Shown here piece after piece: positions 1 to 64,000 of a stretch of DNA of 64,000 bases; within the stretch, counting starts at the first letter, position 1, and the number at the start of each line of letters is the position of its first letter. Below the pieces are notes generated by a model. The model had not been told where the DNA came from. It was given only the letters and a program-made list of their open reading frames with translations, and made no database searches. The DNA is from an uncultured Alphaproteobacteria bacterium (GTDB lineage: Bacteria; Pseudomonadota; Alphaproteobacteria; HIMB59; GCA-002718135): positions 31,898 to 95,897 of the forward strand of contig CACGTA010000003.1 in NCBI GenBank assembly GCA_902575815.1. The letters are read 5' to 3'. A program made the translations under genes and the position numbers.

Positions 1-88
1 TTTTAAAGTTTTTGGTATCTTGCCAATTACGTTTATTTTTACGATGACACAATTCCCTTTAATTAAAAAATATCAAATTGAAGATTAA
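1..88 (+). CDS. Septation protein A / YciB (IspZ-like), C-terminal end only
   Basis: A reading frame is open from the first bases of the window to a TAA at 86-88 and reads FKVFGILPITFIFTMTQFPL, ending in a charged tail. Family knowledge: YciB/IspZ inner-membrane proteins end in a very similar segment (NFKxFGxLPLTxxFxxxQ), the last membrane span before a short polar tail. The protein is a multi-spanning inner-membrane protein linked to cell-envelope and septation functions. Only about 28 residues are visible, so the call rests on this one motif. The frame converges with pgk, with only one base between the two stop codons. Confidence 0.65.
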   Translation, partial: FKVFGILPITFIFTMTQFPLIKKYQIED

Positions 89-89
89 G

Positions 90-1286
90 TTAAAAATTGT
101 TTTCTCTTAATGCTAAAAATCCTGGTGATTTATTTCCCTCAAGCCACTCTAGAAATGCACCTCCAGCTGTAGATAAATATTTAAATGCATCATGGGCTTT
201 AGCTTTTTTTATTGCTGCAAGTGTATCTCCTCCTCCTGCTAGAGCATCTAATTGAGATTTACTTGAATAATTTTGTATAATATTTGCGACTGAAATTGTA
301 CTTTTATCAAATGGGCTATACTCAAATGCGCCTAAAGGCCCATTCCATAAAATTGATTTAGATTTTAATATTTCATCTGAAATTAGTTTTGTTGTTTGTT
401 CACCAACATCTAATATCATTTGGTCATTTGGAATATTTTTGATTGAATAAGCCTTAACATTTACTCTATCTTCTATTGTTTTTGAGCAAACAGCATCAAT
501 TGGTAAAAGTATTTTGCAATTTTTTGATTCTGCTTTTTTTTGTATCTTTTTTGATAGTTCAATAAAATCATTTTCTACCAGAGAAGAACCAACGTTATAA
601 TTATTTGATAGCAAAAAGGTATTAGCCATTGCACCACCAATCACTAAAGAGTCAAAAATTTCAACTATATTTTCTAAAACTTTTATTTTTGTTGAAACCT
701 TTGAACCACCTATAATTGCTAAATTTGGTTTATTTGAATTTTCTAAAAATTTATCTAAATTTTCAATTTCTTTTGAGAAACTTAATCCAGCGTATGAAGG
801 TAAGTATTTAGTAATACCTACTATAGATGCATGATTACGATGAGATGCAGAGAACGCGTCATTAATATATATGTCAAAACTAGAAGCTAATACTTTTGAA
901 AAATTAAGATCATTTTTTTCTTCTTCAGCATTAAAACGAATATTTTCTAATAGACAAATTTCCCCCATTTCCATTTCAGCAATTTTTGTCTCAATTATTT
1001 TTTTTTCACAGTTAGCTAAAAAATGAATTGTGTTTAAATTTAAAAATGTTTTTAATTCTGAACATAAAAACTCAATGGAATATGTTTTATTAACTTGACC
1101 TTTAGGTCGGCCAAAATGAGCAATTAAGAATATCTTATTTTTATTTATAATTAGTTTTTCTAGTGTTGGTAAAATAGCATGAATTCTTGAATGATCTGTA
1201 ATTGTCCCTTCCAAAACTGGTACGTTTAAATCAACTCGAACAATTATTTTTTTATTTTTACAGTCTAGATCTCTTAATTCTTTCAT
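90..1286 (-). CDS. pgk: Phosphoglycerate kinase
   Basis: Glycolytic and gluconeogenic enzyme that transfers phosphate between 1,3-bisphosphoglycerate and ADP in the cytoplasm. At 398 residues it has the normal bacterial length. The N-terminal substrate motif RVDLNVP lies at about 17-23, followed by HFGRPKG, RNHAS and IGGSKVSTKI. The C-terminal nucleotide-binding motif GGGDTLAA starts near 351 and STAGGAFLE follows. The gene is divergent from gcrA across about 138 bp that must hold both promoters, and it stands alone rather than with gap or fba. There are no signs of damage. Confidence 0.97.
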   Translation of the reverse strand: MKELRDLDCKNKKIIVRVDLNVPVLEGTITDHSRIHAILPTLEKLIINKNKIFLIAHFGRPKGQVNKTYSIEFLCSELKTFLNLNTIHFLANCEKKIIETKIAEMEMGEICLLENIRFNAEEEKNDLNFSKVLASSFDIYINDAFSASHRNHASIVGITKYLPSYAGLSFSKEIENLDKFLENSNKPNLAIIGGSKVSTKIKVLENIVEIFDSLVIGGAMANTFLLSNNYNVGSSLVENDFIELSKKIQKKAESKNCKILLPIDAVCSKTIEDRVNVKAYSIKNIPNDQMILDVGEQTTKLISDEILKSKSILWNGPLGAFEYSPFDKSTISVANIIQNYSSKSQLDALAGGGDTLAAIKKAKAHDAFKYLSTAGGAFLEWLEGNKSPGFLALRENNF

Positions 1287-1424
1287 TTCTATTCACATGT
1301 ATATAAAAAAAATGCTGGAAATCATTGATTTTTTTTAAAAATTTGCAGTTTTATCTTTTTTAATACATATATTTAGTATATTAAACCTTTTTTAAGCTAC
1401 TAAATGTAGTGATGGAGTTTGATT

Positions 1425-1895
1425 ATGCCTTGGGATGATAATAATGTAGCAAAACTTAGAGATTTATGGGACCAAGGTCTACCAACAGCTCAAATTGGAA
1501 AATTATTAGGATTCACCAAAAACGCAGTGGTTGGAAAAGCTCATAGAATCGGACTCGAGAGAAGACCATCTCCTATAAGAAGAACAGCTGTTAAACCTGA
1601 TCGAAAAAAAGCTAGATCACCGGTAATGCCAAAATTAAATTTTGAAAGCACTAAAGAACCAGAGAGTGTTTCTACAGAGCCCACTGTTTTCCAACCAGTG
1701 GTGAAAAATTTATTCAATGCAACTCCAAAGAGAGGTTGTGAATGGCCTGAAGGTCATCCTGATGAAGCTGACTTTCGTTTTTGTGGTAAAGATAGATTTG
1801 AAGATAAGCCTTATTGTTTAGATCATTGTGCTGTTGCATATGTAGTTCCTGAAAAAGAAGAAAACGAAAAGACAGAAGTAAATATCACGATTTAA
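1425..1895 (+). CDS. gcrA: GcrA cell cycle regulator
   Basis: GcrA is an alphaproteobacterial sigma70-interacting transcription factor that works with CcrM-methylated GANTC sites in cell-cycle control. The N-terminal helix-turn-helix (MPWDDNNVAKLRDLW... NAVVGKAHRIGL) and the C-terminal Cys/His-containing block (CEWPEGHPDEADFRFCG ... PYCLDHCAVAY) both match the family. The ORF track begins at a TTG at 1419. I prefer the ATG at 1425 because GGAG at 1414-1417 is ideally spaced and the family starts with M-x-W, giving 156 residues. The middle is a charged, Pro-rich linker. Confidence 0.93.
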   Translation: MPWDDNNVAKLRDLWDQGLPTAQIGKLLGFTKNAVVGKAHRIGLERRPSPIRRTAVKPDRKKARSPVMPKLNFESTKEPESVSTEPTVFQPVVKNLFNATPKRGCEWPEGHPDEADFRFCGKDRFEDKPYCLDHCAVAYVVPEKEENEKTEVNITI

Positions 1896-1942
1896 TAATA
1901 AAAATTCTAGAAATAAAAATTCTTCCTGTTATCTGTTAAGAT

Positions 1943-3196
1943 ATGAAAGATAAGAGAATTAATTCTGTATTTACTCCTATTCTGATTGGTGGAAGCTTAA
2001 TTCTTTTAATTAGTTTTGCAATCCGTTCAACATTTGGTCTATTTCAAATCCCTATTGCTTCAGATTTTTTATGGAACCGATCGGAATTCTCTCTTGCCAT
2101 CGCTATTCAAAATTTAGCCTGGGGCATAGGTACTCCTTTATTTAGTGCTTTTGCTGAAAAATATGGTGATAGAAAAGCAATAGCGCTAGGCTTAATTCTT
2201 TATGCAATTGGAATTTTTATTAGTAGTACTGCTATAACTCCAGAAGCGCATCAAACTTTAAACTTAATAATTGGTTTTGGAATAGCTGGTAGTGGGTTTG
2301 GTCCCATTTTGGCGGTAGTTGGAAGAGCTACATCTCCAGAGAAAAGATCTTTGGCACTAGGTATTACAACTGCTGCAGGATCAGCTGGACAAGTGGTTGG
2401 TCCACCACTTGCTTCTATTTTATTATCTTTTTTACCATGGTCATCGGTGTTTGAAATCTTTTCAATTATATTATTAATAACACTAATTCTTGTTCCAATT
2501 TTAAAAACAGAATTTTCAAATACAGATATTAATAATGAGAATGAAAAAATTACTGATGCTGTATTTGTTGCAATAAAAGACCCAACGTATTCAATGCTGT
2601 TCTTTGGTTTTTTTTCTTGTGGCTTTCAGTTAGCATTTATTACTGCACACTTTCCAGCATTTATTGTTGAATCTAGTAGTCCGATTATAGAAGGAAGCTT
2701 AATTAGTTTAGTCTGTAATTCAGTAGAAGGTTTAGGAGCATTATCTATAGCTCTTATAGGATTATTTAATATAATTGGTTGTTTGATTGCTGGAGCCTTA
2801 GGAAGAGGACACTACAAGAAATATCTTTTATCTTTAATTTATACTGGAAGAACTTTTGCAGCAATTTTATTTATTTTACTTCCTATTACACCAACTTCAA
2901 TTGCTATATTTTCAATAGTTATGGGTGCTTTATGGTTAGCAACAGTTCCTTTAACATCAGGAATTATAGGTCATATTTATGGATTAAAATTTATGGGAAC
3001 ATTATATGGAATTGTATTTTTTTCACACCAACTAGGATCGTTTGTAGGTGTTTGGTTAGGTGGTCTGTTTTATGATATATATGGAAGTTATGATATTGTA
3101 TGGTGGGTTGGGATAGGAGTTGGAGCATTTTCTGCAATAATTCATTTACCAATTAGAGAAAAACCATTATCTAATAAAAAAATACAAACAGCGTAA
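1943..3196 (+). CDS. Major facilitator superfamily transporter
   Basis: Inner-membrane secondary transporter of 417 residues with about 12 hydrophobic segments in two halves. The MFS loop 2-3 signature appears as AEKYGDRKAIALG near residue 72. TM4-5 carry GITTAAGSAGQVVGPPLA, reminiscent of the oxalate/formate-antiporter and monocarboxylate-like groups. A charged central loop (TEFSNTDINNENEK) separates the halves. Substrate cannot be read from sequence, and an organic anion is only a guess. The gene follows gcrA by 47 bp and is followed within 4 bp by a tiny membrane ORF, suggesting co-transcription. Confidence 0.85.
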   Translation: MKDKRINSVFTPILIGGSLILLISFAIRSTFGLFQIPIASDFLWNRSEFSLAIAIQNLAWGIGTPLFSAFAEKYGDRKAIALGLILYAIGIFISSTAITPEAHQTLNLIIGFGIAGSGFGPILAVVGRATSPEKRSLALGITTAAGSAGQVVGPPLASILLSFLPWSSVFEIFSIILLITLILVPILKTEFSNTDINNENEKITDAVFVAIKDPTYSMLFFGFFSCGFQLAFITAHFPAFIVESSSPIIEGSLISLVCNSVEGLGALSIALIGLFNIIGCLIAGALGRGHYKKYLLSLIYTGRTFAAILFILLPITPTSIAIFSIVMGALWLATVPLTSGIIGHIYGLKFMGTLYGIVFFSHQLGSFVGVWLGGLFYDIYGSYDIVWWVGIGVGAFSAIIHLPIREKPLSNKKIQTA

Positions 3197-3200
3197 TTTT

Positions 3201-3323
3201 ATGGATGAAAAAAAAATTATACGAAACTTAATTATAGTGATTTTTTTCCTAGTTATTATTTATTCATTAGCAAGAGTTGGTGTAGGTTTAGATCTTAGCT
3301 TTGGGCCTTATTTAAAAGAGTAG
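3201..3323 (+). CDS. Small single-span membrane protein (40 aa), unrecognised
   Basis: ATG at 3201 opens a 40-residue frame ending at TAG 3321-3323, too short for the ORF track. It has a charged start (MDEKKIIRN), one hydrophobic segment of about 17 residues (LIIVIFFLVIIYSLA) and an amphipathic end (VGVGLDLSFGPYLKE). It starts 4 bp after the MFS stop on the same strand and fills the only gap before the convergent aminopeptidase. It may be a small partner or tail gene of the transporter. No family was recognised. Coding status is inferred from position and composition only. Confidence 0.5.
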   Translation: MDEKKIIRNLIIVIFFLVIIYSLARVGVGLDLSFGPYLKE

Positions 3324-3328
3324 TAGAA

Positions 3329-4567
3329 TTAATTACACCATTCTCCATGTTTAAAAATAGGCGTTACAACACCATCCTTATCAATGCCGTCGACATCAAT
3401 CTTGCCTGAACCGATCATCCAATCAATATGTATCATACTTGAATTACCACCTCTTTGAGTGATTTCATCTTTCGATAAGTCTTTTTTCGATTTAAAGCAT
3501 TTTGAGTAACACTGCCCAAGAGCTATATGAGAAGCAGCATTTTCATCAAATAGTGTATTATAAAAAGTTATTCCTAATTGCGATATCGGTGAACTATTAG
3601 GAACTAGTGCTACTTCTCCAAGTCTTCTAGAGCCTTCATCTGAATCAAGAACTTTTAATAAAACATCTTGTCCTTTAGAAGACTTTGCATCAACAATTTT
3701 ACCTTCTTCAAATCGAACATTAATATCTTCAATTAGTGTTCCTTGATAAGATAGAGGTTTGGTTGAACAGACTTCTCCACTTACTCGACTCGCATGAGGA
3801 GTTGTGAATACTTCTTCAGATGGAATATTTGGATTACAAACAACACCATTCTGTGCTTCTGACGCTCCTCCCATCCACTCATGATCCTCAGCAAGACCTA
3901 CAGTTAAAGATGTTCCAGGACCAGAGTATTTTAAAGAATGAAAATTTTTAGCATTTAACCAATCTGTTTTATCTCTTAAATTTTTATTATGTTGGTCCCA
4001 TTCAGCTACAGGGTCATCATTACTAACTCTTGAAGCATGAAATATTGCATCTCCTAATTTTTTAATTGCTTCACTATCATCAAGATCTGGGAAGACTCTT
4101 TTTGCCCATGCTTTTCCTGGCCACGAAATTATATTCCAGTTAATTTTAAATTCAGTAATTCTTTCTCTAGCTGGTTTGTATGCAACGGCATTAGCTTTAT
4201 TTGCACGCGAAACTTTATTAGGATCAATTTCAGATAGTAGCATGGGATCATCACCAGCAATAGCCATTCTAGCTGTATTGTTATCAAAAGCTTCACCCAT
4301 CCCATTATAAAGCCAATTTGCTGCAACATTGAAAGATTCATCATTGCCAAACTTAAATCGAGATAATGTAATATCAGAATCATTGAATAGTGGGGTCACA
4401 AGTCCAGCTCCTTCTTTGTAAGCATATTCTGCTATTTTTCTAACTAAAGGTAAAGATTCTAACGGGGCTGTTATTAAAAGGTTTTGACCTTTTTGTAGTG
4501 CAACTCCTCTTTTAATTGATAGATGAGCAAGTTTATCGATCTTTTTTGTATCTACATCATAAAACAT
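3329..4567 (-). CDS. Aminopeptidase, M29 family (AmpS-like)
   Basis: Cytoplasmic metallo-aminopeptidase of the M29 (thermophilic aminopeptidase T/AmpS) family, 412 residues as usual. The residues typical of the di-metal site are visible: NIPSEEVFTTPH supplies the first Glu, ENAASHIALGQCY a His, and SMIHIDWMIGSG the HxD pair. The N-terminal substrate-capping domain (LAHLSIKRGVALQKGQNLLI) is also recognisable. It removes N-terminal residues from peptides, plausibly in peptide recycling. It is convergent with the MFS unit and divergent from dxs. Confidence 0.93.
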   Translation of the reverse strand: MFYDVDTKKIDKLAHLSIKRGVALQKGQNLLITAPLESLPLVRKIAEYAYKEGAGLVTPLFNDSDITLSRFKFGNDESFNVAANWLYNGMGEAFDNNTARMAIAGDDPMLLSEIDPNKVSRANKANAVAYKPARERITEFKINWNIISWPGKAWAKRVFPDLDDSEAIKKLGDAIFHASRVSNDDPVAEWDQHNKNLRDKTDWLNAKNFHSLKYSGPGTSLTVGLAEDHEWMGGASEAQNGVVCNPNIPSEEVFTTPHASRVSGEVCSTKPLSYQGTLIEDINVRFEEGKIVDAKSSKGQDVLLKVLDSDEGSRRLGEVALVPNSSPISQLGITFYNTLFDENAASHIALGQCYSKCFKSKKDLSKDEITQRGGNSSMIHIDWMIGSGKIDVDGIDKDGVVTPIFKHGEWCN

Positions 4568-4706
4568 TAATATTATAATTAGTTTTTAAATTCTAAAAAG
4601 TCTAGAAATTTTAACTTTAAAATTTATCTCTAAAATCTTTCCACAAACAGTTGTTTTTTTCCAGATATAAAAATGTCAAATCTAGGCAAAAATAGTAAAA
4701 TAAATT

Positions 4707-6623
4707 ATGGATTATGATCTTTTAGATAAAATTAATTTTCCATCAGACTTAAGAGAATTTAAAAAGAAAGATTTAAAGCAAATCTCAGAGGAATTAAGAG
4801 CTAAAACAATCGAGACTGTTTCAAAAACTGGCGGTCATCTTGGTGCAGGACTTGGTGTTGTTGAATTAACTGTTGCAATTCATTATGTGTTTAATACCCC
4901 TCATGATAAATTAATTTGGGATGTTGGACACCAAGCGTATCCTCACAAAATTATAACAGGTAGAAAAAAAGATATCGAGACACTGAGAAAAAAAGACGGT
5001 GTGTATGGTTTTGTTAGAAGATCAGAAAGTGAGTATGATCCATTTGGTACAGCCCATAGTTCAACAGCAGTTTCAGCGGGATTAGGAATTAAAGCTGCAA
5101 AAGATATAAATAAAGATAACTCAAAAGTTATATGTGTTGTTGGAGATGGTGCATTAAGTGCAGGTTTAGCTTTTGAAGGATTAAACAATGCGGGTGCACA
5201 AAAAAAAGGTTTAATTGTCATTTTAAACGATAACAAAATGTCAATAGACAAACCAGTTGGTGCTATGAGTACTTATCTAACTAGGTTACTATCATCTAAA
5301 TCTTACTCGAGTTTAAGAAATATTATTAAAAAACTATCTAAAACCTTACCATCAAATCTTTCAAAGACTCTTTATAGAACAGAAGAATATTCTAAAGGAC
5401 TTATCACTGGTGGAACTCTATTTGAGGAATTGGGTTTTTATTATCTTGGTCCTATAGATGGGCATAATATAGATGATATGGTTTCAGTTCTAGAAAATAT
5501 AAGAGATAACAAATTTGATAAACCAGTTTTTTTACATTGTATAACCAAAAAAGGTAAAGGGTATAGTCCTGCAGAAAAATCAGAAGATAAATTTCATGGA
5601 GTTGAAAAGTTTGATATTAACACTGGGAACTCAGTTAAAAAAACAAATTTAAAATCCTATTCAAATGTTTTTGGAGAAACATTATCAAAACTTGCCGAAA
5701 ATGATGAAAAAATTGTAGCAATAACAGCGGCTATGATGTCTGGAACAGGATTAAAATTATTTCAAAAAAATTTTGAAAAAAGATTTTTTGATGTTGGTAT
5801 TGCTGAACAACATGCTGTTACAATGGCAGCTGGATTGGCGACAGAGGGTTTCAAACCTTTTGTTGCAATTTATTCAACTTTTTTACAAAGAGCTTACGAT
5901 CAAATCGTACATGACGTGGCTATTCAAAAATTACCTGTTAGATTTGCAATTGATAGAGCAGGTTTAGTAGGATCAGATGGTCCTACCCATGCTGGTTCAT
6001 TTGATATTACTTATTTAGCAACTTTACCAAATTTTATAGTTATGGCACCTAGCAACCAAAGAGAGTTATCTAGTATGATAGAGTTATCTTGTGAGATTAA
6101 TGACACACCATCTGCTTTTAGATTTCCAAGAGGAACAGGATCGGAAGAACTGTTTAATAATCAACCTACAGATATCAGCATAGGTAAGGGATATATTCTT
6201 AGTGAAGGTAATGATGTTGCAATCTTAAATTTAGGAACAAGACTTGAAAAATGTATTGAAGCTATTAAATTTCTTAATCAAAATAATATTTATCCTACTA
6301 TTGCAGATGCAAGATTTGCAAAACCATTAGACACACAATTAATAGATGACTTATTAAATAATCATAAGTATATTTTAACTATAGAAGAAGGATCTATAGG
6401 TGGATTTTCATCTCACGTTTTACATTATGTCCACAATATAAGATCAAAAAAGGATAATGTTGTGATAAAAAATTTAATTTTTCCAGATCGTTTTGTTGAA
6501 CATATGACACCGGATGAGCAATATCAAGATATTAAAATGGATACGGAATCAATAATCAGAAAAATTAATAATTTTTATGAAAATAAAATTGTTGATATAA
6601 AGAATTTTAAATCAAAAGTTTAA
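4707..6623 (+). CDS. dxs: 1-deoxy-D-xylulose-5-phosphate synthase
   Basis: First enzyme of the MEP isoprenoid pathway: a thiamin-diphosphate enzyme that condenses pyruvate and glyceraldehyde-3-phosphate. The 638 residues are full length. The ThDP/Mg motif GDGALSAGLAFEGLNNAG and its downstream ND are present, as are DVGHQAYPHKIITGR, the transketolase-type Glu motif FDVGIAEQHAVTMAAGLA, and DRAGLVGSDGPTHAG. It supplies precursors for the carotenoid/retinal genes at 54-58 kb and for quinones. It is followed by panB with a 30-bp gap on the same strand. Confidence 0.97.
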   Translation: MDYDLLDKINFPSDLREFKKKDLKQISEELRAKTIETVSKTGGHLGAGLGVVELTVAIHYVFNTPHDKLIWDVGHQAYPHKIITGRKKDIETLRKKDGVYGFVRRSESEYDPFGTAHSSTAVSAGLGIKAAKDINKDNSKVICVVGDGALSAGLAFEGLNNAGAQKKGLIVILNDNKMSIDKPVGAMSTYLTRLLSSKSYSSLRNIIKKLSKTLPSNLSKTLYRTEEYSKGLITGGTLFEELGFYYLGPIDGHNIDDMVSVLENIRDNKFDKPVFLHCITKKGKGYSPAEKSEDKFHGVEKFDINTGNSVKKTNLKSYSNVFGETLSKLAENDEKIVAITAAMMSGTGLKLFQKNFEKRFFDVGIAEQHAVTMAAGLATEGFKPFVAIYSTFLQRAYDQIVHDVAIQKLPVRFAIDRAGLVGSDGPTHAGSFDITYLATLPNFIVMAPSNQRELSSMIELSCEINDTPSAFRFPRGTGSEELFNNQPTDISIGKGYILSEGNDVAILNLGTRLEKCIEAIKFLNQNNIYPTIADARFAKPLDTQLIDDLLNNHKYILTIEEGSIGGFSSHVLHYVHNIRSKKDNVVIKNLIFPDRFVEHMTPDEQYQDIKMDTESIIRKINNFYENKIVDIKNFKSKV

Positions 6624-6653
6624 TTCTTAATAAAAGTTAATTTAAATTTAGAA

Positions 6654-7439
6654 ATGAAGAAAATTAAAATTTTACACAAAAGTTTTGCTAAACCGATAAG
6701 CTGTTTGACTGCATACTCTCCATCAATTGCAAATATTTTAGATGGAAAGATTGATTTAATACTAGTTGGAGACTCTATAGGTTCAACACTCTATGGAATG
6801 GATAATACTCAGGGAGTTACTATGGATATGATGAAAAATCATGGAGCAGCTGTAAATAAAACAATTAAGAAAAGTTTAAAAGTATTAGATATGCCATATA
6901 AAACATATGATAATAAAATTGATGCATATAAAAATGCTAAAATACTTTTAAATCACTGTAAGCCTGATTTATTAAAGATAGAAATTAATAAAAAAAAATT
7001 AGTTGTTTTAAAGCACTTAGTAGATAAAAAAGTAAATGTTATTTCTCATATAGGAGTAACACCACAAAGTTTTAAGAATTTTAATAATATTAAAGTTTTA
7101 GGAAAAACTAATAAAGAAAAACAAAATTTATTAGAGTTAGCGAAAGAATCTGAAAAACTTGGAGCTAAAGCAGTATTGTTAGAATGTGTTACAACCGATA
7201 CAGCTAAACTAATTACAGAAAATATTTCAATACCTACAATAGGCATAGGTGCTTCAAAATATTGTGATGGTCAGGTTTTAGTATTTGATGATTTAATTAA
7301 TCTAACTACAGATGATAAAAAACCAAAATTTGTAAAAAATTATTTTAATTTTAATAAAGTTGCTAGCAATGTAGTAAAAAAATATAATCGAGAAGTTAAA
7401 CTTAAAAAATTTCCTAGTACTAAATTTACTTACAATTAA
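6654..7439 (+). CDS. panB: 3-methyl-2-oxobutanoate hydroxymethyltransferase
   Basis: First committed step of pantothenate synthesis: hydroxymethyl transfer from methylene-THF to alpha-ketoisovalerate. At 261 residues it is of standard length. Family motifs seen are TAYSPSIANILD, LILVGDSIGSTLYGMDNT, HIGVTPQ and IGIGASKYCDGQVLV. Some positions are rather divergent and Lys-rich, as in the neighbouring genes. panC is not in this window. The 3' end overlaps the stop region of the convergent carbonic anhydrase gene by 4 bp. Confidence 0.93.
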   Translation: MKKIKILHKSFAKPISCLTAYSPSIANILDGKIDLILVGDSIGSTLYGMDNTQGVTMDMMKNHGAAVNKTIKKSLKVLDMPYKTYDNKIDAYKNAKILLNHCKPDLLKIEINKKKLVVLKHLVDKKVNVISHIGVTPQSFKNFNNIKVLGKTNKEKQNLLELAKESEKLGAKAVLLECVTTDTAKLITENISIPTIGIGASKYCDGQVLVFDDLINLTTDDKKPKFVKNYFNFNKVASNVVKKYNREVKLKKFPSTKFTYN

Positions 7440-8068
7440 TCTAAGTCTATAAAGTTATTATTATTATCTAAAAACTTGATTAAACCGGAATTAATTTGAT
7501 ACCACAAACCAACTACATTCAATTTATTTTCATTAATTGACTTATCTATAAAATCATATTCACGTAAATTTTTAATTGATTGTTTTATATTTTCCTGCTC
7601 AAAAAAAGTTATTTTTTCAGATTCTGGAAGATCATTAGGGATATTGTTGTAAGAATTTTGTAAACAACTTGTCCATTGATTTATGTATTCAAAATCATTC
7701 ATATTTTTTTTATCTAATAAAGTTTTGTAAGAATATTCAACTCCGCCACAATTCGAGTGTCCTAAAATAATTAAGTTAGGAATTTGCAGTACTTTTAATG
7801 CGTATTCTATGGCAGATAATGTATGTATATTTTTATCCTTATCATTTTTAGAAGGCACAATATTAGCAATATTTCTATGAATAAAATAATCTCCTATATT
7901 TCCTCCAAACATTGTATTCTCAAGAATCCTAGAATCACAACAAGTAATAATCATTGCAATTGGTTTTTGTGGAGTTTTAGAAGCTTGTTCGTATATATGT
8001 TTGTAATCTTCAAAGGTATTCTTTTTCCAGAATTGATATCTTTCAATTAAAAATTTTGGTATTTGCAT
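7436..8068 (-). CDS. Beta-class carbonic anhydrase
   Basis: Zinc enzyme interconverting CO2 and bicarbonate, 210 residues. The zinc and catalytic motifs are complete: CCDSR at 43-47 (Cys43, Asp45, Arg47) and HSNCGGV with His104 and Cys107. The segment GDYFIHRNIANIVP between them is typical of the family. No signal peptide is seen, so the location should be cytoplasmic. It is convergent with panB (4 bp overlap) and divergent from dusA across about 40 bp. A single gene of this type often supplies bicarbonate to carboxylases in aerobic marine bacteria. Confidence 0.95.
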   Translation of the reverse strand: MQIPKFLIERYQFWKKNTFEDYKHIYEQASKTPQKPIAMIITCCDSRILENTMFGGNIGDYFIHRNIANIVPSKNDKDKNIHTLSAIEYALKVLQIPNLIILGHSNCGGVEYSYKTLLDKKNMNDFEYINQWTSCLQNSYNNIPNDLPESEKITFFEQENIKQSIKNLREYDFIDKSINENKLNVVGLWYQINSGLIKFLDNNNNFIDLD

Positions 8069-8108
8069 AATATTATTTTTTTCAAAATTATTTATATAGC
8101 AAAATTAG

Positions 8109-9083
8109 ATGAAAAGGGAAATTAGTAGAAAATTCTGTGTAGCTCCAATGATGGGATATACAACTCCATATGCAAGAAAACTTTATAGAATTTTGTCAAA
8201 TAATAGTTTTTTATTTAGTGAAATGATAGCAACAAAATCACTGATTTACTCAAAGAGTAGAGAAAATATTATTGATAATGATTTTAACAACCCTGTTGCT
8301 CTTCAAGTAGGTGGTTCTGAAATTGATGAATTAATAAAAGCTTCTCAAATAGCAATAGATTACAACTACGACGAAATAAACTTAAATGTTGGCTGTCCAA
8401 GTAAAGCTGTTCAAAAGGGTAGTTTTGGTGCATGTCTGATGAAAGATAAAATTCTTGTAAAAAATTGTATAGAAGCTTTACAAAATGATGAGATTGAAGC
8501 TACATTAAAATGTAGATTGGGATTAGGCAGAGAATTAAATTACGAATTCTTTGAAGAGTTTATTGATGAGATATCAAAGACTGGAATCAAATTTATTTAT
8601 GTGCATGCAAGAAATGCAATTCTTAGTGGTATTAGTCCGCAGGCCAACAGATCAATACCACCACTTAGTTATGATTTTGTAAAAAAAATTAAAAATAAAT
8701 ATCCCAATATAACATTTATCCTTAATGGAGGTATAAACAATCTTGATAAAGCTGAAAGTCTATTAAAAGAGTTTGATGGTGTAATGGTTGGAAGATTAAT
8801 TAAAAATAATCCATTCATATTAAAAGAAGTTGATAACAAGATTTTTAATGAAAAAAATAAATTAATTGATGAATCAATAATTTATAATTATTTTGAATAT
8901 ATAAAACCAAAATTAGGTTTTGAATCAATATTTAGATTACTAAGTCCTCTGCTTAGTATTTTTTTTTCAGTTCCACATAGTAAAATTTATAAATCTAAGA
9001 TTAATGATTATATGAAAGATCAAAAAATAAATTTAATTGAAGATTTATTGATAAAATTTGTTAGTGAGAAAAATCTTAGTTAA
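8109..9083 (+). CDS. dusA: tRNA-dihydrouridine synthase A
   Basis: FMN-dependent reductase that makes dihydrouridine in the tRNA D-loop. The 324 residues form a TIM barrel with CVAPMMGYTTPYAR at the start, SEMIATKSLIY, NPVALQVGGS, NLNVGCPSKAVQKGSFGACLM, LKCRLGLG and the FMN phosphate site NGGI...GVMVGR. The DusA subfamily is indicated by the MMxxT/YAR start and the HARNAILSGISPQANRSIPPL segment. It is monocistronic and convergent with the pagL-like gene, only 5 bp apart. Confidence 0.94.
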   Translation: MKREISRKFCVAPMMGYTTPYARKLYRILSNNSFLFSEMIATKSLIYSKSRENIIDNDFNNPVALQVGGSEIDELIKASQIAIDYNYDEINLNVGCPSKAVQKGSFGACLMKDKILVKNCIEALQNDEIEATLKCRLGLGRELNYEFFEEFIDEISKTGIKFIYVHARNAILSGISPQANRSIPPLSYDFVKKIKNKYPNITFILNGGINNLDKAESLLKEFDGVMVGRLIKNNPFILKEVDNKIFNEKNKLIDESIIYNYFEYIKPKLGFESIFRLLSPLLSIFFSVPHSKIYKSKINDYMKDQKINLIEDLLIKFVSEKNLS

Positions 9084-9088
9084 ACAGT

Positions 9089-9619
9089 TTAGTATGGTAT
9101 TTGGTAAGAAAAACTTAATATTTCAACACCAGGATTTTTTTCACCTAAATTTGCGTTTGAAATATGACTAAGTGAAAGAGCAATTCTATTTTTATTTTTT
9201 AATTCATAACTTACTTCAAGAGAAGTTCTAAATTGCAGATCATTTCCTAATTTTTTTCCAGAACCATCATCATATATTCCAGCTCCAAAACTTGGTGTAA
9301 AAAAAAATTTACTTTTTTCACCCTCAAATAGTTCACCTAAATTGTCTTCAAAGTAAATCCCAGTCAAAACATAGAAAGCAGAATCATTGGTAAATTCAGT
9401 GCCAAAGAAAGATTTCAAGAAAAAAAAATTATCTTCTTCAGGCCCAATATCAAGTAATGTCTCATCACTCCTATACTCATATCTAAAGTCAGCAGCTTGA
9501 TTTTTTTCAGAACCATCAAATTTTATATCATATACACCTAATCCAAAAACATTTAACCCTTTGCTAATTACAGGGTTTGATAATAAAATAATAGCTGTGA
9601 TAGTAATGATTTTAAACAC
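9089..9619 (-). CDS. PagL-like lipid A 3-O-deacylase (outer-membrane beta-barrel)
   Basis: Small outer-membrane protein of 176 residues with a signal peptide (MFKIITITAIILLSNPVISKG), alternating beta-strand character and an aromatic C-terminal end (SYQIPY). The C-terminal part reads LSHISNANLGEKNPGVE, placing His152, Ser154 and Glu166 in the same spacing as the His-Ser-Glu triad of Pseudomonas PagL (known: H126, S128, E140). It should remove the 3-position acyl chain of lipid A. It closes the long acnA-to-rpoH minus-strand run, 31 bp after rpoH. Overall similarity outside the active-site block is weak. Confidence 0.8.
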   Translation of the reverse strand: MFKIITITAIILLSNPVISKGLNVFGLGVYDIKFDGSEKNQAADFRYEYRSDETLLDIGPEEDNFFFLKSFFGTEFTNDSAFYVLTGIYFEDNLGELFEGEKSKFFFTPSFGAGIYDDGSGKKLGNDLQFRTSLEVSYELKNKNRIALSLSHISNANLGEKNPGVEILSFSYQIPY

Positions 9620-9650
9620 TTTAATATATTATAATTATTTAATAAGGCTA

Positions 9651-10517
9651 TCAAATGAAAAATTCTTTATTTTGATTAGATATTTCTAAGATAGATTTTT
9701 TTAACTTTTCTAATGCTTTAGTTTCTATTTGTCTTACTCTTTCTTTACTAATTTTTAGCTTTTGACCTAATTCATCTAAGGTAATGCTTTTTTCTCTAAA
9801 TTTTCTAAGACGAATAATTGTTTTTTCTCTTTCATTTAAAGTATCTATAGCTTTGTTAATAAAATCTTTTTGTATTTTTTTATCATTAAAATCTTCGTAG
9901 GTTTCTTCAGGATTTTGACGATCATCAGGTAATAAACTCATTAGATCATTTTCGCTTTCATTGTCAACTTTTTGATTTAAATGTAAATCTCCACCAGCTA
10001 GTCTAGATTCCATATTTTGAACTTCTATTGATTTTACTTTGAGCATGTTTGAAACTTCATTAAGTTCTTCTTGACCCATAAATTCTCTAGAAACATCATT
10101 TATTTGCTGTTTGATTTTTTTTAGATTAAAGAATAAAGCTTTTTGAGATGCTGTCGAACCAGTTCTTACCACGGACCAATTTTTTAGGATATAATCTTGT
10201 ATTGATGCTCTTATCCACCACGAAGCGTAAGTTGAAAGTCTAAAATCTCTAGAAGTGTCAAACTTTTCTAAAGCGTGCATTATTCCCAAAACACCCTCGT
10301 GGATCAAATCATCTAAAGGTAATCCATAACTTGAATATTTCCTGGCATATGAAACGGCAAGTCGCAGATACGAGTTAAGGATTTTTTGAAGTGATCTTGG
10401 GGTTTTATTCTCTCTCCAGTCGTTAATTAATTCAAATTCTTCATCTTTTTCAAGTATTGCAGCTTTTTTTGATAGTTCTATTAAATTGCTCGAAAAAAAA
10501 GAGTTTTTGAAGACCAT
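9651..10517 (-). CDS. rpoH: RNA polymerase sigma-32 factor
   Basis: Alternative heat-shock-type sigma factor, 288 residues. Region 2 (NSYLRLAVSYARKYSSYGLPLDDLIHEG ... STYASWWIRASIQDYIL) is clear. The RpoH box appears as QKALFFNLKKIKQ. Region 4 (NEREKTIIRLRKFREKSITLDELGQKLKISKERVRQIETKALEKLK) has a full helix-turn-helix. It lies downstream of carD and a degenerate phosphoesterase gene in a run with spacers of 31 bp or less. Both a general regulator and a stress sigma factor are therefore probably co-transcribed. Confidence 0.95.
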   Translation of the reverse strand: MVFKNSFFSSNLIELSKKAAILEKDEEFELINDWRENKTPRSLQKILNSYLRLAVSYARKYSSYGLPLDDLIHEGVLGIMHALEKFDTSRDFRLSTYASWWIRASIQDYILKNWSVVRTGSTASQKALFFNLKKIKQQINDVSREFMGQEELNEVSNMLKVKSIEVQNMESRLAGGDLHLNQKVDNESENDLMSLLPDDRQNPEETYEDFNDKKIQKDFINKAIDTLNEREKTIIRLRKFREKSITLDELGQKLKISKERVRQIETKALEKLKKSILEISNQNKEFFI

Positions 10518-10547
10518 AATTATTATACGTTAAATATTTAATTTGGA

Positions 10548-11360
10548 TCATTTATTTTCAAATAAATCTAAAATCTCACCATTTTCACTGAAAATTCCAC
10601 ACAAAATTCTATTATTAGATAAGGGCTGTTTAAATAAGGTACAAACAATATTATTTTTAGAAATTTCTAACTGATTTATATGTTTAGATTCATATCCTCT
10701 TACAATCCTCAAAAATGTTTTGTAAGGCTGTTGCATTGTCGAAAAATTTTGATAGCCCCACCAAAAACAATCATTTTGTGCAGATAGAGGTCTAGAAACA
10801 TCTACTCCTCTATTTACAAACAATATTTTTTTTGTGTGTGAATATGCAGCATGTTTTAGATTCAAAAAATATTGAACGTGACCCGGGTTATCATTAATAG
10901 CTTTATTTAAGTTTGAGGTCCATTTTGATATATTGATTGTTCCAGAGGATGCTACTTTTTTAACTTCATTTTCTGAAAAACCATATGATTTAATTGTTTC
11001 GTTTACTCCATGATCAAACATCCATTCTAAGATTTCAGTAGGATTAGGTGCTAGTTGTAATTGCAATAATTTACTAAACATTTCCTCTTGGGCACCTCTT
11101 AAAAATATAATTGAATCAGGTTTCAATTTAAACTTTGACATTAAATTAAATCTTAAATCAATGACACTACTTAAGGTATCTTTTGAGTTATGCCCTAACC
11201 CAATAATATTACCCAAGAAAATCAATTTGTCGTTTGACTCAAAATTATTCAGAATAAATTCTTTAATAGATATAAATGATTTTAAATTTGAATGTATAGA
11301 ACCTATAGCCCATAATTTATTTGATTTTTTTAATTCTACAAAATTACTAATATTTTCCAA
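10548..11360 (-). CDS. Degenerate calcineurin-like phosphoesterase (predicted inactive)
   Basis: 270 residues with the overall pattern of a Ser/Thr-phosphatase-like metallophosphoesterase. WAIGSIHSN (18-25) aligns with the GDxHG block, LIFLGNIIGLG (46-56) with GDxxDRG, and FLRGAQEEM (86-94) with GNHE. In each block the metal or catalytic residue is changed: Asp to Ser21, Asp to Asn51, and the Asn-His pair to Ala90-Gln91. The fold is probably kept while metal-dependent catalysis is lost. It sits between carD and rpoH, 4 bp from the carD stop, so a regulatory or scaffold role is possible. Assignment is by motif pattern only. Confidence 0.65.
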   Translation of the reverse strand: MENISNFVELKKSNKLWAIGSIHSNLKSFISIKEFILNNFESNDKLIFLGNIIGLGHNSKDTLSSVIDLRFNLMSKFKLKPDSIIFLRGAQEEMFSKLLQLQLAPNPTEILEWMFDHGVNETIKSYGFSENEVKKVASSGTINISKWTSNLNKAINDNPGHVQYFLNLKHAAYSHTKKILFVNRGVDVSRPLSAQNDCFWWGYQNFSTMQQPYKTFLRIVRGYESKHINQLEISKNNIVCTLFKQPLSNNRILCGIFSENGEILDLFENK

Positions 11361-11364
11361 GATT

Positions 11365-11868
11365 TTATTTTTTACTCAAAATTTGTTCTATTTTTTCTGT
11401 TGATTGAAAATAATCTGTTTTTTCAACTGCAGCTACTTCTCTTGCTAAGCGTTCAATAGCAACTTGAAACATTTGTCTTTCACTGTAAGATTGTTCAGCT
11501 TGACTACTTTTTCTAAACAAGTCTCTTACTACTTCAGAAATTTTAATAGGATCACCAGAAAAGATTTTTGTTTCATATTCCTGGGCCCTCCTACTCCACA
11601 TAATTCTTCGTATTTTAGGTTTTAGTTTTAAAGTAGAGTAAACTTCATCAATAGTTTTTTTTGAAGAAATCTTTCTTAAACCAACCTCGTCTTTTTTTTC
11701 AAGTGGGACTCTAATTATTAGTTTTGATTGTTCCATTTTGACAACATAAAAACTTGTTTTAATATTTGATATCTCCATATTTTCTATTTTTGTAATCTCT
11801 CCAACTCCATGTTTAGGATAAACAACTATTTCTCCTATTTTGAATTCAGAATTTTTTTTTACTTTCAT
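11365..11868 (-). CDS. carD: CarD-family transcriptional regulator
   Basis: RNA-polymerase-binding regulator that stabilises open complexes. It has 167 residues with an N-terminal RNAP-interaction domain (FKIGEIVVYPKHGVGEITKIE ... YVVKM... IRVPLEK). The C-terminal DNA-binding helical domain (WSRRAQEYETKIFSGDPIKISEVVRDLFRK ... SERQMFQVAIERLAREVAAVE) is equally typical. Its start codon directly follows the fdxA stop with no spacer, so the two are translationally close-coupled. The fdxA-carD-...-rpoH order is commonly seen in alphaproteobacteria. Confidence 0.95.
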   Translation of the reverse strand: MKVKKNSEFKIGEIVVYPKHGVGEITKIENMEISNIKTSFYVVKMEQSKLIIRVPLEKKDEVGLRKISSKKTIDEVYSTLKLKPKIRRIMWSRRAQEYETKIFSGDPIKISEVVRDLFRKSSQAEQSYSERQMFQVAIERLAREVAAVEKTDYFQSTEKIEQILSKK

Positions 11869-12201
11869 CTATTTTCCGGGTTTTTCACTAAAGTGATTGT
11901 TATATTTATCTTCAACATTCTGCCATTTTTCTGCATCTTCAGGTGCTTCTTTTTTTTCACTAATATTAGGCCATATTTCAGAATATTTTCTATTGATTTC
12001 TGCCCATTTTTCTATTCCATCCTCTGTATCTGATAAAATTGCATCTACTGGACACTCTGGTTCGCAGACTCCACAATCAATACACTCATCTGGATGTATA
12101 ACAAGCATATTCTCACCTTCATAAAAGCAATCAACAGGACAAACTTCTACACAATCCATGTGTTTACATTTTATACATTTTTCATCTACTACGTATGTCA
12201 T
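11869..12201 (-). CDS. fdxA: Seven-iron ferredoxin FdxA
   Basis: Small electron carrier of 110 residues. The N-terminus contains [21 protein letters not shown] and then [18 protein letters not shown], the cysteine pattern of Azotobacter-type ferredoxin I carrying one [3Fe-4S] and one [4Fe-4S] cluster. The charged C-terminal extension ([18 protein letters not shown]) is the family's usual tail. The redox partner cannot be read from context. It lies 6 bp after the TerB-like gene and abuts carD. Confidence 0.96.
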
Positions 12202-12207
12202 ATAGCT

Positions 12208-12651
12208 TTAAATTTTATCTAGAGCTCTCTTTCGTGCATTTCCAGACTTTATATCAGAAATATATAGTAGTCCTGCCAACCTTCTAATCAGATTTGACTC
12301 ATAATCATGGATCTCGCCATCAGATAATACAATTTCCCAAAGTGCTTCTATAAGAAGAACTTTTTTATCATCAGAAAAATTTTTATTTATATATGATGTA
12401 TAATAATAAAGAGATTTTGCATTGTCTTTGTTATTTATTGCCTCATCTAGTGCTAATTCAACATTATTTTGATCTTCTTCAAAAATATTTACTAAACTTA
12501 ATTTAATTTTACCTAATTCATGATCACTAATTTGACCATCAGTATAAGCTGCCTCAATCATCAGTCCACATAATAAACTTAGATTTGTATTATCATCTCT
12601 TTCTTCTGTAGAATCTTGATTACTTAAAATATTTTTTAATAAATTTATCAA
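12208..12651 (-). CDS. TerB / DjlA-like helical domain protein
   Basis: An all-helical acidic protein of 147 residues. The segment LLCGLMIEAAYTDGQISDHELGKIKLSL and its internal echo LLIEALWEIVLSDGEIHDYESNLIRRLAGLL are the paired D-G-x-I-x-x-x-E motifs of TerB-type domains, which bind metals in some family members. It sits between the SUV3-like helicase and fdxA, a place where many alphaproteobacteria carry an S4-domain RNA-binding gene. Function is unknown. A cytoplasmic accessory or co-chaperone-like role is only inferred. Confidence 0.8.
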   Translation of the reverse strand: MINLLKNILSNQDSTEERDDNTNLSLLCGLMIEAAYTDGQISDHELGKIKLSLVNIFEEDQNNVELALDEAINNKDNAKSLYYYTSYINKNFSDDKKVLLIEALWEIVLSDGEIHDYESNLIRRLAGLLYISDIKSGNARKRALDKI

Positions 12652-12671
12652 TTTTTACCTTTAACCTACTA

Positions 12672-15221
12672 TTAAAGAAGTTTCTCTAAAACTGCAAAGG
12701 GAGAATTAGGATCTTTTTGAATTTTACTTATTTTAGTTTTTTTGTTTATTGTTTTTTCTTTAATTTTATTTATGTTTTTTTTTGTTTCTCTATTATTTTT
12801 GTTTATAAAATATAATTTTTTATTATCTGAAATAGTTAAATAATCATATCCACAAAAAACCATTATGTCTTTTAGTTGATCACTATTACAACCAATTGGA
12901 TTCATCAAATCAGAATTTTCTAAAAAAGGACCTTTCTTTATTTTTTGCCTTGCTATAAAAAATATTTTTTCAAAAACATCTATTCTAAATACAAATTTGT
13001 TAATATTTATATATCCAATAGACTGCCAATAGTTCTCTGGCATTTTGACATCTGATATAAAAGATACTCTTCCATTAGTTGGCAATGGGAGAAGATCATC
13101 TATGTCAATTTTATAGAATGTTTTCCATAAAATTGCACATAGCTCCAAGGGTTTTTTCTTCAATAAACTTGGTATAAAAAAATATTTAGCTCCTATTCTA
13201 ATACCAAGTTTGGAAAGCTGCACTTTACTATCTTGTGAAATTTCCTTTAAAGAGATTTTGAATTTATCTATTGGATAGTTTCCAAAACTTTCAAGACAAT
13301 TAAAAGCCATTGCTCTAATTTCTGAATTTAAATCATCATCTAAATTTTTAGTTAAAGGATATATTGTATCTTTAATTTCATTGTCTAACCATTTTTGGAG
13401 TTTTGCAGATATTAGTAGTTTATTTTCTGAAGTTAGAAATTCAGAATTTAAAGCCTCTACAAATGGTTTATAAATTGATTTACCTTTTTTTAGTTTACCA
13501 ATAGGTTCATCTCCCCAAAAAACAAAGGTTTCATCTTTAATTTTAATTTTATTAATTTCACCAAAACTAATTGACTCAAATGGTGCATTCAAGAAATTTT
13601 CTATTTTTTCATCAATCATTTTTCTTACTGATTTTTTTATATTACTAATCGAAAAAAGAGACTGTGAAAATATTTTTTTATCTTCAATCAGGTCAAAACC
13701 TTTAATAATTCCATATCTAGTAGTATCAAGAAATATTTCATTATTATTTTTTTCAAGAATATCTTCAATATTTTGAATATTTGGATTTCTAATAAAAAAT
13801 TTAGATGAATAGTCTATGAATTTTTTTGTAAGACTATCGTGTAATTGATCGGATAGTGCATTTTCTATCTTTTGTGTTTTTTCTGTCCAATAATAAGCTT
13901 TTTTTAGCCATTCATAGTTGTTTGAGATATAGGTCCAAGTTCTTATTTGAGAAATCTTTATTGATAACTCAGGGATGCCGCCCCCAAAATTGTCTAATTT
14001 ACTAACTTTCTTATTTATCCAATCTTCAGGTATGAAGTAATTATTATCAATTAAAATAAGAAAAATTTCTTTTAGAAATAATAAATAATTATCATTAAAT
14101 AATTTTTCAAAATCTGGAATTTGGCAAATATCCCAAAGTAATTTTAAATTTCTTTTTGTTCCTAAATTTTTTTTTATATTATTATCATTTATTAGGTTGC
14201 GAAAATTTAGCTCGTCTAAAGCATTTTTTTTATGGATGAAATAATTTTGTATAGGATATTTTTTTAATGAAGATAAAAATGAATCAATAGATTTAAAATC
14301 TAAATCACTATTTCTCCAATAAATTTTTTGAATACTATCAAAATTATGATTTTCTATTTGCTGAATAATACGTTGATCTAAATTACCTGCGTCTTTAGTA
14401 TAACTAAAAGTTCCATCCTGTTTATATCTTCCAGCTCTACCTGCTATTTGTCCTAATTCATTTGGTGTAAGATTACGATTATATCTACCATCAAATTTTT
14501 CTAATGATGAAAAACTTACATGATTAATATTAAGATTTAAACCCATTCCAATTGCGTCTGTAGCAACAAGATAGTCAACATTTTTATTTTCATATACCTC
14601 AACTTGTGCATTCCTAGTTCTTGGGCTTAAGGATCCCAAAACAACTGCTGTACCACCTTTGTGAGTTCTTATATTTTCTGCAATTTCATAAACTTTATTT
14701 ATATTAAATGCAATTATTGCAGAACGTGGTTCAAGTTTAGAAAAATTTTGTTTTCTTATAAATGAGAGTTGAGAAAATCTATTTTTTTTTTCAACTACAA
14801 TTTTTGGATAAATTTTTTTTAATATATTTTCTATAATTAATGATCCTAAAAAAATAGTTTGAAAATTTCCCCTTAAATTTAAAATTTTGTCTGTAAAAAT
14901 ATGTCCTCTTTCATAATCGGCAGCTAGTTGTACTTCATCGATAATTACACAATCGACTGATATTTTCTTAGGCATTGACTCAACAGTACAAAAAAAATAT
15001 TTTGCTTCCTTAGGATAAATTTTTTCTTCACCAGTTATTAATGCAACTTTGTTAAGTCCAATTCTTTTTACTGCTTTATCATAATTCTCTCTTGCAAGTA
15101 ATCTTAAGGGAAATCCAAAAATTCCAGAAGAATAGGAAAATAATTTTTCAAATGCTGTGTAAGTTTTACCAGTATTAGTAGGCCCAAGTATGGCTAGCAA
15201 ATTTTCGTCTTCATTGTACAT
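12672..15221 (-). CDS. SUV3-like DExH RNA helicase
   Basis: ATP-dependent RNA helicase of 849 residues related to mitochondrial Suv3. Walker A is GPTNTGKT at about 13-20, the DEVQ Walker B at 95-98, and motif VI is QIAGRAGRYKQDGTF. The RecA-like pair takes up about the first 330 residues. The long helical C-terminal half ends in a very Lys-rich tail (NKNNRETKKNINKIKEKTINKKTK), suited to RNA contact. It starts 5 bp downstream of acnA. In alphaproteobacteria this helicase is usually near fdxA and carD, as here. Likely roles are RNA decay or ribosome assembly. Confidence 0.9.
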   Translation of the reverse strand: MYNEDENLLAILGPTNTGKTYTAFEKLFSYSSGIFGFPLRLLARENYDKAVKRIGLNKVALITGEEKIYPKEAKYFFCTVESMPKKISVDCVIIDEVQLAADYERGHIFTDKILNLRGNFQTIFLGSLIIENILKKIYPKIVVEKKNRFSQLSFIRKQNFSKLEPRSAIIAFNINKVYEIAENIRTHKGGTAVVLGSLSPRTRNAQVEVYENKNVDYLVATDAIGMGLNLNINHVSFSSLEKFDGRYNRNLTPNELGQIAGRAGRYKQDGTFSYTKDAGNLDQRIIQQIENHNFDSIQKIYWRNSDLDFKSIDSFLSSLKKYPIQNYFIHKKNALDELNFRNLINDNNIKKNLGTKRNLKLLWDICQIPDFEKLFNDNYLLFLKEIFLILIDNNYFIPEDWINKKVSKLDNFGGGIPELSIKISQIRTWTYISNNYEWLKKAYYWTEKTQKIENALSDQLHDSLTKKFIDYSSKFFIRNPNIQNIEDILEKNNNEIFLDTTRYGIIKGFDLIEDKKIFSQSLFSISNIKKSVRKMIDEKIENFLNAPFESISFGEINKIKIKDETFVFWGDEPIGKLKKGKSIYKPFVEALNSEFLTSENKLLISAKLQKWLDNEIKDTIYPLTKNLDDDLNSEIRAMAFNCLESFGNYPIDKFKISLKEISQDSKVQLSKLGIRIGAKYFFIPSLLKKKPLELCAILWKTFYKIDIDDLLPLPTNGRVSFISDVKMPENYWQSIGYININKFVFRIDVFEKIFFIARQKIKKGPFLENSDLMNPIGCNSDQLKDIMVFCGYDYLTISDNKKLYFINKNNRETKKNINKIKEKTINKKTKISKIQKDPNSPFAVLEKLL

Positions 15222-15225
15222 TAAA

Positions 15226-17868
15226 CTATGCAGCTTCTGATATTATCTCATTTAAAACGTAGTTTAAAATTCCTCCAGCTTTATAATATTCAAGTTCCTT
15301 ATTGGTATCTATTCTACACTTTAAGTTAATACTTTTACATTCTGCAGAATTAATTTCACAATCAAGTATTATTCCGGGTTTCAAATTAGACAAACCAAAT
15401 ATAGATACAGTTTCTTCACCATTAATATTAAGATTTATTTTGTTTTTATTGTCTGTAAATTCAAGAGGTAAAACACCCATTCCAATTAGATTTGAACGGT
15501 GAATTCTCTCAAAACTCTCTGCAATTACTGCTCTAACACCTAAAAGTCTTGTTCCCTTAGCCGCCCAATCTCTTGAGGAACCAGTGCCGTATTCTTTTCC
15601 CGCTATTATAACTGTATCAATATTATTCTTTATGTACTCTTGAGCTGCATCATAAATTGACATTTGTTTATTTGAAAGAAAAGATTTAGTATAACCCCCT
15701 TCAACATTTTCTAAAATTTGGTTCTTGATTCTTATATTTGCAAAAGTACCTCTCATCATAATTTCATGATTACCCCTTCTTGATCCATAAGAATTGAAAT
15801 TTCTAGTATTGATTTGTCTATCAGTTAAATAATGGCCAGCTGGACTATCTTCTTTGATATTACCCGCAGGAGAAATATGATCAGTTGTTACGCTATCACC
15901 AAGTATTGCTAATATTCTTGCATCTTTTATATCTTTTAATTCAAAATTATTTTTTGTATCAAAGAAAGGTGGGTGTTTAATGTAAGTGCTAGTATCGTTC
16001 CAATCATATGTTGTGTTTTTAGAATAGTTAATTGATTTCCAATTATCATCACCCTTGTAAATTTCTTTGTATCTTTCTTTAAACATTTCCGGAGTTAGAG
16101 ATAAGCTAAGTGTTTGATTGATTTCTGTATTGGATGGCCATAAATCTTTTAAAAATATTTTTTTTCCAGATTTAGATATGCCAATATAGTCAGTTGTAAG
16201 ATTTGTATTTATATTGCCAGCAATTGCATATGCAACAACAAGGGGAGGGGAAGCAAGAAAATTTGCTTTAACTTCTTGATGAACTCTTCCTTCAAAGTTT
16301 CTATTGCCAGATAAAACCGAACAAACGGTTAAATTATTTTTTTTAATTTCATCAGAAATCCATTCATCCAAAGGGCCAGAATTACCAATGCAAGTTGTAC
16401 ATCCATAGCCAACTGTATTAAAACCAAGGGTATCAAGATATTCTGTTAATCCAGCTTTATTAAGATAGTCACTAACAACTTTGCTTCCTGGTGCTAAACT
16501 AGTCTTAACCCAGGGCTTAACCTGCAAACCTAATTCAACTGCCTTTTTTGCAACTAGACCAGCTGCAATCATTACATTAGGATTGGATGTGTTTGTGCAA
16601 CTAGTAATTGCTGCTATTACGATATCACCTGAATTTATTTTATTATTTTTAATATTTTGATTTATATCTATCTTTCTAAATTCAGTTGGAACTTCCTTTA
16701 AAAGTATTTTATCCTGAGGTCTTTTTGGTCCAGCTAGAGAAGGCTCAACTGTGTCTATGTCCAGGAATATTCTGTCAGAGTAGTCAGGGGAGTAGTTTTC
16801 ATCCACCCAAAGTGTTTGTTTTTTTGCATATTTTTTAACAATATTTATATGCTCACTTTCTTTACCTGTTAATTTAAGATAACTTAAAGTCTCTTCGTCT
16901 GTTGGAAAAAATCCACAAGTAGCTCCATACTCTGGTGCCATATTAGAAATTGTTGCTCTATCTGCTAATGATAAATTCTTTAAACCATTTCCATAAAATT
17001 CTACAAACTTTCCAACAACACCTTTATCTCTCAGTATTTTAGTAATAGATAAAACTAGATCAGTTGCAGTAATTCCTTCCTTTAGTGTTCCTTTAAGTTC
17101 AAAACCAATTACATCTGGAATATTCAAAGAAATTGCTTGACCTAGCATGGCTGCTTCAGCCTCTATCCCTCCAACTCCCCATCCTAAGACGGACAGTGAA
17201 TTAACCATTGTGGTATGACTATCTGTGCCTACAACTGAATCTGGGAACAAATATTTTTGGTTATCAATTTCCTTTAACCATATAGTCTTCGCTATATTTT
17301 CTAAGTTTACTTGATGACAGATTCCAGCTCCTGGAGGAACGAGATAGAAGTTATCAAATGAGCTTTGTCCCCATTTTAGAAATTCATATCTTTCCTTATT
17401 TCTATCAAATTCTTTTTTAACATTTTCTTTTAAAGCATTATTAGTCTTATAAGTATCTACTGTAACGGAATGATCTATAACGAGATCTACCCTGGATAGT
17501 GGGTTTATTTTTTTTGGCTCAATTCCTCTTGATTTTAATGCATTTCGCATTGCAGCTAGATCAGCAACAGCAGGTACGCCGGTGAAGTCTTGCATTAGAA
17601 CTCGTGTTGGAAAAAAAGCTATTTCAATTTTCTCATCTTTTTTATTAATTTGTTTTAATGAATAGAAAACTTTGGAAATCATATCTTTGGTAACATTTTC
17701 CCCATCCTCATTTCTAAGTAAGTTTTCAATTATTATTTTTATTGAAATTGGGATTTTGCTTAGATTAATTTCAAAGTATTCCGCTGCTTTATTTAAATCA
17801 AAATATTTAAACCTTTCATTATTTATTTCAATTATATCTTCTGATTTAAAAGAATTTAAATTTTTCAT
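15226..17868 (-). CDS. acnA: Aconitate hydratase A
   Basis: TCA-cycle enzyme isomerising citrate to isocitrate through a [4Fe-4S] cluster, 880 residues as expected. The cluster cysteines are in ITSCTNTSNPNVM and GYGCTTCIGNSGPL. The substrate motifs FPDSVVGTDSHTTM and GKEYGTGSSRDWAAKG are intact, and the swivel domain follows. It is the first gene of an eight-gene minus-strand run ending at the pagL-like gene. It is divergent from the Lys-repeat gene and the ccm cluster, and acnA beside ccmA is an arrangement known from Rhizobiales. Confidence 0.97.
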   Translation of the reverse strand: MKNLNSFKSEDIIEINNERFKYFDLNKAAEYFEINLSKIPISIKIIIENLLRNEDGENVTKDMISKVFYSLKQINKKDEKIEIAFFPTRVLMQDFTGVPAVADLAAMRNALKSRGIEPKKINPLSRVDLVIDHSVTVDTYKTNNALKENVKKEFDRNKERYEFLKWGQSSFDNFYLVPPGAGICHQVNLENIAKTIWLKEIDNQKYLFPDSVVGTDSHTTMVNSLSVLGWGVGGIEAEAAMLGQAISLNIPDVIGFELKGTLKEGITATDLVLSITKILRDKGVVGKFVEFYGNGLKNLSLADRATISNMAPEYGATCGFFPTDEETLSYLKLTGKESEHINIVKKYAKKQTLWVDENYSPDYSDRIFLDIDTVEPSLAGPKRPQDKILLKEVPTEFRKIDINQNIKNNKINSGDIVIAAITSCTNTSNPNVMIAAGLVAKKAVELGLQVKPWVKTSLAPGSKVVSDYLNKAGLTEYLDTLGFNTVGYGCTTCIGNSGPLDEWISDEIKKNNLTVCSVLSGNRNFEGRVHQEVKANFLASPPLVVAYAIAGNINTNLTTDYIGISKSGKKIFLKDLWPSNTEINQTLSLSLTPEMFKERYKEIYKGDDNWKSINYSKNTTYDWNDTSTYIKHPPFFDTKNNFELKDIKDARILAILGDSVTTDHISPAGNIKEDSPAGHYLTDRQINTRNFNSYGSRRGNHEIMMRGTFANIRIKNQILENVEGGYTKSFLSNKQMSIYDAAQEYIKNNIDTVIIAGKEYGTGSSRDWAAKGTRLLGVRAVIAESFERIHRSNLIGMGVLPLEFTDNKNKINLNINGEETVSIFGLSNLKPGIILDCEINSAECKSINLKCRIDTNKELEYYKAGGILNYVLNEIISEAA

Positions 17869-18076
17869 GCTAAAAATGATTAATAAATTATAATATTTAA
17901 ATAGTATGAAGATAAATTTTTGTATAGCAAAATGTTTATTTATTATAAGTTTTCAGCCAAAAAATATAAATCTACGTTATTAGTTTTTTAATATTAAGTT
18001 TTTTAAAATTATTAATTAAATCTAATTTCTGTTTAGATTTAAAATATTGCTATATTGTTGACTTTAAGCGTAAGTT

Positions 18077-18105
18077 TTGGGAATAAATAACCAGCCTTTT
18101 ATAAT
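18077..18105 (+). promoter_or_regulatory. Sigma70-like promoter for the Lys-repeat gene
   Basis: TTGGGA at 18077-18082 and a perfect TATAAT at 18100-18105 are separated by exactly 17 bp. Transcription would start near 18112, giving a leader of about 55 nt before the ATG at 18167. In such an AT-rich genome chance TATAAT boxes are common. The correct spacing and position support this one. Confidence 0.5.
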
Positions 18106-18139
18106 TATCACTAAAATGATAATGGAGGGAGGTTCCTCC
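18104..18139 (+). promoter_or_regulatory. Two tandem inverted repeats in the leader of the Lys-repeat gene
   Basis: ATTATCA (18104-18110) and TGATAAT (18117-18123) form a perfect 7-bp inverted repeat that overlaps the -10 box and start region. It could be an operator, since only part of it would be transcribed. GGAGG (18124-18128) can pair with CCTCC (18135-18139) immediately after it. The CTCC of the second stem could instead pair with GGAG of the real Shine-Dalgarno (18157-18160), so alternative structures could control translation. Pairings are seen directly and the regulation is inferred. Confidence 0.4.
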
Positions 18140-18166
18140 GGGGTAACAAAATACAAGGAGTATTTT

Positions 18167-18343
18167 ATGGCTAAGAAGAAAAAGAAAGCTGCTCCAAAGA
18201 AGAAGAAAAAAGCAGCTCCTAAGAAAAAGAAAAAAGCAGCTCCTAAAAAGAAAAAGAAAAAAGCTGCTCCTAAGAAAAAGAAAAAAGCAGCTCCTAAAAA
18301 GAAAAAGAAAAAAGCTGCTAAAAAGAAGAAAAAGAGAAGATAG
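18167..18343 (+). CDS. Lys/Ala/Pro-repeat histone-H1-like protein (58 aa)
   Basis: The product is almost only K, A and P: MAKKKKK, then AAP separating blocks of five or six lysines (alternating late in the array), ending KKAAKKKKKRR. The ORF track extends upstream to 18077. I choose the ATG at 18167 because AAGGAG lies 6 bp before it and the repeat begins at once. Family knowledge: such tails resemble AlgP, histone H1-like and other bacterial nucleoid proteins that bind DNA or RNA through charge. It sits between acnA and ccmA with its own promoter and strong terminators, suggesting high independent expression. The poly-F/L ORFs on the other strand are shadows. Confidence 0.85.
   Translation: MAKKKKKAAPKKKKKAAPKKKKKAAPKKKKKKAAPKKKKKAAPKKKKKKAAKKKKKRR
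18203..18330 (+). repeat. In-frame tandem repeat coding for K(5-6)AAP units
   Basis: Units of 24 or 27 bp (AAG/AAA lysine codons plus GCAGCTCCT or GCTGCTCCT) are repeated. A higher-order unit of about 51 bp, one 5-Lys plus one 6-Lys block, occurs twice almost identically. Such an array can expand or contract by slippage in whole codon units without breaking the frame. Confidence 0.8.
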
Positions 18344-18360
18344 TAACACTTCAATTTTTC

Positions 18361-18437
18361 AAGAAAACTTTAAAATAAAGTTTTCTTTTTCTTATCTTTT
18401 TCAAAAAGATAAAACGGGGTTCTGCCCCGTTTTTTTA
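18361..18437 (+). terminator. Three consecutive hairpins ending in a GC-rich terminator
   Basis: Three perfect inverted repeats follow the Lys-repeat gene: AAGAAAACTT/AAGTTTTCTT (18361-18370 with 18378-18387), TTATCTTTTT/AAAAAGATAA (18392-18401 with 18403-18412), and AACGGGG/CCCCGTT (18413-18419 with 18425-18431), the last followed by a T run. The last is a textbook Rho-independent terminator and an unusually GC-rich stem for this genome. The first two may protect or process the 3' end. Confidence 0.85.
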
Positions 18438-18471
18438 TTGTTTTAAATCAAAAAGTAATTAGATCTTAATT

Positions 18472-19077
18472 ATGATAATTGTTAAAGATTTAACAGTTGA
18501 AAGATTAGATAAAAAAATATTTGAAAATATCAATCTATCTCTTGCATCTGGAAACATAACTATTTTAAAAGGTAAAAATGGTTCTGGTAAAACTACATTT
18601 TTAAAAACAATATTAAATTTAATAGTGCCATCATTTGGATCAATATATTGGAAAGGAAAATTATTAAGAACAAATTTATACGACTTTTATAATAACGTTA
18701 CATATATTGCTGATAAAACAACAAGCTTAACGAAATTAAATGTCAAAGATAATATTAATATTTGGAAAAAAATTTTTTTATCGAATATTAATGATTCTCA
18801 AATTGAAGTTGCTTTAAAAACTTTAAAATTAGAAAACTATTTGAACCAAAAAGTTACAACATTATCTTTAGGAGAAACTAAAAAATTAGAATTATTAAGA
18901 TTAATAATAGAAAACAAAAAAATTTGGGTTCTTGATGAACCTTTATCAGGTTTAGACGATGATTCAATTGAATTAATTAAACAAACTTTTGAAGATCATT
19001 GTGCTAAAGAAGGGTCAATAATTTTTAGCTCACATCAGAATCCTGGGATCTATGTAACAGAAGAAATTCACCTATAA
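18472..19077 (+). CDS. ccmA: Heme exporter ATP-binding protein CcmA
   Basis: ATPase of the CcmABCD complex that releases holo-CcmE during cytochrome c maturation. At 201 residues it is a compact ABC domain: Walker A LKGKNGSGKTTF, signature LSLGETKKLELLRL, Walker B WVLDEPLSGLDD and the switch His in IIFSSHQ. It is the first gene of the ccm operon, 40 bp after the terminator of the Lys-repeat gene, and precedes ccmB by 3 bp. Confidence 0.95.
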   Translation: MIIVKDLTVERLDKKIFENINLSLASGNITILKGKNGSGKTTFLKTILNLIVPSFGSIYWKGKLLRTNLYDFYNNVTYIADKTTSLTKLNVKDNINIWKKIFLSNINDSQIEVALKTLKLENYLNQKVTTLSLGETKKLELLRLIIENKKIWVLDEPLSGLDDDSIELIKQTFEDHCAKEGSIIFSSHQNPGIYVTEEIHL

Positions 19078-19080
19078 AAA

Positions 19081-19752
19081 ATGAAATTTTTAAAAAAAAT
19101 AATTTTTTTCTATTATAGAGAATACAAATTAAATCTTAGTGGTATTCAAGATATTTTAACTAATATTATTTTCTTTTTTGTATCGATTTTCATATTCATT
19201 TTTTCTATTGGTCCAGATAAGGAAACAATTTCTTTCATAGGAGTGGGTATCATATGGACATTATTATTACTAAGCTCAACATTATCTTTAAGGAAATTTT
19301 ATCAGGATGACTTTGAAAATGGAAATTTATTAATTATGCATTTAAATGGATTTAGCTTTGGTTTTATTGCTATTTTGAAAACATTATCACATTTTTTATT
19401 TGTGCAGGTACCTTTTCTATTATCAATACCGATTGCATGCATCTTACTAAATATTGCTAATGATAAACTCTTCTTCTTATTTGCTAGTTTTAGCATAGGA
19501 TCACTTATTCTGTCCTGTTTAGGTTCAATTTCATCTTCAATGAACCTAATGAATCAACGAAACTTTCTGTTGGGTAGTGTCGTTGTTATGATATTTAGTG
19601 TTCCAGTAATTATTTTTTCAGTAGGTATAATTAATATGGAAGAAAGCTTTAATTCTCTTTTAAATATATTATTTGGAATACTGTTAATTGTTTTTGCTAT
19701 AAATCCCTGGGCAAGCGGATTGTGTCTTAAACTTTCATTAGAAAATAATTAA
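19081..19752 (+). CDS. ccmB: Heme exporter membrane protein CcmB
   Basis: Inner-membrane permease partner of CcmA, 223 residues with six hydrophobic spans. The family segment FYQDDFENGNLLIMHLNG near residue 75-90 and the end segment INPWASGLCLKLSLEN are characteristic. It is tightly packed, 3 bp after ccmA and 1 bp before ccmC. The complex uses ATP to free heme-loaded CcmE from CcmC/D. Confidence 0.93.
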   Translation: MKFLKKIIFFYYREYKLNLSGIQDILTNIIFFFVSIFIFIFSIGPDKETISFIGVGIIWTLLLLSSTLSLRKFYQDDFENGNLLIMHLNGFSFGFIAILKTLSHFLFVQVPFLLSIPIACILLNIANDKLFFLFASFSIGSLILSCLGSISSSMNLMNQRNFLLGSVVVMIFSVPVIIFSVGIINMEESFNSLLNILFGILLIVFAINPWASGLCLKLSLENN

Positions 19753-19753
19753 T

Positions 19754-20452
19754 ATGAAGTTCTTAGTTAATCCTAGTAAATTTAATGAGATGTCTGATTA
19801 TTTGTTTAGACCAATACTGATCTTATCTATCATATTGTTTGCAATAGGTTTATTGTTTTCTTTTTATTTATCACCAGATGATTATCAGCAAGGATCAACA
19901 GTAAGAATAATGTATGTACATGTTCCAAGTGCATGGTTAGCTTTACTAACTTATGCAATAATGACACTTTATAGTATTTTGGCACTTGCTTTTAGAATAC
20001 CTTTTGGTTTTATTTTTAATACTGCAGTAGCTCCGATAGGAGCGGTTTTTACTTTAATATGTATAATAAGTGGATCTTTGTGGGGAAAACCAATGTGGGG
20101 TACTTGGTGGGTATGGGATGCGCGTTTAACATCTGTTGCTATACTTTTTATTATTTATCTAATTATTATTTTCATGAATTTATCTTTTGAAAATAGGATT
20201 GTTAGAGAAAAGGTTGTTGCTATATTTATTCTTGTTGGATCAGTAAACCTGCCGATAGTTAAATTTTCTGTGGATTGGTGGAATACCTTACATCAACCTG
20301 CAACAATAAGTAAACTATCTAAACCCAGCATTGATCCTTCAATGATGACGCCTTTAATTATTATGACATTTGCATTTATATTGATTGGAATAGCAATAGC
20401 CATTTTAAGAATAAAAACAGAGATAATTTCAAGAAAATCTTATTTAAGTTAA
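19754..20452 (+). CDS. ccmC: Heme handling protein CcmC
   Basis: Six-span inner-membrane protein, 232 residues, which loads heme onto CcmE. The periplasmic WWD motif reads WGKPMWGTWWVWDARLTS. Flanking heme-ligand His residues are in MYVHVPSAWLA and in WWNTLHQPATI. It follows ccmB by 1 bp, with the small ccmD next. All the expected functional positions are present. Confidence 0.96.
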   Translation: MKFLVNPSKFNEMSDYLFRPILILSIILFAIGLLFSFYLSPDDYQQGSTVRIMYVHVPSAWLALLTYAIMTLYSILALAFRIPFGFIFNTAVAPIGAVFTLICIISGSLWGKPMWGTWWVWDARLTSVAILFIIYLIIIFMNLSFENRIVREKVVAIFILVGSVNLPIVKFSVDWWNTLHQPATISKLSKPSIDPSMMTPLIIMTFAFILIGIAIAILRIKTEIISRKSYLS

Positions 20453-20513
20453 TTTGTGACTTTTGGTCCATTGGATTAAGTATCATTCCTAAGTATTTTT
20501 GTTATTAGAAACT

Positions 20514-20618
20514 ATGTATTTTTGGTATATTTTAGGATCTTATATAGCAGCCTTTCTTTTAATTTTTTTGTTATTATTTTTTAGTTACTTAAAACTTAGA
20601 AAAATAAAAAATAAATGA
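20514..20618 (+). CDS. ccmD: CcmD, small heme exporter subunit
   Basis: A 34-residue frame below the ORF-track cutoff: ATG at 20514, TGA at 20616-20618. It has the classic CcmD pattern: an N-terminal YFWYILGSYIAAF motif, one membrane span (LLIFLLLFFSYL) and a basic cytoplasmic end (KLRKIKNK). It lies between ccmC and ccmE and overlaps the ccmE start as ATGA. CcmD joins CcmC and CcmE and is needed for release of holo-CcmE. Position and motif make the call strong. Confidence 0.9.
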   Translation: MYFWYILGSYIAAFLLIFLLLFFSYLKLRKIKNK

Positions 20619-21055
20619 GCTTACGCTTTCAAAGATTACTACTTATATTGCTTACTTTGGTAATAATACTAAGTGCAATCCTACTTATTTTATATAATAC
20701 AAGAGAAAATGTGTCGTATTTCTATACACCGTCTGAAATTGATAAATCAGATATCATAATAAATAAAATAATAAGAATAGGCGGTTTTGTTGAAAATAAT
20801 AGTTTTAATAAAATTTCTTCAAGTTCTTTTAAATTTAAAATTACTGATGAAAAAGCATCTATACTTGTTACTTTCAAAGGCATTCTTCCTGATTTATTTA
20901 GAGAAGGGCAAGGTGCAGTGATAGAGGGTGCTTTTATTGATAAAAATATTTTTAATGCAACTAATGTTTTTGCAAAACATGATGAAAATTATATGCCAGC
21001 ATCAATAAAAGAAGATCTGAAAGATACAGGTTATTGGAATAAAAAATATAAATGA
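20615..21055 (+). CDS. ccmE: Heme chaperone CcmE
   Basis: Periplasmic, membrane-anchored chaperone that binds heme covalently through a histidine. It has 146 residues with an N-terminal anchor, the OB-fold start RIGGFVENNSF, the barrel segment VTFKGILPDLFREGQGAVIEG, and the heme-binding AKHDENYMP with the conserved His and Tyr. It overlaps ccmD by 4 bp and ccmF by 4 bp, so the three are translationally coupled. Confidence 0.96.
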   Translation: MSLRFQRLLLILLTLVIILSAILLILYNTRENVSYFYTPSEIDKSDIIINKIIRIGGFVENNSFNKISSSSFKFKITDEKASILVTFKGILPDLFREGQGAVIEGAFIDKNIFNATNVFAKHDENYMPASIKEDLKDTGYWNKKYK

Positions 21056-22914
21056 GTTCATTAGTTGGTTTTTTAAGCTTAGTTTTTGCGATAGGTATTA
21101 ATTTTTACTTATTTTTATCTAGATACATATTTAAATTTCAAAAACAGAAATTTAATTTATTCATCCGCTTTTCATCCTTATTAACTTTGTTATCTTTTTT
21201 TTCATTAATGTATGCCTACGTGGTATCTGATTTCTCAAATTATAATGTCTTTCAAAACTCTCACTCAAATAAACCGCTAATATATAAAATTTCAGGTACT
21301 TGGGGAAATCATGAAGGTTCGATGCTTCTGTGGCTTTGTATATTATCTATCTTTAGCTTCTTTTTTTCTTTTACTAAAAATATAGAAGATAACTTTCAAA
21401 AATTAACTTTGATTATTCAAGCTTTTCTTCATATTTTGTTTGGTCTATTTATAGTTTTTACCTCTAATCCTTTTCTCGTTAATTCAATATTAGTAAACGA
21501 GGGTTTAGGTTTAAATCCTATTTTACAAGATCCTGGGTTGGCTGTTCATCCTCCAATTTTATATGCTGGTTATGTTGGTTATTCTATAGTTTTCAGTATT
21601 GCAATAGCTGGGTTATTTCAAAATACAGATGATGAATGGATATATGTTGCTAAAAAATGGTCATTAATTAGTTGGACTTTTTTAACTGGTGGAATAGCTC
21701 TTGGTTCATATTGGGCATATTATGAATTAGGATGGGGTGGTTGGTGGTTTTGGGATCCAGTTGAAAATATTTCACTGATGCCTTGGATTGCTGGACTTGC
21801 ATTAGTTCATTCACTAATGATGGTAAGAGGTGAGCAAGCTATTAAAAAATGGATAGTTTTTTTATCAATTCTTTGCTTTTCATTAAGTGTTTTTGGAACA
21901 TTTTTGGTAAGATCTGGAATCTTAACAAGCGTACATTCATTTGCAGCAGACGCATCCAGAGGCATATTTATATTACTAATTTTTTTTATTGTAACTGGAT
22001 TTGGTTTTTTAGTTTTTTTGTTAAAAGAACCAAAAAAATCAAATGCTTTAAACTTGTTATTTATCAATAAGGTTTCAGCGCTTGTAATAAATAATATTTT
22101 AATGATTATAGCTACCTTAACTATTCTTTTAGGAACTATATACCCAATTATAATTGAAGTTTTGTATAATAAAAGAATATCGGTTGGAGGCCCTTATTTT
22201 AATTCAACAGTAATTCCTATAATGATCCCTGGTTTTTTATTAATGAGTATTGCACCAATTTTATCCTGGCAAACAAATAAGATAAATAATTCAAAAAAAT
22301 ATGTTCTAGCTTTTATAATCTTAAGTGTTCTAGTTATACTTCAATCATATTTTTTGGATTTTAATACATGGGGTTTTGTTGGGTTACTTTTAGGTTTTTG
22401 GATAATATTGGCTTCAATTATTGCTATATTTTCTTCGTATAAAATTAAAATTAACATTAAGTTTTTCAAAATAATTAATCCTCATGTAGCTCATATTGGT
22501 GTTGGTATCGCTATAATTGGTATCACTTGTTCTAGTGTTTTTCAAAATGAGTTAGATTTCAACCTTAATGAGGGAGATAAGTTTAATGTAAATGGAAAAA
22601 CAGTTTTGTTTGAAAAAATAGAAACAACTAATGAGATTAATTTTCAATCTTTAAGAGGAAAATTTTTGTTTGATATTGAAAAAAATCAATCAAAAAAAAT
22701 AGAGGCTGGAAAAAATTATTATCCAGTGTCAAAGATGATTACATCTGAAGCTGGTATTTTACATAAGTGGAATAAGGATATATATTTTATCCTTGGTGAT
22801 CAAAAAAATAATGAGTGGTTTGTAAAAGTTTTAATTAATCCATTTGTTAGCTTTATATGGCTTGGAGTGATAATAATGATGTATTCAGGTTTAATAGCAA
22901 TTTCTAGAAGATGA
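21052..22914 (+). CDS. ccmF: Cytochrome c heme lyase subunit CcmF
   Basis: Large polytopic heme lyase component, 620 residues. The WWD domain GWGGWWFWDPVENISLMPWIAG is complete. Ligand histidines lie in VHPPILYAGY, in LVHSLMMVRGE and in TSVHSFAADASRG. The periplasmic C-terminal domain and last span are present. It attaches heme from CcmE to apocytochrome with CcmH and CcmG. It overlaps ccmE and ccmG by 4 bp each. Confidence 0.96.
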   Translation: MSSLVGFLSLVFAIGINFYLFLSRYIFKFQKQKFNLFIRFSSLLTLLSFFSLMYAYVVSDFSNYNVFQNSHSNKPLIYKISGTWGNHEGSMLLWLCILSIFSFFFSFTKNIEDNFQKLTLIIQAFLHILFGLFIVFTSNPFLVNSILVNEGLGLNPILQDPGLAVHPPILYAGYVGYSIVFSIAIAGLFQNTDDEWIYVAKKWSLISWTFLTGGIALGSYWAYYELGWGGWWFWDPVENISLMPWIAGLALVHSLMMVRGEQAIKKWIVFLSILCFSLSVFGTFLVRSGILTSVHSFAADASRGIFILLIFFIVTGFGFLVFLLKEPKKSNALNLLFINKVSALVINNILMIIATLTILLGTIYPIIIEVLYNKRISVGGPYFNSTVIPIMIPGFLLMSIAPILSWQTNKINNSKKYVLAFIILSVLVILQSYFLDFNTWGFVGLLLGFWIILASIIAIFSSYKIKINIKFFKIINPHVAHIGVGIAIIGITCSSVFQNELDFNLNEGDKFNVNGKTVLFEKIETTNEINFQSLRGKFLFDIEKNQSKKIEAGKNYYPVSKMITSEAGILHKWNKDIYFILGDQKNNEWFVKVLINPFVSFIWLGVIIMMYSGLIAISRR

Positions 22915-23435
22915 ACAGGATATTTATTTTAACACCATTAATAGTGCTTTTAATCATATGTATTTTTTCACTAGTTTATTTATTAAGTGGTAAAGACCCT
23001 AATAAACCACCGAGTGCACTCTTAAATAAAGATGTTCCTATTTTTGAAAGTAGTTCTTTGTATAATGCAAAGGATATAATCAAAACAAAAGATATAAAAA
23101 ATAAGAAGACCTTAATTAATTTTTTTGCTTCTTGGTGTAGTCCTTGTAAAATAGAGCATCCACTTTTTTTTGAAATACGTAAAAAATATCCTGAACTATA
23201 TTTGTTAGGATTTAACCACAAAGATCCAACTTCTGATGCAAAAAAATATTTAAAGGATGATGGAAACCCATACGATTTTGTTGGTGTAGACTCTGAAGGT
23301 TTAATTGCATTAGAATTTGGTGTTTTTGGTTTACCAGAAACATATTTAATTAATGAGGATGGTAAGATTATCTATAAATTTATGGGTCCAATAACAATGG
23401 ATATTTTAAAAAATGAAATTGAACCGCTTCTATAA
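22911..23435 (+). CDS. ccmG: Thiol:disulfide interchange protein CcmG/DsbE
   Basis: Membrane-anchored periplasmic thioredoxin of 174 residues that keeps the CxxCH cysteines of apocytochrome reduced. One N-terminal span is followed by FFASWCSPCKIEHPLF with the redox CxxC, then the GVFGLPETYLINEDG segment containing the cis-Pro, which is typical of DsbE. It overlaps ccmF by 4 bp and the proposed ccmH start by 23 bp. Confidence 0.94.
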   Translation: MNRIFILTPLIVLLIICIFSLVYLLSGKDPNKPPSALLNKDVPIFESSSLYNAKDIIKTKDIKNKKTLINFFASWCSPCKIEHPLFFEIRKKYPELYLLGFNHKDPTSDAKKYLKDDGNPYDFVGVDSEGLIALEFGVFGLPETYLINEDGKIIYKFMGPITMDILKNEIEPLL

Positions 23436-23799
23436 ATTTTTATATATAATAATTTTAAGTTTTGTGTTTTTTACTTTAAAAATATTTGCAGTTGAAAATA
23501 TTGATGAGAGAGTAAAAAAATTAACTTTAGAGTTGCGATGCATGACGTGTCAAAATCAAAGCATTTATGACTCAGATGCAGAATTCTCAAATGATATTAA
23601 AAAAATAGTTAAAAATAAGTTGAAAGCTGGAGAAAGTGAAAGAGATATTAAGAAATTTTTAGTTGAAAGATATGGTGAATACATTCTTTTTAGACCATTA
23701 ATGAATTATAATAATATCTTTCTTTGGGGTTTTCCTTTTATATTACTAATAATTGGCTTGTTTTTTGTATTAATTAAGAGCAAAGGAAACAAGGTCTGA
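23413..23799 (+). CDS. ccmH: Cytochrome c maturation protein CcmH
   Basis: Membrane-anchored periplasmic redox protein of 128 residues with signal anchor, LRCMTCQNQSI (LRCxxCQNQ motif), GESERDIKKFLVERYGEYILFRP and a C-terminal span. It reduces apocytochrome c and works with CcmF. The start at 23413 overlaps ccmG by 23 bp, which places the signal anchor correctly. No separate CcmI follows, so the TPR chaperone must lie elsewhere or be absent. It is the last gene of the ccm operon. Confidence 0.94.
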   Translation: MKLNRFYKFLYIIILSFVFFTLKIFAVENIDERVKKLTLELRCMTCQNQSIYDSDAEFSNDIKKIVKNKLKAGESERDIKKFLVERYGEYILFRPLMNYNNIFLWGFPFILLIIGLFFVLIKSKGNKV

Positions 23800-23843
23800 A
23801 ACAATTTATTTTGTTTTTTTTTATTTAGCTTATATGGTTCCCC

Positions 23844-23849
23844 TATAAT
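23844..23849 (+). promoter_or_regulatory. Candidate -10 box upstream of the amino-acid binding protein
   Basis: A perfect TATAAT lies 28 bp before the GTG start, after ccmH. The matching -35 region (TTATTT at 23821-23826, 17 bp upstream) is weak. A separate promoter is expected because the gene has its own strong ribosome-binding site and terminator. Confidence 0.35.
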
Positions 23850-23876
23850 TTAGAAATACTTCTTCAAGGAGGAAAT

Positions 23877-24710
23877 GTGAAAGAAATTTTAATATACATA
23901 TTATCAATTGGTATTTTTGGAGTTGCTTCAATTGCAAATTCACAAACAATAAGAATTGGTACAGAAGGTGCTTACCCACCATGGAATAATCTTAATTCAG
24001 CTGGTGAACTTGAGGGTGCTGAAATAGATTTTGGTAACGAAGCTTGTAAGCGAATGGGAGTTACTTGTGAATGGGTAACTCAAGATTGGGATGGTATAAT
24101 ACCTGCTCTTCTTCAAGGTAAATACGACATTATTATTGCTGGAATGTCTATAACTGAAGAAAGAAAAGAAAAAGTTAATTTTACTACTGGATACATGACT
24201 GATGGTGCTAGATTTGCTGTTTTAAAAAATAGTGGTTTAGCAAATTTAAATATTGCAGGTATGGCTAAAGTTAATCTTAATAATGCAGGCGGAAAAGAAC
24301 AAGCTGCAATAGGTCAGTTAATTGCTGCAATGGATGGTAAAACTGTCTGTGTTCAATCTTCAACAATTCACCAAAACTTTTTAGAAAAACACATGTCTGG
24401 TGCAGTCGAAGTTAAACTATATCAAGCGGTTGATGATCATAATTTGGATTTAGCTGCAGGGAGATGTGATGCTGTTCTAGCTGACGTCGGATCAATTATT
24501 GATTTTATGGAATCTGATGGTGGTGTTGATGTTGCATTTACTGGTCCAACTTTTTCTGGTGGAGTCTTTGGTGATGGTGTTGGTGGAGCAGTTAGAAAAG
24601 AAGATACAGATATCTTAGAGATGTGGAATGCTGCTATTGCAGAAATGTCTAAAGATGGAACTACTGCTGAAATAACTAAAGAGTGGTTTGGTAGAGATAT
24701 CTCAATGTAA
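23877..24710 (+). CDS. Amino-acid ABC transporter periplasmic binding protein (HisJ/ArgT type)
   Basis: Solute-binding protein of family 3, 277 residues. The signal peptide (ILIYILSIGIFGVASIANSQ) is followed by IRIGTEGAYPPWN, LEGAEIDFGNEAC, DGIIPALLQGKYDIIIAGMSIT and RKEKVNFTTGYM, typical of basic or polar amino-acid binders. The start is GTG 4 bp after a perfect AAGGAGG, since the nearby ATG is followed at once by a stop. It stands alone with no permease or ATPase beside it and has its own terminator. This fits a highly expressed monocistronic gene, as is usual for nutrient capture in oligotrophs. Confidence 0.93.
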   Translation: MKEILIYILSIGIFGVASIANSQTIRIGTEGAYPPWNNLNSAGELEGAEIDFGNEACKRMGVTCEWVTQDWDGIIPALLQGKYDIIIAGMSITEERKEKVNFTTGYMTDGARFAVLKNSGLANLNIAGMAKVNLNNAGGKEQAAIGQLIAAMDGKTVCVQSSTIHQNFLEKHMSGAVEVKLYQAVDDHNLDLAAGRCDAVLADVGSIIDFMESDGGVDVAFTGPTFSGGVFGDGVGGAVRKEDTDILEMWNAAIAEMSKDGTTAEITKEWFGRDISM

Positions 24711-24729
24711 ATCAAATTTTGTTTCAGTA

Positions 24730-24759
24730 AAAGCGGTCTTAAAGACCGCTTTTTTTTTG
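24730..24759 (+). terminator. Rho-independent terminator after the binding-protein gene
   Basis: AGCGGTCT (24732-24739) and AGACCGCT (24743-24750) form an 8-bp stem with a 3-nt TAA loop, followed by a run of T. It ends the binding-protein transcript about 20 bp after its stop codon. Confidence 0.92.
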
Positions 24760-24807
24760 ATTAAATTATAGCCATAATGCATAGTAGATATTAAATAAAA
24801 ATTTATA

Positions 24808-25089
24808 ATGATTTCTCTTTTATATTTAGTTGTCCAGATAATAAACCTATTTCAATTTGCTCTTATAATTTACATAATTTTAACTTGGTTGGTAAATTTT
24901 AATATAATTAATACAGGTAATCGTTTTATTTATAGTATCCTTGATGCTTTATACCGATTATGTGAGCCGAGTTTAAATTATGTAAGAAGATACTTGCCTA
25001 ATTTTGGTGCAATAGATTTATCTCCAATAGTTGTTTATCTGGGTTTATGGTTTGTAAAAAGTTTATTAATTGAGTATTGGCCTAGATAA
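24808..25089 (+). CDS. YggT family membrane protein
   Basis: Small inner-membrane protein of 93 residues with two hydrophobic stretches. The family pattern LTWLVNFNIINTGNRF ... LDALYRLCEPSLNYVRRYLPNFGAIDLSPIVVYLGL is clear. YggT proteins are linked to osmotic tolerance and cell-envelope maintenance, but the mechanism is unknown. It is directly followed by folD after 2 bp, so the two form one transcription unit. Confidence 0.92.
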   Translation: MISLLYLVVQIINLFQFALIIYIILTWLVNFNIINTGNRFIYSILDALYRLCEPSLNYVRRYLPNFGAIDLSPIVVYLGLWFVKSLLIEYWPR

Positions 25090-25091
25090 TT

Positions 25092-25970
25092 ATGCCACGT
25101 ATATTAGATGGAAAAAAAGTAGCACAAAAATTAAAAGATCAATTAAAAGTTGAAATTGAAAATATAAAATTAAAATTTAATCGAACTCCTGGACTTGCTG
25201 TTATACAAGTAGGAAATGTTGCAGCAAGTAGTGTTTATGTAAAAGCTAAAACAAAAGCTGCAAAGGAAGTTGGGATTAATGTTATTGATCATCACCTGGA
25301 AGAATCTACTAATCAAAATGATTTAATTAATTTAATAAATGAATTAAATAATAATGACGATGTTAATGGTATTCTTGTCCAACTACCTTTACCCAATCAT
25401 ATAAATGAAGAAATGGTCTTAAATAGTATAGCGCCTGATAAAGATGCTGATGGATTTCATCCACTAAATGTCGGCAAACTATCAATAAGCCAAAAGAATG
25501 ATGAAAGCCTAATGATACCATGTACTCCATATGGTTGTCTGCTACTTCTAAGGGAACTTAATGTTGATTTAGTTGGTAAAAATGCTGTTGTAATTGGAAG
25601 ATCAAATATAGTTGGAAAACCTATGGCACAATTATTATTAAAAGAATCTTGTACTGTTACGACAGTTCATTCAAAAACTAAAAATATTGAGAGTATTTGC
25701 AAAAATGCTGATATTTTAATAGCTGCAATTGGTAAACCTGAGTTTGTAAATAAGGATTGGGTTAAGGAGGGTGCTATTATTATCGATGTAGGTATCAATC
25801 GAATCAAAATAAATGAAGAGAAATCAAAATTAGTAGGTGATGTTTTATTTAGTGAGGTGGAAAATAAGGTAAGTGCAATTTCTCCAGTACCTGGGGGAGT
25901 AGGACCAATGACAATTGCATGTCTGCTAAGAAATACAACAGCAGCTTTTAAATTAAAGAACTATAATTAA
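25092..25970 (+). CDS. folD: Methylene-THF dehydrogenase / cyclohydrolase FolD
   Basis: Bifunctional enzyme of one-carbon metabolism that converts methylene-THF to formyl-THF, 292 residues. The motifs SVYVKAKTKAAKEVGI (with the catalytic Lys), ILVQLPLP, DKDADGFHPLNVGKL, IGRSNIVGKPMAQLLL and PVPGGVGPMTIACLL are all present. It produces the formyl donor needed by the split PurH at 47 kb. Its end overlaps the convergent GT9-like gene by 4 bp. Confidence 0.97.
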   Translation: MPRILDGKKVAQKLKDQLKVEIENIKLKFNRTPGLAVIQVGNVAASSVYVKAKTKAAKEVGINVIDHHLEESTNQNDLINLINELNNNDDVNGILVQLPLPNHINEEMVLNSIAPDKDADGFHPLNVGKLSISQKNDESLMIPCTPYGCLLLLRELNVDLVGKNAVVIGRSNIVGKPMAQLLLKESCTVTTVHSKTKNIESICKNADILIAAIGKPEFVNKDWVKEGAIIIDVGINRIKINEEKSKLVGDVLFSEVENKVSAISPVPGGVGPMTIACLLRNTTAAFKLKNYN

Positions 25971-26818
25971 GAAGAACTTATTTTATAAATGTGCTTTAGA
26001 AATAGATCTACAGAGATCTTCTCTCTTGCTTTTGAACAGTGTTCACACAGTTTTAATTTTACTCCACATGGTGATTGTTTATCTTCATAATAAAGATTTT
26101 CATGAAAATCATAACCTATTACATCTGGTGAAATCCATCCTCCAAAATATAAAACAGCTTTCTTATTTAATGCTGCTGCCACATGTCCAAAACCTCCTTC
26201 AGGACCAACATAAAAATCAACCTCATTTAATAATGCACAAGCAATCCTAAAGTCTGTTTTTTGAGGTATAAAAATTCCATCAATATTTTTAGTTTCATTA
26301 TGTGATGATTGGATTATCAAATAATCATTTTTTAATTTGTTTATTAGATTGGTCCAATTCTGAATACCCCAATCTTTATTTTTATGTTTAATACTAAACT
26401 GTGTATCATTTATTTTAGTTGATGATGTTTCGATAAAAATTATACTTAAAAATTCTCTATTATGATTTTCTACCCAAAATGTTTTTGCTTCAGAGATTAT
26501 TTTATTAGCTTCTTTTTTTTCTTGGTCTGAAAAATATATTTCACCTGGAATAGGTCTAAAATTTCTCCAGACATAATTGTTTGGGGTACTTCTTTTATAA
26601 TCTATATAAGGCCTATTTGCTTCATGGTAATCTAATAGATGAATGGGTTTTTTGTTATTTAAATTTCTACAGTCTGCTATATTTGGATTATTTTCATAAA
26701 TTGGAGAATGCGATGCATAATTTTTTTTTTTATTTCCAATTATAATTTGCCTATCTGGGTACTTTTTTTTAATTTTAGCAGCTAAAGATGTTATTAGTAA
26801 ATCATCGCCATATCCCAT
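25967..26818 (-). CDS. Glycosyltransferase family 9-like protein
   Basis: 283 residues with the GT9/ADP-heptosyltransferase pattern: an N-terminal glycine loop MGYGDDLLITSLAAKIKKKYP and a C-terminal nucleotide-sugar site VGPEGGFGHVAAALNKKAVLYFGGW. A Cys-rich segment (CGVKLKLCEHC) follows near the end. It should transfer a sugar to a surface glycan, but donor and acceptor are unknown. The start is only 4 bp after argG. The usual first beta strand before the glycine loop is missing, so the gene may be N-terminally shortened. Confidence 0.75.
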   Translation of the reverse strand: MGYGDDLLITSLAAKIKKKYPDRQIIIGNKKKNYASHSPIYENNPNIADCRNLNNKKPIHLLDYHEANRPYIDYKRSTPNNYVWRNFRPIPGEIYFSDQEKKEANKIISEAKTFWVENHNREFLSIIFIETSSTKINDTQFSIKHKNKDWGIQNWTNLINKLKNDYLIIQSSHNETKNIDGIFIPQKTDFRIACALLNEVDFYVGPEGGFGHVAAALNKKAVLYFGGWISPDVIGYDFHENLYYEDKQSPCGVKLKLCEHCSKAREKISVDLFLKHIYKISSS

Positions 26819-26822
26819 ATTA

Positions 26823-28010
26823 TTAGATATTTTTACGAAGTCTAATTGAGTTTATTTTAATAAATCCCTCTGCATCTTTTTGATTATATTCCCCAACTTC
26901 ATCAAAAGAAACTAATGAATTATCATAAAGAGAATTATTAGATCTTCTCCCCAATATTATGACATTTCCTTTATATATTTTTATTTTGACATCACCATTA
27001 ACTTTATATGATATTGAATCAATTAATTTTTGCATTGATATTCTTTCAGAAGAAAACCAAAACCCGTTATAAATTATCTCAGCATACTTTGGCATCAATT
27101 CATCTTTAAGATGTGCTTCTCCTTTATCTAAGGTAATACTTTCTATTGCTCTTCTAGCATCTAATAATATTGTTCCACCTGGAGTTTCATATACTCCTCT
27201 AGATTTAATTCCGACAAATCTATTCTCCACAATATCTATTCTCCCTACTCCATGACTACCAGCTATAGAATTTAATCTTGTAAGAATTTCGTGAGGTTTT
27301 AGCCTGTCTTCATTTAAAGAAACTGGGTCGCCGTTTTCAAATCCAATTGTTATAATCTCTGCTTTATTTGGAGTATCTTCAATAGATTTTGTTCTAGAAA
27401 AGATATACTCAGGTGGTTCAAGCCATGGATCTTCTAGCAGCTTACCTTCAGAAGAAGTATGTAGAAGATTTGCATCTGTACTAAATGGTGGTTCACCCAT
27501 TTTATCCTTAGGTACTGTTATTTGATTTTTTTCTGCATAATCTAATAAATCATTTCTTGATTCAAATTCCCAATCTCGCCAAGGTGCTATAACTTCGATT
27601 TTTGGATTGTTTGCATAGTATCCAAGTTCAAATCTAACTTGATCATTACCTTTACCTGTAGCTCCATGAGCTACAGCATCTGCTCCTACAATTTTAGCAA
27701 TTTCAATCTGTCTCTTTGCAATTAAGGGTCTTGCTATGGCTGTGCCTAACAAGTAAGTTCCTTCGTAGAGAGCATTAGCTCTAAACATTGGAAAAACATA
27801 ATCTCTAACAAAATCTTCTTGTAAATTTTCAATAAATATTTCTTCAACACCTAGACTTTTTGCTTTTGTTTTAACAGGTGAAAGTTCTTCTCCTTGACCA
27901 ATATCTGCTGTGAAAGTAACAACAGGACATTCATATTTATTTTGAAGCCATTTGAGAATTACACTGGTGTCTAATCCACCTGAATAAGCTAAAACAATTT
28001 TCTTAGGCAT
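26823..28010 (-). CDS. argG: Argininosuccinate synthase
   Basis: ATP-dependent ligase that joins citrulline and aspartate in arginine synthesis. It has 395 residues, with the P-loop-like [16 protein letters not shown] near the start, then [15 protein letters not shown], and the substrate segments [12 protein letters not shown] and [26 protein letters not shown]. It is complete and of normal length. The order ialB-like - argG - GT9-like is one minus-strand unit with spacings of 0 and 4 bp. Confidence 0.97.
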
Positions 28011-28484
28011 TTAACAATCGTTTATTAACTGATTATAGGCTGCAGTAAATCCATTGAGGGTATAGATGTCATTGGTAATTGTGCCTCTTGAAGATTCACC
28101 TGTAATCTTAAGCTCAAGTCCTTTTTTCATAGCAAAAATTACTTTAGCATCTTCTTCTGTCCAAGCAGCAGTTGGCAAATCTTCAGTTGTATAAAATTTG
28201 TATTCTCCTTTATCTATACTTACAATAATATCGGAGGGAACCTTGTAGCTATAACCAGCCTCTATTTGAACTACAGTGTCTGGATCGCCTATATTTTTAT
28301 AGACTAGAACATAGAAGTCTCCTCTTTTCTTATTATTTGGTAAATCTGTTTCTGTTGCTAAGCTGCCAATATAACAATACTCATCAGCCTTCTCAAAAGA
28401 CCATTTACCTACTTCTAAAGCATTTAAGGTGCTTGAATGTGCTACATATAGCACAAGTAAAAACTTAAGAATAATTTTCATCAA
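28011..28484 (-). CDS. Invasion-associated locus B (IalB)-like periplasmic protein
   Basis: 157 residues with a signal peptide (MMKIILKFLLVLYVAHSSTLNALEVG). The core has the IalB pattern: WSFEKADEYCYIGSLATE, a central basic/polar strand region, a MKKGLELKITGES segment and the final tyrosine/cysteine-containing helix GFTAAYNQLINDC. Two cysteines, one early and one at the end, could form a disulfide. IalB proteins are common periplasmic proteins in non-pathogenic alphaproteobacteria, with no clear function. The true start may be the second Met. Confidence 0.7.
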   Translation of the reverse strand: MMKIILKFLLVLYVAHSSTLNALEVGKWSFEKADEYCYIGSLATETDLPNNKKRGDFYVLVYKNIGDPDTVVQIEAGYSYKVPSDIIVSIDKGEYKFYTTEDLPTAAWTEEDAKVIFAMKKGLELKITGESSRGTITNDIYTLNGFTAAYNQLINDC

Positions 28485-28553
28485 TTGCTTCTTTTAGTAT
28501 ATCTTATGCAATTAGTTAAGAGCGTTTAATCAATGTTAGGGTCTTTTTGAATT

Positions 28554-29090
28554 ATGGAAAAATCAAACTTAAGTAACTTGATGAAAAGGATTCAAAAAGA
28601 CCGCGACGAAATGGCTTTTTCAGAAGTTTTTGATTTTTTTGCACCAAAAGTTAATGCCTACTTTATCCAAAATGGCATTAGATTTGAAAGCTCTGAAGAA
28701 CTAACACAAGAGGTTTTAAGTACTGTTTGGGCAAAATCAAACCTTTATGACTCAAATAAATCAGCTCTCTCAACATGGATTTTTACTATAGCAAGAAACA
28801 AAAAAATAGACTTTTTCAGGAAAAATTCAAAAATAGATTTTATAGAAGAGGACATAAGAGAGTTTTTATACCAAGATAGAGAATTTAACCTAATTGAAGA
28901 AAACGAAGCAAAAAAACAAATAGAGAGAATAAATAATGAGCTCGATGAACAGCAAAAAATAATGATAAAAATGAATTTTTTTGAAAATAAAAGTCATAAA
29001 AAAATTGCAGATGAACTTGAAATTCCTTTGGGGACAGTTAAATCAAGAATAAGGCATATTTTAACAAAAATGCAGGGATTTTTAAGATGA
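28554..29090 (+). CDS. ECF-type RNA polymerase sigma factor (RpoE/ECF11-like)
   Basis: 178-residue sigma factor with region 2 (AFSEVFDFFAPKVNAYFIQNG ... EELTQEVLSTVWAKSNLYDSNKSALSTWIFTIARNKKIDFFRK) and region 4 (ELDEQQKIMIKMNFFENKSHKKIADELEIPLGTVKSRIRHIL). No region 1.1 or 3 is present, so it is an ECF sigma. It overlaps a ChrR-like cupin protein by ATGA, the standard layout of the Rhodobacter RpoE-ChrR singlet-oxygen system. The same window encodes carotenoid genes, so a photo-oxidative stress role is plausible but inferred. Confidence 0.9.
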   Translation: MEKSNLSNLMKRIQKDRDEMAFSEVFDFFAPKVNAYFIQNGIRFESSEELTQEVLSTVWAKSNLYDSNKSALSTWIFTIARNKKIDFFRKNSKIDFIEEDIREFLYQDREFNLIEENEAKKQIERINNELDEQQKIMIKMNFFENKSHKKIADELEIPLGTVKSRIRHILTKMQGFLR

Positions 29091-29716
29091 ACGGAACAGT
29101 AGTAAAAAATCAGCTTATATTTGATTTTGCATCAGGGATACTAGGTCCAGCAAAGTCTCTATTTGCTTCAACATATTTACAATTAAATTCAAATGCTTCT
29201 AAAATTGGTAGTACATTTGAAAAGATTTTGGGTGAAAATTTAATGGATAACGAAAACATTAATCCTAAAAACTTGAAGTATTCAGACTGCATTAACAGTG
29301 CAAATATTAAATCTACCTCAAATATTAAAGATCCAGTAACTAGCTTCTTTGGTAACCTTAATAATTTAAAGTGGAAACAAGTTTATAAAGGTTTCAAAGA
29401 GTATACAGCACAGATTGACGATATAGATGAATTAAAATTAATTAAAATGGATCCTGGAGTTTCTGTACCACTCCACTCCCATGGTGGAAAAGAGTATATA
29501 TTAGTTTTAGAGGGAAGCTTCTGCGATGAATATGGTGTATACTCTAAAGGGGATATTCAGATAAATGACCAAAAAATAAAACATACCCCAATCGCATCAA
29601 GAGATACTGGTTGTGTATGTTTAAGTATTACTGAAAAAGATGTGATTTTCTTTGGTAAATACGGATCTTTCTTAAATTTATTTACATTTATTAAATCTTT
29701 TTTTAAGTCAAAATAA
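29087..29716 (+). CDS. ChrR-like cupin anti-sigma factor lacking the N-terminal zinc ligands
   Basis: 209 residues with the two-domain layout of ChrR. The C-terminal cupin keeps all four expected metal ligands: His130, His132, Glu136 and His166, each offset by 11 from ChrR H141, H143, E147 and H177. The N-terminal anti-sigma domain keeps the helical pattern (QLIFDFASGILGPAKSLFASTYLQL). However, the ChrR zinc ligands H31, C35 and C38 are replaced by Tyr30, Asn34 and Ala37, and no His stands at the H6 position. Sigma binding would have to be metal-free. Coupled to the sigma gene by ATGA. Confidence 0.85.
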   Translation: MNGTVVKNQLIFDFASGILGPAKSLFASTYLQLNSNASKIGSTFEKILGENLMDNENINPKNLKYSDCINSANIKSTSNIKDPVTSFFGNLNNLKWKQVYKGFKEYTAQIDDIDELKLIKMDPGVSVPLHSHGGKEYILVLEGSFCDEYGVYSKGDIQINDQKIKHTPIASRDTGCVCLSITEKDVIFFGKYGSFLNLFTFIKSFFKSK

Positions 29717-29740
29717 ATACATTATTGTATAACTCTCAGC

Positions 29741-30736
29741 GTGACCAAAATTCACGTGCATTTTATAAGAGGTAAAGATATTGAAAGTACCCATCAAGTT
29801 AAAGCATTGGTAACAAATTTTGATGGTAGAATTTTGTTGTCTACAAATAATGATAATGATTTTTTTTTCCCTCGATCTTCAATTAAAATATTTCAAGCTA
29901 TTCCTTTTGCAATGTCAGGTGCAGCTAAAAATTATAAATTAAATGGTAAACACTTAGCTTTAGCCTGTGCTTCTCACAAAGGAGAGAGTTTTCACATAAG
30001 TGAACTAAAAAAATGGATTTCAAAAATAAAATTAAAAACAAAAAATTTACAATGTGGTATTCATGGACCATTAGATAAAACAGCTTCAGAAAAAATAATA
30101 TATTCTAGAAAAAGATTTAACGAGTTACATAACAATTGTGCTGGCAAACACTTAGCTATGTTAACAAGCTGTCTGTATAATAATCATAACATTACAAATT
30201 ATTTAGATTTCAATCATCCATATCAAAAAAATATAAGAAAAGTTTTCAATAAATTTACAGAGACAAAATTATCAAAAAAAAATTTCTCTTTAGATGGTTG
30301 TAGCGCTCCACAATATTCATTTCGAATAAAATCAATATCTAAAGCCTTAAATAATTTAATTAGATGTTATAATAGTAATATTGAATATTCAATGGCAGCA
30401 AGAATACTGATTGATTCAATTTTAAAGTATCCAAATTATATTGGAGGAAAAAATAGCTTTGATACAAAAGTAATTGATTCTTCACAAAGTAAAATATTTT
30501 GTAAACATGGTGCTGAAGGTGTTTTTTTGTTTGCTCATTTGACAAAGGGAATAAGCGGAGTGGTTAAAGTAACAGATGGAAATGAAAGAGCAATACCGAC
30601 GACTATAATGAATATTTTTAAAAAATTGAAAATAATGAATAAAAGTGAATTAAGAAACTTACAAAGAAAAGAAGAGTTTTATCTTAAGAATCATGCAGAA
30701 AAGAAGATTGGGTATATTAACTGTAAAATAATATAA
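29741..30736 (+). CDS. Type III (ReAV-like) L-asparaginase
   Basis: 331 residues of the asparaginase II family typified by Rhizobium etli ReAV, unrelated to classical type I/II enzymes. The SxxK catalytic pair is Ser46-Lys49. The zinc and site residues Cys133, Lys136 (NNCAGKHLAM) and Cys187 (LDGCSAPQ) match ReAV C135, K138 and C189 with a constant offset of 2. It hydrolyses asparagine to aspartate and ammonia. The start is GTG at 29741, 24 bp after the ChrR-like gene. The 3' end overlaps the convergent membrane gene by 20 bp. Confidence 0.88.
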   Translation: MTKIHVHFIRGKDIESTHQVKALVTNFDGRILLSTNNDNDFFFPRSSIKIFQAIPFAMSGAAKNYKLNGKHLALACASHKGESFHISELKKWISKIKLKTKNLQCGIHGPLDKTASEKIIYSRKRFNELHNNCAGKHLAMLTSCLYNNHNITNYLDFNHPYQKNIRKVFNKFTETKLSKKNFSLDGCSAPQYSFRIKSISKALNNLIRCYNSNIEYSMAARILIDSILKYPNYIGGKNSFDTKVIDSSQSKIFCKHGAEGVFLFAHLTKGISGVVKVTDGNERAIPTTIMNIFKKLKIMNKSELRNLQRKEEFYLKNHAEKKIGYINCKII

Positions 30737-31154
30737 GTAACAAAAATATAGAAATGAGTATTGTTAATGGCAATCTTAGAAAATAGAAAGCGCTTTTATT
30801 TAATTCGTTAGAAAATATTATGATGTAGTCAAAAAATAATTGTGTTAACAACAACAGAATTATTAAAATAAATATTATTAAAATATTAATATTATAGAGA
30901 TTTAATATTATAATAATAACTGAGAATAGGCTTGGTAAAAAACCATATACTACAATATGTATTGGTGGATTATTTTTTAAATTCCAGTTAATTGATCCGA
31001 TAAAAACAATAATTATTAAACTATAATAAGTAATAAAATTGAATAAAATCTGTTCTTTAATTTTAAAAAAATAAAATTTATCTAAAAATACTATAGCATA
31101 TGGTATTAACCCAAAATATGAAATTAGGAATTGTATATTAATTTTTTTTAACAT
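30717..31154 (-). CDS. DUF3429-like membrane protein
   Basis: 145 residues with about five hydrophobic spans. The N-terminal YFGLIPYAIVFL and the central YYSLIIIVFIGSINWNL fit the DUF3429/TMEM69 family pattern (GLIPF... FLGGxxW). Function is unknown. The composition is extremely Ile/Leu/Phe-rich. It is convergent with the asparaginase gene (20-bp overlap) and nearly back-to-back with the next plus-strand gene (5 bp between starts), leaving almost no promoter room. Confidence 0.65.
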   Translation of the reverse strand: MLKKINIQFLISYFGLIPYAIVFLDKFYFFKIKEQILFNFITYYSLIIIVFIGSINWNLKNNPPIHIVVYGFLPSLFSVIIIILNLYNINILIIFILIILLLLTQLFFDYIIIFSNELNKSAFYFLRLPLTILISIFLLLILFYS

Positions 31155-31159
31155 TTTAT

Positions 31160-32035
31160 ATGATTGAAAATAATATCATTTTAGAAATAGAAAAACTTTT
31201 AGATAATAAAAAAATTTTAGATTACAACATTTTATCTGACTCTTTTGGAATAAATTGTTTGAAAATTGATACAGAAGATAAAGAGCGATATATTGTAAAG
31301 TATTATTACAAAAAAGAGGGTAGGTTCAATGCAATAAAGTCTGAAGCTGATAATATTCTTTTTTTAAATAGTCATAACTTCAATTTTTTTCCAAAAATCA
31401 TTAATAATAATAATAAATTCCTTATAATGTCGTTCATAGATAACAATAATAATCTACCAATTAAGACTAATGATGATTTATTAGGTGCTATACTTTCACT
31501 TCATTCTAAAAGGAGTAATAGTTATGGATTTAATTTTGATACTCAAATTGGTGGATTAATGCAGTCAAATTCTAACTCAAAAAATTGGGTAGAATTCTAT
31601 GGTGATAAAAGATTGCATTACATATTTGATTTAATAAATAAAAATCGACCAATGGATAAAGCTATAAACACTAAAATTGAACTATTATTAAAAAAAATAG
31701 ATAATTTCATTCCCAAAAAACCAAAACCATCACTGCTACATGGTGATTTATGGGAAGGGAATATACTTTTCAAAAATAAAAAGTTTTCAGGTTTTATTGA
31801 TCCAGGATCTTTTTATGGTCATAATGAATTAGAAGTATCTTATTTGAGATGGTTTAATCCTAAATTTATTGATAGGAATTTTTTAGATAAATATAATGAT
31901 CACATCAGTATTGATAAGTACTACATAAATTATGAACCAGTTTATCAATTGTATTATTCATTATTAAATGTCTATTTATGGGATAGAGGCTATATTGAAA
32001 ACGTTCGAGGATTATTAGATAAAATTAAAATATAG
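31160..32035 (+). CDS. Fructosamine-3-kinase-like protein
   Basis: 291 residues with the fructosamine kinase/aminoglycoside-phosphotransferase fold. The catalytic loop is LLHGDLWEGNILF and the metal segment FIDPGSFYGHNELEVSYLRWF matches the family's IDPAxYYGHxExELA. QIGGLMQSNSNSKNWVEFYGDKRL is another family block. It likely phosphorylates glycated protein lysines or free ketosamines so that they decompose, a repair function. It ends 4 bp before the convergent aldo/keto reductase gene. Confidence 0.9.
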   Translation: MIENNIILEIEKLLDNKKILDYNILSDSFGINCLKIDTEDKERYIVKYYYKKEGRFNAIKSEADNILFLNSHNFNFFPKIINNNNKFLIMSFIDNNNNLPIKTNDDLLGAILSLHSKRSNSYGFNFDTQIGGLMQSNSNSKNWVEFYGDKRLHYIFDLINKNRPMDKAINTKIELLLKKIDNFIPKKPKPSLLHGDLWEGNILFKNKKFSGFIDPGSFYGHNELEVSYLRWFNPKFIDRNFLDKYNDHISIDKYYINYEPVYQLYYSLLNVYLWDRGYIENVRGLLDKIKI

Positions 32036-32039
32036 AAGA

Positions 32040-33092
32040 TTAAACACAGGGGTTGGGATCAGATAAGTGAATGTCTTCAATTTCTTTTAATAGTTCTTTT
32101 GATAGTGAAATATCGATGCTGTCTATATTCTCTTTAAGTTGATCCATTGTTGTAGCTCCAATTATATTACTAGTAACAAATGGTCGATCATTAACAAAAG
32201 CATTAGCGAAAGTGGATGGGGCGATATTGTGTTTCTGAGCAAGTTTAAAATATTTTTCAATTGCTCTTTCTCCTCTCTCAGTATGATGTCTAGAAAATCG
32301 ACGTGGCCACAGGGTATATCTTGCTTTATGAGGATTTTTTCCACCAATATATTTACCACTTAATCTGCCACCTGCTAAAGGTGAGTAAGCAAGCAAGCCA
32401 CATTTTTCTCTAATAGAAACTTCAGAATTATGGATATCAAAAACACGGTTCACCAAACTATAAACATTCTGTATTGACATCATACGGGGAAGATTTTTTT
32501 CTTTAGAAATTTGGAGATATTTCATAACACCCCAAGGTGTTTCATTTGATAACCCAGCGTATCTAATCTTACCTGCCTTAACAAGTTGATCTAAATTATA
32601 TAAAACCTCTTCTACTGTTGTCCAATCATTATCACTTGCATCATATTCAAAGTCTAAAATTCCAAACTTTGGTACTTTTCTCTCAGGCCAGTGAAGTTGA
32701 TATAAATCAATATAATCAGTTTTTAATCTTTTAAGACTTTCGTCTATTGCAGCATTCATATTTTTTTTATCAAAACCAAGATTCTTTGATCCTCCTCTTA
32801 TCCACTCAAGACCATCTGATTTTGATGCTATTTTTGATGCTAAAATTATCTTATCTCTATTTTTTCTTGCTTGGAACCAATTACCAACTATTTCCTCAGT
32901 TTTTCCGTAAGTTTCTTTTCTTGGCATTACTGCATAAAGCTCTGCTGTATCAAAAAAATTTACACCTCTTTCAACAGCATAATCCATTTGATCAAAACCA
33001 TCCTGTTGGTTATTCTGTTCACCAAAAGTCATGGTGCCTAAACAAATTACACTTACATCAATATCTGTATTTCCTAGTTTTCTATATTTCAT
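32040..33092 (-). CDS. Aldo/keto reductase (Tas-like)
   Basis: NAD(P)H-dependent oxidoreductase of 350 residues with a TIM-barrel fold. It carries YRKLGNTDIDVSVICLGTMTFGEQN, the catalytic Asp/Tyr pair in FFDTAELYAV, the Lys in ILASKIASKS and the His in YQLHWPERK. The cofactor end segment is SNIIGATTMDQLKENI. The closest pattern is E. coli Tas. The physiological substrate is unknown. It is monocistronic, convergent with the kinase-like gene and divergent from the Bax-inhibitor-like gene. Confidence 0.93.
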   Translation of the reverse strand: MKYRKLGNTDIDVSVICLGTMTFGEQNNQQDGFDQMDYAVERGVNFFDTAELYAVMPRKETYGKTEEIVGNWFQARKNRDKIILASKIASKSDGLEWIRGGSKNLGFDKKNMNAAIDESLKRLKTDYIDLYQLHWPERKVPKFGILDFEYDASDNDWTTVEEVLYNLDQLVKAGKIRYAGLSNETPWGVMKYLQISKEKNLPRMMSIQNVYSLVNRVFDIHNSEVSIREKCGLLAYSPLAGGRLSGKYIGGKNPHKARYTLWPRRFSRHHTERGERAIEKYFKLAQKHNIAPSTFANAFVNDRPFVTSNIIGATTMDQLKENIDSIDISLSKELLKEIEDIHLSDPNPCV

Positions 33093-33162
33093 ACTATTTT
33101 TACAAAATGCCTTGAAATTGTCGGATTTATAGCGATATTAGTAATAATATAAAGGAGAAATT

Positions 33163-33915
33163 ATGGCTTTAGACTTTAATCAACGATCTTACAGTAAATC
33201 AGTAGATCAGACAGCAATTGATGAAGGCTTGAGAGCTTACATGCTTAAAGTCTACAATTATATGACAATTGGCTTATTACTTACTGGTTTTATTGCTTAC
33301 TTTTTTGGAAAAGCATCAATAGTTACAAATGATATAGGGCAAATTGTTGGGGTAACACAGGTAGGTGCATTACTTTTTGGCTCTCCTCTAAAATGGGTTG
33401 TTATGCTAGCGCCTTTAGGTTTTGTATTTTATTTAAGTGCGAGAATTAATAGAATGTCGGTATCAGCTGCTCAAATAACATTCTGGCTATTTGCAAGTAT
33501 TATGGGTTTATCACTTGCATCAGTATTTATCGAATTTACTCAAACTTCTATAGCAAGAGTATTTTTTATTACAGCAAGTACTTTTGGAGCAATGAGTTTG
33601 TATGGTTATACAACAAAAAGAGATTTAACAAAACTTGGCGGTTTTCTATTTATGGGATTGATTGGAATTATTATTGCTAGTGTAGTAAATATTTTCGTCG
33701 GATCTACAGCCTTACAATTTGCAATTTCAGTTATTGGAGTTTTAGTTTTTGTCGGCTTAACAGCTTATGATACTCAAAATATCAAAAATATGTATTATGG
33801 TGGTGATAGTGAGGAAATTGGCTCTAAGAAGGCTTTAATGGGTGCCTTAAAATTGTACCTGGATTTCATTAATCTATTTATTTTATTACTACAATTATTT
33901 GGTCAAAGAAGATAA
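33163..33915 (+). CDS. Bax inhibitor-1/YccA-family membrane protein
   Basis: 250 residues with seven hydrophobic spans. Family segments are LRAYMLKVYNYMTIGLLLTGFIAY, TASTFGAMSLYGYTTKRDLTKLGGFLFMGLIG and FVGLTAYDTQNIKNMYYGG ... KKALMGALKLYLDFINLFILLLQLFGQRR, ending in the usual conserved C-terminal tail. YccA modulates FtsH protease in E. coli, and other members are Ca2+/H+ leak channels. AAGGAG lies 5 bp before the ATG, and a perfect terminator follows, so expression is probably high and monocistronic. Confidence 0.95.
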   Translation: MALDFNQRSYSKSVDQTAIDEGLRAYMLKVYNYMTIGLLLTGFIAYFFGKASIVTNDIGQIVGVTQVGALLFGSPLKWVVMLAPLGFVFYLSARINRMSVSAAQITFWLFASIMGLSLASVFIEFTQTSIARVFFITASTFGAMSLYGYTTKRDLTKLGGFLFMGLIGIIIASVVNIFVGSTALQFAISVIGVLVFVGLTAYDTQNIKNMYYGGDSEEIGSKKALMGALKLYLDFINLFILLLQLFGQRR

Positions 33916-33946
33916 CTCTTTTAAATCCAAAATATCTTTTTATTAT

Positions 33947-33975
33947 ACCCAGTCTTTTAAAGACTGGGTTTTTTT
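33947..33975 (+). terminator. Rho-independent terminator touching the next start codon
   Basis: CCCAGTCTTT (33948-33957) pairs perfectly with AAAGACTGGG (33959-33968) over 10 bp with a one-nucleotide gap, so the loop opens a few pairs in. Seven T residues follow. The annotated ATG of the TPR-glycosyltransferase gene is at 33976, directly after the T run. Confidence 0.9.
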
Positions 33976-35784
33976 ATGTCTAACTTAGAAAATAAACTTA
34001 AGAAAATAATTAACACATTTAATAATATAAATAAGGAAGATGGTTATAGAGATATAAAAAAATTATCTGAGAAATATAAAAAGAATATAAAAGTTCTAAA
34101 TGTATTATCACAAATATCCCAAAAGATGGGCGATATAGATATGACAATAAATTCTTTAAAAAAAATTTTATTAATCGAAAATAATAATATCGATCTTCTC
34201 ACTAAAATTTATAAATTATTTTTAACCAAATCATCATTAGATGAAGCTTTAGAAAATATTAATTTAATTCTTAAGATAGAAAAAAATAATTATGAAGCGA
34301 CACGTGATAAAGCCTATATTCATTTTTTAAAAAAAGAATTTTCTGAAGCAACAAAATGTATAGAAAATATTTCAAAGTTAAAAGATGACGACTACTTTGG
34401 ATATAATATCAAAGGTTTAATATCTCTCAAAAATAATAAATTAGATATAGCTAAAAATTACTTTGAGAATGCTATCAAAATAAATAAACAATATGTTGAT
34501 AGTTATAACAATTTGGGTGTCTGTTTGCTTGAACTAGAAAAATTAAATGAAGCATATGAGGTATTTTTAGATGGATATAATATTGACACTAAAAATATTA
34601 AAACTCTAATAAACCTTGGTAATGTTTTAAGTCTTCAAGATAAGATATTAGAAGCAATAAAAATTTATAATCAAGCGTTAAATTTAGACTCAAATAATCA
34701 AGAAATTTTATCAAATATAGCAATATGTTATTGCAGAGAGGGTAGATTAGAAGAGGCAAAAATTTACTATGAAAGGGCTATAGAAATAAATCCTCATGAT
34801 TATAAATTACAATATGCATATTGCACTCTTCAATTGAAATTAAATAAATTTTCCAACTCATGGAATTTGTTTGATTCAAGATTATTAGTTGAAAAAAATA
34901 AAATTAAATTAACTAGTTTTGAATTGGTTAAAAATAAGCTTTTTGATAATTTAAAAATAGGATCGAAAGAGAACTTATTGATTTTAAGAGAACAAGGAAT
35001 TGGCGAAGAAATACTTTTTAGTTCAGTTTATCAAGATATTATTGAAAGATTTGAAAATATTAAAATTGAAGCTGATAAAAGACTGGTTTCAGTATTTAAT
35101 CGTTCTTTTGAAAAAGATATTTTTGTAGAAGATGGATACTATTCAAAGAGTTCTAAAATTTCAGAGTTTGAAAGTGTGGTTTATGCTGGGAGTATGGTCA
35201 AGTTCTTTAGAAAAAGAAAAGCTGACTTTAAAAATAAAAAATTTATATTAGCCAGAAAAGATCTAATAGATAAGTATAAAAAAATATTATCTAGTTATAA
35301 TGAAAAGCTTAAAGTAGGTATTTCATGGAAAAGCATTGTAAATATCTATGGAAGTTTAAAATCACTATCTATAAGAGATTTTGAGCCTTTATTTACTGAT
35401 GATAGGGTGATTATAAACTTACAATATGGAAATATTGAAGAAGATAAACAATATATTTCAACTCAAAAAAAATATCTAAAAACATTTGATGATTTAGATT
35501 TATTCAATGATATTGAATCTTGTATGGGTTTGTTAAAAAACTTAGATTTATTTATAACTGTAAGTAATTCAACAGCACATTTTGCAGGGGCTCTAGGAAT
35601 ACCTACTATACTCATATGTCCCAAAAAATCATCTACATATTATTATTGGAATACTGATGATGGATCTTCAATATGGTATAAAAATATTAAAGTTTTAGGA
35701 ATAGAAATTTCAGTAAGTAAAACTATTGAGCGTATTAACAAAATTGTAAAGGGAAATAATAAATTTGACTTTTCAAATAATTAA
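33976..35784 (+). CDS. TPR-repeat protein with C-terminal glycosyltransferase-like domain
   Basis: 602 residues. About the first 310 are TPR repeats (for example YNIKGLISLKNNKLDIAKNYFENAIKIN and YNNLGVCLLELEKLNEAYEVFLDG). The rest resembles the GT9/GT41-like domain found in TPR fusions: LLILREQGIGEEILF and the end block LDLFITVSNSTAHFAGALGIPTILICP. It probably glycosylates a protein or surface glycan. The ATG at 33976 follows the upstream terminator without a Shine-Dalgarno site, so the real start could be a later in-frame Met such as the one in KMGDIDM. Confidence 0.82.
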   Translation: MSNLENKLKKIINTFNNINKEDGYRDIKKLSEKYKKNIKVLNVLSQISQKMGDIDMTINSLKKILLIENNNIDLLTKIYKLFLTKSSLDEALENINLILKIEKNNYEATRDKAYIHFLKKEFSEATKCIENISKLKDDDYFGYNIKGLISLKNNKLDIAKNYFENAIKINKQYVDSYNNLGVCLLELEKLNEAYEVFLDGYNIDTKNIKTLINLGNVLSLQDKILEAIKIYNQALNLDSNNQEILSNIAICYCREGRLEEAKIYYERAIEINPHDYKLQYAYCTLQLKLNKFSNSWNLFDSRLLVEKNKIKLTSFELVKNKLFDNLKIGSKENLLILREQGIGEEILFSSVYQDIIERFENIKIEADKRLVSVFNRSFEKDIFVEDGYYSKSSKISEFESVVYAGSMVKFFRKRKADFKNKKFILARKDLIDKYKKILSSYNEKLKVGISWKSIVNIYGSLKSLSIRDFEPLFTDDRVIINLQYGNIEEDKQYISTQKKYLKTFDDLDLFNDIESCMGLLKNLDLFITVSNSTAHFAGALGIPTILICPKKSSTYYYWNTDDGSSIWYKNIKVLGIEISVSKTIERINKIVKGNNKFDFSNN

Positions 35785-35790
35785 AATTTC

Positions 35791-36501
35791 TTAATTTTTC
35801 TTGATCTCTTTATTAAATTTTTTTGATAGATATTCATCTCTTTCTTCAAGCCACTCTTTTGCGTATTCTACATCTTGCCATTCAGAAAACCATGGACCAC
35901 CTCGAGTATAATGAACAGCAAAAGGCTTTTGGTTATTATGACCTGAAGTCCAGCCCTCTAACCAATTCCATCTTTCATCTAGTGATCCAATTTCATCGTC
36001 TTGACACCATTTAAATTGATGGAGATATGCGCCAGTTTCATTATTTACTTTTTCAACTGTAAGGCTTTTAGTACTAGGATGAGCACAATTGAATACTATA
36101 AAACTGGACCAATTTTTTCTTGGATATATCGTTTGTTTTTGGCCATCCATCTTGTGTCTTTCTTTGGGAGTATAATCATGTTGAACGCAGTAAACTGCTT
36201 TAGATTCATCTAAATTATTAAACAAATTTGAAACATCATCTAAAAAAATAAAATCACAATCACAAAAAACTGCCCAGCCTTGAAAATTCATAAGTCTAGG
36301 GACTAAAAATCTTGAATAAGTAAATTGTGTAGAAGCCAATGGATCGACATCTCTAGTATAAAGATTTTTTGCAATAAGTTCATCTAATTTTAGAGAAGTA
36401 ATATTTATGTCAATACTAGAGTGTTTTAGTAATGAATGTTTACATACTCTATAAGCTATGTCCTCTTTGGAATCATAGCCTATAAAGAAATGAAGTTTCA
36501 T
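35791..36501 (-). CDS. Glycosyltransferase (GT8-like)
   Basis: 236 residues, GT-A type. It starts LHFFIGYDSKEDIAYRVCKHSLLKHS, has the nucleotide-sugar/metal motif VFCDCDFIFLDDV (DxD) near 80-90, then SSFIVFNCAHPSTK and CQDDEIGSLDERWNWLEG. A final HYTRGGPWF resembles the GT8 substrate His motif. Probably cytoplasmic and acting on glycan precursors. It is convergent with the TPR-glycosyltransferase gene (6 bp apart), so two sugar transferases form a small glycan locus next to hemY. Confidence 0.85.
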   Translation of the reverse strand: MKLHFFIGYDSKEDIAYRVCKHSLLKHSSIDINITSLKLDELIAKNLYTRDVDPLASTQFTYSRFLVPRLMNFQGWAVFCDCDFIFLDDVSNLFNNLDESKAVYCVQHDYTPKERHKMDGQKQTIYPRKNWSSFIVFNCAHPSTKSLTVEKVNNETGAYLHQFKWCQDDEIGSLDERWNWLEGWTSGHNNQKPFAVHYTRGGPWFSEWQDVEYAKEWLEERDEYLSKKFNKEIKKN

Positions 36502-36502
36502 A

Positions 36503-37804
36503 TTAAATATTATTTTGTCTTAACATTTTATGAGATGTCCAAACAAGAGAATTATAATTTCCAGAATTAGATAAACTGCTCCACTCATCTTGGGTTTGAT
36601 TTGTAATTTTACAAATCCATGTATTTTCTATACTGGCATTTTCAGCCCTCATAATCCAGGCATCACTTTTCTGTTTATCACTATTTTCTCCTAGTTCTAT
36701 ATCTGACATAAAATAACAGATTTCTTTTGATGGATTAGCACCGATCATGCCTGAAATATTTTTTCTAGCTAAGTCCCAATTTGAATTTTTTATAGCAAAA
36801 TATACTAAAATTTTTTTTGATTCTTCTGCATTTAAATTATTTTTAACTAAATCATTTATAAATTTCATTTCACTTAAATCATTCTCAATTAATATTTTTG
36901 TTATAATAGATCTAAGTAAAGAACTTTGGTTTAAATTCCAGTACTTCTTGATTTGTTTACTTAAATTTCTTTTATCATTTAAGTTAGAAAGAATTTCTAA
37001 ATGTAATTTAATATATGGAGGAAAGTTTTTCTTCAATTCAATTGCTTTAAGAATATTTTTTAAAGCATCTTTTATATCACTGTCAGATTTTATTTTTGCT
37101 ATCTCGTAATACCCAATTGATTTATTTTCACTAAAATAATATTTGTTTATAATTTTATTTGAGAATGCTTTTTCTGATAATGTAATTAGTTGATTCCAAT
37201 TCTTTGTTTTGGCAGAAATAAATATTAATGTTTCATAAAGCTTTTCAATATTAGGGTTTAAAGAAAATAATTTTTCTCCATATAAAGAAGCATGATGATA
37301 ATCATGATTTTTTAAATTTTGTTCCATTAACCCCCTGTAACCTAGTGCTTCTGTTTTTTTTGATTTAATCATATCTTCATAAACATTATTTAATTCTGGA
37401 AATTTTTTCTCTATCTTTAAAACCTCAGATTTTAATAAAAGAGATAAAGAGGGGTCATTCTTTAAATAAGTCGTCATTTTTTTATGAGATTTAATTGCAG
37501 ATTTATTATCTTTATTAGCTACAGCAATCATTGCATCGACAAAGTGTAGGTAGCCTTTTTCAATTTTATTGTATTTATTTTTTAGAAAATATTTACGGAG
37601 TGAAAGTCTTGATTGGAAATATAAATAAATCACAAAATATAATAGAAAAATAAAAGATAAAAAAACAACGGCAAATAAATTTGAAGAAAAAGAATATTTT
37701 AAATTTCCTATATCTAACGATACAATAAATGGATTGGTAAAAATAAAAGTGAGCACTATGATTAATAATAAAAGCTGCAATAAAAAAATTGAAAATCTAT
37801 ACAT
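36503..37804 (-). CDS. hemY: HemY-like TPR membrane protein
   Basis: 433 residues: two N-terminal membrane spans (FSIFLLQLLLLIIVLTFIF and LFAVVFLSFIFLLYFVIYLYF) followed by TPR-like helical repeats starting at KIEKGYLHFVDAMIAVANKDNKSAIKSHKK. It is the alphaproteobacterial HemY/orf2 type, not protoporphyrinogen oxidase. It overlaps the coiled-coil gene by 8 bp in the conserved mic60-hemY order. HemY is implicated in heme metabolism or trafficking of intermediates. The sequence is diverged outside the N-terminus. Confidence 0.8.
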   Translation of the reverse strand: MYRFSIFLLQLLLLIIVLTFIFTNPFIVSLDIGNLKYSFSSNLFAVVFLSFIFLLYFVIYLYFQSRLSLRKYFLKNKYNKIEKGYLHFVDAMIAVANKDNKSAIKSHKKMTTYLKNDPSLSLLLKSEVLKIEKKFPELNNVYEDMIKSKKTEALGYRGLMEQNLKNHDYHHASLYGEKLFSLNPNIEKLYETLIFISAKTKNWNQLITLSEKAFSNKIINKYYFSENKSIGYYEIAKIKSDSDIKDALKNILKAIELKKNFPPYIKLHLEILSNLNDKRNLSKQIKKYWNLNQSSLLRSIITKILIENDLSEMKFINDLVKNNLNAEESKKILVYFAIKNSNWDLARKNISGMIGANPSKEICYFMSDIELGENSDKQKSDAWIMRAENASIENTWICKITNQTQDEWSSLSNSGNYNSLVWTSHKMLRQNNI

Positions 37805-38681
37805 TATTTAATTTTGATATTTCTGTTATAAAATTATTAAAGTTATTCATTTCATTTAAAGATACTTTGAAAAAAACTTTATAATTATCTATCCTGCTTA
37901 TACTGTCGTAAGCTTTTGTTATATTTCTATTTTTAATAAAAAATTTAGTTTCCTCTAATATTAATATTTTTTCATCAGAAATAATATTTACTGAAGATGG
38001 AGAAAGGTTTATGTATGGTAAAAAGATTTTGTTAAGTAAACTATTTTTTTCATTCACAATATTCTTCAAGTATAAATTAACTTCATTATTAAATTGATTT
38101 TCTAAAAATAAATGACCTTTGTATTTTTTTCTTTTTAGAATTGATAATTTTTCTAAAATAGGGTTTTTGTTATTTTCTAAAATTGTTTCTAGATATTTGA
38201 GTTCTCTATCAAAATCCATGTTATTTTCGTATTTGATTTGTATTAACTCAACTACTTCTTTGATAGATTGATTTACTAAATCAGGATTATTATTTGGCTG
38301 ATCTTCAATATTTTTATTTTTTATAGAAGAAATCTCATAACTTAGAGAATTGAAATTCTTATTTAACTTTTTTATACTTTCATTGATTGATTTCAAATCA
38401 ACTTTAGTTTCTTTATTTGAATTATCTTTAATAAGTTTTTCGATATTTGTTAAAGCTGTTTTTGTTTCTAATATTTCTTTAGATACATTTTTTATAAATT
38501 CAGAATTTTCGTTAATATTTTCCCTAAGTTCATTTTCTAATTCAATTTGAAGTTTGGATACCTCATCTTCATTTTGATAATTTGTATAAAGAAGATAAAT
38601 TAAGAAAAAAACACATAATAAAAGAATAAAACTTAATGAAAATTTAGAAAAAACATAAAAAATATCAAAAACTTTTTTCAT
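37797..38681 (-). CDS. Mic60/mitofilin-like coiled-coil membrane protein (short)
   Basis: 294 residues with one N-terminal span (FSKFSLSFILLLCVFFLIYLLYT) and a long coiled coil (LQIELENELRENINENSEFIKNVSKEIL ... KLNKNFNSLSYEISSIKNK). A small helical C-terminal domain follows (INLSPSSVNIISDEKILILEETKFFIKNRNITKAYDSISRI). Position between tsaD and hemY is where alphaproteobacteria encode Mic60, a membrane-shaping protein. It is short for that family, and the sequence match is weak, so context carries the call. Confidence 0.65.
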   Translation of the reverse strand: MKKVFDIFYVFSKFSLSFILLLCVFFLIYLLYTNYQNEDEVSKLQIELENELRENINENSEFIKNVSKEILETKTALTNIEKLIKDNSNKETKVDLKSINESIKKLNKNFNSLSYEISSIKNKNIEDQPNNNPDLVNQSIKEVVELIQIKYENNMDFDRELKYLETILENNKNPILEKLSILKRKKYKGHLFLENQFNNEVNLYLKNIVNEKNSLLNKIFLPYINLSPSSVNIISDEKILILEETKFFIKNRNITKAYDSISRIDNYKVFFKVSLNEMNNFNNFITEISKLNNV

Positions 38682-38744
38682 GCTCTTTTTTTAACATTAT
38701 TAGTTTGTTGTTTAACAGTGTAAAATGCTGTACCAAAAAAAAAT

Positions 38745-39755
38745 ATGCTTGTATTTGCAGCAGAAACTTCGTGCGACGAAACATCAATATGTCTAATGGA
38801 AAACAGATCTATTGTAGAACATATTACTTTTTCTCAGGAAATTCACAGAATACACGGTGGAGTTGTTCCTGAGTTGGCTTCAAGATCGCATTTGGAAAAA
38901 ATACAAATTATAACAAATGATTTATTTAATAATAAAAAAATAGAACCAAAAGGAATAGATGTTTTTACTGCTACTTGCGGACCTGGACTTATAGGTAGTT
39001 TATTGGTTGGCTCAACTTTTACCAAATCTTTAGCAATTTCTTTTAACAAACCATTCATTCCAACTAATCATCTTGAAGGACACATATTGTCTACAAGTTT
39101 TAATAACAATATTAAATTTCCAAATCTTGTCTTGCTTTTAACTGGAGGTCATACTCAGGTTTATTTGATGAAAAGTGAGAATGAAATAGAGCTATTGGGT
39201 CAAAGTGTTGATGATGCAATAGGAGAAGCTTTTGACAAAACAGCAAAATTAATCGGTCTATCGTATCCTGGTGGTAGTGAAATTGAACAACAAGCACTTA
39301 AAGGGAATGAGGACAAATTTGTTTTGCCAAAACCATTAGTAAAAGAAAAAAATTTTAATTTTTCTTTTTCTGGAATTAAAACAAATATAAATCTCTTAAC
39401 AAAAAGAAATAAAATTAATAAAAATTTTGTAGAAGATTTGTCAGCATCTTTTCAAAAAAATATTACTGAAATTCTTATTGAAAAGTTAGAAAGGGGTTTA
39501 AAAAGATTAAGTTCTGAAAATAAAAATATAAGATCAATTTCAGTAGTAGGAGGAGTATCAAATAACAAATATATTCGAAGTAAAATAGAAAATTTTTTTG
39601 TCAAAAAAAATATTGAAATTTATTATCCTATAAAAGAAATGATGGGAGACAATGCTGCGATGATTGCATGGGCATGTATGAAATTTTATAAAAAAGACAG
39701 AAATGATTTATTTTTTAAACCAATGCCTAGATTAGGAGTAAGAAGTGTATTATAA
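38745..39755 (+). CDS. tsaD: tRNA N6-threonylcarbamoyladenosine synthase subunit TsaD
   Basis: Catalytic subunit that transfers the threonylcarbamoyl group to A37 of ANN-decoding tRNAs, 336 residues. It has the Fe-binding pair in TNHLEGH, FAAETSCDETS at the start, HGGVVPELASRSHLE, GPGLIGSLLVG, LTGGHTQ, LIGLSYPGGSEIE and the C-terminal MGDNAAMIAW. It is divergent from the mic60-like gene, with 63 bp between. In many alphaproteobacteria tsaD faces hemC-hemD-mic60-hemY, and here hemC and hemD are absent from that place. Confidence 0.97.
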   Translation: MLVFAAETSCDETSICLMENRSIVEHITFSQEIHRIHGGVVPELASRSHLEKIQIITNDLFNNKKIEPKGIDVFTATCGPGLIGSLLVGSTFTKSLAISFNKPFIPTNHLEGHILSTSFNNNIKFPNLVLLLTGGHTQVYLMKSENEIELLGQSVDDAIGEAFDKTAKLIGLSYPGGSEIEQQALKGNEDKFVLPKPLVKEKNFNFSFSGIKTNINLLTKRNKINKNFVEDLSASFQKNITEILIEKLERGLKRLSSENKNIRSISVVGGVSNNKYIRSKIENFFVKKNIEIYYPIKEMMGDNAAMIAWACMKFYKKDRNDLFFKPMPRLGVRSVL

Positions 39756-39794
39756 AATAAATCTTGTAATAAATTTGAACATAAGAATATTAAA

Positions 39795-40214
39795 ATGAAA
39801 TATTGGTTGTTGAAATCTGAACCTATTGCTTGGTCTTGGGATAATCAAGTTACAGAGGGTCCGTCCATGTGGGATGGTGTGCGAAATTATCAGGCAAGGA
39901 ATAATTTAAAGGAAATGAAAAAAAATGATTTATGTTTTTTTTATCATTCAGTTACTGAAAAAAGTGTTGTTGGAATTGTAAAAGTAGTGAAAGAGCACTA
40001 CCCAGATCCCACTGATAAAACAGGGCGTTTCGTAGTAGTAGATGTTAAAGCAATAAATAAACTGAAAAACCCTGTATCCCTAAATCGAATAAAAGAAAGT
40101 AAAAAACTCAAAAATATTGCTCTTATTAAACAAAGTAGGCTTTCGGTTATGCCCATAAAAAAAATTGAGTGGGAAGAGATAATAAAATTGTCATCAATGC
40201 CATATAATCAATAA
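39795..40214 (+). CDS. EVE domain protein
   Basis: 139 residues, a full EVE (PUA-like) domain: MKYWLLKSEPIAWSWDN, WDGVRNYQARNNLKEMKKNDLCFFYHS, VVGIVKVVKEHYPDPT and SRLSVMPIKKIEWEEIIKL at the end. EVE domains bind modified bases in DNA or RNA. The housekeeping form seen here is widespread in alphaproteobacteria, often next to a tRNA-modification or heme gene. It follows tsaD by 39 bp and precedes the sulfotransferase by 2 bp. Confidence 0.93.
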   Translation: MKYWLLKSEPIAWSWDNQVTEGPSMWDGVRNYQARNNLKEMKKNDLCFFYHSVTEKSVVGIVKVVKEHYPDPTDKTGRFVVVDVKAINKLKNPVSLNRIKESKKLKNIALIKQSRLSVMPIKKIEWEEIIKLSSMPYNQ

Positions 40215-40216
40215 GT

Positions 40217-41101
40217 ATGACTAAACATATTTTTTGGCTAGCATCCTATCCTAAAAGTGGAAATACTCTTCTGCGAGCAATACTATCCTCTCTTTTTTTT
40301 ACTGAAAATGGAGTTTTTAATTTTAAACTTCTTGAAAGTATTACCAATTTTGAAGATACATATTTTATTTCTAAATTGAAAAAGTTAATTGGAAATGACT
40401 TATATAAGTTAAAAAGTACAACAATCTTTTATAAGTATTTGCTTAAAATACAGGAAAAAGAAAATCTAGGCTTTAAAGAGGATTTTAAATTTTTTAAAAC
40501 TCATTCTGGTAACTTTAGTATTAATAATAATTTTTTTACTTCAGAAGAAAATACAAGGGGCATAATTTATGTTATCAGAGATCCAAGAGATGTGTGCATT
40601 TCTTGGGCTAATCATATTAGTAAAACATATGATGAAAGTATTGAATTCATGACTAATGATTTAGCATCACTATTATGGATTGAGGGAGAAAATAAAATTT
40701 TTGATATTAAAAATAGACCCTTATCCTTTCTTTCAAGATGGGATAAACATGTTATCTCATGGACGTCAAATAATTGGGATTGTCCTCTTTTAATCCTAAA
40801 GTTTGAGGACCTTGTTTATAAAAAGGAAGAAACAATCAAAATTATAGCAAATTTTTTTATAGATAGATTTGGTTTTAAATTTGATAATTTAGATGAAAAA
40901 ATTGTAAATATTTTGGAAACAACAAACTTTCAAAAATTAAAGAAGACAGAATTAAAAGATGGTTTTGTGGAGGCACAGGCTGGAAGGCAGTTTTTTAAAT
41001 CAGGAACAAAAAATCAATGGAAGAACAAATTGAATAAAGAACAAATTATTAAGATAGAAGATAAATTTGAGAAAATTATGAATAAATTTAATTATAAATA
41101 A
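40217..41101 (+). CDS. Sulfotransferase domain protein
   Basis: 294 residues of a cytosolic-type PAPS-dependent sulfotransferase. The 5'-phosphosulfate loop is ASYPKSGNTLLRA at about 9-21, the 3'-phosphate motif is VIRDPRDVCISWANH, and the C-terminal RQFFKSGTKNQWKNKL resembles the RKGxxGDWKN motif. FKTHSG contains the likely catalytic His. The acceptor, perhaps a glycan or lipid, cannot be told. The short spacing to the EVE gene suggests one transcript, although the two functions are unrelated. Confidence 0.88.
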   Translation: MTKHIFWLASYPKSGNTLLRAILSSLFFTENGVFNFKLLESITNFEDTYFISKLKKLIGNDLYKLKSTTIFYKYLLKIQEKENLGFKEDFKFFKTHSGNFSINNNFFTSEENTRGIIYVIRDPRDVCISWANHISKTYDESIEFMTNDLASLLWIEGENKIFDIKNRPLSFLSRWDKHVISWTSNNWDCPLLILKFEDLVYKKEETIKIIANFFIDRFGFKFDNLDEKIVNILETTNFQKLKKTELKDGFVEAQAGRQFFKSGTKNQWKNKLNKEQIIKIEDKFEKIMNKFNYK

Positions 41102-41140
41102 GTTGAATTTTTATATTTTTACAAATATTCTTATTAGGTA

Positions 41141-43063
41141 ATGAAAATTAAAAAAGAATGGGTCAATGAAAGTAAAATTAATTCAGAAGATTATATTTCA
41201 CTATATAAAGAATCCATTGAAGATGGTGAGCAATTCTGGAGTAAGCAAGGAAACAGAATAGATTGGTATGAAAAATATACAAAAATAAAAAATACAAAAT
41301 ATTCGAATAAAGATGTAAGTATAAAATGGTATGAAGATGGAAAACTTAATGTATCATATAATTGTGTAGATAGACACGCAAAAGAAAATCCTAATAAAAT
41401 CGCAATAATTTGGGAAGGAGATGAACCTGGTGATTCTAAAATAATAACTTATAAAGAACTTTTACTAAACGTTTCTAAAGCCGCAAATGTATTAAAAAAA
41501 ATTGGAATTAAAAAGGGTGACAGAGTTACAATATATTTAACAATGATACCTGAATTGGCTTACATCATGTTAGCATGTGCCAGAATTGGCGCAATCCATT
41601 CTATAATCTTTGGTGGTTTTTCAGCAGAGTCAATAGCAGGAAGAATACAAGATTGTGGATCTAATTATATTATAACAGCTGATGAAGGTGTAAGAGGTGG
41701 AAAAAAAATTCCATTAAAATTAACTGTTGATCAAGCATTAGAATCATGTCCTGAAGTTAAAAAATGTTTAATAGTCAAAAGGACAAATAAAGAGATAGAA
41801 ATAAATTTAAATAGAGATGTTTTTTATCAAGATCTAATTAATGAGGTTGAAGAAATTTGCGAACCTGAGTTTTTAAATGCAGAAGATCCATTATTTATTC
41901 TATACACGTCAGGCTCTACAGGCAAACCTAAAGGAGTAATGCATACAAGTGGTGGGTATTTAGTTTATGCATCAATGACCCATGAGTACATATTTAATTA
42001 TAAGCCTGATGATATTTATTGGTGTACAGCTGATATTGGTTGGATAACAGGTCATAGCTACATTATCTATGGACCGCTTGCTAATGGCGCTACAACATTA
42101 ATGTTTGAGGGTGTTCCAAACTATCCTGATTTTTCTAGATTTTGGCAAATAGTAGATAAGCACAGGGTTAACATATTTTATACTGCTCCTACTGCAATCA
42201 GAGCTCTTATGAGAGAAGGAGATGAATATGTTAAAAAAACTAATAGATCATCATTGAAACTTTTAGGCAGTGTAGGTGAGCCAATTAATCCAGAAGCGTG
42301 GAAGTGGTATTTTGAAGTTCCTGGAAATTCTAAATGCCCTATAGTAGATACTTGGTGGCAAACTGAAACAGGTGGTATTCTAATATCACCACAAACAGGA
42401 GCTATGGAGCTAAAACCAGGGTCAGCATCAAGACCTTTTTTCGGAATTGAGCCTTGTATTGTAAATAAAGAAGGAAAGGAATTAGAAGGTGAATGTGAAG
42501 GAATGCTTTGTATGAAAAGATCATGGCCTGGTCAAATGAGAACTGTTTATGGTGATCATAAAAGATTCATTGATACATATTTTTCTCAGTTTGATGGAAA
42601 GTACTTCACTGGTGATGGGTGTAGAAGAGATAAAGATGGCTACTATTGGATTACTGGAAGAGTTGATGATGTAATAATTGTATCAGGACATAATTTAGGA
42701 ACTGCTGAAATAGAAAGTGCATTTGTGTCTCATAAAGATGTGTCTGAAGCTGCAGTTGTTGGCTATCCTCATGAAGTAAAAGGTAATGGTCTATATTGTT
42801 ATGTTTCTCTAAAAGTTGGTGTCGATACATCAGATGATTTGGTGAATGATTTAAAAACAACAATAAGAGAAAAGATTGGACCAATTGCAACACCTGATTT
42901 CATTCATATCACATCAGGTTTACCTAAAACGCGTTCAGGAAAAATAATGAGAAGGATTCTGAGAAAAATTGCATGTAATGAGTTTGAGAATTTAGGAGAC
43001 ACATCAACTCTAGCTGATCCATCTGTTGTAAATGATTTAGTAGAAAATAGGAAAAATCGTTAG
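41141..43063 (+). CDS. acsA: Acetyl-coenzyme A synthetase
   Basis: Activates acetate to acetyl-CoA via acetyl-AMP, 640 residues. The AMP-binding motif [15 protein letters not shown], then [30 protein letters not shown] and the C-terminal acetylation-regulated lysine segment [17 protein letters not shown] are all intact. Full length, no anomalies. It is monocistronic, and its stop lies one base from the stop of convergent tdk. This supports use of acetate or small organic acids as carbon source. Confidence 0.97.
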
Positions 43064-43615
43064 TTATCTAGGTTCCCAATGTTTTAAACACCTTGGCTCA
43101 TATATATTGGCCGCACCAACTTGCGTTCTTTGACCTCCTTCTGTTTTTCTGAAAGTTTTAGTAGCTTCCAAGCCACACACATTACAAAATCCATAAATTT
43201 TTAGAATCTTGTCAGACAAACCAAGAAGCATTGAAGAAGTTTCCCATGGTTTTCCTCTAGAATCTTGATCAAGACCAGCACAGACAACATCAATCCCCTT
43301 ATTTAAAATAATCTCTACGTTACTAAGTGTATCATTTGTATCCATGAATTGTATTTCATCTAAAAAAACCATATCAACTTGTGTTTTTTCAAAAACAAAT
43401 TCTTTCAAAGTTGTTGCCCAGTCATTCATTGCATAACATTCATGACTTAAATCGTTATGTGTAATTATTTTTTCATTTGAATATCTATTATCAATGCTTG
43501 GTTTAATTACTATGATTTTTTTATTTTGATGTTTTGCCCAAAGAATTCTTTTTAATAATTCACTTGTTTTACCAGCAAACATTGCACCAACAATTGTCTC
43601 AAGATTTCCTCGCAT
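43064..43615 (-). CDS. tdk: Thymidine kinase
   Basis: Type II thymidine kinase, 183 residues. The P-loop is GAMFAGKTSELLKR near 11-24, the Walker B-like DEIQFMD is at about 95, and the lasso domain has zinc ligands CNVCG and PRCLKHW. It salvages thymidine to dTMP, useful in seawater with dissolved nucleosides. Its stop directly abuts the acsA stop, and it is divergent from rsmB by about 42 bp. Confidence 0.96.
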   Translation of the reverse strand: MRGNLETIVGAMFAGKTSELLKRILWAKHQNKKIIVIKPSIDNRYSNEKIITHNDLSHECYAMNDWATTLKEFVFEKTQVDMVFLDEIQFMDTNDTLSNVEIILNKGIDVVCAGLDQDSRGKPWETSSMLLGLSDKILKIYGFCNVCGLEATKTFRKTEGGQRTQVGAANIYEPRCLKHWEPR

Positions 43616-43657
43616 AACTCAATATATTTTATTTTTGCTATTTATTATATATTTATT

Positions 43658-44959
43658 TTGAATAAATATAAATTATTAGTACTAATGGTAGAAGGTTTAA
43701 AAATTAGATTTGAAATTCATAATATATTATTTTCAATATATAAATTTAATAAAACTTTAAATAATCATTCAATTAAAATAAAAATTAATAAGCAAACAAA
43801 AGAGGATATTTCTTTTTTGCACAATGTAACATTAAATTCAATGAGATTTAATTTACATTGTTTAAAAATAATAAACAAATATATTAAAAAAAAATTAAGA
43901 GATCATGAAAAAATTTTATTAATAAGCGCAATAACACAAATTGTATTTTTAGACTTTAAAGAGTATGCAGTTATTAATTGCTCAGTTGAAATTGCAAAAA
44001 AATTAAAACTCTACCCAGGCCTTATTAATGCAAGTTTAAAAAAAATAGCTAAAAACAAAAATAATTTGAAAGAAGTTAAAATTAGCTTTTACGATTTTCC
44101 ACTTTGGTTTCAAAAGAAAACTTTTAATTTAACAAAATTTGAAAAAAACCAATTTATTAATTATTTTTATAGGGAGCCAGACATTCATATTGTTTTTAAA
44201 AATGAAAAAAAATTAGATAAATTTGAAGATAAATTGATCAAGACATCAAAAATCTCAGGTTTTATATTAAATAAAAAAGATTTTCAAAATAAACAATCTT
44301 TTATTAATGGAGATTGGTGGGTGCAAGATTTAAGCTCCTTTCTTCCTCTTTATAATTTTCAAGAATATAATAACAACAAAGGTAAGAAATTTTTAGACGT
44401 CTGTGCAGCTCCTGGTGGCAAATCTTTTCAAATTCTTTCAAATAAACATAATATCATTTTAAATGATATAAATAATACTAGGATTAAAACTCTTAAAGAT
44501 AATTTAAAACGACTAAAATTGAATGCAAAAATAATAAATAAAGATTTTACTAAATTTAATAATAAAGAGAAATACGATATAATTATAATTGACGCCCCAT
44601 GTTCAGCAGTAGGGACGATTAGAAAGAATCCTGAAATTTTTTTCAAAAGAAGTGCCCCAAATTTTAATGAACTAATTTTGTTACAAGAAAATATGTTAAA
44701 TAAAGCTTCAAGTATATTAAATGAAAATGGATATATAATTTATATGACCTGCTCTTTTTTAAAGATTGAAACAATTGATCAAATCGATAATTTTATCAAT
44801 AAAAACTCTAATTTTTTGATAGCTGATTTTGAACTTATTAAAAATGAGAATAGCTACTCAAAATTAGTTAAGAAAAATCATATGATAACCATACCTAATA
44901 TGATCTTAAATTTTAATATAGATGGATATTTTGCAGCCTTTTTAAAAAAAATAAAATGA
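43658..44959 (+). CDS. rsmB: 16S rRNA m5C967 methyltransferase RsmB-like
   Basis: 433 residues: a NusB-like N-terminal RNA-binding domain (about 10-140) followed by a SAM-dependent RNA m5C methyltransferase domain. The SAM site is FLDVCAAPGGKSFQIL. Motif IV is DAPCSAVGTIRKNPEI and the second catalytic cysteine is in YMTCSFLKIET. The start in the track is TTG with no clear ribosome site, so an internal Met nearby (LMVEGLK) is possible. The rsmB - heparinase-like - purH order is conserved in alphaproteobacteria. Confidence 0.93.
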   Translation: MNKYKLLVLMVEGLKIRFEIHNILFSIYKFNKTLNNHSIKIKINKQTKEDISFLHNVTLNSMRFNLHCLKIINKYIKKKLRDHEKILLISAITQIVFLDFKEYAVINCSVEIAKKLKLYPGLINASLKKIAKNKNNLKEVKISFYDFPLWFQKKTFNLTKFEKNQFINYFYREPDIHIVFKNEKKLDKFEDKLIKTSKISGFILNKKDFQNKQSFINGDWWVQDLSSFLPLYNFQEYNNNKGKKFLDVCAAPGGKSFQILSNKHNIILNDINNTRIKTLKDNLKRLKLNAKIINKDFTKFNNKEKYDIIIIDAPCSAVGTIRKNPEIFFKRSAPNFNELILLQENMLNKASSILNENGYIIYMTCSFLKIETIDQIDNFINKNSNFLIADFELIKNENSYSKLVKKNHMITIPNMILNFNIDGYFAAFLKKIK

Positions 44960-46482
44960 TTTTAGCTTTAAAAAAAATAATATTTAATAACATAACATCA
45001 AAATTTAATTCTAGAAAAGACTTGTCTTATTTAGATCTTAATTTTAGAAAAATAGATTTTACAAATCATAACAAGATAAAGTCATTTATTTTTAAAAAAG
45101 ATTTTTATAAAAATAAAAATATTCATAATTTTGATTTTTTAAATTTTTCAAATAGGCTTGGAGGTAAAATAGGAATAAATTTATCTAAAGAAGCAATTTT
45201 TGGATGGTACAAACTAAACAAAAATAAAATAGGCTTTCCTTGGTTAGAAGATTTACCATCTAAAAGGCTGATAAATCTTTTATATAACTATGAGTATATA
45301 AACTCCTCATCAAAAATAGATAACAAAAAAAAATTAGATTTTATAATTTATTTTCATATTCAAAGAATTTTATTTGATTTCAATTCGAAGAAAATAACAG
45401 AATTAACATCATTTGATCTTGTGGCATATTTATTATCTTGTTCAATTCTTGAAAAAATGAATGAAAAAAAAATAAATTATATTAAATTTATAGTTGATAA
45501 CCAAGTTGACAAATTAGGAATGCATAAAAGTTATAATTTATTAGAACATTCTAAATTTATTAATAATCTTAACGAGATAAAAAATATTTTACTTTTTTTT
45601 GAATTAGAAAAATCAAATATATTTGACAAGATAATTCTCAAAATGACATCTATATTAAATGAATATTTTCATTATGATGGAACATTACCACTGTTTAATG
45701 GTACAAATAATATTTATACAAAAAATATCTACAATTCCCTGAATAAAGAAAACTATTTAAAAAAAAGAGAGTTTTCTAATATAGACAATGGAATTGCATT
45801 TTACTCAGATAAATATAAAAAAATTTTTTTTGATGTAGTACAGCCAACTTCAGATATGATAAGTTCTAATCTCAGTGCAGGAACTCTATCTATTGAAATA
45901 AGTGGCTTTAACGAAAAAATAATTACTAACTGTGGAGCTTCAGAGAGTTTTGGTAAAAATCCTGAATATCTAAGATATAGTGCTGCTCATTCAACTGTTG
46001 TTTTGCAAAATACTAACATAAGTGAGATAAAAGAAGACAATCCACACATAAAATTTCCTCAATCTGTTGTCTTTAGAAAAGATACTGATCAACAGAAAGA
46101 AATATTTGAGGGATCACATAATGGATATTTAAAAAAGTTTAATAAAATAATTAAAAGAAAAATAATTATTTACAAAAATAAAAGTAAATTAGAAGGAGAG
46201 GATAGTTTAATTTCTTATAAACATAAAAATATAAGACTAATTTATCATATTAGGTTTCATCTGGCAGATGAAATGGTTTTAAATTTTACAAATAATAAAA
46301 AAAATGTAATTATAAAAACAAAACTAAACAACATTTGGCTTTTTAAAAGTAATACTGAGCTGATTATAGAGGATAGTATATCAGTCGATAATAATATTAC
46401 TAAACCAACTAAACAAATTGTGATTAAAGGTGTATTATCAGATAAAAAGATTGTAGAAAAATGGTCCATAGAAAAAATCTAA
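44956..46482 (+). CDS. Heparinase II/III-like protein
   Basis: 508 residues: an N-terminal (alpha/alpha) toroid half and a C-terminal beta-sandwich half. The family block DNGIAFYSDKYKKIFFDVVQP ... AGTLSIEISGFNEKIITNCGAS and the active-site-like YLRYSAAHSTVVLQNT are clear. Usually such proteins cleave uronic-acid polysaccharides, but the version next to rsmB and purH in alphaproteobacteria has no proven substrate. No signal peptide is visible. It overlaps rsmB by 4 bp and purH-N by 22 bp. Confidence 0.87.
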   Translation: MILALKKIIFNNITSKFNSRKDLSYLDLNFRKIDFTNHNKIKSFIFKKDFYKNKNIHNFDFLNFSNRLGGKIGINLSKEAIFGWYKLNKNKIGFPWLEDLPSKRLINLLYNYEYINSSSKIDNKKKLDFIIYFHIQRILFDFNSKKITELTSFDLVAYLLSCSILEKMNEKKINYIKFIVDNQVDKLGMHKSYNLLEHSKFINNLNEIKNILLFFELEKSNIFDKIILKMTSILNEYFHYDGTLPLFNGTNNIYTKNIYNSLNKENYLKKREFSNIDNGIAFYSDKYKKIFFDVVQPTSDMISSNLSAGTLSIEISGFNEKIITNCGASESFGKNPEYLRYSAAHSTVVLQNTNISEIKEDNPHIKFPQSVVFRKDTDQQKEIFEGSHNGYLKKFNKIIKRKIIIYKNKSKLEGEDSLISYKHKNIRLIYHIRFHLADEMVLNFTNNKKNVIIKTKLNNIWLFKSNTELIIEDSISVDNNITKPTKQIVIKGVLSDKKIVEKWSIEKI

Positions 46483-47060
46483 AAAAAAAATTTGCCTTAA
46501 TTTCTGTATTTGAAAAAAAAAATTTAAAATATCTTTGTGATAATTTAGATAAATATAACTATAGGTTTATATCAAGTGGTTCTACAGGAAATAAAATAAG
46601 AAGTTTAGGCTTCAAATGCCAGGATATTTCAAAACTAACTAAATTTAAAGAAATGTTTGAGGGTAGAGTTAAAACATTAAATCCATTGATCTATAGCTCT
46701 TTGCTCTACAAAAGAAATGATAAGAATCACCAAAAACAGTTTCAGTCTTTAGACTTCCCCAAAATAGATATTGTTGTAGTAAATCTTTATCCATTTAAGA
46801 AATATTTAAGAAAAAATAATAGTGATCAAATTATAGAAATGATAGATATAGGAGGTCCGAGTTTATTAAGGGCAGCAGGAAAAAATTTTGAACATATTAC
46901 TCCAATAATAGACATAATGGATTATAAAAAATTAATTACTAATTTGGAAAAAAATAAAGGAACAACTGATATTTTTTTTAGAAAAAAAATGGCATTAAAA
47001 GTTTTTAAAAAAACATCTCAATATGATGAAATAATCGCTAATTGGTTAAATGAAAAATAA
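46461..47060 (+). CDS. purH: PurH N-terminal half: IMP cyclohydrolase domain (split gene)
   Basis: 199 residues covering only the MGS-like IMP cyclohydrolase domain of PurH. Family positions kept are Lys71 (RVKTL), Tyr110 (NLYPF), Asp129 (IDIGGPS) and Lys141 (AAGKNFEH), corresponding to human ATIC K66, Y104, D125 and K137. The nearby His of the common TLHP motif is Asn74 here, which is unusual. The frame ends at TAA 47058-47060, exactly in the interdomain linker. The AICAR transformylase half begins 11 bp earlier in the +1 frame. Confidence 0.92.
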   Translation: MVHRKNLKKKFALISVFEKKNLKYLCDNLDKYNYRFISSGSTGNKIRSLGFKCQDISKLTKFKEMFEGRVKTLNPLIYSSLLYKRNDKNHQKQFQSLDFPKIDIVVVNLYPFKKYLRKNNSDQIIEMIDIGGPSLLRAAGKNFEHITPIIDIMDYKKLITNLEKNKGTTDIFFRKKMALKVFKKTSQYDEIIANWLNEK

Positions 47061-47967
47061 AAGCAGAAAAACTAAATTAAGGTATGGTGAAAACCCAAAT
47101 CAAGATAGTTATTTAATTAGTCGTTCAAAGTCCTCTGTTTTTGAAAATCAAATTAGTGGAAAGAAATTAAGTTATAACAATCTGATTGATCTTGATAGTG
47201 GATTAAAATGTTTAATGGAATTTGTTGAGCCTACATCAATAATTCTCAAACATACAAATCCTTGCGGTGTTGCCTCAGCAAAAAAAATTGAGGTTGCTTT
47301 TAATAAATCTTATGAAAGTGATCCAAAAAGTGCTTTTGGAGGAATAATATTTTTAAATAGGAAGGTATCTTATAAGCTTGCTAAAATTATATTTAAAAAT
47401 TTTTATGAAATGATAGTTGCTGCTGATTATGATCAAGCTGCTATCAAAATATTAGAGAAAAAGAAGAATTTAATTTTGTTAAAAATTCCCAATATTAAAA
47501 AAAAATCAGTTGAATATAGGTCAACTCTCTTTGGAGATCTTTATCAGACTACAGATTTAGATCCAATCAATAAAAAATTTCTTAGATTGGTCTCAAAAAA
47601 AAAGGGGTCAAAGAAATCAATTGATGACTTAATATTCTCATTGAAAATTGTAAAATATTTAAAATCAAATGCTGTTATATTATCTAGAAATAAGCAAACC
47701 TTAGGATTAGGTCATGGGCAAACAAACAGGGTAGATGCTCTAAATTTATCAATTAAAAATATGAATAAATATTTTAAAAAGGGTAACTTTGTTTGTGCTT
47801 CAGATGGATTTTTTCCTTTTAAAGACAGTATCAACCTACTTAATAATAATGGATGTAATGTTGTAGCTCAACCTAGTGGTTCTATAAATGATAAGATAAT
47901 AATATCCTATTCTATAAGAAATAAAATTTCATTATATTTTACAAAAAATAGATTGTTTAAACATTGA
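47050..47967 (+). CDS. purH: PurH C-terminal half: AICAR transformylase domain (split gene)
   Basis: 305 residues covering only the AICAR formyltransferase domain. It starts with ATG 47050 and quickly reaches LRYGENPNQDSYL. The catalytic pair Lys67-His68 lies in LKHTNPCGVA, followed by SDPKSAFGGII, LKSNAVILSRNKQTLGLGHGQTNRVDAL, SDGFFPFKDSINLL and QPSGSINDK. All expected sites are present. It catalyses formyl-THF-dependent conversion of AICAR to FAICAR. Together with the upstream 199 residues (504 total) it equals one normal PurH of about 510-530, minus part of the linker. Confidence 0.94.
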   Translation: MKNKSRKTKLRYGENPNQDSYLISRSKSSVFENQISGKKLSYNNLIDLDSGLKCLMEFVEPTSIILKHTNPCGVASAKKIEVAFNKSYESDPKSAFGGIIFLNRKVSYKLAKIIFKNFYEMIVAADYDQAAIKILEKKKNLILLKIPNIKKKSVEYRSTLFGDLYQTTDLDPINKKFLRLVSKKKGSKKSIDDLIFSLKIVKYLKSNAVILSRNKQTLGLGHGQTNRVDALNLSIKNMNKYFKKGNFVCASDGFFPFKDSINLLNNNGCNVVAQPSGSINDKIIISYSIRNKISLYFTKNRLFKH

Positions 47968-48116
47968 CAAAAAATATAAAATTCCCAAGATATCTGAAAA
48001 AATTAATTAAGTATCATCCAAAAATCACTTCAGGTAGAAAAAATTTTCAGAACCATAACTATAGAATTAATAAAACTATAGAAATAATTAAGAAATATTT
48101 TAATTTGAAAGACTAG
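47964..48116 (+). CDS. Possible small basic protein (50 aa), unrecognised
   Basis: A frame beginning TTG at 47964, overlapping the purH stop by 4 bp (TTGA), runs to TAG at 48114-48116. The product is Lys-rich and basic (NIKFPRYLKKLIKYHPKITSGRKNFQNHNYRINKTIEIIKKYFNLKD) with no membrane segment. Composition resembles the coding regions around it and the stop-start overlap fits an operon. There is no ribosome-binding site, and it could be chance in AT-rich DNA. Confidence 0.3.
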   Translation: MTKNIKFPRYLKKLIKYHPKITSGRKNFQNHNYRINKTIEIIKKYFNLKD

Positions 48117-48188
48117 CTTAGAATTAAAAAAATTGGGTTTTTTTTAGTTTTGTTTACTGATCCTATATTTTGATATAAACATAAATTT

Positions 48189-48794
48189 ATGAACAAACCA
48201 AATCTTATCTTCCCTACTCCTGTTTGGACAATACAACTTGAAAATTTTGAAAACATAAACAGTGAAATGTATAATTTTATTAAGGAGACTCAGATAAAAG
48301 ATAAAGAAGGTATAAAAAAAAGTAATAATAAAGGATGGCATTCAAAAGATTTTGATTTGCAAGAAACTGAACCCAAAAACTTCATAAAAAATATTTCACC
48401 ATCTATTGAAAAGGTAATTGCTGATATGAATTGGGAAAAGGAAAAACAATCAGTAAAAATTAGCAATATGTGGGCTATTATAAATACTGGTGGTTCAACA
48501 AATTCAAGACATCAACATGGTAATAGCACAATAAGCGGCGCTTACTACATACGCGCACCAAAAAACTGTGGTGATATTGTTTTTTATGATCCAAGACCTG
48601 CACCAGTTTTTTATTATCCAGAAGCTGTGAGTTCTAATTTACTTAATGCTCATATTAATAGCATCACCCCTAAAGAAGGAGCTTTAATCTTATTTCCTAG
48701 CTATTTAGATCATTCAGTTAATGAAAATCTGTCAGATGATGAAAGAATTGTAATAAGTTTTAATATAACAATTCAGGCACATTCAAAGTCATGA
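48189..48794 (+). CDS. Putative 2OG-Fe(II) oxygenase (TIGR02466-like)
   Basis: 201 residues. The start IFPTPVWTIQLENFE and the middle TNSRHQHGNSTISGAYYIRAPKNCGDIVFYDPR ... LILFPSYLDHSVNEN match the pattern of TIGR02466-type double-stranded beta-helix oxygenases, with candidate metal residues in RHQHGN and LDHSV. They are common in marine bacteria and phages, with an unknown hydroxylation target. It is the first gene of the accessory region and its 3' end overlaps the convergent next gene by 22 bp. Confidence 0.8.
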   Translation: MNKPNLIFPTPVWTIQLENFENINSEMYNFIKETQIKDKEGIKKSNNKGWHSKDFDLQETEPKNFIKNISPSIEKVIADMNWEKEKQSVKISNMWAIINTGGSTNSRHQHGNSTISGAYYIRAPKNCGDIVFYDPRPAPVFYYPEAVSSNLLNAHINSITPKEGALILFPSYLDHSVNENLSDDERIVISFNITIQAHSKS

Positions 48795-49549
48795 TAATTT
48801 TTTGAAATGTTTTCCCATGCTTCTCCAGTTTCTATCTCTTTAAGCGTCCATTGGCCATATGCTAAATTATTAAAAATTTTATAATCTATATTTGGGTTTT
48901 CAATATTCTCAATTTTTCCAATATAGTTTAGAGAACTTTCTGTAAAATATGAAGGAACTCCATTTGACATTGCAGTAAAACCAGCTGTAGATTGTAAACT
49001 CACAAATGCCCAAGCATCTTTAAATAATAAATTTAGTGGTTTTTCTGAAAATTTGTTATGGACCACAACTTTTCTATCTGTATATTTTCTTACTAACTTT
49101 AGTGTATCTTCTGTCCAATTAGGTACATTATATAACTTTTTCATAGCTTCTGATGGCTCTGATAGTATTATGTAATTTCCAGACTTTTTTGGTTCAATAA
49201 TTTTAAGATTTAGTTTTTTTAGCCTGTCATTAGGGTAGTTACCTTTACCATTGTGTATAAAATTATTGTAAACTATTCTAAAATAGCCATCTAGATTAAT
49301 TACATTTGTACGATTATTTTCAAATAATCTTTTAGACTGATTAAAATATCCATGATCCATATAATAATAATTTTTAACTTTATTAATTATTTCAAGGGTT
49401 CCTCTTAATACACCATAAGTTGCTATTGTTCTGTTGTAATCTTTGAAATTACTTACGCTGCACATAAGTGAGTCTGATCCTTTTGCAAAGTTATAACATA
49501 AGGTTTTATTAATTATATGATCTGTGTAAACAACTACGGGTTTTTCCAT
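48773..49549 (-). CDS. Unrecognised protein, possibly capsule/glycan related
   Basis: 258 residues, no signal peptide. The N-terminal half is rich in Asn and Tyr (VYTDHIINKTLCYNFAKGSD) with an YYYMDHGYF segment. The C-terminal part contains AWAFVSLQSTAGFTAMSNGVPSYFTESS, reminiscent of the donor-site loop of GT-B or capsule-export enzymes (S-x-x-x-x-A-x-x-x-G-x-P). I do not recognise a family with confidence. It overlaps the convergent oxygenase-like gene by 22 bp and lies among glycosyl- and methyltransferase-like genes. Confidence 0.7.
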   Translation of the reverse strand: MEKPVVVYTDHIINKTLCYNFAKGSDSLMCSVSNFKDYNRTIATYGVLRGTLEIINKVKNYYYMDHGYFNQSKRLFENNRTNVINLDGYFRIVYNNFIHNGKGNYPNDRLKKLNLKIIEPKKSGNYIILSEPSEAMKKLYNVPNWTEDTLKLVRKYTDRKVVVHNKFSEKPLNLLFKDAWAFVSLQSTAGFTAMSNGVPSYFTESSLNYIGKIENIENPNIDYKIFNNLAYGQWTLKEIETGEAWENISKNYHDFECA

Positions 49550-49627
49550 GAAATTATATTATAAACTAATTAGTTACTTTATAAATATATACATTTCTGT
49601 TATCTGTCTTAAGATTTTATTAATTTT

Positions 49628-50389
49628 ATGTTCAGTGTTTTACAAAATAAACAAAGAATTAAATTTAGATTTGATAAATTTCCGTATTTAATTATTGATG
49701 ACGCTCTTCCCGCAGATCTTTATGAAAAATTAAATTCCACTTTTCCTAAATATAAAAAAATAATTGGTCAAAATGAGTATAAAGAAAATTTTGCTTATAG
49801 ATATAATGCATTTAACGCACTTAGAGATGATGAAATAAGTAGTGATTGGAAAGAATTTATTAAATATCATACAAGTTATGAATTTTTAGAGGAGTTTTAT
49901 GACATTTTTGGGGAGTCTATAAAAAAAATTTATAAAGTAGAAAAAGAAAGATTATTTAATAAAAATAATATTGGTGTTAGGTTTGAAGGTAAAAATCATT
50001 TTAATCTAGATTGTCAATTTGTTGTTAATACCCCAACAAGTGGTGATACTAAAGTTATTGAGCCACATTTAGATAACCCAGTAGAGTTTTATGCTGCACT
50101 TTTGTATATGAAAGAAGAAAATGATAATTCTGAGGGTGGAAATTTAATCACATATGATTTTAAAGATAAACCTAGTTTTTATGGCAAATCTAGAGTTAGG
50201 GAAGAAAAAGTAAATTTAATTGAGGAAATAGAGTACAAACAGAATAGGTTGGTAATGTTCTTAAATTCTCCATATTCAATTCATGGTGTAAGTAGAAGAA
50301 GCAAGACTGAATTCTACAGAAAATATATTAACATAATTGGAGAATTTAATTTTGAATTATTTAATTATCGAAATTTTCTAGAAAAATAA
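49628..50389 (+). CDS. 2OG-Fe(II) oxygenase (prolyl-hydroxylase-like)
   Basis: 253 residues. The N-terminal segment FDKFPYLIIDDALPADLYEKLNSTFP is the usual lead-in of P4H-like oxygenases. The iron site is VIEPHLDNPVEFYAALLYM (HxD), then the distal His in NSPYSIHGVSRRSKTEFYRKYINI with an Arg about 10 residues on for 2-oxoglutarate. The substrate is unknown. It is an isolated plus-strand gene between two minus-strand genes, and no start-site motif is seen. Confidence 0.85.
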   Translation: MFSVLQNKQRIKFRFDKFPYLIIDDALPADLYEKLNSTFPKYKKIIGQNEYKENFAYRYNAFNALRDDEISSDWKEFIKYHTSYEFLEEFYDIFGESIKKIYKVEKERLFNKNNIGVRFEGKNHFNLDCQFVVNTPTSGDTKVIEPHLDNPVEFYAALLYMKEENDNSEGGNLITYDFKDKPSFYGKSRVREEKVNLIEEIEYKQNRLVMFLNSPYSIHGVSRRSKTEFYRKYINIIGEFNFELFNYRNFLEK

Positions 50390-50394
50390 ATTTT

Positions 50395-51240
50395 TTATTT
50401 TCTTTTTTTATCATCAGGAATTTGATTTTCTGCGTTTGCACTACCTTTATCTTGATATTTATAATCTGTTTCAAATTTTAAAATATCACTTAGATATTTA
50501 CCTTGAAGTGGTATTTTGAAACTATCATTAGAAAGTTTGTTTAAAGCAACTACAAGAAGAATATTTTTACCAATTTTTTCTTTTGCTATTTCAATCATTT
50601 TATTAAATTTAGAGTTATTTCTATGAGGCTTAATTTGCTCAAACATTATAGAATAATCACTACTATCTAATTTTAACTCAGCCCCATCTCTATTTGCTAG
50701 TGAAATTTTTAAAATTTTATAATTATTAGATGCCGCTAAATCAGCAAAAAAAATTGGATTAAAATTATAAAAACCATGATTAATCCAATCAATAAAAGGA
50801 AGTATATTTAACATTACACCATTAATTTTCGTTAAATTATGAAAATTTAAAAATAAAGCATATTGATTAAATACATGTTCACCTGTTCCATTATTTATAA
50901 CAAGATCATATTTTTTATTAAAATTATATGTTTCAGAAATATTTTTGTTTAAATCAAATTGGAAACTTTCATATGCTCCATTTATATCAATTGATTTATA
51001 ATCGTTAAAACCTATTGAATTAAAATAATCTTTAGTGCTAAAGTTTTTTTTATTTTTTAGACTTTCTAAGTTTGTCTTTTGAAAATCATTTATATTGGAA
51101 TTTTGGTTTATTATATTTGATATAAAGTTATTATCTATGGAAGAAGTTTGTGAGCCAAGATCAATTGCTTCTGGATTTTTATTTACTATAATATTTTTGC
51201 ATTCAAGAACATTTTGGGCAGCTAATGGGTTAAATGTCAT
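50395..51240 (-). CDS. SAM-dependent methyltransferase-like protein
   Basis: 281 residues. The segment EAIDLGSQTS near residue 25 fits a motif I beta strand, and YDLVINNGTGEHVFNQYALFLNFHNLTKINGVMLNILPF fits the motif IV-V region of class I methyltransferases, although the GxGxG loop is not canonical. Polar Lys/Asn-rich insertions and a charged tail (GSANAENQIPDDKKRK) follow. Likely methylates a sugar or small metabolite. The fold is inferred from motif order only. Confidence 0.65.
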   Translation of the reverse strand: MTFNPLAAQNVLECKNIIVNKNPEAIDLGSQTSSIDNNFISNIINQNSNINDFQKTNLESLKNKKNFSTKDYFNSIGFNDYKSIDINGAYESFQFDLNKNISETYNFNKKYDLVINNGTGEHVFNQYALFLNFHNLTKINGVMLNILPFIDWINHGFYNFNPIFFADLAASNNYKILKISLANRDGAELKLDSSDYSIMFEQIKPHRNNSKFNKMIEIAKEKIGKNILLVVALNKLSNDSFKIPLQGKYLSDILKFETDYKYQDKGSANAENQIPDDKKRK

Positions 51241-51313
51241 AATAATAATATTCAGTATTTTTTTTAATTAAATTTATAATTATACTTAAATTGATGTATT
51301 AAAGTAAATAGAA

Positions 51314-51889
51314 ATGGATAACTATTCTGATTATTACTATAAGATAATTGAAAAATATAAATTTTTTCATGAAAATGGTATCAAAGACTTGCCAGGAAAT
51401 AGCACCTTTCTTGGATATTCTTTAACTAAATGGATAGTTAAAATTAAAGAAATAATAAAAAAAACTAATTCTGGTTCGTTAATAGATTTCGGTTGTGGAA
51501 AGGGATTTTTATATAATAATAAATTTAAAATCGGAGAAGAAGAATTCATTAATTTGTCTGATTTTTGGAATGTCGAAAACATTTACTTATATGATCCAGG
51601 AGTAGAAAAATATTCTACCTACCCAAATAAAAAATATGATGGTGTAATTTGTACAGATGTTATTGAGCATATTCCTGAAGATGATGTGATTCAATTTATT
51701 GATAAATTATTTAATCTTTCAAATAAATTTATCTTTTTTGTAATAGCAACGATCCCAGCTTCTAAATATTTTGACGATGGAAAAAATATACATTTATGTT
51801 TGAAAACTCAGGAAGATTGGAATGAAATTTTTCTGAATTTTAAGAAAAAGTATCCTAATATTAATCAATACGTTTATTTTAATGATTGA
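51314..51889 (+). CDS. Class I SAM-dependent methyltransferase
   Basis: 191 residues. SLIDFGCGKGFLYNN is a clear motif I (E/DxGxGxG), followed by a YDPGVEKY acidic motif II and YDGVICTDVIEHIPEDDVIQFIDKLFNLS, the classic motif with Ile-Glu-His. The C-terminus is short and probably lacks accessory strands. It could methylate a glycan or lipid. It stands on the plus strand next to a glycosyltransferase-like gene 70 bp downstream. Confidence 0.82.
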   Translation: MDNYSDYYYKIIEKYKFFHENGIKDLPGNSTFLGYSLTKWIVKIKEIIKKTNSGSLIDFGCGKGFLYNNKFKIGEEEFINLSDFWNVENIYLYDPGVEKYSTYPNKKYDGVICTDVIEHIPEDDVIQFIDKLFNLSNKFIFFVIATIPASKYFDDGKNIHLCLKTQEDWNEIFLNFKKKYPNINQYVYFND

Positions 51890-51958
51890 AAATAATTTAT
51901 TCTAAATTTTTAACTTAAATCTTTGAACTTATAAAATGATTTCTGATATATATACATA

Positions 51959-52870
51959 ATGTTTCGTGTAGGATTAACTGAATTTGTACAAACTCCATGG
52001 AGTATAAGAATAAGAGATGCGATGTTTAACGCATTAAATATGAACAAAAATATTAATTGTGAAATAATAGAAAATTATCCTGAACAAAAATATGACATTC
52101 TAATTCTTGTTGGAATTAGAAGTTTATCTAAAAGAAAATTAGATATTAATCGTTTAAGACAAAATGTAAAAATTATTATTGAAATTGGAGATAGTGGTTT
52201 AGATCCTCGTCGAACTAATGAAGATTATTATTTTTATTTCATCCCTACTGATAAACCTCTGTTTAATCACTATATTTATTTACCAAAGTTTATTGATAAC
52301 CATTATTTATATCCTGAGCAATCTGAAAAGATTTCTGTTTTTGTAGATCATTATGGATGTGGTAGTCAAACTGAGCAAGAGAAACAAATTTCAATTAGAG
52401 CTATTTTATATATTTTTAATAATTTAAAAAAATATAGAAATGAAATTGATATTTATTTTCATTCTCCCAAGGGCATCGAGTTAAACCCTGAAACTATTAC
52501 TATCCCTGCTGATAAAAAAAATTACTATAAAAATATAGAATTTGAAGAGATAACAAAGATTTATAGAAAGTGTCACTTTTTTTTTCCAACACATAGGGAA
52601 AGCCAAGGTATGCTTGCGCAAGAAATAGGCGCATGTGGAGGTTTAACAATAATGCAAAAATGGATGTATCCCATTGAAACGCATCACCAATTTGAACACT
52701 TGTTGTATGACTTTGAAAATTTTGTAGATTTTAGAAGACTTTTAGATATCTGCCAAAAAAAAGGTTTTATTCAAAAAAATAGAGATAAAGTAATAAAAAA
52801 TTGTTCAATTTCTCAATTTAATAATGTTTTAAATGATAAAATAGAAATGATTATATCTAAACATTTTTAG
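51959..52870 (+). CDS. Glycosyltransferase-like protein (GT-B type)
   Basis: 303 residues. The C-terminal block FFFPTHRESQGMLAQEIGACGGLTIMQKWMYPIETH resembles the nucleotide-sugar loop of GT-B enzymes (S-x-G-x-x-x-x-E-x-x-A-x-G). The N-terminal part (FVQTPWSIRIRDAMFNALN ... YDILILVGIRSLSKRKLD) is the acceptor domain. No signal peptide is seen. Donor and acceptor are unknown. It is the last gene before the decayed tRNA-Gly copy. Confidence 0.7.
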   Translation: MFRVGLTEFVQTPWSIRIRDAMFNALNMNKNINCEIIENYPEQKYDILILVGIRSLSKRKLDINRLRQNVKIIIEIGDSGLDPRRTNEDYYFYFIPTDKPLFNHYIYLPKFIDNHYLYPEQSEKISVFVDHYGCGSQTEQEKQISIRAILYIFNNLKKYRNEIDIYFHSPKGIELNPETITIPADKKNYYKNIEFEEITKIYRKCHFFFPTHRESQGMLAQEIGACGGLTIMQKWMYPIETHHQFEHLLYDFENFVDFRRLLDICQKKGFIQKNRDKVIKNCSISQFNNVLNDKIEMIISKHF

Positions 52871-52900
52871 TTATTTATTTATTTTTGATATTTAGATTAG

Positions 52901-52967
52901 CGAAAGGTTTCAAATACTCGACTTCTGCCTTGGCAAGGTTGCCGAGTACGAACTTGATCACCACAAT
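52901..52967 (-). pseudogene. Decayed tRNA-Gly copy (tRNA pseudogene / att-like remnant)
   Basis: Compared base by base, 52901-52950 matches 53901-53950 (the intact tRNA-Gly) at an exact 1000-bp offset, with an identical central block CTTGGCAAGGTTG that includes the anticodon GCC region. Mismatches break the T-stem, the anticodon stem and the D-stem, and the acceptor ends no longer pair, so it cannot fold as a working tRNA. The best-preserved part is the 3' half of the tRNA, as expected of an integration-derived duplication. No integrase is seen nearby. Confidence 0.75.
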
Positions 52968-53030
52968 CCTAAGTAATCTATAACATATTATACCATCAAC
53001 CGATAAGAATTAAAAAAAATTAATCATAAA

Positions 53031-53792
53031 TTAATCCCGAGGAACCAAAGGGTACATATCAAAATTTTGTTCGTCAAAAAACTTTAAACGATTAGGTATT
53101 GTGTTTAAAACTAATTCGTTATTTTCTTTTAATATTCTATCTGAACGATAGCGCACAGCTATCCATGTCAAAATACTCTCAGCCACATCTTCACTTTCAG
53201 GAAATTTTTTAGCATAATCAGAAATATGTTCTTTGTCTTTACTTTTTGCTTTTTCCCATTTAGCTTTACTTAGTAGTCCACCGAAATCCCAATCTAAAGA
53301 TGTATGACCTGCTTCATGGATAAAAACTTCTTCTAGAATTTCTTTAGAAATATATTCTTTACTTCTATCGGTGTGAATTAATAAATTTTCATTACCACCA
53401 CCATAGCTTTTATTTCCTTTGTGGATCCAGACAGTTTTTACATTGGTAAGTAAAAAATTTGGCAATCTTCCAATCACTTCAGAGTAATAAAACGCTTCCT
53501 TAAATGCGTTATCAACATTTTTAAATTCAGGATTTACTTGTATTTCAATAATTCTTTCCTCGTATACTGCATTAAATAAAAATACCTCTTTGTTTAACCA
53601 TCGACCACCTTTTCTACGATCAAACATTTCACGATAATCTTTCCCAGTATAAATTAGCTCCTTAAATGTTGTTGGATCATTAGAGCTAATTACATCTGGA
53701 AAATACCAAATGGTTCCATCGTATGGTGGCTTAGCTTGGAGATTCATAGAAGAACAAAAAACTAGAATAAGTAAAATTGAGATAAATTTCAT
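53031..53792 (-). CDS. Secreted HExxH metallopeptidase-like protein
   Basis: 253 residues with a signal peptide (MKFISILLILVFCSSMNLQA) directing export. The zinc motif HEAGHTSLD lies at about 159-167. A downstream SEDVAES region could give the third ligand, as in gluzincin-like proteins with ExxAE. No known peptidase family was recognised with confidence. It lies alone between the decayed and intact tRNA-Gly copies, so it may be the passenger of a small integrated element. Confidence 0.65.
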   Translation of the reverse strand: MKFISILLILVFCSSMNLQAKPPYDGTIWYFPDVISSNDPTTFKELIYTGKDYREMFDRRKGGRWLNKEVFLFNAVYEERIIEIQVNPEFKNVDNAFKEAFYYSEVIGRLPNFLLTNVKTVWIHKGNKSYGGGNENLLIHTDRSKEYISKEILEEVFIHEAGHTSLDWDFGGLLSKAKWEKAKSKDKEHISDYAKKFPESEDVAESILTWIAVRYRSDRILKENNELVLNTIPNRLKFFDEQNFDMYPLVPRD

Positions 53793-53891
53793 ATTAATAT
53801 TTTGAAACTCTATTAATTTTTTTAATTCATCAAGAGTATAATATTTAAAATGCCGATATAAGGCCGATTAAGAGTAATTTATCTAGAATTT

Positions 53892-53966
53892 TGGAGCGGG
53901 CGAAGGGATTCGAACCCTCGACTTCAACCTTGGCAAGGTTGCGCTCTACCCCTGAGCTACGCCCGC
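53892..53966 (-). tRNA. tRNA-Gly (GCC)
   Basis: On the minus strand the sequence folds fully: acceptor GCGGGCG/CGCCCGC, D-arm GCTC/GAGC, anticodon arm CAACC-TTGCCAA-GGTTG with anticodon GCC, and T-arm GAGGG-TTCGAAT-CCCTT. The discriminator is T and an encoded CCA follows, 75 nt in total. It lies between blh and the HExxH gene, and the block 53901-53949 is duplicated in decayed form 1000 bp away. Confidence 0.98.
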
Positions 53967-54020
53967 TTAAATATCACAATTACCACTTTAAGTTTATAAG
54001 TCAATATTTGAGAAAATGAT

Positions 54021-54839
54021 TTATTTAAATCTTCTTCTATAGATAACATCAACCAGTAACATATGAGGAAGAGTTAATGCCGCAAGACCGATGAAAATTA
54101 CTTTTAATATTGACTCATATAACGAAAGATTTTGAACCAAATAGTAAATAATTCCTAAACCACCAACCCAAGAAATGATTGTAAAAACTAATGTTGAGTA
54201 AATAACAAATTTTTTATTTGTTAAATTTAAATAAATATTTTTAATCAAATGTTTTAGATGTTTATAGGTATGGAAAAAACAAAAATATATTGCAAAACTT
54301 AGAAGTGGATCAAGGAAATAAAAAATTATTAAAAGAAATAAAATTTCAATAACTCCTTTTCTTAATTTCTTTTCAAAGATAGATAGGTAAATAAAATATA
54401 TTATTGAGAGTATAGTTAAAAAATAAGGAATAAATAAATATTTTTGAATTAAATAAATTTTATCATTAGTAAGATATTCAAATATCAAGAAAGATTGTTT
54501 TTCATTAAAGAATATAATACCAAATATAATTGTCATTCCATATGTAAAGCTCACAGAATACTTGTATTTATTAATTTTAAAGTTTGTCCAATCACATAAA
54601 CCAAAATGAATAATAGTCATTATTATAAATATAGTCAGTGCAATAATAGAAAAGTTTAACCAAAATAAAATTACAAAGAAAAATAGAATGATGTAATAAA
54701 ATAGAAATTGTACAAATTGAATTGTCTTATTAAATCCTACCAATGCAGCAACTGCACCATCAAATGAGCCATGAGGTAGCCCAATAAAAAAGATCAATAA
54801 AAAGGAAATTATATTTAAAATTGAAAGATCGGCCATCAC
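54021..54839 (-). CDS. blh: Beta-carotene 15,15'-dioxygenase, Brp/Blh family
   Basis: Integral membrane protein of 272 residues that cleaves beta-carotene to two retinals. Family histidine motifs are visible: GLPHGSFDGAVA (about 20-31), TIIHFGLCDW and FFHTYKHLKHL in the later spans. Seven or more hydrophobic segments are present. It is the last gene of crtI-crtB-crtY-blh, 1 bp after crtY. Retinal is the chromophore of proteorhodopsin, but no rhodopsin gene is in this window. Confidence 0.92.
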   Translation of the reverse strand: MMADLSILNIISFLLIFFIGLPHGSFDGAVAALVGFNKTIQFVQFLFYYIILFFFVILFWLNFSIIALTIFIIMTIIHFGLCDWTNFKINKYKYSVSFTYGMTIIFGIIFFNEKQSFLIFEYLTNDKIYLIQKYLFIPYFLTILSIIYFIYLSIFEKKLRKGVIEILFLLIIFYFLDPLLSFAIYFCFFHTYKHLKHLIKNIYLNLTNKKFVIYSTLVFTIISWVGGLGIIYYLVQNLSLYESILKVIFIGLAALTLPHMLLVDVIYRRRFK

Positions 54840-54840
54840 C

Positions 54841-55923
54841 TTACTTAAATAGTTCTTTTATAAATGGTAGCTTGGGCATACTTTTAATGATCTTGAATTT
54901 AGTTAATAAATTAGAATCACCCATCATAAAACTTTGAAACTCGTTTCCATTAAGATTAGAGGCAAGCTTAATAAAAGACTGCCCATCTTCATTATTATTT
55001 TTCAAAAAGTTAATAAAGATTTTATCCATTTTTCTGTCTAAAAATTTATGAATATTTACAGAATTTTTCTTAGAATTTTTTAATAATTGAATTTGTTTTA
55101 TTAGAAATGAAAAAGCATATCCAGTTGAAGGTTTACAAGCACCTCCTCTAATTCCAATATTGAAAATATTAGGATTAACTGAATTTTTTTCCTCTGAAAA
55201 AAACATTGGTATTAAACCTTTTTCAAAGCTTTTTTCTTTAAATATATTTATATTTTTTAACTCCAAATATTCATTTATTTTCTCTCTATACCATGAATCT
55301 TTGAAAACCTTAGTTGAAAATACTGTAGATTCAATAAGTGCAGTATTGTGACTAAAAGGTAAAATATACATAAAATGCAAAAGGTTTTTTTCTTTAGTAA
55401 AATGCATTAAGGTTAATTTATTTTTGTTGAAAGTATTATCTGCTGCAATAATGTTAATTCCATAAAAATGTTGCAACAACTCACCTTTTTTTTTCTTTGT
55501 TGACCTTGAATCATATATTTTTTCTGCGTAATATTCATTGTTGTCTGATGTAATTATTTTAAAGTAATTTTTTTCAGAGAAATATTGAAGGACTTTATTA
55601 TTTTTTATTTCTAATTTGTTTTTTGTTTCTAAACAGTAATTCCTCCATTTTTTAAAACTAATTACACAATATGGTTTATCTCTACTAGTATGTATAATTT
55701 TAGTGTTCTTGTTACCAATGGTCCAATTAAACCATTTTTTTTCAATAATATGTTCAAATGGTTTCATCCAGTCAGTTAACCAGAAACCAAAAAAATTATC
55801 TCTGTTTTGTATATCCTCATTTTCAAATGCGATTATTTCTTCAACACTATCTCCGTAAAGAATTTTATTAACAGCTAAACCACTAGGACCTAAACCAATT
55901 ATAGCGGCTTTATAAATTTTCAT
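54841..55923 (-). CDS. crtY: Lycopene beta-cyclase
   Basis: 360 residues, FAD/NAD-dependent cyclase converting lycopene to beta-carotene. The N-terminal dinucleotide motif is AAIIGLGPSGLAV (about 7-18), and the later family segment NIFNIGIRGGACKPSTGYAFSFLIKQ is clear. It overlaps crtB by 14 bp at its start and is followed by blh after 1 bp, so translation is probably coupled. The sequence is diverged in the middle but retains the expected length. Confidence 0.92.
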   Translation of the reverse strand: MKIYKAAIIGLGPSGLAVNKILYGDSVEEIIAFENEDIQNRDNFFGFWLTDWMKPFEHIIEKKWFNWTIGNKNTKIIHTSRDKPYCVISFKKWRNYCLETKNKLEIKNNKVLQYFSEKNYFKIITSDNNEYYAEKIYDSRSTKKKKGELLQHFYGINIIAADNTFNKNKLTLMHFTKEKNLLHFMYILPFSHNTALIESTVFSTKVFKDSWYREKINEYLELKNINIFKEKSFEKGLIPMFFSEEKNSVNPNIFNIGIRGGACKPSTGYAFSFLIKQIQLLKNSKKNSVNIHKFLDRKMDKIFINFLKNNNEDGQSFIKLASNLNGNEFQSFMMGDSNLLTKFKIIKSMPKLPFIKELFK

Positions 55924-56791
55924 TTGGTAAACTGTCTCTTATTTTTTGATATTGATGATTCATAAACGGAATAAATATAAAAATAAAAACTGACTTAAGT
56001 GTAATAAGAGTTTTTTCAAATGAATTTAAATATACTCTTTTTCTAATATATTTTTTTTTATTAGATTTTATCTTAATACCAATACCTCTATAAACATTAG
56101 CTGCAATAAATATTCCTAATCTGGTAGAGAGAGGGATATATTTCAAACCTGCAAAACCATTTTTATAAAACTTTTCTGATAAGCTTATTACTTTATGAAT
56201 TGCGTCTGAAATTATTTCATCTTTTTCTAGACTTAATTCATGAAGATTGTTTAAATTCTTAAGAGATATATTAGGTATCCAATTTGCAGGCAAATATACT
56301 CTTTCCATTTTTGAATCTTCATAAACATCACGTGCTATATTTGTTAATTGCATACCGATACCTAAATCGATCGCAGATGGCTCAGCCTTGATATTTTTTA
56401 CTCCAATAATTTTTGACATCATTAATCCAACAGTGCCAGCAACATGGTACGAGTATTTAATAAGTTCTTTCTCATTTTTAATTCTAGGTTTTTTCTGATC
56501 CAAAATTAATCCCTCAATTAAATCTATAAAAATTACATTATTAATTTTATTTTTTTGTAAAAAAATATTTACTTTATTTTTTTTATTATTCTTAATTTCT
56601 TCAATTGAGTTTTTAAGGTAGATAGTTTGATCTTTATTATATTTATCAGCAATATCATCAAAATATCTACAAATTGAATAAAGAATGCCTGCATTTGTTT
56701 TGTACCTTTTTGGTAAAAAAAAACTTGCCCAATAAAAACTTTTGCCTTCTCTTTTAAGATCGATAGATGAATTAAGCTCCAAATCAATCAT
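55910..56791 (-). CDS. crtB: Phytoene synthase
   Basis: 293 residues. Condenses two GGPP to phytoene. The first Asp-rich motif is RYFDDIAD (about 42-49) and the second is LTNIARDVYEDSKMERVYLP. The SFYWASFFLPK start and VAGTVGLMMSKIIG are also typical. It follows crtI by 2 bp and overlaps crtY. Its substrate needs a GGPP synthase (crtE), not in this cluster. Confidence 0.95.
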   Translation of the reverse strand: MIDLELNSSIDLKREGKSFYWASFFLPKRYKTNAGILYSICRYFDDIADKYNKDQTIYLKNSIEEIKNNKKNKVNIFLQKNKINNVIFIDLIEGLILDQKKPRIKNEKELIKYSYHVAGTVGLMMSKIIGVKNIKAEPSAIDLGIGMQLTNIARDVYEDSKMERVYLPANWIPNISLKNLNNLHELSLEKDEIISDAIHKVISLSEKFYKNGFAGLKYIPLSTRLGIFIAANVYRGIGIKIKSNKKKYIRKRVYLNSFEKTLITLKSVFIFIFIPFMNHQYQKIRDSLPNENL

Positions 56792-56793
56792 TG

Positions 56794-58269
56794 TTATTTT
56801 AATTCAGATCTAATTATATTTTCAACAACTTTAGCTGAAGAAAGAACTCCTGGTATACCTGCTCCTGGATGGGATCCTGCAGCAGAAAAATATAGATTTT
56901 TAATTTTTTTATCTTTGTTATGATATCTAAACCAAGCTGATTGTGTAAAGATGGGCGCTATAGAAAAACCTGCTCCATGCATAGAATTGTAATCATTTTT
57001 AAAATCTTTGGGATTCATCCAAAAAACATCAGTGATATTTTTTTCTAAATCTGGCATGATTGTTTGTGAAAGTTCTTTAACTATTTTATTTTTAAGTTTC
57101 TCTGATTCAATATCCCAATCTAGATTACCTTGTAAATTTGGCACTGGGCACAAAACATAAAAGCTATCACAGCCTTCTGGAGCAAATGACTTATCTGTTG
57201 CTGTAGGTCTATGAATATACAAAGAAAAATCTTCAGATAAAATTTTATTTTTAAATATATCATGAAGTAAAGACTTAAATCTTTCTGTCATCCAAATAGT
57301 ATGGTGTGCAACTTCATGATATTGTTTTGTCGTTCCAAAAAAAAGCACAAAAAGACCCATAGAATACAGTAAGTTTTTTTCTCCCAACACAGGTCTGTTT
57401 AAATTTTCATTTTTTAAAAGTTTGGAATAAACCATTGGTGGGTCAGCATTACAAACAACCAAATCTATATCAGTAATTTCTTCTTTGGTTGTTATTATTT
57501 TAGTTATCTTATTATTTTCAACAATAAATTTTTTTGCCTCTGTATTTGTTTTAATTTTAATACCACACTCAATCATTAATTTTTTTAATTCATAGACAAT
57601 TTTACCTGTTCCACCCATGCAAAAAAACACTCCCCATTTTCTCTCTAAATAATGAATTAAAGCATAAATCGATGTTGTTGTATGTGGATCACCGCCAACT
57701 AAAAGAGGATGAATTGAAAATGCTTTTCTAAGATAGGGGTTTTTTAGATAGTTGTTTACAAGTTGAGATACTGTGAAATAACTTTTTAAAACAATTAGAT
57801 TAGGAATAACACCTAACATTTTAAAAAAAGAAGTGAAGGGTTTGTCAGCTAGTTTTGTAAAACCCACATCAAATATTTTTTTTGATTGATTTAAAAGTTT
57901 ATAATATCCTTTTATGTCCCTCTTATCAAATTTACTTATCTCACTGTTTGTTTTTTCAACAGTAGAACAATAATCAAAAGTCTTACCATCGTGAAAATAA
58001 TATCTATACCAGGGTTCAAGAGGAACAAAATTTAAATAATGTTCTCTTTTTTTCCCAAATAAACTAAATAATTCATCAAAAAGAAATGGCGCTGTTATCA
58101 CCGTTGGTCCTGCATCATGTTTAAAACCATTCACTTCAAAAACTCTTGCTCTTCCTCCAAGCTCGTCTAGTTTTTCAATGATTGTTGTGTCGTACCCAAG
58201 TTTTTTTAATCTTAGGCTGATAGCCAATCCTCCAAAACCGCTTCCTATAACTACTGCTTTTTTTCCCAT
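56794..58269 (-). CDS. crtI: Phytoene desaturase
   Basis: 491 residues, FAD-dependent desaturase converting phytoene to lycopene. The N-terminal FAD motif KKAVVIGSGFGGLAISLRLKKLG and EKLDELGGRA are intact. DAGPTVITAPFLFDELF and the C-terminal LYFSAAGSHPGAGIPGVLSSAKVVENII are classic CrtI segments. It starts the minus-strand crt run and is divergent from a ybaK-like gene over about 57 bp. Confidence 0.96.
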   Translation of the reverse strand: MGKKAVVIGSGFGGLAISLRLKKLGYDTTIIEKLDELGGRARVFEVNGFKHDAGPTVITAPFLFDELFSLFGKKREHYLNFVPLEPWYRYYFHDGKTFDYCSTVEKTNSEISKFDKRDIKGYYKLLNQSKKIFDVGFTKLADKPFTSFFKMLGVIPNLIVLKSYFTVSQLVNNYLKNPYLRKAFSIHPLLVGGDPHTTTSIYALIHYLERKWGVFFCMGGTGKIVYELKKLMIECGIKIKTNTEAKKFIVENNKITKIITTKEEITDIDLVVCNADPPMVYSKLLKNENLNRPVLGEKNLLYSMGLFVLFFGTTKQYHEVAHHTIWMTERFKSLLHDIFKNKILSEDFSLYIHRPTATDKSFAPEGCDSFYVLCPVPNLQGNLDWDIESEKLKNKIVKELSQTIMPDLEKNITDVFWMNPKDFKNDYNSMHGAGFSIAPIFTQSAWFRYHNKDKKIKNLYFSAAGSHPGAGIPGVLSSAKVVENIIRSELK

Positions 58270-58326
58270 TGTTAATTTTGTAATTGTATTTAAATACCTT
58301 ATTTCTTAATAAATATAATATTATTT

Positions 58327-58839
58327 ATGCTTACAAAGACAGATTTATTTGAATTACTTAGTGTAAAAAATAAAGATTTTCAAATACATGATCATGATCC
58401 TTTATTTACAGTTGAAGATTCTGAAAATCTAAGAGGTGAAATTAGAGGGGCACATACAAAAAATTTATTTTTAAAAAATAAAAAAAACAATTTTTTTCTT
58501 TTTAGTTGTGATGAAAATGCAAAGGTTGATTTAAAACAATTTTCTAAATCCATCGATGCTAAGAATTTATCATTTGCTAACGCTGAATATTTAGAGAAAT
58601 TTTTGGGTATAAAGCCAGGGTCAGTATCGCCATTTGCTCTTCTTAACGACAAAGATAATGTTGTTAAATTTTACTTAGATGAGAAACTTTTTAACAGTGA
58701 ATTAATTAACTTCCACCCCCTAATTAATACAACAACTATAAGTATAAAGACTTCAGAGTTTATAAACTTCCTTCTTGAAAATAATAAAAAAATTCATATT
58801 TTTTCTCTAAATAGTTATAGTATAGTCAAATCTTTATGA
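58327..58839 (+). CDS. YbaK/ProX-type aminoacyl-tRNA editing protein
   Basis: 170 residues, freestanding trans-editing domain that hydrolyses mischarged Ala/Cys-tRNA(Pro). Family blocks are IHDHDPLFTVEDSENLRGEIRGAHTKNLFLKNKK, LGIKPGSVSPFALLND and LINFHPLINTTTISI. The closest pattern is the alphaproteobacterial ProXp-ala/PrdX type. It overlaps the thioredoxin gene by 4 bp. Confidence 0.92.
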   Translation: MLTKTDLFELLSVKNKDFQIHDHDPLFTVEDSENLRGEIRGAHTKNLFLKNKKNNFFLFSCDENAKVDLKQFSKSIDAKNLSFANAEYLEKFLGIKPGSVSPFALLNDKDNVVKFYLDEKLFNSELINFHPLINTTTISIKTSEFINFLLENNKKIHIFSLNSYSIVKSL

Positions 58840-59702
58840 GTGAAAATTCAAATATAATCGATGTTACTGAAGCAGAGTTTAATGATCAGGTTATTGAGGC
58901 AAGTGAAAATAAATTAATTGTTGTTGATTTTTGGGCTCCTTGGTGCGGTCCTTGTAAACAATTAACACCAATTTTAGAAAAAATAATATCAAAATCAGGA
59001 GATAAAATCACCTTAGTAAAAATTAATATTGATGAAAATCAACAAATTGCTGCGCAATTAAGAATTCAATCAATTCCAACAGTCTACGCTTTCAAAGATA
59101 AGCAAATTATTAATGCATTTCAGGGCGTTATTCCTGAGAGTCAGATTATTGAATTTATTGAAAAATGCTTAGGATCTAAAATTAATGAAGACTTCACTGA
59201 ATTTTATAATGAAATAGAAAGCGCCATGGCTCAAAATAAGTTTGAAGAAACTAAGGACACTCTTTTAGAATTTATTTCTAAAAACTCAGATGAAATTAAA
59301 GGTATTTGTTTTTATTTAGAATGTTTGATCGAGCTTAAACAATTTGAAGAAGTTGAGACATTCATTAGCTCATTAGAAAAAGATATGCAAGAAAAGGAAG
59401 AGATTAAACAGGTTTTAAAAAAAATGGAAATTGTAAAAAATAATTCATTCGGACCAAATATTAATGATTTACTTAGTAAGCTTGAGAATGAACCAAACAA
59501 TATCGATTTAATTTTAGAAATATCAGATAAATATTTTTCAATTAAAGAATATGAAAATGGAATGGATTTACTTCTAAAAAATTATCCAAAAAATAAGGAT
59601 ATTATAAAAAATAAGATGGTAGAATTTTTTGCTGTACTTGGAAATACTGATCAGGTTACCATACAATATAGGAAAAAACTTTCACAATTAATGTTTTCAT
59701 AA
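58836..59702 (+). CDS. Thioredoxin-domain co-chaperone (CnoX/YbbN-like)
   Basis: 288 residues: an N-terminal thioredoxin domain with active site DFWAPWCGPCKQLTP (about 31-45) and cis-Pro RIQSIPTVYAF, followed by a helical TPR-like C-terminal domain (EIESAMAQNKFEETKDTLLEFISKN ...). Family knowledge: CnoX/YbbN protects proteins from oxidation and hands them to GroEL/DnaK. Unlike the E. coli form, it keeps a canonical WCGPC, so redox activity is likely. Operon: ybaK-like - cnoX-like - Lon-N. Confidence 0.93.
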   Translation: MSENSNIIDVTEAEFNDQVIEASENKLIVVDFWAPWCGPCKQLTPILEKIISKSGDKITLVKINIDENQQIAAQLRIQSIPTVYAFKDKQIINAFQGVIPESQIIEFIEKCLGSKINEDFTEFYNEIESAMAQNKFEETKDTLLEFISKNSDEIKGICFYLECLIELKQFEEVETFISSLEKDMQEKEEIKQVLKKMEIVKNNSFGPNINDLLSKLENEPNNIDLILEISDKYFSIKEYENGMDLLLKNYPKNKDIIKNKMVEFFAVLGNTDQVTIQYRKKLSQLMFS

Positions 59703-59703
59703 A

Positions 59704-60297
59704 ATGGAAATCCCTATTTTTCCTTTAAATGGAGCCGTCCTTTTTCCAGGAACAAGCTTGCCTCTGAATATATTTGAAAAAAGATATATTGATATGGTTG
59801 ACTATGCTCTTTCAAAAGAAAGATGTATAGGTATGATACAATCTGATGAAAATGATAAGCTCTATAATATTGGTTGTATTGGGAAAATTCATAATTTTAG
59901 TGAAACAATAGACGGACGATATTTAATTAGTCTACAAGGTACTAATTGTTTTAAAGTTAAGAGAGAGTTAGAAAAAAAATATAAGTTTAGGTTGGTTGAA
60001 GCTGAAATGTTGGTTTTTGAGGAAGATAAAAACATTATAAATGAAAAACAAAAAAATAATCTTTTAGATAAGTATAGCCAATATATTAAAGTCAAAAAAA
60101 TAAACTTAAACTTAGAAGAAATTCAAAATATAGATTTTAATCAAATTATAAAGTTTATAGCAATGATATCTCCTTTTAGTGACATTGAAAAACAAGTTCT
60201 TTTGGAAACAAAAAGTTTAAGTGATTTTTATAAAAAACTTCACTCAATTTTAGAGCTTGAGATCGTTGAAGATAATAATAATAAAACTATTAATTAA
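59704..60297 (+). CDS. Lon N-terminal (LON substrate-binding) domain protein
   Basis: 197 residues with only the LON-N/PUA-like domain: IPIFPLNGAVLFPGTSLPLNIFEKRYIDMVDYAL, GMIQSDE, GCIGKIHNFSETIDGRYLISLQGTNCFKV and a helical tail (FNQIIKFIAMISPFSDIEKQVLLET). No ATPase or protease part is present. Such standalone proteins follow the thioredoxin gene in many alphaproteobacteria and probably act as substrate-recognition adaptors. It ends with an 8-bp overlap with convergent ubiH. Confidence 0.93.
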   Translation: MEIPIFPLNGAVLFPGTSLPLNIFEKRYIDMVDYALSKERCIGMIQSDENDKLYNIGCIGKIHNFSETIDGRYLISLQGTNCFKVKRELEKKYKFRLVEAEMLVFEEDKNIINEKQKNNLLDKYSQYIKVKKINLNLEEIQNIDFNQIIKFIAMISPFSDIEKQVLLETKSLSDFYKKLHSILELEIVEDNNNKTIN

Positions 60298-61471
60298 TAC
60301 CCATAGCAAAATCACTTATCTGATTTTTTAATTTTTTACTTTTCTCTATTAAATTTATAGCTGAAAATCTTGCATGATTAAAAACTGTATTGTCTAATTT
60401 AAATACACTATCAACTTTATCAGTGATTTGATACAGCCTGTAAGCTTTGTAGAAATTATCTTTCTCAAATTCTTTACAAAATATTTTATCTCCCAATTCC
60501 AAGCCCATAGAGTTATATTTTTTTACAAGATTATATACACTTTCTACATCTTGCATGCCTAGATTCCATCCTTGTCCTGCAATTGGATGAAATGAGTGGG
60601 CTGAATCACCTAAATAAACAATTCTATTCTCAAAAAATTTAGAGTTTAAATGAGCTTTTAAAGGAAAGGTTTGTTTGGTGATTATTTTTTTTATCTGACC
60701 CACACTTCCCTGTGTCTTTTCGTTAAGAATAGAAATAATTTTATTATCATCTAAGGAAAGTAAAGAGTTTATAAATTTATTAGTGTTTGTCCAAACTATG
60801 GAGCTTTGAAACTGATTTTTATTTTTTTGCATTGGTAAGATTGCAAGTGGTCCATTTTTAAAGAAAAACTCGTAAGCAGTGTTATTATGATTTTTTGAGT
60901 GATAAAAATTTATTACAATTGCTTTTTTTTTATAATCTTTTCTATAAATTGGTGTTTTAAAAATTTTTCTTATAGAGCTGTTTTTCCCATCACATGCAAA
61001 TAGAATATTTGTATTAACATAGAAATTATTTTGCCTAGTTATAATCCTGTCGCTTTGATAAAAAATATCTTTAACAGAAACATTGTTGAAAATTTCTACA
61101 TTTTTTTGTTTTTGTAATTTTCTATATAAGCAACCAAGTATAAATTCGTTTTTAACAATGTATCCCAAGTTTGACTTTCTCCTTTGGTTGTCAAAATAAA
61201 TTTTGTTTGACTGACTTCTATCTATTATTTGAATTTTTTTTATTGGTTCAGCATAATTATGAATTTCATTCCAAATATTAATTTCTTCTAGGAATCTTTT
61301 TGTTCCCTCAGATATTGCAGTGGTTCTTTTATCTAAAATTTTCCTGTGATCAAACTTAGCTTTACTCTCCAAAACAACCACATTGTTACCAAGCTTAGAA
61401 AGCGCATAGGCTGTTGCCACCCCTATTAAACCACCTCCTATAATATTAATATTTGATTGAATTTCTTTCAT
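60290..61471 (-). CDS. ubiH: UbiH/UbiF/VisC-family FAD hydroxylase (ubiquinone synthesis)
   Basis: 393 residues, flavin monooxygenase. The FAD motif is NIIGGGLIGVATAYALSKLGNNVVVLE, followed by DKRTTAISEGTKRFLEEI (the DxRxxALS-like motif), ACDGKNSSIRK and GDSAHSFHPIAGQGWNLGMQDV. It hydroxylates the quinone ring precursor in an oxygen-dependent step. Exact position specificity cannot be told from sequence. It is convergent with the LON gene and divergent from ftsK. Confidence 0.9.
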   Translation of the reverse strand: MKEIQSNINIIGGGLIGVATAYALSKLGNNVVVLESKAKFDHRKILDKRTTAISEGTKRFLEEINIWNEIHNYAEPIKKIQIIDRSQSNKIYFDNQRRKSNLGYIVKNEFILGCLYRKLQKQKNVEIFNNVSVKDIFYQSDRIITRQNNFYVNTNILFACDGKNSSIRKIFKTPIYRKDYKKKAIVINFYHSKNHNNTAYEFFFKNGPLAILPMQKNKNQFQSSIVWTNTNKFINSLLSLDDNKIISILNEKTQGSVGQIKKIITKQTFPLKAHLNSKFFENRIVYLGDSAHSFHPIAGQGWNLGMQDVESVYNLVKKYNSMGLELGDKIFCKEFEKDNFYKAYRLYQITDKVDSVFKLDNTVFNHARFSAINLIEKSKKLKNQISDFAMGIN

Positions 61472-61518
61472 AATTTTCTTCGAATTACCATAATCTAAAT
61501 GTATTACAATCTAACTAT

Positions 61519-63753
61519 ATGTTCAAGTATGGTTCTTTTCGAAATTTTGTTATTAAATTTTTTGTAGGGTTAATTTTATTTGGATTTGGCTTAGCTTATC
61601 TTAGCAGTCTTTATTCATACTCTTCAAATGATCCTGGCTTTAATCAATTTAGCTACAATATTAATGATAATGAAATTAAAAATATCTTAGGTTTTTTTGG
61701 TGCATATTTATCAAGTTACTCTTTAATATTTATTGGTACACTAAGTTATATGTTTGCTTTTATTCTAACAATAGAAGGCAGCAAACTTTTTTTAGGCATT
61801 ACCAGTCGTTCTATAATTATTAAGTTTTTATCAAACTTATTAGGGATAATTTTAATTAATATTTCACTAAGATCAATTGAAGAGGTTTATTTAGAAAGAG
61901 GTTTAATATCTCAATTCATAATTGATTTATTTTCAAATATTAATCTAAATTTTTTAGAAAATATTATTATTTATTTTATTATAAATTTAATAATTTTTTT
62001 GATTGGTATTTATCTAATACTTTTATCGTTTAAAATAAATATATCATGGATAAGTAGAATTGTTTCTTTTTTAAAATTATTTAAGTATCTCAGAGTTATA
62101 TTTTCTATATTTGGTTTATTTAAATATATAAAATTCGATAAAAAAACTTCAAAGAAAAATATAAGAAGTGAACCAACAATCAAGAAAAAAAACTATGTTA
62201 GTTTAGGTAATAAAACTATCTTAAAATCTAGGAATGAAAGACAGCCTGATTTAGATAATTTTAGTTTTAGTCTTCCTTCAAAAGATCTTCTCTCAAAATC
62301 TAATTTTAAAAATAACAAAACAAAAGAACTTGATAAAATAAATAGTGATGCAGCAATAAAATTAGAAAAAACACTTTCTGAGTATGGTGTGGAAGGAAAA
62401 ATAATTGGTTTTAGTAGCGGTCCAATTGTTACACTTTTTGAATTTGTTCCTAATGCAGGAATCAAATCAAGTAAAGTCATTGGTTTGTCAGATGATATTG
62501 CGAGAGCCATGTCTTCTATTTCTGCTAGAATTTCTACGCAGCCTGGTAAAACAAGTTTAGGTATAGAAATCCCAAATGGTAAAAGGGAAAGTGTTTTATT
62601 TGCTGATTTAATTGAAGAGGAAGATTTTGAAATAAAGAATGACTCACTAACTCTTGCATTAGGAAAAGACATATCTGGAAAAAGTATTTTTGCTAATTTA
62701 GAGCGAATGCCGCACCTCTTAATAGCAGGAACAACTGGCTCTGGTAAATCAGTAGGTATTAATACAATGATTTTAAGTATACTTTATAAATTTAAACCTA
62801 ATGAGTGCAAACTAATATTAATTGATCCTAAAATGTTAGAACTTAGTATTTATGAAGACATACCCCATTTACTTACACCTGTTGTAACTGATCCAAAAAA
62901 AGCAGTGTTTGCTCTAAAATGGGTCGTTAGAGAAATGGAAAATAGATATAAATTAATGAGTTCTTTAAATGTAAAAAATATAGACTCTTACAATGATAAG
63001 GTTCTTAGAACTATTTCATCTGGAAGAAAACTATACAGAGAGGTGCAAACTGGAGTTGATGATGATTCAAGAATGCCAATAATTGAAAAACAAGAAATTC
63101 TTCTAGAAAAAATGCCATACATAGTTGTTGTAATTGATGAAATGGCTGACTTAATGATGGTGGCGGGAAAAGAAGTTGAGTCACTCGTACAAAGATTAGC
63201 ACAAATGGCAAGAGCATCAGGTATACATCTCATTACAGCTACCCAAAGACCCAGTGTTGATGTAATTACTGGAACAATAAAAGCCAATTTTCCAAGTCGT
63301 ATAAGCTATAAAGTATCAAGTAAGTTTGATAGTAGAACAATATTAAATGAGATGGGCGCAGAACAATTGCTTGGAAGCGGTGATATGTTATTTTTAGAAA
63401 ATGGAGGTATTATAAAAAGATTACACGGCGGTTATGTTTCAGAAAATGAAGTTGATAAAGTTGTAACTCATATAAAAAAACAGGCTTTATTTGATCACAA
63501 GAATGAAATATCTTTATCAGACAATGAATTGAGTTCTTCAATTAAAGAGGATCTTATTTCAAGTAATAATGACGAACTTTATAGTAAAGCAGTTGAAATA
63601 GTCATTAAACAACAAAAGGTTTCAACTAGCTATATTCAGAGATATCTTCAGATTGGTTACAATAGAGCTGCTAGAATTATAGAAAAAATGGAAGAAGATG
63701 GCATCATAAGTGAAGCAAATAATGCGGGTAAGAGACATGTTCTCAAAAAATAA
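61519..63753 (+). CDS. ftsK: DNA translocase FtsK
   Basis: 744 residues. The N-terminal membrane region has four to five spans (residues about 10-200), followed by a short charged linker and the motor. Walker A is IAGTTGSGKSVGIN, Walker B is VVVIDEMADLMM, and ATQRPSVDVITGTIKANFPSRISYKVSSKFDSRTILNEMGAEQLLGSGDML is diagnostic. The C-terminal gamma winged helix reads VSTSYIQRYLQIGYNRAARIIEKMEEDGIIS. It clears chromosome termini at division. The linker is short, typical of streamlined genomes. Confidence 0.97.
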   Translation: MFKYGSFRNFVIKFFVGLILFGFGLAYLSSLYSYSSNDPGFNQFSYNINDNEIKNILGFFGAYLSSYSLIFIGTLSYMFAFILTIEGSKLFLGITSRSIIIKFLSNLLGIILINISLRSIEEVYLERGLISQFIIDLFSNINLNFLENIIIYFIINLIIFLIGIYLILLSFKINISWISRIVSFLKLFKYLRVIFSIFGLFKYIKFDKKTSKKNIRSEPTIKKKNYVSLGNKTILKSRNERQPDLDNFSFSLPSKDLLSKSNFKNNKTKELDKINSDAAIKLEKTLSEYGVEGKIIGFSSGPIVTLFEFVPNAGIKSSKVIGLSDDIARAMSSISARISTQPGKTSLGIEIPNGKRESVLFADLIEEEDFEIKNDSLTLALGKDISGKSIFANLERMPHLLIAGTTGSGKSVGINTMILSILYKFKPNECKLILIDPKMLELSIYEDIPHLLTPVVTDPKKAVFALKWVVREMENRYKLMSSLNVKNIDSYNDKVLRTISSGRKLYREVQTGVDDDSRMPIIEKQEILLEKMPYIVVVIDEMADLMMVAGKEVESLVQRLAQMARASGIHLITATQRPSVDVITGTIKANFPSRISYKVSSKFDSRTILNEMGAEQLLGSGDMLFLENGGIIKRLHGGYVSENEVDKVVTHIKKQALFDHKNEISLSDNELSSSIKEDLISSNNDELYSKAVEIVIKQQKVSTSYIQRYLQIGYNRAARIIEKMEEDGIISEANNAGKRHVLKK

Positions 63754-64000
63754 GAATTATCTAAATTTTTTTTGTATTATTTTTTTTTTAACTATATCTT
63801 ATAAAGTAGACTCCAACGCGAATATCAAAACTAAGATCTTAGATCATTTAAACTCACTTGAAAATTTCTCTGCATCATTTATCCAAAATGATAGTGAAGA
63901 TTTAAGTGAAGGAAAAGTTTATATTGGAAAGAAACGAGTAAGAGCTGAATACTTAAATCCTTCAAAAATTTTAATAGTTTTGGATGAAGATAAGGCAATG
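63737..64000 (+). CDS. lolA: Outer-membrane lipoprotein carrier protein LolA, N-terminal part
   Basis: ATG at 63737 overlaps the ftsK end by 17 bp and stays open to the window edge (88 codons). It has a signal peptide (NYLNFFCIIFFLTISYKVDSNA), then the start of a LolA fold: LDHLNSLENFSASFIQNDSEDLSEGKVYIGKKRVRAEYLNPSKILIVLDEDK. LolA ferries lipoproteins from LolCDE to LolB through the periplasm. ftsK-lolA is a common alphaproteobacterial pair. The gene is cut by the window end. Confidence 0.88.
   Translation, partial: MFSKNKNYLNFFCIIFFLTISYKVDSNANIKTKILDHLNSLENFSASFIQNDSEDLSEGKVYIGKKRVRAEYLNPSKILIVLDEDKAM

Follow-up and report, generated by a model that had tools for sequence, protein, structure and literature searches.

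purH as two overlapping genes in one clade of marine HIMB59 alphaproteobacteria: a very probable fission in the interdomain linker

Results and Discussion

Layout of the purH locus

The window (the whole stretch of 64,000 nucleotides that was analysed) belongs to a marine alphaproteobacterium of the HIMB59/AEGEAN-169 group, family GCA-002718135, whose genome is available as a fragmentary assembly (58% complete, 56 contigs). Its purH locus comprises the following features:

44956-46482, forward strand: heparinase II/III-like gene (PF07940), upstream of the cyclohydrolase gene and overlapping it by 22 nt
46461-47060, forward strand: stand-alone IMP cyclohydrolase gene, the N-terminal half of PurH (ORF1, 199 aa)
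47043-47045, forward strand: codon of a conserved linker Trp
47047-47049, forward strand: TAA in the transformylase frame, directly before its ATG
47050-47052, forward strand: ATG with which the transformylase gene begins; the conserved Trp codon starts 7 nt before it
47050-47060, forward strand: 11-nt overlap ATGAAAAATAA, from the transformylase start to the cyclohydrolase stop, as given by the coordinates of ORF1 and ORF2
47050-47967, forward strand: stand-alone AICAR transformylase gene, the C-terminal half of PurH (ORF2, 305 aa, in the +1 frame relative to ORF1)

The region is tightly packed: an RsmB-like gene, the heparinase-like gene and the two purH genes (43658-47967, forward strand) follow one another with serial overlaps of 4, 22 and 11 nt. 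Further on, the transformylase stop is overlapped by 4 nt by an ORF of 50 aa that begins with TTG (47964-48116, forward strand).

An earlier note on this DNA had described two ORFs of these lengths, overlap and relative frame, with the break in the linker at the domain boundary. The coordinates are confirmed, and comparison with NF002049, the 510-position model of bifunctional PurH, agrees with the placement of the break: ORF1, which carries the MGS domain (PF02142), matches positions 4-195 (E 3e-62, 211 bits), and ORF2 matches positions 210-510 (E 2.6e-95, 320 bits). Because the two ORFs together span the model nearly end to end, the break falls in the linker and leaves both domains whole. 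Taken singly, neither half reaches the curated cut-off of the family (402 bits), and annotation pipelines may for this reason call purH broken or the pathway incomplete.

Distribution of split and fused purH

The transformylase domain PF01808 was found in 79 of the 102 genomes of the window's genus; the number of genomes without a match (23) is about as expected from incompleteness. Among these 79, purH consists of two ORFs in 50, is fused in 27, and is interrupted by contig ends in the remaining 2. The fused genes (27 of the 77 readable genomes) are single ORFs of 500-523 aa situated at the same locus as the split ones. The earlier note had proposed a search of related genomes; it finds the close relatives split, and fused genes only in more distant lineages of the genus. 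Split genomes that could be matched by name are separately sequenced single-cell assemblies. Named relatives with the same locus are marine genomes labelled as uncultured Alphaproteobacteria, among them AG-891-K05, a single-cell genome that serves as reference of genomospecies GCA002718135-1.A (family GCA-002718135, order HIMB59/AEGEAN-169; PMC10734472). The first residue of the RYGEN motif, listed as an AICAR contact, is Arg in all 50 split genes, whereas 10 of the 27 fused genes (loci L003-L029) have Lys there (KYGEN).

Elsewhere in the family and order the readable purH genes are fused, apart from one genome with in-frame stops (G116) and a few contig-edge fragments. A survey of 387 alphaproteobacterial genomes, 303 of them with the domain, gave no other split among the matches listed, on the basis of the matches per genome and a follow-up of odd cases. 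Nor was another split found in a sample of 149 genomes across Pseudomonadota (146 with the domain), where the match is full-length and lies in a single open frame in every genome except the window's. Public genomes yielded 80 loci, 20 of which are split, all from this clade.

In the order and class surveys ten odd genomes were followed up as candidates for further splits, and none is one: some have pieces of purH at contig edges, others a full-length gene, alone or accompanied by an additional copy or an end fragment, and G116 has in-frame stops. This last genome, of the HIMB59 order, has a purH with several such stops (G116:C2:250486-251163), reflecting either real decay or assembly errors. 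Another genome, of the same family as the window (G107), shows the transformylase half only, which ends at a contig edge and is uninformative for the split. Locus L110 was flagged by the split test but was taken as fused, its transformylase frame being 544 aa long. In addition to a normal purH, two genomes of the phylum survey (G573:C1:122795-123751 and G559:C51:15399-16364) encode a second, very divergent PF01808 homologue, its frame being about 580 aa long.

A probable single origin

The heparinase-like gene adjoins purH in all 77 loci and was used as an independent tree marker. In the purH tree, built from both domains, the 50 split genes all lie on one side of one branch (SH-aLRT 98), and when the tree is rooted with fused genes of other genera of the family the split clade receives a support of 99 and is nested within the fused genes. 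The tree of the heparinase-like gene gives the same division with a support of 98 and a single change; both trees are quick ones, computed without bootstrap, and the two loci agree. Since the split genomes form one clade in the trees of purH and of its upstream neighbour, the simplest history would be one fission, with no reversal and with vertical inheritance. A joint transfer of purH with the neighbouring heparinase-like gene is compatible with the two trees taken alone.

The junction and the start of the second gene

Each of the 50 split genes has a start codon at +7 from the start of the Trp codon (48 ATG, 1 GTG, 1 TTG), as compared with 2 of the 27 fused genes; the background inside the first gene is 2.4% ATG per +1 codon. 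A Fisher test of split against fused genes gives 3e-18, a value that overstates independence because the genomes share ancestry, as holds for count-based statistics here generally. The better argument is that a start codon persists although the residues overlying it turn over (NE, DE, ND, YE, SE, DV, LE, NA). Synonymous change has abolished the +1 ATG in 5 of the 50 at a conserved Tyr-Asp site that lies a few codons upstream. From the one start site the overlap measures 8, 11, 14 or 17 nt in all split genomes. In the window RYGEN lies at +37 from the start of the Trp codon (47043), and this spacing of 37 nt (1 mod 3) recurs in 48 of the 50; in the fused genes the spacing is variable, 33-51 nt, in multiples of 3. 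No Shine-Dalgarno-like motif was seen upstream of the second gene in any split genome.

The transformylase half occupies the +1 frame in 49 of the 50 split genomes. In the sole genome with its second half in the other frame (L042; G062, AG-453-C10), RYGEN follows the Trp codon at 35 nt, and the start is a TTG that overlaps the stop by 4 nt next to an A8 run; the canonical ATG persists, but its frame closes early. This frame may be real or an error.

A fused PurH could still be produced across such a junction, alone or besides the two halves, by programmed +1 ribosomal frameshifting or transcriptional slippage, and the earlier note had suggested a +1 slip at AAA-TAA. The +1 direction shared by nearly all split genes, the A-rich overlaps, and the rank of AAA-TAA as the commonest end would suit such a slip. 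However, AAA-TAA closes the first gene in just 18 of the 50; the last codon and stop take 15 forms and the stop slides among four positions, without a conserved slippery site. A-runs of at least 7 occur near the stop in one genome, the other 49 having 6 nt or fewer. The shared direction, moreover, follows from the fixed start site, and a start codon kept in every split gene is superfluous for a frameshift. In half of the split genomes (25, among them the window's) the start is immediately preceded by a stop in the second frame, so that any frameshift would be confined to the overlap itself. We therefore favour separate initiation, on the strength of the kept start codon and the lack of a conserved slippery site or Shine-Dalgarno motif, and consider a fused product by slippage quite improbable.

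Active sites and selection

A frameshift is a frequent first step of gene decay, and the genomes concerned are small and streamlined, as would suit a frameshifted purH pseudogene in cells that salvage purines or make them by another route. Against this, both halves are open at full length in 50 genomes and their active sites are preserved, as the earlier note had read them for the window. The cyclohydrolase residues named for human PurH, K66, Y104, D125 and K137 (PMC3261824), correspond to positions 71, 110, 129 and 141 of ORF1, and these equivalents are invariant in all 50 split genomes. The window's transformylase retains the RYGEN, KH, KSN, ASDGFFPF and C-terminal R/H motifs, and those checked are likewise invariant in the 50, except for one Asp changed to Asn in a single genome. 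In the split genes dN/dS is mostly 0.05-0.2, exceeding this range in a few comparisons only, those with a tiny dS; fused pairs give similar values. Purifying selection acts on both PurH halves. The PurO and PurP families were not detected in the 9 split genomes searched, of which 8 have purC, and the split PurH is hence the only route detected there for these two steps. We give decay almost no credence; the functional fission preferred in the earlier note is strongly supported by the 50-genome clade, the invariant residues, the purifying selection and the conserved start. A sequencing or assembly error in the window is scarcely believable either: indels in A-runs are a common sequencing error and the window's assembly is fragmentary, but genomes of the clade that were sequenced separately have this layout too, down to the recurrent 37-nt spacing, and at clade level an error is refuted.

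A probable route from one gene to two enzymes

The split is real and was found in a single clade, in which the active sites are intact, both halves are under purifying selection and the start codon is conserved. We regard it as highly probable that it represents a genuine, clade-wide fission, in which a fused purH was cut once in the linker into two stand-alone enzymes. The ancestral gene would have been severed between its two catalytic domains, by an indel to which the present spacing points, and the net frame change would have moved the transformylase to the +1 frame, behind a start inside the last cyclohydrolase codons. IMP cyclohydrolase and AICAR transformylase would then be translated separately from the overlapping pair, whose mRNA is probably shared, and as two separate enzymes would perform the consecutive last two steps of purine synthesis. 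Both proteins are presumably made and active. As in the unfused PurH1/PurH2 enzymes, each domain forms a separate complete ORF with its own start, the start being assigned by conservation only. Two separate enzymes should be viable: in human and in S. lugdunensis PurH the domains remain functional after separation, the human enzyme shows no channeling, and the cyclohydrolase of A. fulgidus is unfused (PMC6797443).

Translational coupling is frequent among overlapping gene pairs, which are also enriched in complex subunits (PMC10666635). As in coupled pairs, the second start lies near the first stop and is conserved across relatives (50 of 50), and a degree of coupling between the two genes, with their overlaps of 8-17 nt, is plausible. 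Coupling is reported to be strongest at -4 to +3 nt, and its efficiency to drop as the overlap grows beyond 4 nt; the overlaps found here are less favourable (PMC12548453). Their length, the missing Shine-Dalgarno-like motif before the second gene and the deviating frame of L042 are the points that speak against the fission reading. Selection might keep the start codon inside the first gene, the enzymes being freed from obligatory 1:1 covalent pairing and their amounts separately settable, a proposal on which we lean neither way.

Comparison with known systems

Non-archaeal organisms almost uniformly use fused PurH (PMC6797443). The literature searched, with most subscription journals lying outside it, gave no published report of this purH split. 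Compared with bifunctional PurH/ATIC (NF002049, TIGR00355), the split form has the same domains, in the same order, with the same active-site residues and at the same genomic locus, and its direct sisters are the fused, bifunctional genes found elsewhere in the genus; it differs in consisting of two polypeptides with separate starts and not of one ORF. The enzymes themselves are known; what is new is their arrangement as bacterial genes, with a clearly single origin. A split clade of 50 species and its fused sisters at the same locus offer a natural comparison of the states before and after fission, one that bears on the reasons for keeping the fusion, on the way in which a frameshift turns into a functioning gene boundary, and on the use of a start codon without a Shine-Dalgarno motif inside another gene.

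In archaea the PurH domains likewise reside on separate proteins, PurH1 and PurH2: AF1811 of Archaeoglobus fulgidus, a PurH2, is an active stand-alone IMP cyclohydrolase, and PurH1 is fused to PurN in Halobacteria (PMC6797443, PMC3261824). There, however, the partner step is performed by another enzyme family (PurP or PurO), whereas here both halves are kept and adjacent, the split having arisen recently, as a derived state within one genus of bacteria. In the GeneTack survey, conserved frame-transition pairs classed as translational coupling resemble the present pair in being overlapping ORFs of linked function, with start and stop conservatively close (PMC3711429); its main text does not name purH.

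Stand-alone AICAR formyltransferase (NF005492, PRK07106) is single-domain, like the window's transformylase. The latter reaches only 124.5 bits against the cut-off of 415 for that family and matches bifunctional PurH far better. On the side of the cyclohydrolase half, a short matching chain is ForH (PDB 6nko, 216 aa). It is the more remote match, with E 2.9e-20 where the best PurH reaches 2.3e-42, and it serves formycin biosynthesis in Streptomyces and not core purine synthesis.
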